DNA of 46,895 nt, taken from the NCBI GenBank assembly GCA_015521465.1, contig WAOD01000100.1, positions 1 to 46,895 on the forward strand, given 5' to 3'. Each line of letters begins with the position of its first letter. Position 1 is the stretch's first letter. The position numbers and the translations under genes were made by a program. The notes beneath the pieces are model-generated. The model had not been told where the DNA came from. It was given only the letters and a program-made list of their open reading frames with translations, and made no database searches. Origin of the DNA: DHVE2 group archaeon. GTDB taxonomy: Archaea > Thermoplasmatota > Thermoplasmata > Thermoplasmatales > Aciduliprofundaceae. This document shows positions 1-46,895 of the stretch, one piece after another.

Positions 1-696
1 GTATGTATTATTATCTACATTAAGCAACCCTAACAATCCATACACATTACCTATGTTGTTGCCATACCATATCTTTCCATCTCTTGCATACACATAGTGC
101 TTAAACCCTACCTTGTCTTCGTATATGCTAAAATCTTCCACATCCCTTAATTCTAACCATCTCGTTTTCGTCCCTATGTACTCACCGTACACATTTCCTC
201 CATCTAAATAATATATTATGTTTCCGATTCTCTCTACTTTCTCCGCATTGATACCTTCTTTATTAACCGTGCCCGAACTTAAGTTGTATCGCCATATCCC
301 ATCTCCTTCCCTTACATATAGCTCTCCATCTCCTAACCACCATTTACCATAGCCCCTTAGCTCTTTACTATATACGCCACTATGTATGTACATCTTCCCT
401 TCGTACTCGTAAAACCACCATCCTCTCCCTTCTCTATACACTCCATAGCTTCCTTGCTCACTAAACTGGGTTAAATTGCTCACTTTATACACTACATCTC
501 CACTCACTATCTTTAAGCTACCATCATAATATACCCATAAATTGCCCGTGTGCTTACCTACTTCGTAGTCTTCATCTAGCGTATAACACGGCGCTCCCTT
601 CGGCTTTCGTCCGTGTGTTAACCCGCTAAAACTTGACATCAGTACTATCATTATAGATAGTATTGTTATTGTCTTTATGTTCTTTATTTCTTTCAT
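1..696 (-). CDS. Secreted protein of unknown function, 5' part only
   Basis: An open frame of 232 codons runs from ATG at 696 to the left edge of the window without a stop, so the C-terminus is missing. The first 25 or so residues (MKEIKNIKT, then a hydrophobic run ending SSFSG) look like a signal peptide, so the product is probably exported. The rest is rich in Tyr, Trp, Gly and Asp-Gly turns (YYDGS, LGDGE, YLDGG, ARDGK) recurring about every 40-50 residues. That spacing suggests short beta-strand repeats such as propeller blades, but this is inference. A purine-rich GGGGGTT lies 6 nt upstream of the ATG as a ribosome-binding site. I recognise no catalytic motif. Confidence 0.72.
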   Translation of the reverse strand, partial: MKEIKNIKTITILSIMIVLMSSFSGLTHGRKPKGAPCYTLDEDYEVGKHTGNLWVYYDGSLKIVSGDVVYKVSNLTQFSEQGSYGVYREGRGWWFYEYEGKMYIHSGVYSKELRGYGKWWLGDGELYVREGDGIWRYNLSSGTVNKEGINAEKVERIGNIIYYLDGGNVYGEYIGTKTRWLELRDVEDFSIYEDKVGFKHYVYARDGKIWYGNNIGNVYGLLGLLNVDNNTY

Positions 697-846
697 TTGT
701 TTAACCCCCTTCTGGCACGCCGCCATAATTTTTTATATTTTAAAGTTTACTGTTGTTTTTAAATTTGCACGCCTAAATATAATTCACTAAAACAACACAG
801 TAATCCATGTAAAAAATTATTTAGCACGTGACGCATTGCCAATGCC

Positions 847-1476
847 GTGCTGTGCTTAATATTTGATGTTGACGATACTATAATCGAATATGTGCAATTC
901 TCGTATATTAACTGATACAGAGCGGTCGCCGAGCCGGTCGATAGGAAGCTCAAGATACCACTATCTCTGGAAACATGGAGAAAAATAACGCTTGGCCAAG
1001 AGTCAAGGAGATACCCAGAGAGATTCGGCGTGCCTGCAGTAGAGTTTTGGAAAGAGATTGACAAAAACAATCTTGTATATCTCCAAAAAATGCTCTCTGA
1101 AAACAGGATAAGAGCATACAATGATGCTAAAATCATACCTTCGCTCCCCACCTAAAACTCGCGTGGAGCAACTCCTCTACTAAATGCGCAGAGTTAGGTG
1201 CTTAAACACACAGGCATGAGAGCATGGCTATCCAATGTGTATGGCAAAGACTATGCAAACTATGCATTTTTAGATGAGCTCAAGCCTCGCTCAGGGCTGC
1301 TCAAAGAGATTTTGAAAATTAACGGATGCACAGAGTGTTACGTCATAGGACACTCGCACACTAACATCCTCGCTGCCAGGGGCGCTGGTTGTGAGGGCAT
1401 ATTGATGGTCAGAAAAGACAAAGAAGGAATTAAGTCTCTCATCAAAATGAAAAATATCATTGCGTCGAGGCAATGA
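847..1476 (+). pseudogene. Decayed HAD-superfamily hydrolase
   Basis: Frame 1 from GTG 847 encodes a HAD motif I (FDVDDT) near its start. It is interrupted by TGA at 913-915, continues with HAD cap-like sequence, and stops at TAA 1153-1155. The expected motif II region (LAWSNSS) is readable only in frame 3 (about 1146-1197). Frame 1 resumes at 1198 with motif III (ELKP) and the motif IV region. In motif IV the catalytic aspartates of GDSxxD are replaced: the sequence reads GHSHTN. One stop, a compensating pair of frameshifts and loss of the acidic residues together indicate a dead gene rather than one sequencing error. The 3' end overlaps the convergent agmatinase gene by 20 bp. The 92-codon ORF from 1198 is only its C-terminal remnant. 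Confidence 0.78.
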
Positions 1477-2305
1477 GCTCCTGCACCAATCTGGCAGCCA
1501 ATATTGCGGTATTGCCGTTATCATACTCCGGATTGACCTCTACAATATCTGCACCAATGAGGTTTGGGCCAAGGATATTGATAATTTTCTTAACTTGCAT
1601 GGGGCTAAGCCCGAAAAACTCCGGTGTGCCAGTGCCCGGCGCGAACTCTGCGCTTATTCCGTCAATATCTATGCTCAAATAGATATGATCTGTACCAATT
1701 TTCTCACACGCAAGTTTAACGGCATCTTCTACTCCCAAATCCATTATTTGATAGGATGTGAGATATCCATAACCTAACTCTTTGGCAGCTTCCACTTCTT
1801 CCTTGGAAACGGAGCGCACGCCCAGTGCAAACACCCGCCCATCAAGAGCTTCAAATGCGCGCCGCGCCCACGCAGCATGGCTCCACTTTGTACCTAAATA
1901 CTCGCTTCGAAAGTCGGTATGAGCGTCGATGAAAATAACGCCTGCATCAGAAGGAAGCGCATTTGCTATACCTGCGGTTAATGAATGCTCGCCACCCAGC
2001 ATAATTGGAAATTTTCCCTCTGAGAAAAATTTGCCGGCGTAGAACTTGACTGCCGAAATCACATCCTCTACTCCGGCATCTTCGTCCATAGAAATAATAT
2101 GCCCAAAATCATGAATGGCCACGGAACTTACATCAAAATCATGCTCCACTAAGTAGCTCTCCAGATTGTAAGATGCTTTTCTTATTTCATCTGGGGCAAA
2201 CTTGGAGCCGTGCCTGAAAGAAGAAGTAGAATCAAAAGGCACGGAAAATATAACAAAACGAGAGGATTCGTAATCTTCCGTTGCGTCAGCGAAATTGAGC
2301 AGCAT
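1457..2305 (-). CDS. speB: Agmatinase / arginase-family ureohydrolase
   Basis: The product (282 aa) belongs to the ureohydrolase family, which uses two Mn ions to hydrolyse guanidino groups. Agmatinase (agmatine to putrescine plus urea) is the usual archaeal activity. Metal-binding motifs are all visible: GGEHS at 104-108, DAHTD at 127-131 and SIDID at 211-215, plus the family signature APGTGTPE. Length is normal. The start ATG is one base after the aIF5A stop codon, so the two genes are clearly cotranscribed. Putrescine feeds spermidine synthesis, and spermidine supplies the aminobutyl group for hypusine on aIF5A, so the pairing makes metabolic sense. Arginase or another guanidino substrate cannot be excluded from sequence alone. 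Confidence 0.9.
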   Translation of the reverse strand: MLLNFADATEDYESSRFVIFSVPFDSTSSFRHGSKFAPDEIRKASYNLESYLVEHDFDVSSVAIHDFGHIISMDEDAGVEDVISAVKFYAGKFFSEGKFPIMLGGEHSLTAGIANALPSDAGVIFIDAHTDFRSEYLGTKWSHAAWARRAFEALDGRVFALGVRSVSKEEVEAAKELGYGYLTSYQIMDLGVEDAVKLACEKIGTDHIYLSIDIDGISAEFAPGTGTPEFFGLSPMQVKKIINILGPNLIGADIVEVNPEYDNGNTAILAARLVQELIASTQ

Positions 2306-2306
2306 T

Positions 2307-2696
2307 TTAGGAAATCTTCATTATTTTTCTCTTTCCCATTGCTTCCCAGTACTGTGCGTTTTTGCCTGGCTCTACCTGGTCCTTCAGCTCGTCTGGAATG
2401 CGCAGCTCAAATGTTTCAAACGTTTCCGAATCCATGAGCTGAACTTCATCGCCCATGACCGCAAGAATCTGCGCGTCTCTCTTCTCAATTATTGGCACTT
2501 TTACCTTGTGCTTGACGGGATATACAACGCTTCTCTTCTGCCCGTCAAATACACCTATGGCCACGATTCTTGCCTTTGCTTCTCCGTGCTTCCCGGGCTT
2601 GCTCGTGGTCATCTCCACAATTTTGCAAGGCTCATCATCTATTACCATATATCCTCCGACTTTCAGCTCCCTAACTTCAACATCTCTCCATGACAT
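2307..2696 (-). CDS. eif5A: Translation initiation factor aIF5A
   Basis: The 129-residue protein is archaeal IF5A, the hypusine-containing factor that relieves ribosome stalling. The hypusination loop TSKPGKHG is intact, with the modifiable lysine at residue 36, followed by the OB-fold domain. The open frame extends 17 codons further upstream, but I place the start at the ATG giving [12 protein letters not shown]. This matches family length, and a TATA box at 2727-2734 sits about 30 nt upstream, leaving no space for the longer N-terminus. First gene of a two-gene operon with agmatinase. Confidence 0.95.
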
Positions 2697-2726
2697 AAAG
2701 CACCGATTTCCCATATTCGCTTCCCA

Positions 2727-2734
2727 TTTATATA
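2727..2734 (-). promoter_or_regulatory. TATA box of the eif5A-speB operon
   Basis: TATATAAA on the minus strand, about 30 nt before the ATG at 2696. The geometry fits an archaeal promoter with a very short or absent leader and supports the shorter aIF5A start. Confidence 0.6.
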
Positions 2735-2806
2735 GATTTTGCATCATTTACGGAGGGAGTGGATAAGGGCATCATGCAGGTTTGCTATTTTTAACAGTTA
2801 CTCTGT

Positions 2807-3019
2807 ATGGGATATTTTAATGGTGTTTTATTGGGAAAATATAAATCAGTTGAAGAATATGGTACTGTTGTGAGCAAGAAAATAAAGGCTTGTCCAATGT
2901 GCGGTAGTAGGAATGTCTATGTGATAGATGGTGGATTAATGGGAATGATATACCGGTGCAAAGAATGCGGCTACGAAGGCTCGTTTATTGTGGAAATAGA
3001 TGAAGATGAGTACGAGTAA
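2807..3019 (+). CDS. Small zinc-ribbon protein
   Basis: A 70-residue protein with two CxxC knuckles (CPMC at 29-32, CKEC at 51-54) separated by 18 residues, the layout of a treble-clef or zinc-ribbon domain. The N-terminal 27 residues and the acidic tail (EIDEDEYE) are not recognisable. Such proteins often bind nucleic acid or act as small adaptors, but nothing here specifies which. An A/T-rich TATA-like stretch (about 2786-2795) lies 12-20 nt upstream, close for a promoter. It stands alone, transcribed away from the aIF5A operon and towards the convergent restriction gene. Confidence 0.75.
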   Translation: MGYFNGVLLGKYKSVEEYGTVVSKKIKACPMCGSRNVYVIDGGLMGMIYRCKECGYEGSFIVEIDEDEYE

Positions 3020-3098
3020 TGGCTTAAAGCGATGAGGGAGGAGAAGAAAGGGAGATAGTTTTGATTGATTTATTAGTAGTTGAGTTTAACCACACACA

Positions 3099-3890
3099 TT
3101 ATTTGGCTATAACGGTAACTTTCTTATACAAATCTGGAAGTCTATCTTGCCTCATTCTGAACTTTGTACCATGATTATGCCCTGTTCGAGCATCAAAATC
3201 TATCAAAATTATACCTTTTGCGAGGGCATTTAAGAATTTATCAAAATCAAATGTCTCAAGCATGTAGATCTCTTTGTAATGATAATATTCTCTCCCATCT
3301 TCTTTCTTCCCATCTGCCTTTATATAAAAGCAATTCAATAGTTTAGTGGCTGCCTTATGATGTAAATCATCAAACCCCCAGTAGGGCTGAGGATTCAACT
3401 CCCCCAATCCTGCTCTTTCTTTTACAGATTCTAACCATTCTTTATGTTTACTTAAATCCACAGCTCTATAATCAAATGATACGAGAATTTTTCTTTTCTC
3501 GTAATCTATCACAATACCAAATCCTCTATCAGTACGCGATACGGCATTTATAGTCTGTCTAAAACTCATTTCGTTCTCGGGATACTTTTTCCCGGCTTCT
3601 TCATGTTTCCATCCATATTTTGGTAAAAGAATAGCCGGAACAAATTTTAATGCCCGAGGCGATGGTTCCATATGAAAAAGAGTAGTCAAAGAGCTTTGGT
3701 TTGCCCTCTGTGCCTTTAGCTCCCATTCAGAAGCGTTTGGTAAAGGTAAATTATTTTCTTCAATTCCCAATAGATCCTCCAATGTATTTCCTACTCCACC
3801 CTGATTCCCAGGCCTAGCATTTGGTATCCAGCCCATATCTCTAATTTCGAGCAACTTTCGGATGAGTTCTTCTTTTGTATATATTTTCAT
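3099..3890 (-). CDS. MvaI/BcnI-family type II restriction endonuclease
   Basis: The 263-residue product resembles the MvaI/BcnI family of type II endonucleases. Recognisable blocks are GNTLEDLLGI at about 35-44, the SEWELKAQR block with an E-x-K pair (E57, K59) expected at the PD-(D/E)xK centre, and the C-terminal DARTGHNHGTKFRMR block. MvaI and BcnI cut CCWGG and CCSGG, so a CCNGG-like site is plausible but not shown. Five residues before E57 there is Asn52, where I would expect an Asp from memory of MvaI; this may be a subfamily trait or an inactivating change. The start at 3890 is chosen because GAGGTG lies 6-8 nt upstream; the frame extends 16 codons further into the methylase gene. It follows the methylase stop by 10 nt. 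Confidence 0.82.
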   Translation of the reverse strand: MKIYTKEELIRKLLEIRDMGWIPNARPGNQGGVGNTLEDLLGIEENNLPLPNASEWELKAQRANQSSLTTLFHMEPSPRALKFVPAILLPKYGWKHEEAGKKYPENEMSFRQTINAVSRTDRGFGIVIDYEKRKILVSFDYRAVDLSKHKEWLESVKERAGLGELNPQPYWGFDDLHHKAATKLLNCFYIKADGKKEDGREYYHYKEIYMLETFDFDKFLNALAKGIILIDFDARTGHNHGTKFRMRQDRLPDLYKKVTVIAK

Positions 3891-3900
3891 CTTCACACCT

Positions 3901-4860
3901 CTATTTAGGGGGCCTCCAGAAGTCCAATAAATATTCAAAAGTCACACCCATAGTTATATAATTACTTGGCCAACCAAAAATTCCAACTTGATTAACAATA
4001 TTTGTTTTGTCCCATATTATTATGTTCCTAAGTTCATAACCTCTTTTCCTGAGCTCATTTATTAAAGACACATGTATTGTTATCCTTTTATTTTCCCACC
4101 ACATGTCAGAGACGTTTATCACACAATGAGCTTTTGGCTTAAGTAAAGGTAAAATTTGTTCAAAAATATCCCCCATTGCTTCGGTGTATTTATCCAAATC
4201 CATTGTACCTAAGTCCCTCGGGTCCTGAGAATACTGTTCTACTCTCCCATATTGCTCATTTTTTCGATTCCGTCGAGATTTGTTTTTTCTCTCACGATTT
4301 AGCAAATTTGCGTACGGGGGAGATGTAAATATCAGAGAGATACTCTCATCCTCAAAATAAAGTGGAATATTCTTAGCATCATCCTGTATGGCCACTTGTT
4401 GTGAAGTCACAAAAAGCCTTTCATTAGCTAAGCGTTTACCACAAAGATCAATATATTTTTTCTGAAGATCAAATCCTACTGCATTTCTATCCAAATCTCG
4501 AGCAGCCACAAGAGTAGTCCCACTTCCCACAAAAGGATCCACAACTAACTCACCTTTGTGAGTGAATAGTTCTATAACATATTTTGCAAGAGAAATGGGA
4601 AAAGTCGCAGGATGTAGATTTTTGTCTCTTATGTCCCTGGACTCATAAGCAAACCTCCACACGCCAAGTTGGTGCTTTAGCCAATCCTTCGCAGTTAAGC
4701 AATTCAAATGATTTGGTGGACAATCACATGTTTTGGTGTGTGCGATATTTAATTTTTTTCTATATAAAGGACTATCTGGAAAAATTGTTTTTGGCAATTT
4801 CTGCCCGAAATAAGTATTTTCAGATTCTGTTCCCACTTTCGTATCCACCTCTAAGCTCAT
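3901..4860 (-). CDS. Site-specific DNA methyltransferase (N4-cytosine/N6-adenine type)
   Basis: This 319-residue enzyme should protect the sites cut by the adjacent endonuclease. It has LHPATFP (about 82-88), the AdoMet-binding motif I DPFVGSGTT (108-116) and the catalytic TSPPYA (179-184). The TSPPY form is usual for exocyclic-amino methylases, and N4-cytosine is likely given the MvaI-type partner. Motif I precedes the catalytic motif, a permuted order relative to beta-class enzymes. The ATG at 4860 is preferred: a TATA-like TTTAATATA lies about 25-30 nt upstream. A longer frame (to 4965) would overlap the divergent HPS gene. Confidence 0.88.
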   Translation of the reverse strand: MSLEVDTKVGTESENTYFGQKLPKTIFPDSPLYRKKLNIAHTKTCDCPPNHLNCLTAKDWLKHQLGVWRFAYESRDIRDKNLHPATFPISLAKYVIELFTHKGELVVDPFVGSGTTLVAARDLDRNAVGFDLQKKYIDLCGKRLANERLFVTSQQVAIQDDAKNIPLYFEDESISLIFTSPPYANLLNRERKNKSRRNRKNEQYGRVEQYSQDPRDLGTMDLDKYTEAMGDIFEQILPLLKPKAHCVINVSDMWWENKRITIHVSLINELRKRGYELRNIIIWDKTNIVNQVGIFGWPSNYITMGVTFEYLLDFWRPPK

Positions 4861-4950
4861 AGAGATTTCACTAATACTGAATGTTATATTAAACTTACTC
4901 CAACTGGTTATTTCCCCAACATTTAAAAACCATGGTGCCAATACAGGAGC

Positions 4951-6225
4951 ATGCCTCTGCTGCAAGTAGCCCTGGATTTTGTGGTTCTTGAACGCGCTTT
5001 GAAAGCTGCCAGAGAGGCAGTGGAAGGTGGAGCGGACTGGATAGAAGCAGGAACTCCTTTAGTGAAAAGCGCTGGTATGAACGCCATAAGAAAATTGGCC
5101 GGGCTTGGCAGGCCGGTTGTTGCAGATCTCAAGATAATGGATGTTGGTCGCGTTGAAGTTGAAATGGCCGCTAAGAGCGGTGCAAAGGTAATCACGGTGC
5201 TTTCCCTTGCAGATGATGAGACCATACGTGATTCGGTGGAAGCCGCAAGGAAATACGGTGCAAGCATAATGGTGGATTTGATAAACCATCCGCATCCTGA
5301 GAAGAGGGCAAAAGAGGTTGAAGAGATGGGTGCAGATTACGTTTGCGTGCACGTTGGCGTTGACCAGCAGATGCACGGCAAGGACCCCCTTGCTTTTCTT
5401 GAAAGTGTCGCTTCTTCGGTTAAAATCCCCGTTGCGGCTGCGGGGGGCATAAACTCGGAACTTGCACCGAAGGTTGTTGAAAGTGGCGCGGAAATAGTGA
5501 TAGTGGGTGGGGCCATAATAAAGGCACCGGATATTGTCAAGGCTACAAGGGAAATTAAGGCATCTATGAGCGGGGTTCCTGTGAAAACCACACTATACAA
5601 AAAATACGGTGTAAATGATTTGCTAAATGCGTTTGAAAAGGTCTCCTCTTCGAATTTGAGCGATGCTATGCACCGTAAAAATGCCATAGGCTCCTTTATT
5701 AAGTTATCAGGTTCCAAGATGATCGGTCGTGCTTTTACGGTGCGCACCATGGATGGGGATTGGGCGAAGCCCGTGGAGGCTATTGCTCAGGCGAACAAAG
5801 GAGATGTGATTGTGGTTGATGCTCAGGACGGCAATGTTGCTGTGTGGGGTGAGCTTGCTACTTGGAGCTGTAAGGTAAAGGGGATAGCAGGGGTAGTCGT
5901 GTTTGGTGCTGTTCGGGACGCAGATGACATTAAGAAAATTGGTGTTCCTGTTTATGCAAGGAGGGTGGTGCCAAATGCAGGTGAGCCAAAGGGCTTTGGC
6001 GAGCTTGGCGTGGTGCTGAACATGAATGGTGTGATAATAAAGCCAGGAGATTGGATAGTTGGTGATGAAAGCGGTATTGCCGTTGTGCCCAGAGAAAGGG
6101 AGGTGGAGATTGCAAACAGGGCTGTTGATGTTATGGAACACGAGAATAGAATAAGGGAGGAAATAAAAAGGGGTTCATCACTGTCCACGGTTATGGAGCT
6201 TCAAGAATGGGAAATGCGCCGCTGA
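4951..6225 (+). CDS. 3-hexulose-6-phosphate synthase fused to RraA-like domain
   Basis: Two domains in 424 residues. Residues 1 to about 210 are an OMPDC-superfamily TIM barrel with the DLKIMD metal/catalytic motif and the GGI..GAEIVIVGGAI phosphate site. This fits hexulose-6-phosphate synthase, which in archaea lacking the oxidative pentose-phosphate pathway runs in reverse to give ribulose-5-phosphate plus formaldehyde. Residues about 215-424 are an RraA/HMG-aldolase-like domain with the characteristic G-x-x-R-D (FGAVRD) and a C-terminal DESGIAVVP segment. The fusion is known in archaea but the role of the second domain is unsettled. GGAG lies 4 nt before the ATG and an ATTTAAAAAC TATA element 20-30 nt upstream. 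Transcribed divergently from the restriction-modification operon. Confidence 0.88.
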   Translation: MPLLQVALDFVVLERALKAAREAVEGGADWIEAGTPLVKSAGMNAIRKLAGLGRPVVADLKIMDVGRVEVEMAAKSGAKVITVLSLADDETIRDSVEAARKYGASIMVDLINHPHPEKRAKEVEEMGADYVCVHVGVDQQMHGKDPLAFLESVASSVKIPVAAAGGINSELAPKVVESGAEIVIVGGAIIKAPDIVKATREIKASMSGVPVKTTLYKKYGVNDLLNAFEKVSSSNLSDAMHRKNAIGSFIKLSGSKMIGRAFTVRTMDGDWAKPVEAIAQANKGDVIVVDAQDGNVAVWGELATWSCKVKGIAGVVVFGAVRDADDIKKIGVPVYARRVVPNAGEPKGFGELGVVLNMNGVIIKPGDWIVGDESGIAVVPREREVEIANRAVDVMEHENRIREEIKRGSSLSTVMELQEWEMRR

Positions 6226-6244
6226 GGATAAATCAACAGCAAAA

Positions 6245-7057
6245 TTACGATAGCAGGTGCTTTTTGATTATTTGCTCTATTTCCATGCGGGTTCCTTTGT
6301 TAAACTCACCATTTTGAAATTCCTTTGGATAGCTTATTTTTATGGATTTTAGAGTGTCTATTATCTTGCTTCTGGTCAACGCGCTAATCTTTCCGGTATG
6401 CGCTACAGCCATCTTCATTTTCCCCATTCTGATTATTGCCACATTCATGCCCATATACCTGAAATCTTCGCTGTGTTTTGCCACTTCTTCTATAAATTCG
6501 TTCTCAAACCCGTTCTCCGTTTTAGAAATTCTTACTATGAGTGTGTTCCCGTGCAGCAGCACTATGTGTTTAATCTCTTCTTTTTCCCGCTTCCTTGTTA
6601 TGAGGGAGTATATTGTTTTAACACACTTATCTTTTTTATAGATCAAAACTCCTAAATACACCCCGTAAATTGTCATGTACCAGGGTATGAATATTACTAA
6701 AATGTGCAAGTAATCTGTTATTCCGCCATAAATATTTGATATATAATTTATAATGCCCCAGCTGGAGAGCAAGATTAGGGATACAGTAAGTATAACAATT
6801 TTTCTTTTTGTCATTTTTTTCTCATTTAAAATTATTCTGTACTTCTTCACGATATCCTTATTCTTTGATATGAGCAACATCTTTTTAATCTGATTCTCCA
6901 AGATGAACACGGCGGAGAATACCAGAAAATACACCAGGCATGTTTTGAAGTCTCCCGAATATATGGCGTTTGCTGCGCTTGCTAACAGTATTCCAGTTTC
7001 GATTAATACTATGTAAAAGAAATCCTCTTTGATTTCCTCTGTACTTGCCACATGCAT
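6245..7057 (-). CDS. Multi-pass membrane protein of unknown function
   Basis: A 270-residue protein with four hydrophobic helices in two pairs (about residues 14-32 and 37-53, then about 87-105 and 113-136). A charged C-terminal half of roughly 130 residues follows, likely cytoplasmic because of the many lysines. I recognise no family signature. A TATA element (GTTTTTAAATTTC, rc of 7073-7085) is about 20-25 nt upstream of ATG 7057, so the mRNA is probably leaderless. It is divergent from the RHH-KaiC operon and convergent with the HPS fusion. Confidence 0.75.
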   Translation of the reverse strand: MHVASTEEIKEDFFYIVLIETGILLASAANAIYSGDFKTCLVYFLVFSAVFILENQIKKMLLISKNKDIVKKYRIILNEKKMTKRKIVILTVSLILLSSWGIINYISNIYGGITDYLHILVIFIPWYMTIYGVYLGVLIYKKDKCVKTIYSLITRKREKEEIKHIVLLHGNTLIVRISKTENGFENEFIEEVAKHSEDFRYMGMNVAIIRMGKMKMAVAHTGKISALTRSKIIDTLKSIKISYPKEFQNGEFNKGTRMEIEQIIKKHLLS

Positions 7058-7215
7058 ATAATTGTGTTTTGAAATTTAAAAACAATGCGCTCAAATTATT
7101 AATTTTGATAATAAATTCCTTAAATAGGGCACTTTAATCCACAATCCCCTTACTAATTATCTTTTTTTGAAACATTCCAAGAAAAAATTAAATACCAGTG
7201 CTTCGTTATTAACTT

Positions 7216-7602
7216 GTGGTTAATGGCGATGATAGGATGGTCCGCGTTCCACGGGATATGTACGATGCCATTGGTGAGCTTATAAAGAAGTATCCTCAAT
7301 ATGGATGGAAAGGCCCTTCTGAGTTTGTCAGGGATGCCATTCGAAGGTATGTGGAAGAGTTGCACAGGCGTGAGATTCTTTTAGAGCAGGCTAAACAAAT
7401 TATGCCTGACCGTGTTAGAGCCATTCTTTCAAAGTTCATGGGTGAAAACGAGGCAAAGGACGTTTATGAAAAGATAATGAAAATAGACGAATCTGACCCG
7501 GAAAAGTTCATAGATGAGGTTGTTCTTATCTTGAAGGAGCATGTGGGAGAGAAGCTTGCAGAGTTGATTGCTCGGAGAATTGTAGAGGAGAGGGGATTAT
7601 GA
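7216..7602 (+). CDS. Ribbon-helix-helix (CopG-like) DNA-binding protein
   Basis: A 128-residue protein whose N-terminal part (MVRVPRDMYDAI..., then GPSEFVRDAIRRYVEE at about 33-48) matches a ribbon-helix-helix fold: a short beta strand, then two helices with the SEFVRDAIR turn. The remainder is helical and uncharacterised. GTG 7216 is used as start because an AAAATTAAATA TATA element at about 7184-7196 lies 20-30 nt upstream; an in-frame ATG at 7237 is an alternative. Its stop overlaps the start of the KaiC-like gene (ATGA), so the two are translationally coupled and this protein probably regulates or partners that ATPase. Confidence 0.78.
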   Translation: MVNGDDRMVRVPRDMYDAIGELIKKYPQYGWKGPSEFVRDAIRRYVEELHRREILLEQAKQIMPDRVRAILSKFMGENEAKDVYEKIMKIDESDPEKFIDEVVLILKEHVGEKLAELIARRIVEERGL

Positions 7603-9005
7603 AGGTAAGTACAGGTATAAAAAATCTGGATATGATTATGGACGGTGGCTTTGTAGAGCGAAGTTTTAACCTGGTGTACGGAGGCGGTGGTACTGGAAAA
7701 ACACTGTTTACTTTTAACTTCCTGCTTAACGGTGCTGAAACAGGGAACAGCGTTCTTTATGTCACCTTGGAGGAATCTTGGGAGGATATCATTCGCAAGT
7801 TACCTGATGGTATGAGAAAGAGACTTAATGCGATCAAGAATAATTTTCATTATCTGGACTTTGGCAGCTTGAGACCAGTTCTCGGCAAAGAGATAATGAA
7901 TGTTGATGTGCTCATGGAAGCCATAGCAAGCAGCATAGTGGTGAATAATGTAACCCTTGTTGGGTTTGACGGAATCGCACCTCTGTCCATTTACTATGAT
8001 GATGAACATAAATTGAGGAGTGTGATATTCAATTTATCACAGGGTATAAAGAGTTACGGTGCGACTACAGTGTTTACAAGCGAAGAAATTGAGGGGCGTA
8101 GCAGGTACGGTACGGAAGAGTTTGTGGCTGATTCTGTTATTCGCCTTATTTACACAGGTGAGAAGCGCAGGATTCAGGTTTTGAAATCTCGTGGCACGGA
8201 TTTTGTAGGGGGAAAGCACGGGTTGGAGATAGTATCCGATGGTCTCCGAGTTTATCCAAAGATTTTGTTTGTTGGTTCAAAAATAAAGCAAAAATCTGTG
8301 AGCATTGGAATACCTAAGTTGGATACCATGCTCGGGGAGACATTTTCAGGGGACATAACACTCCTTACCGGGCCTCCTGGCACTGGCAAGTACCTTTTTG
8401 GCATTTCATTCATAAAGAACGCTTGCAAGCAGGGTAAAAAGGGATTGTTCATCTCTTTTGAAGACAGTGTGGGGAAGATAAAGAGGAGGTTAGAAGATTC
8501 AGGTGATGGCAAATCTCTGTGCAGGGTTGTTTACATAGACTCTGGGAATATTGATATTTACAAGTTGATGTGGCAGTTAAAGTCTTTAGCGACAGATGCC
8601 AATAGGCTGGTTCTACATGGCATGAATAATCTTGCTGGCAACGATGAGTACGAGGATTTTGTTCACGAGTTTTTGAAATACGTGAGGGCAAGTGGTATTA
8701 GTACTATGGTAACATACAATACCTCTCAGGTGATAGCTACAAATACACTGGGAGATGATAAAATTGTGAATCTATCAGATAATATAATAAAGCTTCTGTT
8801 CGCGGAAATAGGCGGTGAGCTAAAGAAAATTTTGGTTATAATTAAAAGTCATTCACCTACCCACGAGCGTGGGCTGGTGGAGTACCGTTTGGGCAAGAGT
8901 GGTGTTGTGATTGTGGGTAAAATAGAAGGTATGGAGGGCGTGATAAGCGGCACGCCTACGAGGCAAATGGAGATTAAAAAGAGGGTAGAAAGTTTTTTCA
9001 AGTGA
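7599..9005 (+). CDS. KaiC-like ATPase with two RecA domains, second one degenerate
   Basis: 468 residues with two KaiC/RecA-type modules. The first has a complete Walker A (GGGGTGKT, 28-35) followed by the paired glutamates typical of KaiC (TLEES) and a hydrophobic Walker B-like LVGFDG. The second begins near residue 230. Its P-loop reads GPPGTGKY (258-265), with Tyr where Ser/Thr should coordinate Mg, and the Walker B position reads LVLHG, lacking the Asp. It keeps the FEDS glutamate region. One active and one regulatory or structural module is therefore likely. Family members act in signalling, archaellum control or clock-like systems; none of these is demonstrated here. Coupled by a 4-nt overlap to the upstream RHH gene. 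Confidence 0.85.
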   Translation: MKVSTGIKNLDMIMDGGFVERSFNLVYGGGGTGKTLFTFNFLLNGAETGNSVLYVTLEESWEDIIRKLPDGMRKRLNAIKNNFHYLDFGSLRPVLGKEIMNVDVLMEAIASSIVVNNVTLVGFDGIAPLSIYYDDEHKLRSVIFNLSQGIKSYGATTVFTSEEIEGRSRYGTEEFVADSVIRLIYTGEKRRIQVLKSRGTDFVGGKHGLEIVSDGLRVYPKILFVGSKIKQKSVSIGIPKLDTMLGETFSGDITLLTGPPGTGKYLFGISFIKNACKQGKKGLFISFEDSVGKIKRRLEDSGDGKSLCRVVYIDSGNIDIYKLMWQLKSLATDANRLVLHGMNNLAGNDEYEDFVHEFLKYVRASGISTMVTYNTSQVIATNTLGDDKIVNLSDNIIKLLFAEIGGELKKILVIIKSHSPTHERGLVEYRLGKSGVVIVGKIEGMEGVISGTPTRQMEIKKRVESFFK

Positions 9006-9006
9006 A

Positions 9007-9017
9007 AATTTTAATAG
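9007..9017 (+). promoter_or_regulatory. TATA box of aspS
   Basis: AATTTTAATAG located about 25 nt upstream of the AspRS ATG at 9039, just after the KaiC stop. It implies a separate, nearly leaderless aspS transcript. Confidence 0.55.
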
Positions 9018-9038
9018 TTTTCTATCTTCTTCCCCTAT

Positions 9039-10322
9039 ATGTTCAGAACTCACACCACCAAGGAAGCTTCTAAATTAGATGGAGAGGAAGTTAAAGTTTG
9101 TGGCTGGATCCACGATATCCGAGTTTTAGGAAGAATCGCCTTCATTATCCTTCGAGATCGTTATGGCTTTGCGCAGCTCACATTGATTAAGAGCTTAATA
9201 GGCAATGAGAATTTCAAGAAGTACACTAAGCTAACGAGGGAAAGTGTTATTTGCGCCCGAGGAAAAGTGCAGAAAACGGAGCAGGCAAAGTTGGGGTTTG
9301 AAATTCTCCCGGAGGAAATAGAAGTGCTGAACCAGGCAGAAACCCCACTTCCTTTAGGTGTTGCTGATAAAGTCTCGGCGGATATGGAGACGAGGATAGA
9401 GAACAGATTTTTAGATCTGAGAAAACCGGAAGTTCTCGCGGTGTTCATTGCCAGGAGCAATATACTTCGAGGAATAAGAGAAATCCTATCAGAAGAGAAT
9501 TTCATAGAGGTTCACACTCCGAAAATAGTAGCCACCGCCACTGAGGGTGGTACCGAATTATTTCCGGTGAAGTACTTTGAGAAGGATGCTTTTTTGAATC
9601 AGAGTCCCCAGCTTTACAAGCAAATTCTAATGGGCTCTGGATTCGACAAGGTATTCGAAATAGCTCCTGCCTTCAGGGCCGAGGAGCACAACACAACGAG
9701 GCACCTCAACGAATTCATATCAATAGACGCGGAGATGAGCTTCGCTGACGACGAAGATGCCATGCGCATTTTGGAAAAAGGGATACAAAATGCAATAAAG
9801 TACGCAGTGGAAGACGAATCCTTCGAAATGCTGAATCGGAATTTAGAAGTCCCGAAGATTCCATTCAAGAGGATCACATACGACGAGGCATTAGATATAA
9901 TAAATTCCCGCGGATTGAACATGGAATGGGGCGAGGATTTCTCCACGGAGGCGCTTAAAATTTTGGGCGAGGAGATGGATGATTTTTACTTCATAACCAA
10001 ATGGCCCCTGGAGATAAAGCCCTTCTATGTTCTTCCACACGAGGAGAAATACTCAAAGGCATTCGACCTGATGCACCGAGACAAAGAACTGAGCTCGGGA
10101 GCGCAGAGAAACCATGTTTACGAATCCTTGGTTGAAGTTATGAAGAGCAAAGGTCTAAATCCAGAGAGTTTTGAATTCTACCTTCGTGCTTTCATATTTG
10201 GCATGCCCCCCCACGCGGGCTGGGGCCTCGGGCTGGAGCGCTTGGTGATGATCATAACTGGCGTGAAAAACATAAGAGAATGCGTGATTTTCCCGAGAGA
10301 CAGGACAAGGCTGATTCCGTAA
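9039..10322 (+). CDS. aspS: Aspartyl-tRNA synthetase
   Basis: 427-residue class IIb synthetase that charges tRNA-Asp (and tRNA-Asn too if non-discriminating). It has an N-terminal OB-fold anticodon-binding domain (about 1-105, KVCGWIHDIR), class II motif 2 FRAEEHNTTRHLNEF (about 213-227) and motif 3 GWGLGLERLV (about 394-403). Length and organisation are those of archaeal AspRS, without the bacterial insertion domain. Whether it is discriminating cannot be settled without searching the genome for AsnRS and GatCAB. Followed immediately by a T-rich stretch likely to end transcription. Confidence 0.95.
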   Translation: MFRTHTTKEASKLDGEEVKVCGWIHDIRVLGRIAFIILRDRYGFAQLTLIKSLIGNENFKKYTKLTRESVICARGKVQKTEQAKLGFEILPEEIEVLNQAETPLPLGVADKVSADMETRIENRFLDLRKPEVLAVFIARSNILRGIREILSEENFIEVHTPKIVATATEGGTELFPVKYFEKDAFLNQSPQLYKQILMGSGFDKVFEIAPAFRAEEHNTTRHLNEFISIDAEMSFADDEDAMRILEKGIQNAIKYAVEDESFEMLNRNLEVPKIPFKRITYDEALDIINSRGLNMEWGEDFSTEALKILGEEMDDFYFITKWPLEIKPFYVLPHEEKYSKAFDLMHRDKELSSGAQRNHVYESLVEVMKSKGLNPESFEFYLRAFIFGMPPHAGWGLGLERLVMIITGVKNIRECVIFPRDRTRLIP

Positions 10323-10352
10323 AAAAGAAAAAAATTTATTTTTTCTTTTTCT
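10322..10352. terminator. Bidirectional T-rich terminator region
   Basis: After the aspS stop the + strand reads TTTATTTTTTCTTTTTCT. The minus-strand gene ending at 10336 runs into a T-rich ATTTTTTTCTTTTTT on its own strand. Archaeal termination needs oligo-T rather than a hairpin, so this short A/T block could end both convergent transcripts. Confidence 0.5.
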
Positions 10353-11958
10353 CAACGAGCACCACGATTAACACTATAACTATCACCACTACTGCAATGC
10401 TCGCAATGCACATCATTACGCCGAGGATCAACCCGAACATATTCCCGCTGCCACCTTCTTTAACGTCGTTTGTTATCTCCCCCGAAGTGGTAATTTCTTT
10501 CTCGAATGTACCATCCCCATTAATGTCGATGCTTAATTTTACCGCGTCCGCGGCGTTGGATGCAACTTTCTTCCAATCCACCACGTATTGATCGATTTCA
10601 CCTTTCACTATGGATATTGCCTTCGCGTTAACCACCAATTCGGATAGGGATGACCTCATGGCAGAGTCTATTTTCTTTATCTGTAAATCGTAACTTCCTT
10701 CGTACATCCCAATAACCTGATACTTGAATGTAACCCCTGAGCCTGTGGGTATCCTGTAAATAATGGGATTTGCAACGTTTATCTCGATTACTCCGCCAAT
10801 CTCTTTATATTCTTTCATATCCCTGTCGTAGCCGTATTTTCTTCCCTGAGAATCCACTATCAAAAGCGAGTCGTATGTCTCACTATGCTGAGAGGATTTA
10901 TCTTTGAGAGTTATTTCCACATAGGTGCCAATGTCTGGGGCATCCGCAACTCGAAGTTTGTGACCGTAATAATCTGTCCACGTAATTTTCCCCCCTCCAA
11001 TTGCAATGTGCCATATGTCTCCTGCGTAGTTGTTAATTTTGTAAAGCTTATGTGAGAGAACATTATATATGTACCCGTTGTAATCATAGCTAAAAGTAAC
11101 CAAATAATTATCGAAGGATATAGAATCAAAGAAATCATAACTTGTGACAAAAGAGGCAATTCTTTCGCACTCCCCACTCATTATGTTAATTGCATCTAAG
11201 AATATACTTTTGCCAAAGTTCCATCTTCCAGCAGTGATTACCCAATCCCCATATATTGCCATTATATTACCATTAGAAACGGCTTTCCAGAACGTCCCAT
11301 TGGCGAACGAATAAATGTATTGTCCTGAAGCGAGGTATTTGTCAGAAATCACAGGAATGCTGAGTTCACCTGAACTTGTGAAATCTACTTTTTTAATGTT
11401 TCCTGGGGGATTATCGAGGGTTGTGTACCCAATCCATTCATCCTGATTCCCTCCATTGTTGTCGTTTTTGTAATATTCAAACGCCAGTTTGTTTTCCCAC
11501 ACCGAAGGATTCTTGTAGACATTCAAATTATCTCCGGATAGGATATCTCCAGAACTGCTAATTATACTCCCGTTCTGTTCCCATATTACCATGTATCCTC
11601 CGTTTGTCAAAGATATTTTAGAGCTCATATCTAACTCCTCTGTTTTACCGTAGTGCTTCACGCTTCCATCCTGATATTGGTAAGTAAACACATCTTTGTC
11701 CCAGCTATTTTCATTCATCTTTATACTCTCGTCCCATGCCACCATGTAATCATTCGTCGATTTTCCGGTCGTGGATAGGTCCACTATGGTGTTATCTGTA
11801 GAGTACACAACGCTTGCATCTAAATCTATGGAAACAGTGTCCGCATATCTCTCCGCATGGTACTCTCTCATCGGTTCCCCATGCTGTACCGCAATTCCCT
11901 GCAGAGAAAGCGCAATTACTAAAACTACAGATAAAAACAAAATAATTTTTTTTGCCAC
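10336..11958 (-). CDS. Secreted, C-terminally membrane-anchored protein of unknown function
   Basis: 540 residues. An N-terminal signal peptide (MAKKIILFLSVVLVIALSLQ) is followed by a long Tyr/Trp/Asp/Gly-rich extracellular region with repeated strand-turn patterns, probably beta-propeller-like. Near the C-terminus is an EF-hand-like DINGDGTFEKE, then a strongly hydrophobic helix and a KKKK stop-transfer tail. The topology is one large external domain held by a C-terminal helix. The start is GTG 11958, with GGAG 9 nt upstream; an ATG two bases earlier is out of frame. A hairpin-forming sequence lies in its leader (11972-11989). No enzyme motif is seen; a cell-envelope role is inferred. Confidence 0.82.
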   Translation of the reverse strand: MAKKIILFLSVVLVIALSLQGIAVQHGEPMREYHAERYADTVSIDLDASVVYSTDNTIVDLSTTGKSTNDYMVAWDESIKMNENSWDKDVFTYQYQDGSVKHYGKTEELDMSSKISLTNGGYMVIWEQNGSIISSSGDILSGDNLNVYKNPSVWENKLAFEYYKNDNNGGNQDEWIGYTTLDNPPGNIKKVDFTSSGELSIPVISDKYLASGQYIYSFANGTFWKAVSNGNIMAIYGDWVITAGRWNFGKSIFLDAINIMSGECERIASFVTSYDFFDSISFDNYLVTFSYDYNGYIYNVLSHKLYKINNYAGDIWHIAIGGGKITWTDYYGHKLRVADAPDIGTYVEITLKDKSSQHSETYDSLLIVDSQGRKYGYDRDMKEYKEIGGVIEINVANPIIYRIPTGSGVTFKYQVIGMYEGSYDLQIKKIDSAMRSSLSELVVNAKAISIVKGEIDQYVVDWKKVASNAADAVKLSIDINGDGTFEKEITTSGEITNDVKEGGSGNMFGLILGVMMCIASIAVVVIVIVLIVVLVEKKKK

Positions 11959-11971
11959 ATCTATAAACTCC

Positions 11972-11989
11972 TATGCTTCTTCAAGCATA
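11972..11989 (-). promoter_or_regulatory. Hairpin in the leader of the secreted-protein gene
   Basis: TATGCTT-CTTC-AAGCATA: perfect 7-bp arms around a 4-nt loop, between the TATA-like element (about 11992-12002) and the ribosome-binding site of the gene starting at 11958. It could be an operator at the transcription start or a 5' mRNA stem-loop. Confidence 0.45.
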
Positions 11990-12097
11990 CATAATATAGT
12001 TATTTTTTTGTATTTAACATTTGTCTAATAATTAACACATCCAAAAATCAATAAATGCGGATTTTAAATTAAATAAAAATTATGAGATAGAATGGTC

Positions 12098-13048
12098 TTA
12101 CTTTAACATCAAATCTTCGTATGCACTTAGTGCAGCTACAGCACCCTGTCCCGCAGCTATTATTATCTGTCCTGCAGTGCCCGTCACATCCCCTGCGGCG
12201 TAAATTCTTTCCACGTTCGTTCTCATTTTTTGTGAGACTCTTATATACCCTCTGTCATCCGTGTCAACGCCTATCTTCTTTGCAAGGTCGCTTATGGGTA
12301 CAAGTCCAACGTATACGAATATCCCTTCCACGGGTATTTCTTTTGTTTCTCCGTTTTCTCTGTCTTTATAAATAACTTTCTCCACTTTTTCTTTGCCCTT
12401 GAATTCTGTAACCATGGCATTGGTTATGTACTTTATTCCCTTTTCTTCTATTATCTTTTTATATGCATTCTCGCACATAATTTGGTTTTTGTACTCGATT
12501 ATAACTGGATCCACGCCAAGATCCTTAAGGTATATGGCAGCTATTGCTCCAGAGTTACCGCCTCCTATTACTGCTACTTTTTTGCCTCGGAAGAAATATC
12601 CATCACAGGTGACACAGTAGGACACGCCTTTTCCAAAAAGCTCTTTCTCGCCAGGTACTCCCAAGCTCTTGTGTGTGGTTCCCGTAGCAAAGATTATCGC
12701 CTTAGCAGTGTAATCTCCCCTTTCTGCTTTTAATATGAACCTATCATCTTCTTTTTTTATTTCTGTAACTTCATTTTTCTCTGAAATTTCCACATATTTT
12801 AATGCGTGTTCTTTAAATTTTTTTGCCAGTTCCTCTCCTTTTAATCCTTCGAATCCAAGATAGTTTTCCACGAAGGGTGCGTCTTCTGCGAGACCTCCTG
12901 CATTTCCTTTGTCAATTATTATTGCGTTTAACCCTGCTCTTGTAGCGTATATTCCTGCGCTTAGCCCCGCAGGGCCGCCACCAATTATAGCCACATCCAC
13001 ATCCTTGCTCTCCCTCGAGGTAGAGGGTAGAACAAATCCCATGTTCAT
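12098..13048 (-). CDS. trxB: Thioredoxin-disulfide reductase-like flavoprotein
   Basis: 316 residues in the low-molecular-weight thioredoxin reductase fold: FAD-binding GGGPAG near the N-terminus, redox-active CVTC at 145-148, a second Rossmann motif GGGNSG at 162-167 and the C-terminal AGDVTG FAD signature. The HRRxxxR-type segment that normally binds the 2'-phosphate of NADPH is absent; after the second Rossmann motif the sequence reads VIIEYKNQIMCE. The thioredoxin reductase of Thermoplasma acidophilum also lacks this element and does not use NADPH efficiently. The ATG at 13048 is chosen because GAGGTG lies 7 nt upstream; GTG 13057 overlaps that site. It directly follows the PDO gene, its likely electron acceptor. 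Confidence 0.9.
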   Translation of the reverse strand: MNMGFVLPSTSRESKDVDVAIIGGGPAGLSAGIYATRAGLNAIIIDKGNAGGLAEDAPFVENYLGFEGLKGEELAKKFKEHALKYVEISEKNEVTEIKKEDDRFILKAERGDYTAKAIIFATGTTHKSLGVPGEKELFGKGVSYCVTCDGYFFRGKKVAVIGGGNSGAIAAIYLKDLGVDPVIIEYKNQIMCENAYKKIIEEKGIKYITNAMVTEFKGKEKVEKVIYKDRENGETKEIPVEGIFVYVGLVPISDLAKKIGVDTDDRGYIRVSQKMRTNVERIYAAGDVTGTAGQIIIAAGQGAVAALSAYEDLMLK

Positions 13049-13058
13049 GGCGATCACC

Positions 13059-13709
13059 TCACTGCATCTTCTTCCATGCTTCCACTACATACTTTATATA
13101 CTGTTCATCAGGATATGCACCTATGAACTGCACATCCTCGTTAATTAATATGTGAGGCACGCTCATAACATTCCATTTATTTGCCCAATCTGGGAATTCT
13201 ACGGCTTCTACCATCTCTCCCGTTATGTTTTCGTTGAGTAGTGCAAAACGATGCGCAGTTCTTACGGCTCTTGGGCAGTATGGACAGGTTGGTGTTACAA
13301 ATACCTGAATCTTTACGGGCTTGTCTATCATGTCCAGCTGGGCCATAACTTCATCGCTAACGTCTGCGTGTCTCCTTGAGACATCCATTATATCTTCAAT
13401 CATTGATGAGAACTCGTATCCAGATGGCAATCCTACATACCTTATTCTTCCACCGTACTTATCTCCGTCGGTTATTATGACTGTGGGCACGTGCTCCACA
13501 TTATATATCTTTGCTTCCTCGCTGTCGATGGAAAATTCTTCAAAGTTTATTTTTTCGTGCAATTCTGCAACTTCCTGCGCAATTGCACTGGCCACGTTGC
13601 AGTACTGGCAGTTTGGACCTGTGAATACCAGCAGCTTTACCTCTTCTTTCATATTTTTATCAAATTCACCCTTCAGATATTCCTTATCCTTGTCCTGTAT
13701 GTATCCCAT
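13059..13709 (-). CDS. Protein disulfide oxidoreductase with two thioredoxin folds
   Basis: 216 residues made of two thioredoxin/glutaredoxin domains, each with a CxxC: CQYC (34-37) and CPYC (142-145). Each domain keeps its cis-proline (HVPT, SVPH). This is the PDO arrangement of hyperthermophilic and thermoacidophilic archaea, which forms, reduces or isomerises cytoplasmic protein disulfides. AAGGTGAT lies 6 nt upstream of ATG 13709. The gene is the first of an operon with the thioredoxin reductase-like gene, which starts 10 nt after its stop, so the two probably form one redox relay. Confidence 0.92.
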   Translation of the reverse strand: MGYIQDKDKEYLKGEFDKNMKEEVKLLVFTGPNCQYCNVASAIAQEVAELHEKINFEEFSIDSEEAKIYNVEHVPTVIITDGDKYGGRIRYVGLPSGYEFSSMIEDIMDVSRRHADVSDEVMAQLDMIDKPVKIQVFVTPTCPYCPRAVRTAHRFALLNENITGEMVEAVEFPDWANKWNVMSVPHILINEDVQFIGAYPDEQYIKYVVEAWKKMQ

Positions 13710-13778
13710 TTATATCACCTTAAGCGAAGATAAAGGTTCTATATTAAAACCTTTGGGGTACATTTGTGGGTAATTTCA

Positions 13779-14135
13779 TTACCAGCCAAATATTCCTTTC
13801 CATCCCAAGCTAACTATTGCCAGATACAAAAAGAATACACCCAGACCACCGAGGCTTAAAATAAACCCCTCATAAAAAGGTCTGTCAAAAGCAGCTCTTT
13901 CTTCAAGGCTTTTCTGCTCTTTGGGTATGTTTTTAAATAGCATGTTAAGGACTGTGCCCACATCATAAAAGGCAGAAACTCCAGCAAGCATAAGTATGAT
14001 TGAAAGTATGAGGATAAATACAGGTATGATGATACCTAAAATAAGAAGTATAACTGTGAGAATTTCCAATTTTTTTAGTATCTTATTCCTTCGAGCAATT
14101 TTTAATTGCTCTATGGTATCATCATTCTCATCCAT
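13779..14135 (-). CDS. Small membrane protein of unknown function
   Basis: 118 residues: a charged N-terminal 22, two close hydrophobic segments (about 24-55), a polar middle containing many lysines and glutamates, and a last hydrophobic helix (about 91-112). I recognise no family. A TATA-like TTTTTAAATATC lies about 25-30 nt before the ATG and a purine-rich GAAGGA is adjacent to it. It is separated from the PDO operon by its own promoter. Confidence 0.65.
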   Translation of the reverse strand: MDENDDTIEQLKIARRNKILKKLEILTVILLILGIIIPVFILILSIILMLAGVSAFYDVGTVLNMLFKNIPKEQKSLEERAAFDRPFYEGFILSLGGLGVFFLYLAIVSLGWKGIFGW

Positions 14136-14223
14136 ATTCCTTCATTGGTGACCGATATTTAAAAATTTGTAAGGTAATGAAGATTCAGCTTGTCATACTG
14201 TATCAACCTTGCAATCGTAAAAG

Positions 14224-14296
14224 TGCAGGCGCCGGGATTTGAACCCGGGCTAAGGGCTTGGAAGGCCCTTGTGCTGCCAGACTACACTACGCCTGC
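14224..14296 (-). tRNA. tRNA-Gly (UCC)
   Basis: A full cloverleaf is readable on the minus strand: acceptor GCAGGCG/CGCCTGC with discriminator A, D arm, anticodon arm AGGGC-CTTCCAA-GCCCT (anticodon TCC) and T arm CCGGG-TTCAAAT-CCCGG. CCA is not encoded and no intron is present. It decodes GGA (and GGG by wobble). Confidence 0.96.
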
Positions 14297-14336
14297 TCAA
14301 AGCGTGAATAAATCGGCAGTATATAAATTTGATGTT

Positions 14337-14894
14337 TCAGTGATTTTTCATTTTATGTTGCAGATATATATAGTACGATGCGATAATCCCGATTGCAGCT
14401 ATAATTTCTGCAATGGCTATACCTCTAAAGTAATGCAATGCCATCTCGCCCAGTAAAATTTCTATGAGTATTATTGTGATTATGATATAGCCTTCCTTTA
14501 TTCTGAAGTAAGCCATTCCAAGTCCGGCTGTGAGCAACGAAATAGTTCCTACGTAAAAAAACATTTTACTCACAAACCCGTGAAACTCCGTTCCTTCTGG
14601 AAAAGTTCCGATTAGAAACAGGTTTAATATTGATAGTGCAAATAATCCAAGGGCTAACTTTATTATTTTTTTATTTTCTTCTTTTATACAGATTCCTATT
14701 GAGGACATGGTTACAACTGAGGAAATCATAAAGGAGATATTTAGCACGTAATTATATGGTACACCTACTGCTCCCATATCGCTAATTGCATTGTTTGTCA
14801 AGCTCCACCAGCTTCTGTTTATTATTGCGGATATAGCTATGCCTATTATTGCAATTAGCGGTCCGACGTATCCAAGTATTATTTCTTTTTTCAT
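14337..14894 (-). CDS. DUF998-like integral membrane protein
   Basis: 185 residues from the ATG at 14894 (MKKEIILGYVGP) with about six transmembrane helices and the block SLTNNAISDMGAVGVP near residue 32, as in DUF998 proteins. Function in this family is unknown. The frame is open 18 codons further upstream, but the internal ATG is preferred: a TATA-like ATTATATT lies about 30 nt before it. A 26-bp inverted repeat lies upstream of that promoter (14957-14982). Confidence 0.72.
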   Translation of the reverse strand: MKKEIILGYVGPLIAIIGIAISAIINRSWWSLTNNAISDMGAVGVPYNYVLNISFMISSVVTMSSIGICIKEENKKIIKLALGLFALSILNLFLIGTFPEGTEFHGFVSKMFFYVGTISLLTAGLGMAYFRIKEGYIIITIILIEILLGEMALHYFRGIAIAEIIAAIGIIASYYIYLQHKMKNH

Positions 14895-14956
14895 TCTTAT
14901 GCTAATGGTAATCTTTTGTTTGAATATAATCTTTGTGAAATTTCCCAATGTGCAGT

Positions 14957-14982
14957 CACTGAAATAGGACCTTATTTCAGTG
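14957..14982. repeat. 26-bp inverted repeat in a divergent intergenic region
   Basis: Arms CACTGAAATA and TATTTCAGTG are perfect 10-bp complements around GGACCT, whose own GG/CC can extend the pairing. It sits about 25 bp upstream of the DUF998-gene promoter and 220 bp before the large surface-protein gene. A regulator-binding site or a stem-loop are both possible. Confidence 0.55.
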
Positions 14983-15168
14983 TAATAAATTGCATCTGTT
15001 AAATTATGTTTTTGTTTTATTTGTTAATCATTAGGTGCGTTTTTGAATATATTCTATTATCCGTTAGCAAATTGCTCAAAGGTAGACGTTAATTTAAATG
15101 AATGTTTTTAGTTACTCCAGGTGCAAGTTCGATTTTTATTGTGTTTTTTCAATTTTCCTAACCTACCG

Positions 15169-15181
15169 AAAATAATATATA
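15169..15181 (+). promoter_or_regulatory. TATA box of the 843-residue surface protein gene
   Basis: AAAATAATATATA about 25-35 nt before ATG 15206, with no Shine-Dalgarno between, so the transcript is likely leaderless or nearly so. The remaining A/T-rich DNA from 14983 to 15168 shows nothing else I can name. Confidence 0.55.
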
Positions 15182-15205
15182 CATTATTACGATTAATTTA
15201 GACTC

Positions 15206-17737
15206 ATGAAACCATTCCCTCAAAGTTTCAAGAAAAATGTCCCTGTGATTGTTCTTCTGATGTTGGTGGTGGCGGGATTGCTTCCCATTGCAAGTGCCAG
15301 TGCACCAATGCACAAGATTGCAGTTGATGTTACGGAGAATACTCCTAATGTCGTCCGGGCTACCCAGTCAAATATAGTTATTAACGAAATTCACTCATAT
15401 GGTTCTGGAAACGAAGAATGGGTAGAGCTGTACAATCCAAGCAGTAGTCCCGCTGATTACACAGATTTAAAATTAACGGACCAGGACGGTAATACTGTTA
15501 ATTTGTCTGCGATACATGATGATAATGGGAATCCCATACTGCCCTTGCCTGCGAATAATTATATTGTTATTTATTTCGGGAAGGGAGTAAACAAAACTAA
15601 TTACAATAAATATACTGATCCAATTACAGGGGCCCAAACTGGAAATGCAACTATTCACATGGGATGGAATAGAAATGTTCTGAACGATGATGGAGATGAT
15701 CTTCTCCTTTACAATGGTACTTACGGCACCAAAAATTGCGAGTATCTTGATTATGTTGTGTATTCCAACGGAGGTCCGAATTCGGATATAGATCAGCCAC
15801 CAATGGGTAGTAATATATATTTTAAGAGAGACGGTACGGGATATAACGGTTATGCTCCAGCACCAGGTCCCGATGAAAGCATATCTCTTGTTCCTAACGG
15901 GGATGATACTCACAGTGCGTCCTCTTGGTATATTACAAGGCGTATTGTATCCAATGGACGTTACGACAACTCCATGACTCCAGGTATGAGGAATGCAAAT
16001 ATTCTGTTAATACACACGTACGATATAAGTCCAACAAATCAAACGCAGGGAACTGAGAAAGCTGTTATTAAGTACACCCTTAGCGCAATAGGTGGTAATG
16101 TAGGGATATACAAGACCTTTGTTCATGTTAACGGTACTATTGAGGATGATGAGTTAACCTCCGGGCTTTATTTGGATAATCCAAGTGACCCCGATGGTAT
16201 ATGGGATACTGGGGATCAGATGCTTACTACTGGTTATGCGACTTACAGTGGTCACAATACTACCTTTTCCACTCCGAATATTTACGTGAGTACAATGAAG
16301 CCCATAACATTGTTTATAACGGTGAAGCTGTCCAAGAATGCAAGCATTTTCCATAATTACTCTCTGGAACTTGTTGATATGGATACGGGTATGTGGCCAG
16401 ACAATATCCACACTAATGAGGTTTATTTTGTAAACAAGATTCAAACCAAATACGTGAAAATATCCCCTATCGACCAGGTTCCTCCATATGTAGTAAATGT
16501 GCATTATGATAGGAAAATGCCCCTTGGACCTGGAATACATAGTGTGACCATTACCTTTGATAAACCTATGGATACCCGCATACTTCCAAATGTAACCTAT
16601 GGAATTATAGGTGATGAGTATACAATACATGGGAAATGGGAATCAAATACGGTATGGTCTGGGGAGTTTCGTATAAGCTCTTCTGGGCCCCATGGAGAAC
16701 TGACCTTGTTGGTTAAAAATGCAAAGGATGTTGCATGGAATGTTATGGTACCTTATCAAGGTAAATTCTATGTGGATACTCAGCGTCCTTATGTTGAAAA
16801 TATAGAATACAGCTCGGTACCTCCGTACCCTGCAGGGTTCCCTGTGAATATAACCTTAACTTTCTCTGAACCAGTAAGTTCACCGACTGCTGTGATTAAG
16901 GAAGGAAAGAGAATAATGGTGTATGCGCAGGTGTTCCCGTACAACAGTACTGTATACTACGTGCACTTTACCACTCAAGCGTCTTGGAGAACTGGTAATT
17001 ATACCCTTACTGTTTTCAACGCTACAGATGTTGCTGGAAATCCTATGTATACCTATAGTACAAATTTTGTGGTTGATACATCACCCCCAACCATATCATA
17101 TATCGAGTTTCAAACAACTGCAGTTGAAGGGCAAAATGTGACTTTTCAGATATATGCTACAGACAATTATAAAGTAAAGGCAGTGTGGGCAGTTTATAAC
17201 TACCATGGAGAGAGGGTGCAGGTGCAAGCCACTCGTGCCGGAGGTTACTGGACTTTCCAGGTGGTTGGTGGTGCGGTTGTTCCAGGAAGTACAGATGTGA
17301 CAATATACGTGCAGGACCAGGCAGGTAATATTTTCAAGGATGAGGAGACCATTTCAGTGATTCCATGGTGGCAGGCAATGTGGTGGCTCTGGGTAGTGTT
17401 GGCGATAGTTATAGGGTTTATACTTTATCTTGTGTATGACTATGTCAGGCGGGTAAAACTCAGAGAGCAGCTTGGAGAGGATATGGTGCCAGAAAGTATC
17501 ATTGTGAGGGTGGGCAAGGCGGTTAAAAGACCTGCAAAGCAGAAAAAGAAGAAAGAGAAGAAAGAGAAGAAAAAGAGCGAGGAAGAAGAAGAGGAAGAAG
17601 AGTACGTTCCTCCTCCTGCAATAGAGGCGCCGCCATCTGCACCTGCTTCTCCACCAGTGGAAGAATCTGAAGAGGTGCCAGAGGTGCCTTACGAGGAGGA
17701 TTACCTGAATGAAGAGACCATAGAAAGAGATGAATAG
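15206..17737 (+). CDS. Large surface protein: lamin-tail domain, Ig-like domains, TM helix, charged tail
   Basis: 843 residues. A signal peptide (about 1-33, VIVLLMLVVAGLLPIASASA) leads into a lamin-tail-like domain (about 50-170; VINEIHSYG...EEWVELYNPS). After a longer beta-rich region there are Ig/cadherin-like modules with the repeated pattern F-x-V-D-T-x-x-P and DVAGNP/DQAGN (about 430-720). A transmembrane helix follows at about 727-750 (WWLWVVLAIVIGFILYLVYD). The last 90 residues are cytoplasmic and extreme in composition: a lysine run, a glutamate run, then Pro/Ala/Glu-rich sequence. It is probably an adhesion- or S-layer-associated protein; the tail could bind a cytoplasmic partner. 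The stop codon abuts the stop of the convergent small gene. Confidence 0.85.
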   Translation: MKPFPQSFKKNVPVIVLLMLVVAGLLPIASASAPMHKIAVDVTENTPNVVRATQSNIVINEIHSYGSGNEEWVELYNPSSSPADYTDLKLTDQDGNTVNLSAIHDDNGNPILPLPANNYIVIYFGKGVNKTNYNKYTDPITGAQTGNATIHMGWNRNVLNDDGDDLLLYNGTYGTKNCEYLDYVVYSNGGPNSDIDQPPMGSNIYFKRDGTGYNGYAPAPGPDESISLVPNGDDTHSASSWYITRRIVSNGRYDNSMTPGMRNANILLIHTYDISPTNQTQGTEKAVIKYTLSAIGGNVGIYKTFVHVNGTIEDDELTSGLYLDNPSDPDGIWDTGDQMLTTGYATYSGHNTTFSTPNIYVSTMKPITLFITVKLSKNASIFHNYSLELVDMDTGMWPDNIHTNEVYFVNKIQTKYVKISPIDQVPPYVVNVHYDRKMPLGPGIHSVTITFDKPMDTRILPNVTYGIIGDEYTIHGKWESNTVWSGEFRISSSGPHGELTLLVKNAKDVAWNVMVPYQGKFYVDTQRPYVENIEYSSVPPYPAGFPVNITLTFSEPVSSPTAVIKEGKRIMVYAQVFPYNSTVYYVHFTTQASWRTGNYTLTVFNATDVAGNPMYTYSTNFVVDTSPPTISYIEFQTTAVEGQNVTFQIYATDNYKVKAVWAVYNYHGERVQVQATRAGGYWTFQVVGGAVVPGSTDVTIYVQDQAGNIFKDEETISVIPWWQAMWWLWVVLAIVIGFILYLVYDYVRRVKLREQLGEDMVPESIIVRVGKAVKRPAKQKKKKEKKEKKKSEEEEEEEEYVPPPAIEAPPSAPASPPVEESEEVPEVPYEEDYLNEETIERDE

Positions 17738-17950
17738 CTAAAATGAAAAAATGAGGGTATTTCCCTCATATATTTTTCCGTGTTCTTTATTTAATATCTT
17801 TCTAATCTTCTCGATTCTTTCTTCCAGATATTCCTCAAATTCCCTTTTTCTTTTACTATTCATAACTTTAGTTGCTAAATTATATAGCTCAATTTGAAGT
17901 TTCACATCGAATCTTGTTTTTTCTTCAAGGTCTTCCAGATGGATTTCCAT
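17738..17950 (-). CDS. Small charged helical protein of unknown function
   Basis: 70 residues, almost entirely predicted helix with alternating acidic and basic residues (REFEEYLEERIEKIRKIL), compatible with a short coiled coil. No family recognised. Stop codons of this gene and the surface-protein gene are back to back (TAGCTA), so there is no intergenic space. Support rests on an intact frame, codon pattern and conserved-looking composition only. Confidence 0.55.
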   Translation of the reverse strand: MEIHLEDLEEKTRFDVKLQIELYNLATKVMNSKRKREFEEYLEERIEKIRKILNKEHGKIYEGNTLIFSF

Positions 17951-18015
17951 GGCTACGAATAATAGCCAAAGTTATAAAGAACTTGCCATGTGGCTGTATA
18001 ATGGTCTTGGGGAAA

Positions 18016-18028
18016 GATATATATATTA
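18016..18028 (+). promoter_or_regulatory. TATA box of the roadblock gene
   Basis: GATATATATATTA lies 20-33 nt before ATG 18049, a strong archaeal TATA element for a leaderless transcript. Confidence 0.65.
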
Positions 18029-18048
18029 TCACTCCATTACAAAAATAG

Positions 18049-18381
18049 ATGGTGGAAAGCATTCAGAGTATACTGACTCAATTTAAATCGAGTACTGGGG
18101 TAAATAAGGTCCTTGTGGTTAGCAGGACGGGTATGTTTATAGATGGTGATTATCTTGACAATCAGGATACGTTCTCTGCCATGAGCGCCATTGTTCTTGG
18201 TGCATCCGAAACGGCCACGTCTATGCTTGGTGGCGTTGAGAGGATAGTTATTCACTTAGAGGAGGGCTATAAATTAACCATTACTTCGGCGGGTAAGAGA
18301 GGGGTTCTTGCAGTAATATCAACCAAGGATCACTGGAAAGAGATATCGCAGCTCAAGGAAAAGCTAAAAGATCTGCTTTAA
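18049..18381 (+). CDS. Roadblock/LC7-domain protein
   Basis: 110 residues matching a single roadblock/LC7 fold: helix (SIQSILTQFKSSTGV), strand VNKVLVVSRTGMFI, helix with SAIVLGASETATSML, then a beta pair ending VLAVIST. These small dimeric proteins commonly act as regulators or platforms for Ras-like GTPases such as MglA. No GTPase gene is nearby, so the partner is unknown. The 3' end overlaps the convergent PHP gene by 4 nt. Confidence 0.88.
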   Translation: MVESIQSILTQFKSSTGVNKVLVVSRTGMFIDGDYLDNQDTFSAMSAIVLGASETATSMLGGVERIVIHLEEGYKLTITSAGKRGVLAVISTKDHWKEISQLKEKLKDLL

Positions 18382-19031
18382 ATTCTTTTAAACCCGCGAC
18401 CTATCCATTCCCCAACTGCCTTTTTAACGTATTTTAATGTGCCTTTCCTGCTTCTGGATATCCCGAAAACTTTAGCTTTTCCTTTTCTTATTGATTCGAA
18501 AACATCATATTCGTAAATGAGTCCCGCTCTGCCTATTTCATAGTAAAAATGTGCATCACTGCCTGCAGTGTACAATATGTTTCTCTCATTATTCTCTTCC
18601 CATAATCTTTTTGCCTTTGCATTTGAACTCTTTTTACATCTTGAGTTGAATATTTCGATACCGTCTAACTTTTCAATATTGTGGATAACCTCTTTCTCAC
18701 CTACTCCTGACCAGAATCTATATGGATGTGCGATTACCGCTATACCTCCGCAGTCGTGTATTTTGTCTATGGTTTCTCCTACACTTAGACCCTTGGGTAT
18801 GTGGCAGTCTATGTTGTACGCAAGTACATGTCCAGAATTGGTGGAAACCTCCTCTCCAATTATTACTTCAATAATTCCTGTTTTTTTAGCTTTTATTGCC
18901 CCTTTTATTTCATTATGATCTGTGATTGCAACAGCGGTGAAACCTCTCTTTTTTGCAATTTTTAGCACTTCTATCGGATCTACTGTTCCATCAGGGGAGT
19001 AAGTGGTGTGGATGTGCATGTCCACTTTCAT
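18378..19031 (-). CDS. PHP-domain metal-dependent phosphoesterase
   Basis: 217 residues with the PHP motifs in order: HIHTTYSPDG at 6-15, ITDHNE at about 37-42, a central glutamate (GEEVST), IAHPYRFW at about 99-106, and GSDAH at about 157-161. The family hydrolyses phosphate esters using a tri-metal centre; substrates include histidinol phosphate, nucleotides and oligonucleotides, and the sequence does not decide among them. Its ATG overlaps the metG stop (ATGA), so the two are cotranscribed and translationally coupled. Confidence 0.88.
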   Translation of the reverse strand: MKVDMHIHTTYSPDGTVDPIEVLKIAKKRGFTAVAITDHNEIKGAIKAKKTGIIEVIIGEEVSTNSGHVLAYNIDCHIPKGLSVGETIDKIHDCGGIAVIAHPYRFWSGVGEKEVIHNIEKLDGIEIFNSRCKKSSNAKAKRLWEENNERNILYTAGSDAHFYYEIGRAGLIYEYDVFESIRKGKAKVFGISRSRKGTLKYVKKAVGEWIGRGFKRI

Positions 19032-21214
19032 CTCACTTGGCCCCCTGGCTTTATTTTCTTATCAGGGGTTATGAGTATTTCTCCCACGTGGAGTATTAGC
19101 GGTTTTTTGTCATGGAAAATCACTCCTTGATGACCTTTCCACTCCTCTTTTAGAGGGAAGTCTATGTCATACTCTTTTTCTCCCACCACCTTGTTATCTA
19201 TATTTACCACTTCTATTTTCATTTTTTTGAATTTCTTGAATTTCAGAGTTTTTTCTCCAAAACACTCAACACCATTTGCCATCACTCTTGTACCTGGCTC
19301 TACATGTTCAACGGGTTTTAGTAGTGCAACGTTCTCCCCGTCATCGCCTGCAAGAAGCATACCCTGTGATTTTACACCCCTTAGCGTTGCGGGTTCCAGA
19401 TTGGCAATTACGAGGACATCTCTCCCTAAAAGCTCTTCAGGGGAGTAATATTTTTTTAGACCTGCAACCACGTTTCTTTCTTCGGTACCAAGGTCCAGAG
19501 TAAGAACGTACAGGCGTTCTGCATCTGGATGATTATTTACTTCTTTAACCTTTGCAACTCGTATATCCACCTGTTCCCATTTTTCAAATCTTTCCTCGTC
19601 CGTTTCAATTCTATTGAATAGATGCTCTGGCTCCTTTAATTTAGTTCCCGGTTTGAGGTTTTTTATTGAGTCGTTCCATCCATGTTCAAACACAGTGTCC
19701 TCATTACCCAGGTATTTCCATATTCTGTTGGAGGTATACGGTATAAATGGAGAACCCAGTACCGCGAGAGCCTGCACTAGTTGTAGGCAAATGTTTATTG
19801 TTGTACCACATTTGTCTCTGTCATTTTTACACAGCTCCCATGGGGCTTTGCGTACAAAGTATGTATTGCCAAATCTTACCAAATTAAGCCACTCTTTAAT
19901 TGCATTCTTAAATTCAGCATTCTCTAAGTATTCATCCATATTTTTTCGAGTATTCATTATTGTCTTTATTGCCACCCTGTCTAAATCATCTACATCTCCA
20001 CGAGGCGGGATTTCCCCAAAGTTCCGGTATGCAAAACTCAGTATTCTGTAAACTAAGTTTGAGAATTTATCAACAAGCAAATCGTTTATGGTATCAATAA
20101 AGTTCTCCCAGGTGAAATTGAAATCTCGCATCTCAGGCATATTTACCGCACCGTAGAATCTTATCATGTCCGGATGAAAATTCTCCAACAGTTCGGGCAT
20201 CCACACTCCTATTTTCTTGCTCTTTGAAAATTTCCTGCCTGAGAATTGAAGGTACTCGTTGGCAATGACGTTGTAAGGGAGATTTAAATCTCCATGTGCC
20301 ATTATCATTGCGGGCCATATAATCGTGTGAAAAGGAATATTGTCTTTTCCCAGAAAATAATAATGCCTGGCTTCTGGGTCCTTCCAGAATTTTTCCCAAG
20401 AATCTCCGTTTCTCCTTGCCCACTCCATACTTGCAGATAGATAGCCGATTACTGCATCGAACCAGACATATATCCTTTTATTTTCATACCCTTCTAATGG
20501 TACTTCAACTCCCCAGTTTATATCTCTGGTTATGGCCCTATCTTTAAGTCCCCCTTTTAAGAACTGGGTGGTAAACTTTTGCACGTTATCTCTCCAGTCT
20601 TTGCTTTCAATCCATTCAAGAAGTCTATTTTCAAGCTTGGAGAGTGCAAAAAATATGTGTTTACTTTCTTTGAACTCAGTGGGTGTGTTGCAAATTGCGC
20701 ACCGGGGATTAATTAGCTCTTTTGGGTCAAGGGTATGTCCGCAGTTATCACACTGGTCACCGTGAGCGTTTTCATAGCCGCAGTAGGGACAGGTTCCAAC
20801 TACGTATCTATCTGGCAGATACCTTTTGCAGGATGGACAGTACGGGAGAAGCATTTTATCCTCGTAGAGATATCCATTGTTCCATAATTTGAGGAAAAAA
20901 TCTTTTACCACTTTCTCATGATTTTTGTCTGAGGTCCTGTAGTACAGGTCAAATGATATACCTAACTTTTCCATAACCTCGCTGTTTATTTTGTGGTATC
21001 TGTCCACAATCTCCTGAGGGGATTTTCCCTCTTTTTCAGCGGTTATCGTTATTGGTGTGCCATGCTCGTCGCTTCCGGATACCATTAGCACTTCGTTACC
21101 TTTGAGCCTTTGAAATCTTGCAAATATGTCTGCGGGGAGATATGCCCCCATAATATGCCCTAAATGCACTACTCCATTTGCGTAAGGCCAAGCAACACCT
21201 ATAAATATTTTCAT
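19028..21214 (-). CDS. metG: Methionyl-tRNA synthetase
   Basis: 728 residues. The class I HIGH motif is HLGH (17-20), and KFSKSKK near 326-332 replaces KMSKS. The connective domain carries four zinc knuckles (CPSC, CPYC, CDNC, CAIC), the two-zinc form of MetRS. Residues about 545-645 form an EMAPII/Trbp111-type tRNA-binding OB domain (DIRVAKVKEV, LRGVKSQGM). About 80 further residues form an extra C-terminal extension that I do not recognise. It starts an operon with the PHP phosphoesterase. Confidence 0.96.
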   Translation of the reverse strand: MKIFIGVAWPYANGVVHLGHIMGAYLPADIFARFQRLKGNEVLMVSGSDEHGTPITITAEKEGKSPQEIVDRYHKINSEVMEKLGISFDLYYRTSDKNHEKVVKDFFLKLWNNGYLYEDKMLLPYCPSCKRYLPDRYVVGTCPYCGYENAHGDQCDNCGHTLDPKELINPRCAICNTPTEFKESKHIFFALSKLENRLLEWIESKDWRDNVQKFTTQFLKGGLKDRAITRDINWGVEVPLEGYENKRIYVWFDAVIGYLSASMEWARRNGDSWEKFWKDPEARHYYFLGKDNIPFHTIIWPAMIMAHGDLNLPYNVIANEYLQFSGRKFSKSKKIGVWMPELLENFHPDMIRFYGAVNMPEMRDFNFTWENFIDTINDLLVDKFSNLVYRILSFAYRNFGEIPPRGDVDDLDRVAIKTIMNTRKNMDEYLENAEFKNAIKEWLNLVRFGNTYFVRKAPWELCKNDRDKCGTTINICLQLVQALAVLGSPFIPYTSNRIWKYLGNEDTVFEHGWNDSIKNLKPGTKLKEPEHLFNRIETDEERFEKWEQVDIRVAKVKEVNNHPDAERLYVLTLDLGTEERNVVAGLKKYYSPEELLGRDVLVIANLEPATLRGVKSQGMLLAGDDGENVALLKPVEHVEPGTRVMANGVECFGEKTLKFKKFKKMKIEVVNIDNKVVGEKEYDIDFPLKEEWKGHQGVIFHDKKPLILHVGEILITPDKKIKPGGQVR

Positions 21215-21392
21215 ATTGGCAGGTATGTATTCTCATTTTTTAAAGTTTGGGTAAGTCATAAATATTGTTGATTCAGAAGGGATATGGGATATATCCCGTA
21301 GAATAAATGACCCTGATGGATGCAAGGAGAGGGAGGAGCAAAGTAACGCCTTTGCGACTAATCCTCCTAAACGAACGAGCAAAGCGAGTGAG

Positions 21393-21477
21393 TGCAGGGG
21401 GAGGGATTCGAACCCTCGAACCCCTACGGGACGGGACCCTAAATCCCGCACCTTTGACCTGGCTCGGTTACCCCTGC
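21393..21477 (-). tRNA. tRNA-Leu (UAG)
   Basis: A class II tRNA on the minus strand: acceptor GCAGGGG/CCCCTGC with discriminator A, anticodon arm CGGGA-TTTAGGG-TCCCG (anticodon TAG), a long variable arm of about 14 nt, and T arm GAGGG-TTCGAAT-CCCTC. No intron or encoded CCA. An A/T-rich TATA-like CTTAAAT lies about 30 nt upstream. It decodes CUA and CUG-type leucine codons. Confidence 0.95.
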
Positions 21478-21549
21478 TTGCGGGAGGATTGGTGCAATGG
21501 ATTTAAGGATTTCTGAAAACAGATTTATTTTAGAAGTCTATGCTCTACT

Positions 21550-21804
21550 ATGGAGATAAAAGAGGCACAAATAAAGATAGATGAGTTTTACGGGGATAAA
21601 GATAGGAAAAGAGGAGTGTATGGAGACCTGGTGTGGCTTGGGGAAGAGGTAGGCGAGCTGTTTAAGGCCGTTAGAGAGCAAAATGGTGTAGAGGAGGAAA
21701 TTGCAGATGTTTTTGCGTGGTTGCTATCTGTAGCCAATGTTCTTGGAATAGACGTTGAGGAGGCGTTCAGGAAAAAGTACATCAACGAAGGTCATCCAGA
21801 GTGA
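21550..21804 (+). CDS. MazG-family nucleotide pyrophosphohydrolase
   Basis: 84 residues, a single MazG/all-alpha NTP pyrophosphatase domain. The Mg-binding pattern E-x-x-E (GEEVGELFKAV) followed by E-x-x-D (EEIADVFAWLL) is intact. Enzymes of this group hydrolyse (d)NTPs to NMP plus pyrophosphate, often clearing non-canonical nucleotides. The small single-domain form is common in archaea. Its 3' end overlaps the convergent KaiC-like gene by 23 bp. Confidence 0.9.
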   Translation: MEIKEAQIKIDEFYGDKDRKRGVYGDLVWLGEEVGELFKAVREQNGVEEEIADVFAWLLSVANVLGIDVEEAFRKKYINEGHPE

Positions 21805-22354
21805 TACTTCCTAAATCTATGACATCGTCTACGAAGGTTGTTGCCTGACTGAACTCCACTTCTTCAAGTTCCTTGTCCAGCATAAATATTATGCCGACCA
21901 TGTCGTATAATCTGATTTCGTTTGTAATCTTTCTTAGAAATCGTATGAAACTCTGATATGAGTTATATGCAAGCAGTGTGCTTATGGACTCTATATACAC
22001 AAAATTCTCCTCTCCTGAAAGTGCGTTAATTGCATGGTTTAACGTTCCCTCTAACAGCACCAAATTGGGGGCGTCCAAGTAAATTACCCTGCCCGTTGTT
22101 TCTACCGGTTTTATTGAAGATGTTATGCAGTCTATAAAGAACACTTTTGATGAATCTGCACCTAATTTTTTCAGGTTCTTTTCCACGGTTGAGTGTGGGA
22201 TGTTAAGTGCTATGTAAACACCTTCTGTATCCTGCCTTTTGAGCAAGTTGCTAACTATGTAGTATCCCAGCTTCGTTCTTATGTGGGGCTTTGCGATAAT
22301 CATGACCACTTTTCCTTCGTCGATAATCTCCGTGAGTATATCATCTACCTTCAT
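21782..22354 (-). CDS. Degenerate KaiC/RecA-like protein without P-loop
   Basis: 190 residues with a RecA-like alternation of strands and helices (VVMIIAKPHI, VFFIDCITSS, NFVYIESISTLL, GIIFMLD) but no Walker A motif. The first strand leads directly into KPHIRTKLGYY. The IDCIT and YIESIS segments resemble KaiC-family Walker B regions. It is probably a non-hydrolysing partner of the KaiC-like ATPase encoded immediately upstream, with which it shares a 4-nt start/stop overlap. No further family assignment is offered. Confidence 0.72.
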   Translation of the reverse strand: MKVDDILTEIIDEGKVVMIIAKPHIRTKLGYYIVSNLLKRQDTEGVYIALNIPHSTVEKNLKKLGADSSKVFFIDCITSSIKPVETTGRVIYLDAPNLVLLEGTLNHAINALSGEENFVYIESISTLLAYNSYQSFIRFLRKITNEIRLYDMVGIIFMLDKELEEVEFSQATTFVDDVIDLGSITLDDLR

Positions 22355-23046
22355 AGCACTAATCCCTCATCCGTTATGTGAAATGGCATCCAGTAGGTTG
22401 GGTGATTCACCCCGTATCTTTTCATTATCTTCATTGCTCTCATGTACATGTTCTTTGACTCTATGTAGTCCATCACAATGGTCGCCTCAGCGAAATTGCG
22501 CATTTCTCCTCCAGATGTAACTTCTCCCAGGTTTGATTCTTCAATGAGCATGGCGGATATGCCCACTTTGTTGAAGTATTTTATGAACTGCGAAGAAACG
22601 TACCTGAATAGTGCTTTATCTCCTATTATCCTGTCAAAGGAGGTTATGCTGTCAATAACTCCACGGTGTATCTTGATTTTTGGCATCATGTCCTCATCAA
22701 TGATATCCGGCATAACATTATGGAACAGCCTCTTCTGCTTGTTTTCCGTGAATGGAATTAGTTCCTTTGGCTCTACATCCATGTTGTACCATCTTATCTT
22801 AGATGCTGCATCCTTTAAGAACGGTGCCGAGCCGTAGTACTCTTTAATTCTTTCCACCGGAACAGTTGTGGATATGTAAACCACGTTTTGCCCGTTCTTA
22901 ACTCCTTCTGCAAGCCATTGTAAAGCTAAAAGGGTTTTGCCAATTCCCGTTGGTCCCACTATCAGAGACACGCCACCCTTTGGAAATCCTCCGCCAAGCG
23001 CATCATCCAATTTCTTTATTCCAGAAGGCTCAAAACTTATTGTCAT
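22351..23046 (-). CDS. KaiC-like single-domain ATPase
   Basis: 231 residues starting MTISFEPSGIKKLDDALGGG, the typical KaiC opening, with Walker A GPTGIGKT (about 33-40) and a Walker B region GVIDSITSFDR. The frame is open another 55 codons upstream, but those residues are atypical and a TATA element (TTTTTAATAATC, rc of 23067-23078) lies only 20-32 nt before ATG 23046, so the shorter start is right. Likely a signalling or regulatory ATPase acting with the degenerate partner downstream. Divergent from the GNAT remnant. Confidence 0.86.
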   Translation of the reverse strand: MTISFEPSGIKKLDDALGGGFPKGGVSLIVGPTGIGKTLLALQWLAEGVKNGQNVVYISTTVPVERIKEYYGSAPFLKDAASKIRWYNMDVEPKELIPFTENKQKRLFHNVMPDIIDEDMMPKIKIHRGVIDSITSFDRIIGDKALFRYVSSQFIKYFNKVGISAMLIEESNLGEVTSGGEMRNFAEATIVMDYIESKNMYMRAMKIMKRYGVNHPTYWMPFHITDEGLVL

Positions 23047-23109
23047 AGTTAGGTAATGGGAAATATGATTATTAAAAAGTTGCTTTGTGATTATCACGTG
23101 TGAAAACAA

Positions 23110-23886
23110 ATGTTTTATTGTGAGAAAATGATTAATGATTCTGTGATACTCAAAAACGAGAAATTGAAGGAACTTGAAGAATTTTGCGTTCAAGACCCTG
23201 TGAAGCATCATTTTGCACTGTGGGATTTAAAGGAGGAAATGGAAAACACTGATTTTTACATATATTGGAATGGTAAAATAGAGGGGTATATGCTAATTTA
23301 TTCAGGGGGCGCAGTTCCAAGTGTTATACTGCATGGTGATAAAAATGCTATAGCGGAGTTGCTTAATGAGGTAAAATTAAAAAGGGTGTTATATAGATAC
23401 TAAGATGTTAGGGACAGTTTTTCCATCAGTGAATTTTTGGGGGTGGTTATACAGTGTTGATCTTATGGCTACAAAACCCGCACCTTTTCCTTTCCAGGAT
23501 GATGTACAAAGAATTAAAGAGATATCCCTTTTGAAGGATATTTTTAAGGACACCACATGCCTCGTCAAAAAACGATAACTTTTTGGGTTGTAAATAATGG
23601 GTATAGTAATTAGCGTTGTCCCGGCTCTTGGCATCTTCCTGAGGTATGGGTAATCGGTGCAGTTTTTACTCGTAATGAATTCAGAAACATGAGTTTTGCG
23701 AGCAAGGTTCTATCGCATATAGTTAGTTATTCACATGGTATAACTGAAAACCTTGTTCTCTAAGTAAGAAGTGATAATCAACCAGCAATCCAAATCTATG
23801 AAAAATACGGGTTTAAAAAGTGTGGGAGAATGCATGGATAGATGCCTGCATGGATGTCATTCCGTGATTATGCATATAATCCGTAA
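23110..23886 (+). pseudogene. Decayed GNAT-family N-acetyltransferase
   Basis: Pieces of one acetyltransferase lie in order over 780 bp. The N-terminal third is intact in frame 1 (23110-23403: ...DPVKHHFALWDL...). Frame 2 then carries a block from 23405 (VDLMATKPAPFPFQDD...) to TAA 23576. Frame 1 resumes near 23650 with VIGAVFTRNEFRNMSFASKV, is stopped by TAA just before 23764, and continues with SDNQPAIQIYEKYGFKKCG, the classic GNAT motif B. Another in-frame TAG follows before MPAWMSFRDYA. The acetyl-CoA loop (normally R-x-x-G-x-G/A) reads RNMSFA and is damaged. At least one frameshift and two or more stops mean the gene is dead. The 97-residue ORF at its start could still be translated but would lack the CoA site. 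Confidence 0.8.
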
Positions 23887-24500
23887 TCATCGTCTTTCTT
23901 ACCATCCTTGTAAACCTTGTCTATTAAGTCTTTTACATTTTCTCTGGGTAGTGCTAATTTCTTGGCAAGATACTTTTCTATTTCCTCCCTTTTCATCCCG
24001 CTGTTTCTCTTATTTCTTACAAAATATGCTATGTTGTCAAGTGTTAGTTTTACAAGTTCTTCCTCAAGCCCTATTGCTCGGGCAATACGGAACAGGGCAT
24101 TCAGCAGGATTTCCATGTACTCGTTGAGCTTGTCGTGGTCAACTATGGATGTTTCCAGCTCTGTGAATATTATCAAGTCCAAATCATCGCCAACAATTCC
24201 CGCTTTGGCATATGGTATCTCGGTATTGATTTTAAGTAGATTTCTATAAATCTCCATTCTGTCTCTAACGTCCAGGCTATCTGTAACATATCCCAAGTCT
24301 ATGATAACCGTGGTGTTGTAATCATCAATTCTGAAGATTATTGGAAGTGGGAACCTCAAGTGTGTTGCAACCAATGTTATGTAGCTTTCATCTTCGGAGA
24401 CATCTTTTTCAACTTTCCAAGGCAAATCTATTATGCTTTCGGCATTGTCGTCCCCTTCCTCAAGCCACTTTTCTATAAGCTCTGCTTTTTTGCATTTCAT
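23868..24500 (-). CDS. YbjN/secretion-chaperone-like protein of unknown function
   Basis: 210 residues from ATG 24500 (MKCKKAELIEKWLEE). The middle (about 35-140) alternates strands and helices (SYITLVATHLRFPLPIIFRI, LDLIIFTELE) in a way that recalls the YbjN/type III-secretion-chaperone fold; this is a tentative structural impression. The C-terminal 70 residues are helical and charged. An upstream in-frame ATG at 24518 exists, but a TATA-like AAATTTAAG lies 22-32 nt before 24500. The 3' end overlaps the tail of the GNAT pseudogene. Confidence 0.65.
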   Translation of the reverse strand: MKCKKAELIEKWLEEGDDNAESIIDLPWKVEKDVSEDESYITLVATHLRFPLPIIFRIDDYNTTVIIDLGYVTDSLDVRDRMEIYRNLLKINTEIPYAKAGIVGDDLDLIIFTELETSIVDHDKLNEYMEILLNALFRIARAIGLEEELVKLTLDNIAYFVRNKRNSGMKREEIEKYLAKKLALPRENVKDLIDKVYKDGKKDDDYGLYA

Positions 24501-24568
24501 AAACGGGTATCTTTGCAAGATACTTAAATTTTACCAAATAAAAATAAAAATGTTGGAAGCATTCATTC

Positions 24569-24775
24569 TTATGCAAATACTTCCACTTTAGGCGTTTCTA
24601 TTCCCACCAGGTCATCGGATAATTCGTACATCATGCTGAGAATTTCAGCCACTACTTCAGCTCTCTTGTCCTCCAACTCCCACATCGCAGCTTCAAGATC
24701 CGCAATGCTATGGGTTCTCATCCACTCTTTTACCTTTTTCGACATTCTTGGCATACGAGGAAACTTATCACTCAT
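24569..24775 (-). CDS. Small helical protein with operator-like promoter
   Basis: 68 residues (MSDKFPRMPRMSKKVKEWM...), basic at the start and then mostly helical. No family recognised. ATG 24775 is fixed by a strong AAGGAGGTG ribosome-binding site 6 nt upstream; the frame is open 15 codons further but those lie before the site. The TATA box (TTATATATC, rc of about 24824-24833) is followed directly by an inverted repeat at 24797-24822, so expression is probably controlled by a repressor. Confidence 0.7.
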   Translation of the reverse strand: MSDKFPRMPRMSKKVKEWMRTHSIADLEAAMWELEDKRAEVVAEILSMMYELSDDLVGIETPKVEVFA

Positions 24776-24796
24776 CTTGACACCTCCTTGTCTTAT

Positions 24797-24822
24797 TTTT
24801 GTCAGACACAAATATGACAAAA
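24797..24822. promoter_or_regulatory. Inverted repeat between TATA box and start of the 68-residue gene
   Basis: TTTTGTCA-N10-TGACAAAA with perfect 8-bp arms; it also contains the 9-bp palindrome TGTCAGACA (24800-24808). It lies immediately downstream of the TATA element at 24824-24833 on the minus strand, where a bound protein would block the start site. TGTCAGACA recurs upstream of smc (31883-31891). Confidence 0.5.
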
Positions 24823-24876
24823 TGATATATAAGGGTTTCGTGAAAAATTACCATCTGTGCTCACATATCAATTACA

Positions 24877-25290
24877 TTATTTTTCGAGACATTTTTTCAT
24901 AAAAAACTTGGTGCTTTCCCAAATATCAATTTCACCGTAAAATAGATGAGAAATTGCGCGAGAGTCTGAAGCTCCAAAATGAGGTATGTATTTTGCCCTG
25001 TCTTGCATTTTCATGGCGATCCATTCCTCGCATTGCTTTGGTAAGGGTAATGAGTAATGCTCTATAATTTTTGCAAACTGCAAGAAGTAGTCGATATGCC
25101 ACCTTATCTTTTTATCCTTAGAATAGTGCCTTTTGACCCTTTTATTTAGGTTTCTCTGAGCAGAGCCCACGTAGACGTAGTATCCCACAGGAAATCGGAT
25201 TGTGCCAAGTGCACCCACAGTGATTAATCTATCTGTGGGGTTTTCTATCAATAATGAATATATGCCAGAATTTTTATTATTAGTTTTCAT
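24877..25290 (-). CDS. DUF123 / GIY-YIG-like nuclease-fold protein
   Basis: 137 residues with SGIYSLLIENP..., GYYVYVGSAQRNLNKRVKRHYSKDKKIRWHIDYFL, a variant GIY-YIG layout typical of DUF123 proteins, which are sometimes fused to endonuclease III. The family is thought to act on DNA or RNA but its substrate is not established. Arginines, Tyr and the WHIDYFL block are all present, so the domain looks intact. It stands alone, just downstream of the small helical gene's promoter region. Confidence 0.85.
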   Translation of the reverse strand: MKTNNKNSGIYSLLIENPTDRLITVGALGTIRFPVGYYVYVGSAQRNLNKRVKRHYSKDKKIRWHIDYFLQFAKIIEHYSLPLPKQCEEWIAMKMQDRAKYIPHFGASDSRAISHLFYGEIDIWESTKFFMKKCLEK

Positions 25291-25317
25291 AAATTTATTA
25301 TAAAAATAGAAGAGGGT

Positions 25318-26979
25318 TTACTCAAGCATGGGCATCCATATGCCCTTCTCCTTTGCAGTTTTTATGGCAATTTCGTAGCCTGCATCGGCATGCCTAACCA
25401 CACCACTGCCCGGGTCGTTGTGCAGTACCCTTGAGAGTTTCTGCTCCGCTAATTTCGTTCCATCGGCGACTATGACCATGCCTGCATGGAGTGAGTACCC
25501 TATTCCCACACCACCGCCGTGGTGGAATGAAACCCATGTGGCACCGGAAGCTACATTCAGCATGGCGTTCAGAATGGGCCAATCGGCAATTGCCTCACTG
25601 CCGTCCTTCATTTTTTCCGTTTCTCTGTACGGAGAGGCGACACTTCCCGTATCGTGATGGTCGCGTCCGATTGCTATCGGTGCATCCACCACTCCCTCGC
25701 GTACTAACTCGTTAAATGCAAGTCCCGCTTTTTCTCTCTCGCCAAAATTGAGCCAGAGAATTCTTGCAGGCAATCCCTGCCACTTCACGTGCTCTTCTGC
25801 CTTATCAAGCCATTGAATTACGTGCTTGTTATCGGGGAACAGTTTTCTTATGGCGTTATCTGTCTCAAATATGTCCTCGGGATTGCCGCTTAACGCTACC
25901 CAGCGGAATGGCCCAGAGCCCTCGGAGAAAAGTGGGCGAATATACTCAGGTACGTAACCTGGTATTTTAAATGCATCATCTACTCCCGCCTCCTTAGCCT
26001 GAGCTCTTATGTTGTTACCGTAATCAAATACTTTTGCTCCGTGCTCCTTGAACCATATCATGGCTGGCACATGCTTGCGCAGTGATTTGCGTACCTCTTC
26101 CAGATATTTTTCAGGGTTATTTTCTCTTAACTCGGCAGCTTCTTCGAAGGAGTATCCTGCAGGTATGTACCCGTTTAGAGGATCATGTGCGGCTGTCTGG
26201 TCGGTTACCACGTCAGGTACAATACCCCTGCGTACCAGCTCTGGAAATATCTCCGCTGCATTGCCCAAAAGCCCAATGCTCAGCGGTTTTCCTTCTTTAA
26301 GGGCATCGTCTTTCATCTTAAGCGCTTCGTCCAGACTGTCTGTCCATGTGTCTAAATATCCGCCTTTCAATCTGCGGTCTATTGCCCATTTGTTAACCTC
26401 CACGATTATGCCAACGCCGTTATTCATCGTGATGGCAAGGGGCTGCGCACCGCCCATCTCGCCAAGTCCGCTGGATAGAACCCACTTCCCTGTCAGGTCA
26501 TGCTGTCCAAATTCTTTTTTGGCAACAGCATACAGGGTTTCATATGTGCCCTGAAGAATCCCCTGCGTTCCTATATATATCCAGGAGCCAGCGGTCATCT
26601 GTCCGTACATGATCAGGCCCCTTTCTTCAAGTTCCCTAAAATATTCCCAGTTTGCCCATTTTGGCACCAAATTGGAGTTTGCTATTAGTACCCGGGGTGC
26701 CCACTCGTGGGTTTTAAAAACAGCAACAGGCTTTCCGCTTTGAACAAGGAGAGTTTCGTCAGTTTCCATTTCTTTTAGTGTTTTAACTATTGCATCGAAC
26801 GCTTCCCAGCTTCTTGCTGCTCTACCCGTTCCTCCATAAACAATCAGGTTTGCAGGGTCCTTTGCAACCTCAGGGTCCAAATTATTCATAAGCAATCTCA
26901 GAGGTGCTTCTGTTTGCCATGACTTTGCATTAAGTTTTGTGCCTCTGGGGGCTCTTATCTCCCTCATGGGTAAAAGCAT
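25318..26979 (-). CDS. hutU: Urocanate hydratase
   Basis: 553 residues of urocanase, which uses tightly bound NAD+ to convert urocanate into imidazolone propionate, step two of histidine degradation. Diagnostic stretches include [19 protein letters not shown] near the start, [10 protein letters not shown], the [13 protein letters not shown] block and a C-terminal [15 protein letters not shown]. Length is normal. ATG 26979 lies about 20 nt after TTTTTTAATCC; a second ATG at 26967 is an alternative. No other hut gene (hutH, hutI, ftcD) is present in the window, so the rest of the pathway must lie elsewhere if it exists. Confidence 0.95.
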
Positions 26980-27036
26980 GGCGAGATGGATTAAAAAATT
27001 TGCGTACCGGTTAAAATAAATAAAAAAGAGAGAAAA

Positions 27037-28125
27037 TCACTGCCCGTTTTCTTCACTCTCACAATCCTTGATTTTTTCCTGCTCTTTCTCGGAGTTCTCA
27101 TGATTTTTTAAAATTTCATCATCGTTCACCGAGGTACAGTTCCACATTCCTGCGATTTTCTTCCACGCCTTCACGTAACCAACTAAGAAGGGTATTTGCA
27201 TGAGAGGGGTCACTGCCGGTGGAATTGCCATGAGTCCCATGCCCGCGCTCATCGCAATCGCCATTGCTGTACCTTCGTTCTTTCCTACTGCAGGAAATGT
27301 TATGGCCATGTGGTCCTTGTACTTTATCTTTAACGCCTTGTTGATGTATGTGATCAATCCGAGGGAAATCAGATAGTAGAGAATCAAAGGAACAAGAGCG
27401 ATGAGGACCATCTCTGGCTTCTTTGCGATTAGCTTTGCCTTCTCCATAAATATCAGAAATACTATTGTGTACATGCCAATCAGGGAAATAGCTGGAAATA
27501 GGGGCTTGAGGCGAAGGAAACCTTCGGAGCCCCTCCTTCTTATCAGTGCTTCCCTGGTGATAATTCCGAAGAACATAGGCACAAAGACCACTTCTATGAT
27601 TGTTATTATTAGAAGCATCGTTGGCACTGAAACATTGGATGATGCGGCGTAAATTGCGAGCCATCCGGGCACGGTTATGATGGCGAGGATGAAGCTGAAC
27701 GCCACGATTATGGTTGCCAGCTCCAAGTTACCCTTGGAGAATCCTGTATACGCAATGCTCATTGAAGAACACGGAACGACCATCGAAAGCATCAGACCGA
27801 GGGCAAGTTGAGGACTGAGGGGATAAAACAAGCCGATGAGCCATATTAAGAACCACATCAAAATAGGCGCAACGATGAGACCCATGGTCAACCCTATGGC
27901 CAGCTGCTTTCCCTGCTTCATTGAATTTTTCAATTCACCAAGGCGAAGATTAATCATCATTGGATAAATCATTGAAATGACCACTGCTAAATTTAACCAG
28001 TGAAACACCTCTTTGTACTGCTTAACATTTACGTGAAGTCCAATGACAAAACCTAAAATCATAGCAAGAGTTACGTATACCGGCAGGAACTTATCCAGAT
28101 GATTTTTCAAGCGTAGATAATCCAT
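27037..28125 (-). CDS. BASS/ACR3-like transporter (possible arsenite efflux)
   Basis: 362 residues with about ten transmembrane helices, in the bile acid:sodium symporter/arsenical resistance ACR3 superfamily. A Pro-Cys pair in the fourth helix (VVPCSSM, Cys near residue 119) resembles the conserved cysteine required by ACR3 arsenite exporters. The last 35 residues are hydrophilic, acidic and contain two more cysteines (WNCTS..., KDCES...), which is unusual. ATG 28125 is chosen because AAGGAGGA inside the last usp codons is properly spaced from it; an ATG at 28131 is too close. An organic-anion substrate cannot be excluded. Coupled to the upstream universal stress gene. Confidence 0.8.
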   Translation of the reverse strand: MDYLRLKNHLDKFLPVYVTLAMILGFVIGLHVNVKQYKEVFHWLNLAVVISMIYPMMINLRLGELKNSMKQGKQLAIGLTMGLIVAPILMWFLIWLIGLFYPLSPQLALGLMLSMVVPCSSMSIAYTGFSKGNLELATIIVAFSFILAIITVPGWLAIYAASSNVSVPTMLLIITIIEVVFVPMFFGIITREALIRRRGSEGFLRLKPLFPAISLIGMYTIVFLIFMEKAKLIAKKPEMVLIALVPLILYYLISLGLITYINKALKIKYKDHMAITFPAVGKNEGTAMAIAMSAGMGLMAIPPAVTPLMQIPFLVGYVKAWKKIAGMWNCTSVNDDEILKNHENSEKEQEKIKDCESEENGQ

Positions 28126-28127
28126 AT

Positions 28128-28601
28128 TCATTCCTCCTTGTGAGTTTTTATTATCAGTACCGGTTTTTTAGTTTTTCTAAGCACTCTTATGGTGGTGGAG
28201 CCCATGAGCTCGTGAGAGTACCCCAGTTTTCCGTGAGAGGGCATGAGAATGAGAGATACGTTTTCTTCCTCTGCTACTTTCACTATTTCCTCGTAAGGAA
28301 TGCCCACGCGAACTAACATCTTTATATTCTTTGTCTTCATCATATCCCTGCATCTCTCCGCTCTTTCCTGCATTTCTTTCATCGCTTTCTCCTTCAGCTT
28401 TTCTTTGATGTCCTGCATTTCTCTCTCTTCCTTTTTGTAGAAGTAGGAGTAGCCGTTGAGAATGTCCTCCAGCTTACCTTCGTCTATCACGTGGAGTATC
28501 ACGCATTCTTTCACCTCGCTCTCATTGTCTCTGTTGAAGCGCTGAATCGCTCGCATTGAACCTTCGCTAAAGTCCGTCGGAAACAGTATCTTTCGGAACA
28601 T
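28128..28601 (-). CDS. Universal stress protein UspA family
   Basis: 157 residues: N-terminal MFRKILFPTDFSEGS and a C-terminal ATP-binding stretch LMPSHGKLGYSHELMGSTT that fits the G-x2-G-x9-G-S/T pattern of ATP-binding Usp proteins. The middle is a charged helical insert (about 55-95). GAAGGTGAT precedes the ATG. It is the first gene of an operon with the BASS/ACR3-like transporter, suggesting a stress-linked role for both. Confidence 0.9.
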   Translation of the reverse strand: MFRKILFPTDFSEGSMRAIQRFNRDNESEVKECVILHVIDEGKLEDILNGYSYFYKKEEREMQDIKEKLKEKAMKEMQERAERCRDMMKTKNIKMLVRVGIPYEEIVKVAEEENVSLILMPSHGKLGYSHELMGSTTIRVLRKTKKPVLIIKTHKEE

Positions 28602-28773
28602 TTTATCACCTTCTATTTCAATTTTTTTTGAAACTACTGCCTCAATCCGAAATTTATATTTAAATGTTTGTGGACAAAAATGTGCACAGTGTACCAGTTT
28701 TCCCTATTTCTAATCACAATTTTTAAGAAATTATTAAATACTAATATTATTTAGGTTTTAGAGAGGTGTATAT

Positions 28774-30150
28774 ATGAGAAAAGGTCTAAGAATTGACGGT
28801 AGTTATGTGGGAACAGGCATAGTTGTAAAAGATGCGAAAGGTGGGCGCAGCAGAATAATGCGGTACGTGATAATAATGCTTATTTCCGTGATAATTATCG
28901 GTTCAATAGCAGGATTTTCTCTTGTTAAGGAAGGAACTGTTCATGCGGCAAATTCGGGTATATATCGTGAGACAGCTGGAGAACTTGGGCGGGGAAATTA
29001 CACACCTGATGTGACAATAGACTCCACTGATGGCGAGTTTGGAGTGCTATGGTACGGTTATGATTATCACGAACGGCTCTGGAACTTGAATGTGACTTAC
29101 ATATACGCGCAGGACGGCTCTGTTTACAAAACAGTTGTGATATCTAATGATATAAATATAAGCTATGGAAAGCCAAGTGGTGTAACTCCCAAAATTGTAT
29201 GGGACGCTAAGGATGATGTATTTTTTGTGATTTGGTACAGCAAAAACAAATCCCTTGATGGTGCAATTTTAGATGCAGATGGCAACGAGGTGGTAAGTTC
29301 TTTTGTTATAAACTCAACCGTGAAGGTTGACCCTCATTCTTTCGGGCTTGCGTACAATTCCTATACAGACCAGTTTATTGTGGTTTGGAGTGATACCGGT
29401 TATTACAGCTGGTACAGGACGGTTATGTACAATTCAGATTCTACACAAAAAGTAACGATGGGTTATGTTACCAAATTTTCTGCGGATAGGTATCATGTTA
29501 ACCATGCTGCCGCTTACGATGGTGATACCAATCACGTGTTGATAGTTTTTAGAAACACAACGAACTCTCACTACAACATAACTGGCAAGGTTATTGATGA
29601 AGAAGGAAATACTGTAAAGAACGATTTTACAATTGCGGATGGGTATTCTGAGGGAAAATCGTACAACATGCCTAACGTGGCTGGTGGGGATGGCTACTTT
29701 TTTGTTGCCTATGCCACTTTCAGCTCACCCTATGAAGTTTACGGTGCTATAATTGATGCCAATACGGGAGACTTGGTAACTCGAATGGATATCGGGAATT
29801 CTTATTACAATGTAAAATACTACGGATTGGGCGTTGCTTACAACGGTAGCGGAGGTTTTGTGGTTACCTGGCCAGATGATAACAAGGACATAGTTGCTGC
29901 GCTTTACAACATTAATGGTGAGCAAGTATGGAAAAACACCATTGCTTCCAGTGACTCAAATCAGGCCCCCAGAGTTTCGGTTTATTCCGATGGAAAAAAT
30001 TACCAGTTTGTGTGGTACGACTCCACAACTGGCGTGGTCAAGATGTCATTCTGGAACGAGTCTGAACTGGTACCTGAGTTTGGTTCGGGAATTATAGTAC
30101 TGACACTGCTGTTATCTGGGCTTTATTCAATAAGGAGAAAACTGAAGTGA
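28774..30150 (+). CDS. Secreted beta-propeller-like protein with PEF-type C-terminal anchor
   Basis: 458 residues. A 30-residue basic cytoplasmic N-terminus (KGLRIDGSYVGTG...) precedes a signal/anchor helix (about 31-48). The external part shows repeats with the pattern (F/Y)xVxW(Y/S) followed by an Ala-Tyr or Asp turn (VLWYGYD, VIWYSKN, VVWSDTG, VTWPDDN, FVWYDST), suggesting a propeller of five to seven blades. It ends VPEFGSGIIVLTLLLSGLYS then RRKLK: a PEF motif, one hydrophobic helix and a basic cluster, the layout of archaeosortase sorting signals. GAGGTG at about 28761 serves the ATG, with a TATA element at about 28730-28740. Confidence 0.84.
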   Translation: MRKGLRIDGSYVGTGIVVKDAKGGRSRIMRYVIIMLISVIIIGSIAGFSLVKEGTVHAANSGIYRETAGELGRGNYTPDVTIDSTDGEFGVLWYGYDYHERLWNLNVTYIYAQDGSVYKTVVISNDINISYGKPSGVTPKIVWDAKDDVFFVIWYSKNKSLDGAILDADGNEVVSSFVINSTVKVDPHSFGLAYNSYTDQFIVVWSDTGYYSWYRTVMYNSDSTQKVTMGYVTKFSADRYHVNHAAAYDGDTNHVLIVFRNTTNSHYNITGKVIDEEGNTVKNDFTIADGYSEGKSYNMPNVAGGDGYFFVAYATFSSPYEVYGAIIDANTGDLVTRMDIGNSYYNVKYYGLGVAYNGSGGFVVTWPDDNKDIVAALYNINGEQVWKNTIASSDSNQAPRVSVYSDGKNYQFVWYDSTTGVVKMSFWNESELVPEFGSGIIVLTLLLSGLYSIRRKLK

Positions 30151-30277
30151 TGCTTGAATGTTATGTTTTTTTACTATTTTCTACAATATTTTCGCTTTTA
30201 CCGTTTTCATACCAAAAATTTTGTCTGTTATTGATTCACGCATGGAAAAAGGGAGAAGTTGTTGTTAAAAATAGCGT

Positions 30278-30853
30278 TCATTCTATATTTTTCAGCAATG
30301 CGTCTAAGTTCTTCTTAGCCATGCTGTCTACCTCGTCGTAATAACTGTTTCCGTGAGAGTCCATGGTGACAACCAGGGGTCCGAATTCTTCCACATTGAA
30401 TACCCAAACCGCTTCAGGAATTCCGAGTTCTTCAAGGAAATGAACCTCCTTAACGCTCTTAATCCTCTCGGCAGCGAGGGCACCGCATCCTCCTGTGTAA
30501 GCCGCATACACTGCTCCATGCTCCTTCAGCGCTTTTAGGGTCTTCTCACCCATTCCACCCTTGCCAACTATGATTGCTGGATGAAACTTCTCTATAAACT
30601 GGTCCTCAAAAATCTCCATTCTTATGCTCGTGGTGGGTCCTGCTGCTACAACTTTCCACTCTCCGTTTCTCTTTGTAACCACGGGCCCGCAGTGGTAAAT
30701 CACGGAACCTTTCAGGTCAATGGGCGCTCCTCCTTCCAACAGTTTCTTGTGCGCCTCGTCCCTTGCTAACACGACTTCACCTGTCACGTAAATCACGTCG
30801 CCTACCTTGTATTTTCTTGCATCTAAAATTGGGGTTTTCTCATGGTACTCCAT
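30278..30853 (-). CDS. fumB: Fumarate hydratase class I, beta subunit
   Basis: 191 residues corresponding to the C-terminal (beta) half of class I iron-sulfur fumarases: GDVIYVTGEVVLARDEAHKK, the HCGPV block, GPTTSIRME, and GKGGMGEKT. It starts at the first base after the alpha-subunit stop codon (TAAATG), so the subunits are made together. The enzyme interconverts fumarate and malate; in a peptide fermenter it would take part in partial TCA-cycle or aspartate metabolism. Confidence 0.94.
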   Translation of the reverse strand: MEYHEKTPILDARKYKVGDVIYVTGEVVLARDEAHKKLLEGGAPIDLKGSVIYHCGPVVTKRNGEWKVVAAGPTTSIRMEIFEDQFIEKFHPAIIVGKGGMGEKTLKALKEHGAVYAAYTGGCGALAAERIKSVKEVHFLEELGIPEAVWVFNVEEFGPLVVTMDSHGNSYYDEVDSMAKKNLDALLKNIE

Positions 30854-31705
30854 TTAAATCACCTCCACTCTGCCATTTGCATCTATGTGCACTTTTCTCT
30901 TGCGATTAGCCCAGCACTGAGTTACTATTCCCAGTGGCAGGGTTGCAGGATGGCGATGTGCATATTCCACATGCACGTCTAAAACCGTCGTGTCTCCACC
31001 GAGTCCCATGGGTCCTATTCCAAGCTTGTTTGCCATTTCGTACAGTTCTTCTTCCAACTGTGCCACGAACTCTTCCTCGTGCCTTGAAGGTACTGGCCTG
31101 AGAATCGCAGCCTTTTTTGCCAGCGTCATTGCCAAATCTGCACCCCCTCCTATACCCACTCCGATTATGGTGGGGGGACATGGCTTTCCTCCTGACCTGA
31201 ATATATGCTCCACAACAGTTTTTTTGATTCCCTTTATGCCCACGCCAGGGGGTAGCATGTACAAACCGCTCATGTTCTCGCTTCCGCCTCCCTTTGGAAT
31301 CACATGTATGATCACATCATCCCCTTCTCTTAGCTCCCAGTGGATATAAGGCACAAAGCGTCCCGTATTGTCCCCAGAGTTTTTGTGCAGGAAGGGATGA
31401 ACGGCATTTGGTCTCAGCGGCACTTCCTTTGTTGCCCTTCTAACCGCTTCTGTTATTGCATTTTTCAATTCTGCCCTGTACGGAAAATCGTAGCCCATAT
31501 CCACAAAAAATGTTTGCAGTCCTGTATCCTGACACATGGGGAGAGATTCTTTCTTAGCCACTGTGAAGTTGTCAATTATGGCCTTTAACTGTGTTCTTGC
31601 CATCTCATTTGTTTCCCTTTCATATGCTTTCTTGAGAGCATTCATGGTGTCCTCAGAGAGCTGTGTTTCCGCTCTCCTTATGGCCTCAACAATTTCATCA
31701 ATCAT
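30854..31705 (-). CDS. fumA: Fumarate hydratase class I, alpha subunit
   Basis: 283 residues of the N-terminal (alpha) half of class I fumarase. The three cysteines for the 4Fe-4S cluster are present: C58 (LPMCQDTG), C176 (GKPCPPT) and C264 (VTQCWANRK). The glycine-rich GVGIGGGADLA and GLGGDTT loops are intact. GGGTGAT precedes the ATG. Two-subunit class I fumarase is usual in archaea and anaerobes and is oxygen-sensitive. Divergent from smc across a 213-bp region. Confidence 0.95.
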   Translation of the reverse strand: MIDEIVEAIRRAETQLSEDTMNALKKAYERETNEMARTQLKAIIDNFTVAKKESLPMCQDTGLQTFFVDMGYDFPYRAELKNAITEAVRRATKEVPLRPNAVHPFLHKNSGDNTGRFVPYIHWELREGDDVIIHVIPKGGGSENMSGLYMLPPGVGIKGIKKTVVEHIFRSGGKPCPPTIIGVGIGGGADLAMTLAKKAAILRPVPSRHEEEFVAQLEEELYEMANKLGIGPMGLGGDTTVLDVHVEYAHRHPATLPLGIVTQCWANRKRKVHIDANGRVEVI

Positions 31706-31787
31706 TCAATCACCCGGGCAGGACATGGCGTTCATCGTTAAAAACGTATTTACAAAAGCTTCCAATTATAATTTAGTAAAAAGCTGT

Positions 31788-31905
31788 CATATTTTGGTCT
31801 CAAATATGTCTGAAAATAATGGAAAATTACTGCAAAACATTTAAGTACTATTACTGCTATATCTGCCATGTATATGTCATGATGTCAGACACGATATATG
31901 CCATG
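31788..31905 (+). promoter_or_regulatory. smc promoter and repeat-rich leader
   Basis: The region contains an inverted repeat CATATTT-N7-AAATATG (31788-31808) and a TATA-like ACATTTAAGTAC at about 31836-31847. Past the likely start point it has two copies of ATAT(C/A)TGCCATG (31859-31870, 31894-31905) flanking the palindrome TGTCAGACA (31883-31891). The smc ATG at 31919 follows a GGTGAT ribosome-binding site, so unlike most genes here smc has a leader of about 50 nt. Confidence 0.45.
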
Positions 31906-31918
31906 AAGGTGATGGGAT

Positions 31919-34900
31919 ATGTATCTAAAAGCCATTGAGCTTGAAAATTTCAAGTCGTTTGTACATAAGAACCGTATAGATTTTAAGCAAGGGTTTACGG
32001 CCATAAGTGGTCCAAACGGGAGTGGAAAAAGCAACATAGGAGATGCGATACTTTTTGTTCTTGGTCCTAAAAGCTCCAAGGTAATACGTGCGAGCAAGCT
32101 TGTGGATTTAATTTACGACGGGGGCAAGAAGGGAAAACCGGCGGATTACTGCAGGGTAAGCCTCATTTTTGATAATTCTGACCGTGTGCTCCCCGTGGAT
32201 AGTAATGAGGTAAGGCTCACGCGTTACATAAAAAGGACAAACAAGGAGCAGGGCTACAACAGCTATTTTTACATAAACGACGAGTCCGCGCGCTTGCAGG
32301 ATTTTGTATCTCTTCTTGAACATGCGAAGATATCCGCAGATGGATACAATTTCGTGAAGCAGGGCGATGTGACGAGAATTGTGGAAATGACTCCGGTGGA
32401 AAGGCGCGGTATATTGGACGAGATTTCGGGCATAGCCGAATTTGATAAGAGCATTTACAGGGCAGAAATAAAGAAAAAGGTAGTTGAAGAGAACATGGAG
32501 AAAATAGAGGTTCTCATGGAAGAGCTGAGGTCCAGGTTAAAGGTTTTGGAGGAGGATAGAAGAGCAGCCTTGAGATACAAAGAGCTTGAAGAGAAACTTA
32601 AAGAGACGAGGGCGAAGATTGCCTATGCCAAGATGCACAGGAGCAGAAGCGAGGTGGAAGCATATACCAGGCAAATTGAGAACATTGCTGAAGAGATAGA
32701 AACTCTTAGAAATGAACTTGAAAAGAACTCTGCAGAGGTTGAAAAACTTAAAAAAGAGAGGGAGGAAGTAGAGCGCAGGATAGGGGAGCTTGGTGGAGAG
32801 GAGTTAAAGAAGATTTACGATAAAATCGACAACCTGAAATTGGAAATGGCACGCATAAAAACGAGAATTGAGAACAGAGAGGAGAAAATTGAAGAGAATA
32901 AGAAACGAATTGCCGAGCTAAAGAAAGAATATAAAAATTTGAATAATGAAATTGCCACCAGTGAAAAGACTCTCAAAGAGCGGGAAATTTATTTGGCAGA
33001 AAAGGAGCGCATACTTTCAGAAAAGAATGCCCTGCTCAGAGAAATGGAAGAGAATATAAGCGAGGCAAACGAAAAATTCAGAAAAATGTCCGAAGAGGTG
33101 GAGCGTGTTTCCGAGGAAATAGATAAGAAGAAGGAGATTTTCAACACGCGGCGTATAGAGTTCAACAGGGAAAGCGAGAAATTGCAAGCGCTAAGGAGAG
33201 AACTTGCGAAGATGGAGGAGGAGAAAAAAGCGGTAGAAGAGAGCATAAAGGATGCAGAGTGGAGGATAAAGGACATACGAAGCAAGAGCTCCTCTTTGAA
33301 CAGCAAGAGAAACAAGTTGAATCAGGAGTATATGGAGTTAAAGAACAGGAGAACCCGCTTACAAAAGGAACTGGAAAAGAAGCAAAAGGAAATAGATGAG
33401 TTGAGGGCCAGGTACGAGAGATTGAGGGGTAAGATGGAGAGTAAGGGTATAGGAAGCGCGGTTGATGCAGTGCTTTCTGCAAGGGACCGCGGGTTGTTGA
33501 AGGGGATCCATGGCACCATTGCCGAGTTAGGGTCTGTGGATGAGGAGTACGAGCTTGCTATACAGGTGGCTGCTGGTGGCAGGTTGAACAGTATAATATG
33601 TGAAGACGACCTTGCAGCTGCCAAGGCCATTGAGTTTCTCAAGAAAAACCATCTTGGAAGGGCCATTTTTCTGCCTTTAAACAAGATGATTCCCAACAGA
33701 CCCCGGGGCAAGGCCATACTTGCATCCAAAGATAAAGATGCTGTTGGATTTGCTATAGACCTGATTGACTTTGATAAGAGGTACGAAGCGGCGTTCTGGT
33801 ACGTGTTTGGTGACACGGTAATAGTTAAAAATCTGGATGCGGCGAGGCGTCTTATGGGTGGTGTAAGGCTTGTAACTTTAGACGGTCAGCTCATAGAGGC
33901 AAGCGGAGCCATGGTTGGAGGCAGTGTGGAAAAGCGCAAGGGTATGAGTATGGGTAATTTGAAGGAGATACGCGAGAAGTTAGAAGAGTACAATGCAGAG
34001 CGGGATTCCATAATGGCAGAACTTGAAAGGATAGACGCTAAAATAGAAGTTCTTATGAGAGATTTGGGAGAGATGGGTAGCGTCAATACCGAAGATTTAG
34101 AATTGTGGTCTCGGGAGAGAGACAGGCAAAAGATGAGGCTTGCCAAGATTCTATCCAATATCGGTGAGATTAAGAGAGAAATTGATGAGAGAGAAAAGTT
34201 GGTTAAGGGTCTCAATGATGAAATAGAGCGTCTAAGCGCAGAAATTAGCAATTTAGAAAGCAAAAAATCTACCATGAAAAAAGAGCTTGACAATCTGGTG
34301 CCTCAGAGAATATCAGAGGAGATAAAAAATATGAGGGCGGAAATATCAGATTTAAGCAACGATATTGCAAAAACCCGGGAGGAAATAGTGCGGCTCGGAG
34401 AATTTATAAAATCCAGGGAGGAAACCATGGGGCGCATTAATAAAGAGATAGATGCCCAGAATATTGAAATTGAACACATGCTTAAAAAGAACGATGAGGA
34501 CAGGAAAGCGTACGAATTATCACGTATGGAAAGGGCAAAATACGAGGAAATTGTAAAAAGCGAGGAGGGAAAGATAAGGGAGCTCACCCAAGAAAGAGAT
34601 AAGTTAACCAGGGAGATAAACGAGCTTGAGAAGCAGATGGAGACTATTAAGGGAGATATACGTGTAAAGGAAGAGACAAAGATAACACTGAACACGAGGG
34701 CAAACGAATACGCGAGTAGGTACGAGGATTACCGTAGAGAGTACGAATCTTATGGTGTAAAGGTAGAGAGGATTGAATCAGTATCCAAACTGCAATCTCT
34801 TGCTTCGGAATATTCTGCACAGATGGCTTCTCTGGGTGATGTTAACCTGAAAAGCATAGAGGAGTATGATCGAGAAAATGAGAGGTATCAATCTTTGAAG

Positions 34901-35449
34901 GATGATTACGATTCTCTGGTAAAGGATAAAGAAGATATTGAAAATTTAGTTAAAGAACTAAGCGATAAGAAAAAATACGCTTTGCTAAAAGTTTACCGCG
35001 CGATAAACGACAATTTCAGGAAAATATACAAGGAGATGAGCAACGGAGGAGACGCGTACCTGATTTTGGAAGACGAGGAAAATCCGTTCAATGGCGGTTT
35101 GGTAATCAAGGTCAAGCCCCCGGGGAAGGGAATCAAACCCCTGCATGCTCTCAGCGGTGGAGAAAAGAGTCTTACTGCTCTTGCTTTCATATTTGCGATA
35201 CAGCAGTACGACCCATCGCCGATTTACCTGCTTGATGAGGTGGATATGTTCTTAGACGGAGTGAATTCTGAGATATTGGGAAGGATAATAAGGAGAAATG
35301 CAAGCTCTGCCCAGTTTATAGTAATGTCTTTGAGAAAAGCGACCATAAAGTTCGCGGACTACATAATCGGCGTGGCAAATCGTGGAGATGGTATATCGAG
35401 AATTTACGCGCATCATGTGCCTGAGGGGGTGAGCGAGAATGGGCAGTGA
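31919..35449 (+). CDS. smc: Chromosome segregation ATPase SMC
   Basis: 1176 residues with the complete SMC plan. The N-terminal ATPase half has Walker A GPNGSGKSN (about 31-39) and the Q-loop FVKQGDV, followed by coiled coil (about 170-495). The hinge (about 505-675) ends with GAMVGGSVEKRKG and leads into the returning coiled coil. The C-terminal half has the ABC signature LSGGEKSLTALAF (about 1075) and Walker B IYLLDEVD (about 1100). It forms the DNA-loop-extruding core of the archaeal condensin complex. The scpA start overlaps its end by 11 nt. Confidence 0.97.
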   Translation: MYLKAIELENFKSFVHKNRIDFKQGFTAISGPNGSGKSNIGDAILFVLGPKSSKVIRASKLVDLIYDGGKKGKPADYCRVSLIFDNSDRVLPVDSNEVRLTRYIKRTNKEQGYNSYFYINDESARLQDFVSLLEHAKISADGYNFVKQGDVTRIVEMTPVERRGILDEISGIAEFDKSIYRAEIKKKVVEENMEKIEVLMEELRSRLKVLEEDRRAALRYKELEEKLKETRAKIAYAKMHRSRSEVEAYTRQIENIAEEIETLRNELEKNSAEVEKLKKEREEVERRIGELGGEELKKIYDKIDNLKLEMARIKTRIENREEKIEENKKRIAELKKEYKNLNNEIATSEKTLKEREIYLAEKERILSEKNALLREMEENISEANEKFRKMSEEVERVSEEIDKKKEIFNTRRIEFNRESEKLQALRRELAKMEEEKKAVEESIKDAEWRIKDIRSKSSSLNSKRNKLNQEYMELKNRRTRLQKELEKKQKEIDELRARYERLRGKMESKGIGSAVDAVLSARDRGLLKGIHGTIAELGSVDEEYELAIQVAAGGRLNSIICEDDLAAAKAIEFLKKNHLGRAIFLPLNKMIPNRPRGKAILASKDKDAVGFAIDLIDFDKRYEAAFWYVFGDTVIVKNLDAARRLMGGVRLVTLDGQLIEASGAMVGGSVEKRKGMSMGNLKEIREKLEEYNAERDSIMAELERIDAKIEVLMRDLGEMGSVNTEDLELWSRERDRQKMRLAKILSNIGEIKREIDEREKLVKGLNDEIERLSAEISNLESKKSTMKKELDNLVPQRISEEIKNMRAEISDLSNDIAKTREEIVRLGEFIKSREETMGRINKEIDAQNIEIEHMLKKNDEDRKAYELSRMERAKYEEIVKSEEGKIRELTQERDKLTREINELEKQMETIKGDIRVKEETKITLNTRANEYASRYEDYRREYESYGVKVERIESVSKLQSLASEYSAQMASLGDVNLKSIEEYDRENERYQSLKDDYDSLVKDKEDIENLVKELSDKKKYALLKVYRAINDNFRKIYKEMSNGGDAYLILEDEENPFNGGLVIKVKPPGKGIKPLHALSGGEKSLTALAFIFAIQQYDPSPIYLLDEVDMFLDGVNSEILGRIIRRNASSAQFIVMSLRKATIKFADYIIGVANRGDGISRIYAHHVPEGVSENGQ

Positions 35450-36323
35450 AGTTATGGAGCATCTCATGTATCACAAAGCTCTTCTTGATAATGATGTGGA
35501 TGTGGATTACTATATCTCTCTCGCTCAGGATCTGGAGGGGGGAATCCATCTCTCCGCGAAGGACCCTGTTGACAGGGCTATTGCCATAGCTTTTGAACTG
35601 GTTATGGAAGAAAAGCTAAATCCATGGAAAATAAACCTCAGAACGTTTACCAAGATGTACATGGATAGGATACGGAGCGATAGCGAGATAGATTTTATAA
35701 TCGCCGGGAAAATAATATACATGGCTTGGAACATTCTCATGAGAAAAAGTGAGCAGGTTCTGGAAAACGCATCCGTTGTGAAAGATGAGCAGGAGGAATT
35801 TTTTGATGATATGGGCATGGATTCCGGATTCTTTGATGGAATTTACGATGTGGGATATAATCCAGATGAAGTGTATACTGAGAACCCTGAAAAAATAGAA
35901 TTAAAGGAGCCCGTGAGGAGAGATGAAACAAGGCCCGTGAGTTTGTTTGATTTAGTAAGTGCTATGAGCCAGGTAAAGAGAGAGATAGAGAAAAAGAAAA
36001 AGCGAAAGAAAGTACGCGAAAAATTCAGGTTCAATTTAGAAGAAAAGGTGCACAAGGAAGATCTGGAAGAAGAAATCAAGGAAGTTTGGAACAGGATTTC
36101 CGAAGTGCACGGTGACGAGGTTGCTTTGTCTTTGCTTTACGATGGAACAAATGAGGACTTCGTTACCGTTTTCATATCACTCTTGTTTTTGGAGAAATTT
36201 GGAAAGGTAGAATTGGAGCAGTATATGCCTTATGATGAGATATACATAAAAATAAAGGTGCCTGAAGAATTAAGGCATGTGGAATTCACGCAGACCCCTG
36301 AGATTTCAATTGTGCAGCTTTAA
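35439..36323 (+). CDS. scpA: Segregation and condensation protein A (kleisin)
   Basis: 294 residues. The N-terminal region resembles ScpA/kleisin (PVDRAIAIAFELVMEEKLNPWKI), and a charged linker rich in Lys (about 165-200) separates it from a C-terminal winged-helix-like domain (about 205-285). ScpA bridges the SMC heads. The 11-nt overlap with smc indicates coupled translation. No scpB follows. Its last 38 bp overlap the 3' end of rpoL on the other strand. Confidence 0.9.
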   Translation: MGSEVMEHLMYHKALLDNDVDVDYYISLAQDLEGGIHLSAKDPVDRAIAIAFELVMEEKLNPWKINLRTFTKMYMDRIRSDSEIDFIIAGKIIYMAWNILMRKSEQVLENASVVKDEQEEFFDDMGMDSGFFDGIYDVGYNPDEVYTENPEKIELKEPVRRDETRPVSLFDLVSAMSQVKREIEKKKKRKKVREKFRFNLEEKVHKEDLEEEIKEVWNRISEVHGDEVALSLLYDGTNEDFVTVFISLLFLEKFGKVELEQYMPYDEIYIKIKVPEELRHVEFTQTPEISIVQL

Positions 36324-36600
36324 CTGCATTTGGATAGCTCTTATACAGCTCCTCGTACACCCTTTCCAATTTTTTTGCTGCTCTCTTTATGGCTGATTGA
36401 GGCTTTCCCTCTCTAACTTTTATTTTAAGTGTTGGGTTGCTGAGATAAGGATGGTCAAAGTGGTAGATTGCATACTCCACCTTCTCGTCATCGTTCATAG
36501 CTTCCACAAGAGGTATGAGAAGCGTGCGGTCTGCATTTATAACTTCCAGCTCAATTTCATCTTTCTCCTTTGAAATGAGCTTGAACTCCATCTCCTTCAT
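36286..36600 (-). CDS. rpoL: DNA-directed RNA polymerase subunit L (Rpo11)
   Basis: 104 residues with the Rpo11 core HFDHPYLSNPTLKIKV and the preceding DRTLLIPLVEAM helix, which pairs with subunit D in the RNA polymerase assembly platform. A C-terminal extension of about 20 residues (SYPNAVKAAQLKSQ) reaches into scpA antisense. ATG 36600 is about 25 nt after a CTTTAAATAAT TATA element, so it appears leaderless; an ATG three codons later is an alternative. Confidence 0.88.
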   Translation of the reverse strand: MKEMEFKLISKEKDEIELEVINADRTLLIPLVEAMNDDEKVEYAIYHFDHPYLSNPTLKIKVREGKPQSAIKRAAKKLERVYEELYKSYPNAVKAAQLKSQGSA

Positions 36601-36686
36601 AGGTGCGTTATTATTCGCTATTATTTAAAGTTTAGCTGAATTAAAGTTAGGACAACATTTTTTAAGGAATAACTCTTTTTGTGATT

Positions 36687-36962
36687 ATGAGCAGAATAAA
36701 TGCGCATGTGTTCTTCCATGGTCGTGTGCAGGGTGTGTTTTTCAGGGCTTTTACTGAGGAAAACGCAAAAAAATTGGGTGTTACTGGCTGGGTTAGAAAT
36801 CTGCCCGATGGGTGTGTTGAGGCAGTATTTGAAGGAGATGAAAAAGACGTTGAAGAATTAATAAGACGATGCAGGTACGAGCATCCTAACGCGCGTGTTG
36901 ATGGTGTTGATATTGAGTATGGGGATGTGGAAGGATACACGGATTTTCGTATAAGGTACTGA
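36687..36962 (+). CDS. acyP: Acylphosphatase
   Basis: 91 residues with the acylphosphatase signatures HGRVQGVFFRAF (catalytic Arg) and GWVRNLPDG (catalytic Asn). It hydrolyses carboxyl-phosphate bonds such as acetyl phosphate or 1,3-bisphosphoglycerate. I use the ATG at 36687; a GTG two codons earlier (36681) is also in frame. The SAM hydroxide adenosyltransferase gene begins 10 nt after the stop, so they likely share a transcript. Confidence 0.93.
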   Translation: MSRINAHVFFHGRVQGVFFRAFTEENAKKLGVTGWVRNLPDGCVEAVFEGDEKDVEELIRRCRYEHPNARVDGVDIEYGDVEGYTDFRIRY

Positions 36963-36972
36963 GCTGGTTTCT

Positions 36973-37707
36973 ATGATAACGATAACCACGGATTTCGGGT
37001 ATGAAGACCACTATGTGGGTGTGATGAAGGGAGTGATGAAGAAAATCAATTCAGGGGCGGAAATAGTGGACATAACCCACGGGATAAGGAGACATGACAT
37101 TCGCCATGCAGCTTACGTGTTGAGGTGTATTCTTGATTATTTTCCAGAAAATACCGTGCACCTTTTTGTGGTGGACCCGGGAGTTGGCACCGGGCGCAGG
37201 GGTATAGTTGCAGAATTGGACCGCGGAATATACGTTGGTCCAGATAACGGAATTTTGACTCTTGTTAAAAACAGAGTGTCTAAATTATATGAAATAAAGA
37301 AAGATGTAAAGATGCACACGTTTCACGGGCGCGATATATTTGCCCCCATCGCTGCGAGGGTTGATGCTGGCACTCACGATGAACTTGTTGAAATTGATGA
37401 TTTTAAAATATATGAAGTTCAGGACCCTGTGAGGGTTGGCAATACATTGAAGGGTGAAGTAATACACATTGACCACTTTGGAAATGTGATAACAAACATA
37501 GATGGGGAACTGATAGAAGAGGTTAACGAGGTATTAATAAACGGATTGAGTCTGAGATTCGTGAAATCATATGGATATGCTAAAGAGCGGGAGCTTGTGG
37601 CTCTTGTTAACAGTGAGAATCTTTTGGAATTGGCGGTAAACAAAGGAGATGCAAGCAAAAATTTAAACATAAGGATAGGGGATAAAATTAAATTAATCAT
37701 AAAGTAA
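36973..37707 (+). CDS. SAM hydroxide adenosyltransferase (DUF62)
   Basis: 244 residues of the family that uses water/hydroxide to split S-adenosylmethionine into adenosine and methionine, related to fluorinases. The diagnostic blocks are ITTDFGYEDHYVGVMKG at the start, VVDPGVGTGRRGI, VGPDNGIL, and HGRDIFAPIAA. The physiological role is unclear; SAM turnover is proposed for the family. It follows acyP closely. Confidence 0.93.
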   Translation: MITITTDFGYEDHYVGVMKGVMKKINSGAEIVDITHGIRRHDIRHAAYVLRCILDYFPENTVHLFVVDPGVGTGRRGIVAELDRGIYVGPDNGILTLVKNRVSKLYEIKKDVKMHTFHGRDIFAPIAARVDAGTHDELVEIDDFKIYEVQDPVRVGNTLKGEVIHIDHFGNVITNIDGELIEEVNEVLINGLSLRFVKSYGYAKERELVALVNSENLLELAVNKGDASKNLNIRIGDKIKLIIK

Positions 37708-37725
37708 TTTTCCTTTCTGGGCAGG

Positions 37726-38352
37726 TTAACCAGCATTTCTTTCCAGCATCTCCGCAGTTTTGGTATATGTGTTTACCTGTTCCTCGTATGTCTTGCTCTT
37801 TTCAAAGTAACCCGCAGCTTTAGCCTTGTGTGCGGCCATTTTTTGAACGATTTCCGCCTCCTTCCTCTTTATTGAAGAAATCCTTGCCTCGATGTGTGAA
37901 ATTTTTGTTTGCAGGGAAGCCACCTTTGCTCTCAGCTTTTCCTGTTTCTTAAGTGAGCCTTCTGCTTTTATTTTATCGTTCAAAGCTTCCACCTTGTCCT
38001 TGAGCATGTTAAGTTTCTTCTTTTCAGCGGCAATCTTTTCCCTGTATTTTGCCTTGTCCGCCTGGTACTTTGCCACCTTTTGCATCTCTTCTTTGTACTT
38101 CTGATTGTAGTATGAAGCCTTTTTTTTGTAATCCGCAGCCTTCTTGCGTAACTTTGTCGCTTCCTTTAATTTTTGCATTTTTTCCTTCTCTCTTAGCGCC
38201 TCCGCTCCGGTTTTTGCTTCCAATTCTCCGTATCCTACCTTTTTCTCCTGTTCGCTTTCGAACAGTTCTGTTTTAGGAGTGTTGTAATTACTTTTTGATT
38301 GTTGGGAACCTGAGTTTTTCTTATTTTCTTTTGCCTTTTTATTATCCTGCAT
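37726..38352 (-). CDS. Lysine/alanine-rich coiled-coil protein
   Basis: 208 residues. After a disordered polar N-terminus (about 1-40, many Asn, Ser, Lys) almost the whole protein is heptad-like coiled coil rich in Lys, Ala and Glu (KKKASYYNQKYKEEMQKVAK and similar). The (A/K)xxYxxKA spacing recurs. No family recognised; the length and charge suggest a structural or DNA-associated role but that is a guess. CAGGTGAT lies 6 nt before the ATG, with a TATA-like ATATTTATAATA at about 38386-38397. Confidence 0.75.
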   Translation of the reverse strand: MQDNKKAKENKKNSGSQQSKSNYNTPKTELFESEQEKKVGYGELEAKTGAEALREKEKMQKLKEATKLRKKAADYKKKASYYNQKYKEEMQKVAKYQADKAKYREKIAAEKKKLNMLKDKVEALNDKIKAEGSLKKQEKLRAKVASLQTKISHIEARISSIKRKEAEIVQKMAAHKAKAAGYFEKSKTYEEQVNTYTKTAEMLERNAG

Positions 38353-38414
38353 TGAGCATCACCTGAGAAGATATGCAGATGGGGTATTATAAATATTGTG
38401 GTTATTTCAACCAC

Positions 38415-39134
38415 TCACATAAATTGCTTAAAAGCATCCCTGTATTCCTCCAGGTTGCCTATGTCCTTCCACAGTCCCTTAAAGGGATAGGCATATACCT
38501 TGGTAACGGATGAGAGCCACGCCATGAAGTATCCCGGGCTATCGGGATTGTTTTTCTCATGCAGGTATTTCTCCAGGTAATCTATTGATTTTTCGGGGAT
38601 TATGTAGCAGGCGGTGCTGACGAGAGTGGACTTCGGATTTTCTGGTTTTTCCTGCATGAACATAACCCTGTTTTCCTTGTCAATTTTAACCACTCCGTAT
38701 CTATGTGCTTTATTTAAATCACCAACATCGTACACGGCAAGTACAGGTGCTTTTTTCTCAGAATAAAATGTGTAGAAGTCATTTAGAGAAAAATCAAACA
38801 CGTTGTCCCCTGCAATTATCAGGTAGTCATCTCTACCTGCTCTGTCTATGGCATATTTAATCCCTGCTATTGCACCGAACTTTTCGTTTTCGCCGTGTGT
38901 TGGCTCTATTATAAGTTGTATTTTCTCTTTTCTGCACTTTGCCCAGTACTTAAACTGCTTCTCGTAGTAGCTGTTGGTGGATACAATTATTTCTTCAACT
39001 GGTAAATTTGAAATTCTGTCCATGACCCAGTCTATTACGAGCTTTTCACCCAAAGGTAATAGTGGTTTGGATATAAAGTCTGTCAGTGGTGCTAACCTGC
39101 GTGCGTACCCTCCTGCTAAAATCAGAGCTTTCAT
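38415..39134 (-). CDS. Sugar-1-phosphate nucleotidyltransferase
   Basis: 239 residues from ATG 39134 (MKALILAGGYARRLAPLTD). The nucleotide-binding GG-x-x-x-R-L...KPLLPLG and a metal-binding GDNVFDFSL segment show a glucose-1-phosphate thymidylyl-/uridylyltransferase-type fold. The usual GTR of the signature reads ARR. Only the catalytic domain is present, with no C-terminal hexapeptide repeat. The frame is open 30 codons further upstream, but the signature methionine at 39134 fits the family. It would make an NDP-sugar for glycosylation; nucleotide and sugar preference cannot be read. Confidence 0.87.
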   Translation of the reverse strand: MKALILAGGYARRLAPLTDFISKPLLPLGEKLVIDWVMDRISNLPVEEIIVSTNSYYEKQFKYWAKCRKEKIQLIIEPTHGENEKFGAIAGIKYAIDRAGRDDYLIIAGDNVFDFSLNDFYTFYSEKKAPVLAVYDVGDLNKAHRYGVVKIDKENRVMFMQEKPENPKSTLVSTACYIIPEKSIDYLEKYLHEKNNPDSPGYFMAWLSSVTKVYAYPFKGLWKDIGNLEEYRDAFKQFM

Positions 39135-39255
39135 ACAGCTATAATTGATAGCAATTATAAAAAACTTGATTTCATGGATTTTTAGAAAATTTTTAGGAGT
39201 AAAGTTTATATTGTGATGGAACATTACAATCTAAGGTATAGCAGGAGGCTTTGCT

Positions 39256-40893
39256 ATGAATGATAAAGGATTTGTTAATGGAAATGGTATGCGGCGAAAT
39301 TCGTCAAGGGGTGCAATTAATGGCCTTACAAATGGGAAGGGGAATAAAGATGGGCTTGTTAACGGCAACGGTTCAAATAATAACGTGGCTAAAAAAGGAT
39401 TTATGAGTTCTCCAAAAGGCAGGGCTGGTGCGTGGATTGTGATTGGAGTGGTCCTGCTTTTAATATTCGGGGCGTTTGCCGTCTCTACCAATTCCATGAA
39501 AAAGACTGATTGGAATTCCATACGGAAGTACATTGATTTTGACATGTCTTCGGTTAATGATAAAAATATAAATATAGAGAAATTTGCATTTCACAAAACG
39601 GACACCACCTTTGAATTTTACCTGAATTTCGAAGGTGATTTCTCCAAAACGGCTGAATATCAGAATCTTGGATTTATACTGATAGACAACGATTCCAATC
39701 CAAACACGGGATACAGTGCTGGATATCTTGGGGCGGATTACGTAGTTGAGATTTACGGAAATAACGGAACGATAAGTGCTACATTTTCGAAGTTTTCTGG
39801 TGGAAACCCGCATGTGTGGAACTGGACTGAAATAGAATCTGTGGCAATTAGTCATCGCACTCCAGATATTATCACTGGGGCGGTTAACTATAAAATAAGT
39901 TCCAACGCTAAAATAATGGTTCTCACGGAAACAGGATACTACCAGGACATAACCCCAGTGGTTGGAATTCAGAAGCCCGCACTTCTTGTGATTCAGACTC
40001 CTTTGGTGAACAATACGCTCAGGCTGGATTTGAAGCCCATGTACAGCACGGTTAATGTGAAGAGTATAACTCTTCAGGTTCCGATGGGTGTGGAAATAAA
40101 GGGAGTAGTTGGCTCCAAGATTACTGGCATTGGAAATATAACCACTCCCAAGACTATATACCTCAGGATTGACACAAGCAACGTGTACAACAGAGGTGTG
40201 GAAGTAAAGGTTCTGTCTGTGGAAACTAATGCTGTTTATACCATATGGGGTAACTCATACAGAAAATATGTTGGCACTCCTGACCGTATAGTCATAGACG
40301 GGTACTTTAAGGACTGGGATACTATAAAGGGAATAAACACTTTCAGGAGTGATACCACAGGGGATGTTGCAAATCCGAATATTGATTTGTACCTGTACAG
40401 CAATTACACAGATAGCAATGGAACGTACTTCTACGCAAGCGTGACCGGAACAATGTTGGCGGGAAATATTGCTCCCGTTATGGAGAAAGCTGGACATCCA
40501 TGGGGTAATACCACTGTGATTCCTAAGGGCGTTTCTCCTTGCGACTATGCACAGATAACTTTCACTACAAAGAACCATCAGACACACGTGATTCAGGTAT
40601 ACGGCTACAATGGAAAGGTGATTAAAGTGCTGTTTGATGGAAAAGAGACGAACAGTGTGAAAGTTGGAGTGGGAAGAAACCATGGAAGCGGTGCCTTGGA
40701 AATAGGTATTGACAAGAAGTACGACATTGTTCGCTATTCCGTTAAAATGACAGACTGGAATGGTGAGAGCGATTACTCCCCGGTTGTGAGGGATGTTGGG
40801 ATAGATACCCCTGAATTTAACACAAGCATGCTCGGTGCTTTTCTGTTAATAATTGCAGTGCCCGTGCTTTTGAGAAGAAAAAACAGGGATTAA
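39256..40893 (+). CDS. Exported protein with Asn-Gly-rich N-terminus and PEF-type C-terminus
   Basis: 545 residues. The first 48 are a low-complexity cytoplasmic tail built on the unit (V/I/T)NG (GFVNGNG, AINGLTNGKG, GLVNGNG). A transmembrane anchor follows (about 57-76). The external part has two domains with the theme of an IDNDSNPNTGYS turn (about 143-154) and IDGYFKDWD (about 350-358), the latter recalling CBM9-like domains. It ends with TPEFNTSMLGAFLLIIAVPV and then RRKNRD: PEF, a hydrophobic helix and a basic tail, as in the protein ending at 30150. GGAGG lies 8 nt before the ATG; GTTTATAT at 39204-39211 is the TATA element. Function unknown; probably an envelope protein. Confidence 0.83.
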   Translation: MNDKGFVNGNGMRRNSSRGAINGLTNGKGNKDGLVNGNGSNNNVAKKGFMSSPKGRAGAWIVIGVVLLLIFGAFAVSTNSMKKTDWNSIRKYIDFDMSSVNDKNINIEKFAFHKTDTTFEFYLNFEGDFSKTAEYQNLGFILIDNDSNPNTGYSAGYLGADYVVEIYGNNGTISATFSKFSGGNPHVWNWTEIESVAISHRTPDIITGAVNYKISSNAKIMVLTETGYYQDITPVVGIQKPALLVIQTPLVNNTLRLDLKPMYSTVNVKSITLQVPMGVEIKGVVGSKITGIGNITTPKTIYLRIDTSNVYNRGVEVKVLSVETNAVYTIWGNSYRKYVGTPDRIVIDGYFKDWDTIKGINTFRSDTTGDVANPNIDLYLYSNYTDSNGTYFYASVTGTMLAGNIAPVMEKAGHPWGNTTVIPKGVSPCDYAQITFTTKNHQTHVIQVYGYNGKVIKVLFDGKETNSVKVGVGRNHGSGALEIGIDKKYDIVRYSVKMTDWNGESDYSPVVRDVGIDTPEFNTSMLGAFLLIIAVPVLLRRKNRD

Positions 40894-42215
40894 TTTAGAA
40901 AATTTCTCTTTTTTTCAATTATTTTGTTAATTATCTCGTCTTTTGAGCCCATGTAGCTGAGTGGGTCAAACAGAGCATCTATGTGTGGCTTTATTATTTC
41001 ACCTATTTCTTTATCGTGCATGACGTTCTCTCTGAAATTTCCCGGCTGCATGGCAATTTGCCTTATTTTCTCGTGGGCATCCTGTCTGCTCCATCCCTTC
41101 TCAACTAAGAATATTATGAGACGCTCAGCCATGACCTCCTCGTTTGCCCTTAAATTTGCAAGCATGCGCTCCTCATTTACTTTCAAATCTCTCAGTACTC
41201 CTGTCATTTTTACAATAATGTCGTCGGTTAACACGCAGACATGGGGTATGATAAAGCGCTCTGCAGATGAATTGGTAAGATCGCGTTCGTGCCAGAGAAT
41301 AGCGCTTTCGTGCATGGGCGTGAGAAAGCCTCTTATTATCCGGGCCAATCCACATATGTTCTCGCTGGTTATTGGATTTCTCTTCTGAGCCATTGTACTG
41401 GAGCCAACCTGTTTCTTTTCATCAAAACCTTCCTGCACCTCTCCGATCTCTGTGCGCTGCAGATTTCTTATCTCAGTGGCAAACTTCTCCAGTGAGGTTG
41501 CAATTCCGCTCAATAGCGATATGAGTTCTATGTATCTGTCTCTTGCTACTATTTGTGTTGGTGATTCTTCTATACCAAGATTGAGATATCCCATGACGTG
41601 CTTTTGTATCTTCATTCCTTTGTCCCCAAAGGCAGCTCCGGTGCCCACAGCCCCCATCATTTTCCCAACAAGTACTCTCTTTTTCGCTTCTCTCAATCTT
41701 TCATGGTGCCTTAGCACTTCTGCAAGATAATTTGCCATTTTCAATCCAAATGTTACGGGAACAGCAGCCTGGCCGTGAGTTCTTCCCAGCATTGCAGTGT
41801 TCCTATACTTCAAAGCTAAATTTTCAAGTACGTCTTCAAGATTTTCAAGGTCTTCTTCCAAATATCTCAAAAATTCCTTAATCTGAAGCGCCGTTGCTGT
41901 ATCTATTATATCATTGCTCGTTGCTCCAAGGTGAATGTACTTCCCGCACTCTCCTGAGACTTCTGACATTGCTTTTACAACTGCCATGACATCATGCTTT
42001 ATCTCTACCTCAATTTCCTTCACTCTTTTCAATTCCACATATTTCATGCTTTTTTCTACATGCGAGACACATTCTTTCGGTATGTTACCTACCATAGCAT
42101 GTGCCTTTAGAAGAGCCAGCTCCACGGTTAGCATGTAATCAAGCTTGCTTTCTTCTGAAAATATCTTTTTTACCTCATCTCTCCCGTACCGATAATCCAT
42201 TGGGCAAACAAGCAT
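40890..42215 (-). CDS. purB: Adenylosuccinate lyase
   Basis: 441 residues of the fumarase/aspartase superfamily. The signature GSSTMAQKRNP (about 272-282) carries the catalytic serine loop; MDYRYG at the start, HLGATSNDIIDT and GRTHGQAAVPVTFG complete the active site. It acts twice in purine synthesis, releasing fumarate each time. ATG 42215 is used; GTG 42221 is an in-frame alternative. Stops of this gene and the exported-protein gene overlap by 4 nt (TTAA). Confidence 0.95.
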   Translation of the reverse strand: MLVCPMDYRYGRDEVKKIFSEESKLDYMLTVELALLKAHAMVGNIPKECVSHVEKSMKYVELKRVKEIEVEIKHDVMAVVKAMSEVSGECGKYIHLGATSNDIIDTATALQIKEFLRYLEEDLENLEDVLENLALKYRNTAMLGRTHGQAAVPVTFGLKMANYLAEVLRHHERLREAKKRVLVGKMMGAVGTGAAFGDKGMKIQKHVMGYLNLGIEESPTQIVARDRYIELISLLSGIATSLEKFATEIRNLQRTEIGEVQEGFDEKKQVGSSTMAQKRNPITSENICGLARIIRGFLTPMHESAILWHERDLTNSSAERFIIPHVCVLTDDIIVKMTGVLRDLKVNEERMLANLRANEEVMAERLIIFLVEKGWSRQDAHEKIRQIAMQPGNFRENVMHDKEIGEIIKPHIDALFDPLSYMGSKDEIINKIIEKKRNFLN

Positions 42216-42238
42216 GCTCACGCATGGTGATGAGGTAA

Positions 42239-43483
42239 TTAAATATTTTTAATTCTTGTGAACATGTTGCGATTTTCCAGGGGCATGGTGGCATCCAGTC
42301 CAAGTTTCACGGTCATGTGACCCTCATAGGCACTTGGATCTAAAGAAGAGCCCCGCGTTGGGCCCATTTTTATAAGGTCTCTGTCTCCCTGGAACCTTGT
42401 TGCTATTGCAAACTCCACATCGTTAGGGTCATCTATATTTATATCATCATCTACTACTACCACATGTTTAAGGGACCTATGCCCTCTAAACGCGCCGTAT
42501 ATTGCCTTTCTTCCATCATCATTCCTATGTTTTCTTATCTTGACCACAGCATGTAGCCAGGAGCATCCGCCGTGGGTAAGTCTCACATCGACAACGTCTA
42601 CTCCATCGCTCTTGATTTCCCTGAATATGGTGGGTTCTCTCGGCATGCCCATTAGGTTGTAATGTTCCTTACCCCCGGAGATTAACAGGTGAAGTGTCTT
42701 TGTTCTAAAGTACAATCTTGTAAACTCTATAACTGGCTGTTTTCTAACTATATCGTAAGTTCTGGTTATGTCAACGAATGGACCCTCATCATCGTAATCG
42801 TTGGTTATTTTCCCTTCAAGTACTATCTCGGAGTTTTGAGGAACGTTTACTCCATTAGGTAATCTGATTGCTTTTTCTTCACTGCCCATACTAAAATTGC
42901 GTAAGGCTGAGGCAATTTTAAACTCGTCAACCTCGTAAGCGACGCTGGTTGCAGCCGATAGAAGAATGTGTGGTTCAAGTCCTATTACCACGGCAATATT
43001 GACTTCTTCGCCGTGTTCTTTTGCATCAATGTGCATTCTGTATAAATCCCTTGGTACAAGTCTTATTACCCCAGTGTTTGAATCCCTGAGCATTATACGG
43101 TGAAAAGATGCGTTTCTCTTGCCTTTATATTCAGAAAAAACCACTCCTGAGGTTATGTACCTGCCCCCCTCGTTAGGGTAGTACTTTGGGATTGGTATGC
43201 CTTCAAGGTCAACCTTTTCGCTTTTCATGTCGTTATCAACTATCCTGTATGATTTTGGATTCTCTATTGCGCGTAGCATGTTTTCAAGAAGGTTGTTTCC
43301 CAATACTGCGTTGAATCTCTCTCTTCGAGCCCATAGGTTACCTATTATTTTGTATCCCATAACATCGTCCACATAAACTATGTTATCTTGATTTTTCCAG
43401 AGAAGCTTGGGTATGTTTTCCATTTCAACTTCGCGCTCGTATAAGACCTCGTCTTTGAACATGCTTATATACTCTTCGAGCAT
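42239..43483 (-). CDS. UbiD-family decarboxylase
   Basis: 414 residues in the prenylated-FMN-dependent UbiD family: HRIMLRD (Arg near residue 129), the RLTHGGCSWLHAVV block, VVVVDDDINIDDPNDVEFA and ATRFQGDRDL, which carries the family acidic/basic catalytic residues. In many archaea a UbiD homologue decarboxylates trans-anhydromevalonate 5-phosphate in the modified mevalonate pathway, and that is the best candidate role here. ATG 43483 lies about 20-30 nt after TAAAATTAAATC (rc of 43503-43514); the frame is open 16 codons further upstream. No mevalonate gene or ubiX is adjacent. Confidence 0.85.
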   Translation of the reverse strand: MLEEYISMFKDEVLYEREVEMENIPKLLWKNQDNIVYVDDVMGYKIIGNLWARRERFNAVLGNNLLENMLRAIENPKSYRIVDNDMKSEKVDLEGIPIPKYYPNEGGRYITSGVVFSEYKGKRNASFHRIMLRDSNTGVIRLVPRDLYRMHIDAKEHGEEVNIAVVIGLEPHILLSAATSVAYEVDEFKIASALRNFSMGSEEKAIRLPNGVNVPQNSEIVLEGKITNDYDDEGPFVDITRTYDIVRKQPVIEFTRLYFRTKTLHLLISGGKEHYNLMGMPREPTIFREIKSDGVDVVDVRLTHGGCSWLHAVVKIRKHRNDDGRKAIYGAFRGHRSLKHVVVVDDDINIDDPNDVEFAIATRFQGDRDLIKMGPTRGSSLDPSAYEGHMTVKLGLDATMPLENRNMFTRIKNI

Positions 43484-43557
43484 ACATGGGTATTGTTTGA
43501 CCGATTTAATTTTATTGCTCCGTAATAGCAAAATTAAAAAAGATTTAATTTTTATTT

Positions 43558-44925
43558 TTACTTCTTCTCAAACTTTCTTCCCATTGAAAGCCCGATTGCA
43601 GCTAACACCACAAATAGGGAGAGCTCGAGATAATTGACCAGTTCCATGGGAAATACTGCATTGGGTACGAGTGGATTCAGCCCGTGGTGCACCTCGTAGC
43701 CATCGCTTAGTCCATCCCCATCAGTGTCCCACTTAAATGGATTCGTCCCGTTCAGATACTCCTGGTAATTGGTTAGTCCATCTCCATCAGGGTCCTGGTT
43801 TCTATCTCCTGCGTAATCAGGATTAAGCCCGTATTTTTCCTCCCACCAGTCTGGCATTCCGTCGTTGTCATCATCGGGATCTTGTGAGTCAGGAATCCAG
43901 TCAAGATCGTTGTCATGACCAAGATCTTTGAGAGTTTTAAACACCTCGTTGTAATTAAGCACATATGCGTAGGTTCTGTTTATACCCAAGGCATAGTTTC
44001 CTCCGATGTGTATGGTATCAAAGGTGTTATTTGTGCACAGGTTGTAAGTCATATTTAGTATGTGAAGGTAATGGGAATCGTAGAAAGATATGAAATTTCC
44101 GTAGTTGACAATTCCTTCTGGTTTGAGGTAAGTCATTGCCTGTTTGACCTGTGTGTAATTGTTATCTATCCATTGCATAAATGTGAAAACCCAGTAATGT
44201 CCATCTTCGTCGTCTTCCATTGGTGTTATTAGTGTGAGACGACTGTCTATGAAATACATAGATGTGGCCACAAAATTGAATTTGTATATAATATCTTTAC
44301 TGGAATTTAGCATGTAAACAACATCTTTTGCAAGTACATAGTAATGATCACCCACAACAGCATCGCTTATATTTGCGGGGAATCTCAAGTTCCATGATGT
44401 TGAAAACCCGTATCCGTAAAGAATGTTATTTTTGAAGAATAGGAATTGCTGTTTCAAAAAATCTGTGGCTGCGTATTTTGCCAACGGGTATTTCATAATT
44501 TTGTTGTGGTAGTTGAACAAATACACATTGGTACTGGTTATAATGGCTGCACCAAATGGGGCGGGGATAACTTCTTTAACAGATGAAGCGTTGAAACTGG
44601 AAGTTTTGGATGAGGATATGTTTATGAAAATTAGTTTTGACGGTGTTTTTGCTGCGATATGGTATTTTCCCACCCATACATCTTCTATGTGCATTTCGTT
44701 GTACTCTTTATTTGTTCCATAAACGAGAATTGATGTTGAGTTCCATACGACTAAATTATATGGTGAGCTTGAGTAATGTGCATTTTTTATTACGATGGTT
44801 GTTTTGTGCCATCCCGCCGAGGAGAAGGTATGCTTTTCGTCAAAGTTTTCCCATTTCATGCCATGTGCGTATGGCACAGTTATAAGGAACGCTAAAAGCA
44901 AAAATAAAAACACTTTACGACTCAT
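43558..44925 (-). CDS. Secreted protein with TSP3-type calcium-binding repeats
   Basis: 455 residues. A signal peptide (MSRKVFLFLLLAFLITVPYAHG) is followed by a Tyr/Trp-rich external domain (about 25-320). Two or three thrombospondin-type-3 repeats come next (about 335-415): DSQDPDDDNDGMPDWWE, QDPDGDGLTNYQEY and WDTDGDGLSDGYE, with Asp/Asn spacing suited to Ca2+. A C-terminal hydrophobic helix and the basic tail GRKFEKK anchor it. ATG 44925 is used with GAGG 7 nt upstream; a TTG at 44931 is in frame. The start overlaps the alaX stop by 11 nt, so it is translated from the alaX transcript. Confidence 0.87.
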   Translation of the reverse strand: MSRKVFLFLLLAFLITVPYAHGMKWENFDEKHTFSSAGWHKTTIVIKNAHYSSSPYNLVVWNSTSILVYGTNKEYNEMHIEDVWVGKYHIAAKTPSKLIFINISSSKTSSFNASSVKEVIPAPFGAAIITSTNVYLFNYHNKIMKYPLAKYAATDFLKQQFLFFKNNILYGYGFSTSWNLRFPANISDAVVGDHYYVLAKDVVYMLNSSKDIIYKFNFVATSMYFIDSRLTLITPMEDDEDGHYWVFTFMQWIDNNYTQVKQAMTYLKPEGIVNYGNFISFYDSHYLHILNMTYNLCTNNTFDTIHIGGNYALGINRTYAYVLNYNEVFKTLKDLGHDNDLDWIPDSQDPDDDNDGMPDWWEEKYGLNPDYAGDRNQDPDGDGLTNYQEYLNGTNPFKWDTDGDGLSDGYEVHHGLNPLVPNAVFPMELVNYLELSLFVVLAAIGLSMGRKFEKK

Positions 44926-45622
44926 TTTCAACCCTCACGTATATTCTTTTATTTTTTCTTCCCTTGCTCTCATACTTTTCAAGGACTATCTTTCCAACCT
45001 CTCCCAGTGATTTCACATGTGTTCCCCCATCTGCCTGGGCATCAAATCCTTCGATTTCCACAACGCGTATTTTATCATATTTTTCATACAGTTTTGGATT
45101 CACTCTCATAAGTCCCGGCCTCTGCAGAAACTCTTCTTTTGATAGGTAGTATGCCTTCACCTGCAGATTCTTATTAATTACTTTATTGCTCTCTTTTATA
45201 ATATCTTCCACAATCTCCTTGGTTAAGTTTTCAAAGGATAAATCAACTCTTGCTCTTCCTTCATAAAGTTGGTTGCCAGTTATTGTGACCTTAAATTGTT
45301 TGTATGCAACTCCGGATATAACATGTACCGCGGTGTGAGTTCTCATCACTGCATATCTTCTTTCCCAGTTAATATGCCCCTCGACTTTCTCGCCTAATGA
45401 GGGTAACTCTCCCTCAATAACATGTCCTACATTATCTCTATTTACTTTAATCACGGAGGAATTAGTGTTATTGAACACTATTCTACCTGTGTCGTATGGT
45501 TGTCCTCCTCCACCCGGATAAAATGCGGTTCTATCTATGAAAATAACATTTCCTTCTATTTTTTGCACCGTGGCGGTAAAATCTTGGAGGTATGGGTTAT
45601 CTAAATAGAGGAGCTCGACCAT
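44915..45622 (-). CDS. alaX: AlaX-type alanyl-tRNA editing protein
   Basis: 235 residues related to the AlaRS editing domain, removing Ser or Gly from mischarged tRNA-Ala. The N-terminal barrel (TAFYPGGGGQPYDTG, about 32-46) marks a medium-size AlaX. Zinc ligands His96 and His100 are in RTHTAVH. The third/fourth-ligand motif reads ADGGTH, with Asp where AlaRS has Cys (CGGTH). ATG 45622 is about 20-30 nt after GTTTATATTA (45641-45650, TATA in reverse), so the start is secure; the frame upstream of it is not coding. The next gene in the operon encodes a secreted protein. Confidence 0.92.
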   Translation of the reverse strand: MVELLYLDNPYLQDFTATVQKIEGNVIFIDRTAFYPGGGGQPYDTGRIVFNNTNSSVIKVNRDNVGHVIEGELPSLGEKVEGHINWERRYAVMRTHTAVHVISGVAYKQFKVTITGNQLYEGRARVDLSFENLTKEIVEDIIKESNKVINKNLQVKAYYLSKEEFLQRPGLMRVNPKLYEKYDKIRVVEIEGFDAQADGGTHVKSLGEVGKIVLEKYESKGRKNKRIYVRVENES

Positions 45623-45709
45623 GACGGTGGATAGCTTTGCGTTTATATTAACATTTCCAATCTTATGGAAAACAATGGTATTTTCATGCAAACTCTTAAA
45701 TACTTCTCT

Positions 45710-45726
45710 GTATACATATCGTATAC
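45710..45726. promoter_or_regulatory. Operator-like GTATAC-N5-GTATAC at the 37-residue ORF promoter
   Basis: GTATAC-ATATC-GTATAC, two 6-bp palindromes spaced 11 bp apart (one helical turn), lies between the TATA element CTTAAATAC (45695-45703) and the ATG at 45728. The same architecture recurs at 46876-46892 after a TTTTAAATACT TATA element. A DNA-binding dimer pair would block transcription start here. Confidence 0.6.
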
Positions 45727-45727
45727 A

Positions 45728-45841
45728 ATGAGTGAGAGAGTATATAGGCTTAAGGATGTGGATATGGAAATCGTCCATGCTCCAAACTACCTTGCTGCCA
45801 GGGTTGGCGATAAAGAAATAGTGCTCTTTGCAGAAGAGTAA
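45728..45841 (+). CDS. 37-residue ORF under an operator-like promoter
   Basis: A short frame (MSERVYRLKDVDMEIVHAPN, 37 aa in all) starting at an ATG exactly about 25 nt after a TATA element and ending TAA 35 nt before the FAD oxidoreductase start. The sequence is of mixed charge with no known motif and no cysteine. The promoter context argues that it is really transcribed from its ATG as a leaderless message. It may be a small regulator or the residue of a longer gene. Confidence 0.5.
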   Translation: MSERVYRLKDVDMEIVHAPNYLAARVGDKEIVLFAEE

Positions 45842-45876
45842 GCAAATAATTATATCCCTGAACACTATGCTCAGTC

Positions 45877-46776
45877 GTGTACGATGTGGTAGTGGTTGGT
45901 GGAGGCCTTTCTGGCCTGATGGCAGCTTTAGAGGCTAAGAGAAACGGCAGTGAAGTTTTGATTTTAGAGAGGAGTAACGAACTTGGTGGTAAGCTACAGA
46001 TTTGCTCCGGTGAAACTTGTAACTCAAAAATTGAAAAATATGCTAAAAGATGCAGGGAAGTTTTAAGAGATCTTGTAAACGAAATCCACAGCGAAGGGAT
46101 AGAGGTTATGTACGGTCGCCATGTGGAGGATATAAAAAGAAAAGAACACTTCCAGATTTACACGGGGTTGGAGTACGTAGATACCAAGGCAATAGTTTTT
46201 GCAACAGGAACTAAGGATAAAACAAGGTTTACTTTGAACATACCTGGTGACCGCGTATCTGGTGTTTTTACGGAGAGCATGGCTCTTGAATTAATTACAA
46301 GTGGGCTTATAATTGGTAAAAACGTGGCTATCCTAAGCCATAATTATGAGGGAATAAATACTGCTAAAAAGCTCTTGGAACATGGGATAAGTATTATAGG
46401 CATATTTGAAGAGCATGAGAAAGAAACAAGCTTGAATTTGGGAATTCCTGTGTACTACGGTGCCCGTGTAACAGAGATAAGAGGTAAGGGGCGTGTTGAA
46501 AGGATAAGAGTAAGTATAGATGGCAAATCTCAATGGTTTAGCTGTGATACGCTTGTTATTTCAGCAGGACGTATCCCAAATGCAAAAATGTTTTTAAAGT
46601 TAAAAGCAGAGATGCTGCCATCTACAAAAGGTCCTGTGGTTAATAGCAATATGGAGAGTTCAATTGCCGGTATATTTGCATGTGGCACTGTTGTGGACCC
46701 AAATTGTGACTTCGATTGTGCACTGCAGCAGGCAAAAACAGCCGGAAAGGCGGCTGCTGATTTTGCTAAGCAATAG
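45877..46776 (+). CDS. FAD-dependent pyridine nucleotide-disulfide oxidoreductase-like protein
   Basis: 299 residues with an N-terminal FAD-binding VVVGGGLSG (about 5-13) followed by a glutamate (ILERS) and GGKLQICS, a central NAD(P)-like Rossmann region (NVAILSHNYEGINTA, which lacks the canonical glycines), and a C-terminal GIFACGTVVD FAD motif. The CVTC/CxxC redox pair of thioredoxin reductases is absent; cysteines occur instead as CSGETC and later singly. The start is GTG 45877, with a TATA element AATTATAT (45847-45854) about 25 nt before it. It resembles FAD oxidoreductases that act with glycerol or amine dehydrogenases; the substrate is unknown. Confidence 0.82.
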   Translation: MYDVVVVGGGLSGLMAALEAKRNGSEVLILERSNELGGKLQICSGETCNSKIEKYAKRCREVLRDLVNEIHSEGIEVMYGRHVEDIKRKEHFQIYTGLEYVDTKAIVFATGTKDKTRFTLNIPGDRVSGVFTESMALELITSGLIIGKNVAILSHNYEGINTAKKLLEHGISIIGIFEEHEKETSLNLGIPVYYGARVTEIRGKGRVERIRVSIDGKSQWFSCDTLVISAGRIPNAKMFLKLKAEMLPSTKGPVVNSNMESSIAGIFACGTVVDPNCDFDCALQQAKTAGKAAADFAKQ

Positions 46777-46875
46777 TTTCCTGTTGGTCTTTTTCCCATA
46801 ATCATTTAAATACCCTTCTTTTTTGGCGCATTTTTTAGAAAGTTTTAAATACTACTTTTGTATATCCATACATAG

Positions 46876-46892
46876 GTATACGAAATGTATAC
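46876..46892. promoter_or_regulatory. Second GTATAC-N5-GTATAC operator-like site
   Basis: GTATAC-GAAAT-GTATAC, 3 bp before the end of the window and downstream of the TATA element TTTTAAATACT (46843-46853). The gene it controls lies off the right edge. Spacing between half-sites equals that at 45710-45726 while the 5-bp spacer differs, as expected for a protein-binding site. Confidence 0.6.
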
Positions 46893-46895
46893 AAG

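Follow-up and report, generated by a model that had tools for sequence, protein, structure and literature searches.

Tandem Asn-Gly motifs in front of the first membrane helix of Thermoplasmatota surface proteins: a possible cytoplasmic sorting tag

YSIRK/GXXS signal peptides are found on sortase-anchored surface proteins of Gram-positive bacteria, according to excerpts of two reports (PMC5962339, PMC11898559). The array of Asn-Gly (NG) dipeptides described here resembles these signals in that it is an N-terminal motif on the cytoplasmic side of the first hydrophobic segment of otherwise different surface proteins, and in that it is paired with a C-terminal sorting signal. It differs from them in containing neither YSIRK nor GXXS, in being tandem, with 40 NG in the longest array among the matches listed, and in being archaeal; moreover, its routing role is one that we infer. 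A second described system is that of PEF-CTERM proteins and archaeosortases (TIGR03024, PF09721), in which the C-terminal PEF, hydrophobic helix and basic end are, by eye, like those of the array proteins; by contrast, the array proteins score below the cut-off of the model, and the NG tract lies at the opposite end of the protein. FG/GLFG nucleoporins are disordered, N/G-rich chains with numerous short hydrophobic words that could bind multivalently, and the array can be likened to them; however, its word is L-T/V-N-G and not FG, so that it does not classify as an FG repeat, it is membrane-proximal, and we know of no transport role for it. Similarly, many arrays recall the hexapeptide of the left-handed beta helix, which has a six-residue period with one large aliphatic residue, but periods of 4 and 11 residues also occur, and the model pointing to such a fold is of low confidence and has no PDB match. 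In Pfam and NCBIfam scans, no known repeat family scored meaningfully at the array (weak TrAA12 matches fell on the repeats of L088, E 0.015, and L136, E 0.23), a sequence search of the PDB gave one chance match (E 0.57), and no description of the repeat was found in the titles and opening lines of abstracts listed by searches of the open-access PMC literature.

The window, i.e. the whole stretch of 46,895 nucleotides analysed (contig WAOD01000100.1 of a DHVE2 group archaeon, Thermoplasmatota), contains a coding sequence for 545 amino acids at 39256..40893 on the + strand, on which all features listed here lie. The protein consists of an NG tail, a membrane helix, outer beta domains and a PEF-helix-RRK end. 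Residues 1-48 (39256-39399) read MNDKGFVNGNGMRRNSSRGAINGLTNGKGNKDGLVNGNGSNNNVAKKG and have six NG sites (N8, 10, 22, 26, 36 and 38); the NG-repeat tract proper, residues 1-39 (39256..39372), is predicted to be disordered and cytoplasmic and is built from the units GFVNGNG, GAINGLTNGKG and GLVNGNG. A basic spacer, residues 41-52 (39376..39411), with a charge asymmetry that is also present in relatives, separates the tract from the first membrane helix, a signal anchor placed at residues 53-79 (39412..39492) by an AF2 model. Outer domain 1, residues 81-240 (39496..39975), is a CBM9/DOMON-like beta sandwich by structure comparison, and a second outer beta domain, residues 369-513 (40360..40794), is predicted from the model and the alignment; a second IDGxFxDW is present just before it, at residues 347-354. 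In the PEF-CTERM-like C terminus, residues 519-545 (40810..40890), PEF, a hydrophobic stretch and basic residues can be recognised by eye (PEFNTSMLGAFLLIIAVPVLLRRKNRD), and the order at this end of the protein is PEF, second helix, RRKNRD. In the AF2 model, which was computed from nine sequences, pLDDT was ~30 in the tail and above 70 in most of residues 81-340. Based on the basic spacer and the modelled helix, the tail is predicted to face the cytoplasm. The original prediction, in which an NG-repeat tail on the cytoplasmic side was placed at 39256-39399, had the coordinates right, and the side is predicted to be the inner one. By eye, YSIRK is absent from the tail, helix and flanks of this protein and of its eight orthologues.

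An AGGAGG ribosome-binding-like site (39243..39248, +) is located 7 bases 5' of the ATG, and 8/8 orthologues have GGAGG no more than 30 bases in front of the equivalent Met; therefore, the alternative that the real start lies at a later Met fails. Matches to the window protein at E 1e-3 were detected in 17/18 genomes of the window's family, and the NG tail was kept in 8/8 of the long orthologues read, all of which align from the start. In the alignment of the window protein with these eight orthologues (9 sequences, 36 pairs), pairwise identity was 85% in the four NG cores and 52% in the outer part, which refutes that the tail is unique to this gene or unconserved. The value for the cores also compares with 48% for N, 67% for G and 60% for NG in the outer part. 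pN/pS over the same pairs was 0.15 in the NG cores, 0.38 in the tail, 0.52 in the spacer, 0.25 in the helix and 0.45 in the outer part, ratios that are only rough because pS is near saturation (~0.7). The orthologues L017 and L018 have lost one core, and another core reads ADG where the window protein has TNG; the orthologue in G010, which belongs to the same genus as the window's genome (G000), is 96% identical.

At least six NG in any 48-residue stretch were obtained in 1/20,000 shuffles of the whole window protein and in 3,446/200,000 shuffles of the tail's own N- and G-rich composition, and because the latter reach six NG this often, the oddity lies mostly in the composition and only partly in the order. 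Across the window, NG is not enriched (59 observed and 61 expected, pooled over stop-to-stop frames of at least 150 amino acids in six frames), and short NG patterns were not commoner in this genome than in reversed controls (2 vs 2, 33 vs 51 and 24 vs 23). The searches of this genome covered arrays with NGxxNG or NGxxxxNG spacing and homologues of the window protein. The comparative data are the stronger evidence.

The impression in the original prediction that such tails occur on other proteins of the lineage was borne out by paralogues, by relatives in the lineage and by proteins well beyond it. In this genome, the paralogues C32 and C86 have a clear array that follows a cytoplasmic part, TPR-like or HhH, and precedes the helix, and a third paralogue, C56, has the single unit GFINGFG. 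Among the 26 members of the window's family with a recognisable helix, taken from matches in the fetched loci, at least one NG was present in the 75 residues before the helix in 26/26, at least two in 25 and at least three in 22. The members read have 1 to 14 NG in these 75 residues, and the weakest 4/26 have one or two, e.g. GFINGFG and NGLVNGFG. The longest array among the matches listed, 40 NG in L096, lies outside this family, and a link of the tail to heat or acid is not supported.

A DNA pattern encoding [LF][TVIA]NGxG twice in tandem, in which the third letter set admits M, was run against 84,980 species genomes; the pattern thus presets the residues L/F, T/V/I/M/A, N and G, and also the G of the following position, in two adjacent units of each stretch. 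At least 106 stretches matched, at least 86 of them archaeal and at least 20 bacterial (including L089, Brachymonas, which is bacterial by its title), and a search of viral contigs with the array pattern gave 0 matches. Among the 86 archaeal matches listed, 52 are labelled Thermoplasmatota, 31 Euryarchaeota archaeon or alike, for which the NCBI label is Methanobacteriota, and 3 only 'archaeon'; the 34 entries without the Thermoplasmatota label probably belong to the same phylum. Arrays are also present in records titled marine group III and groundwater archaea. In a scan of the phylum by GTDB kinship, the strict pattern NG[LF][TVIA]NG matched 164/389 genomes. As a counter of genomes this pattern was rejected, as single matches were by eye about as frequent as in reversed controls and the score was 0 in G001 and G002 although both carry arrays. 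The informative genomes are the 15 with at least five matches (427 matches vs 15 control matches), and they spread the array signal over many families of the phylum.

The matches listed contain 95 ORFs with the repeat, and setting aside 9 bacterial ones, in which no helix follows the repeat, leaves 86 archaeal ORFs. Among these matches listed, a helix precedes the array in 0/86 ORFs and follows it in 77/86; in the other 9, the fetched DNA stops at most 73 residues past the array, and at most 60 in 8 of them. The 77 helix-bearing ORFs among the matches listed form 60 clusters at 50% identity, and all of them (77/77) follow the positive-inside rule, with a mean net charge of +4.2 before the helix and -3.3 after it. 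The last NG lies at most 50 residues from the helix in 74/77 (range 11 to 298), with a median of 20 and a mode of 16 residues (21/77 ORFs), again among the matches listed. The spacing differs between proteins, i.e. 4, 6 or 11 residues. In the window protein and two paralogues, the glycines fall by eye on one parity; this two-residue register was dropped as a general rule because the 11-residue unit RTNGLTNGVRG elsewhere breaks the parity. Separately, a block G[FLM][TI]NGLG..RF.RE, which is more specific than the repeats themselves, occurs near the helix in 24/86 array ORFs among the matches listed, e.g. L071 and L127.

In 41 tandem hexapeptide arrays among the matches listed, two of which are bacterial (L083 and L085), pooled pS was 0.60 and pN 0.09 (pN/pS 0.15), and pN was lower than pS in 41/41; pN is lowered here in that the unit filter presets N, G and G. 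At positions free of this filter, 314 units from 42 archaeal arrays among the matches listed have L in 268, T/V/I in 313 and N in 215, with unit positions 1 and 2 preset by the scan pattern in two units per stretch. Where two units share the residue at position 1, the codon differs in 533/949 pairs among the matches listed. Because the units are near-saturated at synonymous sites while the amino acids are nearly uniform, selection holds the peptide. The same word appears in 45 proteins collected by homology, 26 via the whole window protein, tail included, and the rest via the outer domain. At 227/372 of their NG sites the preceding residue is T, V or I, the background being 17%; among the 231 sites that fit [LFMIRA][TVI]XG, 211 have N as X and 5 have D. 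Therefore, a generic turn is not enough, and nor is a linker that is just rich in N and G. In total, neither DNA-level slippage nor a plain linker fits these selection numbers well.

The outer domain gave no Pfam match over outer domain 1 in the proteins scanned and no NCBIfam match in the window protein. Foldseek matches to the model of the whole window protein were generic sandwiches, antibodies among them, and a second comparison was clearer: modelled outer domain 1 matched 2ivf_C, the gamma subunit of ethylbenzene dehydrogenase, with Z 10.4 (rmsd 3.3, 150 aligned) and 1i82_A with Z 9.9 (rmsd 3.5, 140 aligned), while the next-best structures, at Z 8.5 and below, were antibodies. The model of the domain is thus superposable on the CBM9 beta sandwich and would share its fold; we take DOMON to be the label for these CBM9-like sandwiches. 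The likeness concerns the outer domain of the protein and not the tail. A family profile, A2, matched the window's outer domain at E 2.5e-26 and the outer parts of 74/77 ORFs among the matches listed, 34 of which had helped to build it; the outer parts lacking a match among those listed are L088, L122 and the incomplete L157 (fragment LDGNIEDW). A looser outer-domain pattern was present in 75/77 ORFs among the matches listed, well above chance, yet it is unspecific because 193/1,440 random downstream windows also match.

In the converse search, an outer-domain profile without the NG tract was run against 60 genomes of the phylum, 11 of which matched. The 30 loci fetched contain 24 places with helix plus domain, two of them incomplete at the edge of the locus; in the 22 complete places, at least three NG are present in the 100 residues before the helix in 18 and at most one in 4. 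One locus, L257, is an added family member with 10 NG. The outer-domain search thereby recovers the array in 19/23 members read, the window not counted, and the four members without it are all from two genomes, G023 and G035. In these two genomes, the helix and the CBM9-like domain are kept and an acidic or plain stretch replaces NG. Since the outer domain occurs there without the array, the array is not indispensable; it is the rule for the CBM9-like family and can be absent. In the other direction, L088:4607-5116 encodes an array before the first helix of a protein of 170 amino acids with two predicted helices and no CBM9-like domain, and L122:4067-7081 an array before the first helix, followed after the helix by a DUF1565 match and likewise no CBM9-like domain. 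Because membrane proteins without this domain carry the array, the tag may be portable.

By eye, [ILVA]PE[FYMG] followed by a hydrophobic stretch and a basic end was present in 28/37 complete array ORFs among the matches listed. TIGR03024 matched 4/6 C termini tried, every one below cut-off, and gave no match to the window's own C terminus, which was matched by two other CTERM models only, also below cut-off. An exosortase-family gene (PF09721) was detected in 6/18 genomes of the window's family and in 12/16 picked genomes, and was not found in G000 (the window's draft, 108 contigs, 96% complete), G020, G027 and G185. The gene is present in G010, of the same genus as G000, and its absence from G000 is perhaps an assembly gap.

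Three groups of genes cluster near arrays: a KaiC-type group at 18 loci (13 on the strand of the array gene), a TPR group at 11 loci (10 on that strand) and a third group at 9 loci (9 on that strand), which includes the different-looking L110. Pfam on two representatives of each returned KaiC, TPR and winged-helix matches, respectively, in 2/2. The signal is modest and its controls are small: in array loci (570 kb), this genome (198 kb) and other loci (77 kb), TPR matches numbered 13, 1 and 0 and KaiC matches 22, 4 and 0, respectively; moreover, the sole TPR control match is the TPR gene preceding paralogue C56. In L071:1491-6971, a KaiC ATPase, TPR and a zinc ribbon are fused to an NG array, a helix and FG-GAP repeats, and a separate KaiC gene overlaps the start of this reading frame. 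In the window, the frames 7518-9002 (+) and 22354-23226 (-) match a KaiC profile built from array neighbours. TPR or KaiC-type proteins, adjacent or fused in front, are candidate readers of the array.

Altogether, these observations suggest that the window's tail is one case of a family-wide, mostly tandem linear motif with the core [LFMI][TVI]NG, which is found in bitopic surface proteins of Thermoplasmatota and relatives, most of them with a PEF-CTERM-like end, and which mostly stops 11 to 50 residues short of their first helix. On the cytoplasmic face of the membrane, the NG units may make many weak contacts with a common reader, or tail with tail; such contacts could gather or route the bearers at a site of export or surface assembly, and the copy number of units would set avidity. 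The motif would then act as a sorting tag in the manner of YSIRK in staphylococci, to which its sequence is unrelated. That multivalency is a requirement is weakened because 4/26 members of the window's family have only one or two units. We rate as evenly balanced the proposal that this juxtamembrane motif, usually multivalent, sorts or gathers PEF-CTERM-like surface proteins through a shared reader or through itself, the partner and the sorting function being inferred. A wider proposal, that the motif constitutes a widespread, portable code of Thermoplasmatota that is read by a dedicated partner, with TPR or KaiC-type proteins as candidates, or self-stacks, and thereby gathers surface proteins, is more tentative. 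Among the three options of the original prediction (chemical timer, linker or binding repeat), the binding repeat thus fares best, because units near synonymous saturation keep the same amino acids.

It is unlikely that the array serves as a flexible spacer, i.e. as an uncharged and disordered tether that holds the ribosome or cytoplasmic domains off the membrane and in which composition rather than sequence is selected. The low pLDDT (~30) of the tail, the very variable length of the arrays and the cytoplasmic TPR-like, HhH or KaiC part that precedes the array in several relatives would all suit a tether. However, the units retain L and T/V/I in addition to N and G despite near-saturation at synonymous sites, D, S or G rarely replaces N in context (10/231), and 22/71 arrays with a closed 5' end among the matches listed begin at most 60 residues from the upstream stop and so have little or nothing in front, which makes a plain linker unlikely.

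Somewhat less probable still is that the repeats stack as short beta strands, in a solenoid or an intermolecular sheet, and form a submembrane scaffold for surface proteins. The regular order of L, then a beta-branched residue (T/V/I), then N-G is what a strand-turn repeat could use, and in an AF2 model of 14 LTNGNG copies a three-residue strand recurred every sixth residue over most of the array. This model is a hint only: it was computed from a single sequence with a mean pLDDT of 59, and Foldseek gave no PDB match for it at E<=10. Moreover, spacings of 4, 6 and 11 in different proteins misfit one coil, and members with one or two units exist.

A chemical timer, in which NG deamidates with age, adds negative charge beside the membrane and marks old protein or membrane, is very improbable. 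Among dipeptides, NG is known to deamidate fastest, D seldom takes the place of N in the motif (5/231), and PCMT, the isoaspartate repair enzyme (PF01135 scan of the phylum), is encoded in this genome (E 1.5e-63) and matched strongly (E<=1e-50) in 12/15 array-rich genomes. Against this, L and T/V/I should matter little for NG deamidation but are conserved, two orthologues have ADG at the window's TNG, and the PCMT match is poor or lacking in G332, G334 and G185, whereas many genomes that show no array signal have a strong one. As a co-evolving partner of the array, PCMT allows no inference, since strong matches are also found in many array-less genomes; by eye, strong matches (E<=1e-50) seem to follow family lines within the phylum, whole families having or lacking them.

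There is very little to recommend a processing site, at which an asparaginyl endopeptidase or ligase of the peptidase C13 type would cut the array after Asn: NGL is a known ligase recognition word and some of the array genomes have C13-like matches (e.g. G027, E 2.3e-15), but the window's genome gave no C13 match and 10/16 genomes gave none either, the rest being mostly weak partial matches, and the array is predicted to be intracellular. Finally, that AAYGGN hexamers expanded by slippage with no function at the protein level is barely credible, as long perfect peptide repeats such as LTNGNG x14 resemble slippage products but, among the matches listed, the same peptide is written in different codons (533/949 pairs; pS 0.60 vs pN 0.09) and the array always lies before the first helix wherever a helix can be read (77 ORFs).

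A simple peptide word is strongly selected in very diverse family members at one spot inside the membrane, and a shared outer domain and a C-terminal signal accompany it. NG-rich need not mean a linker or a degradation hot spot. The word can serve as a peptide bait for a reader and as a search string for surface proteins with an outer domain that Pfam does not match. It also offers a clean test case of whether low-complexity cytoplasmic tails sort archaeal membrane proteins. If the proposal is true, it would describe a multivalent sorting tag of a kind that we have not found described for archaea.
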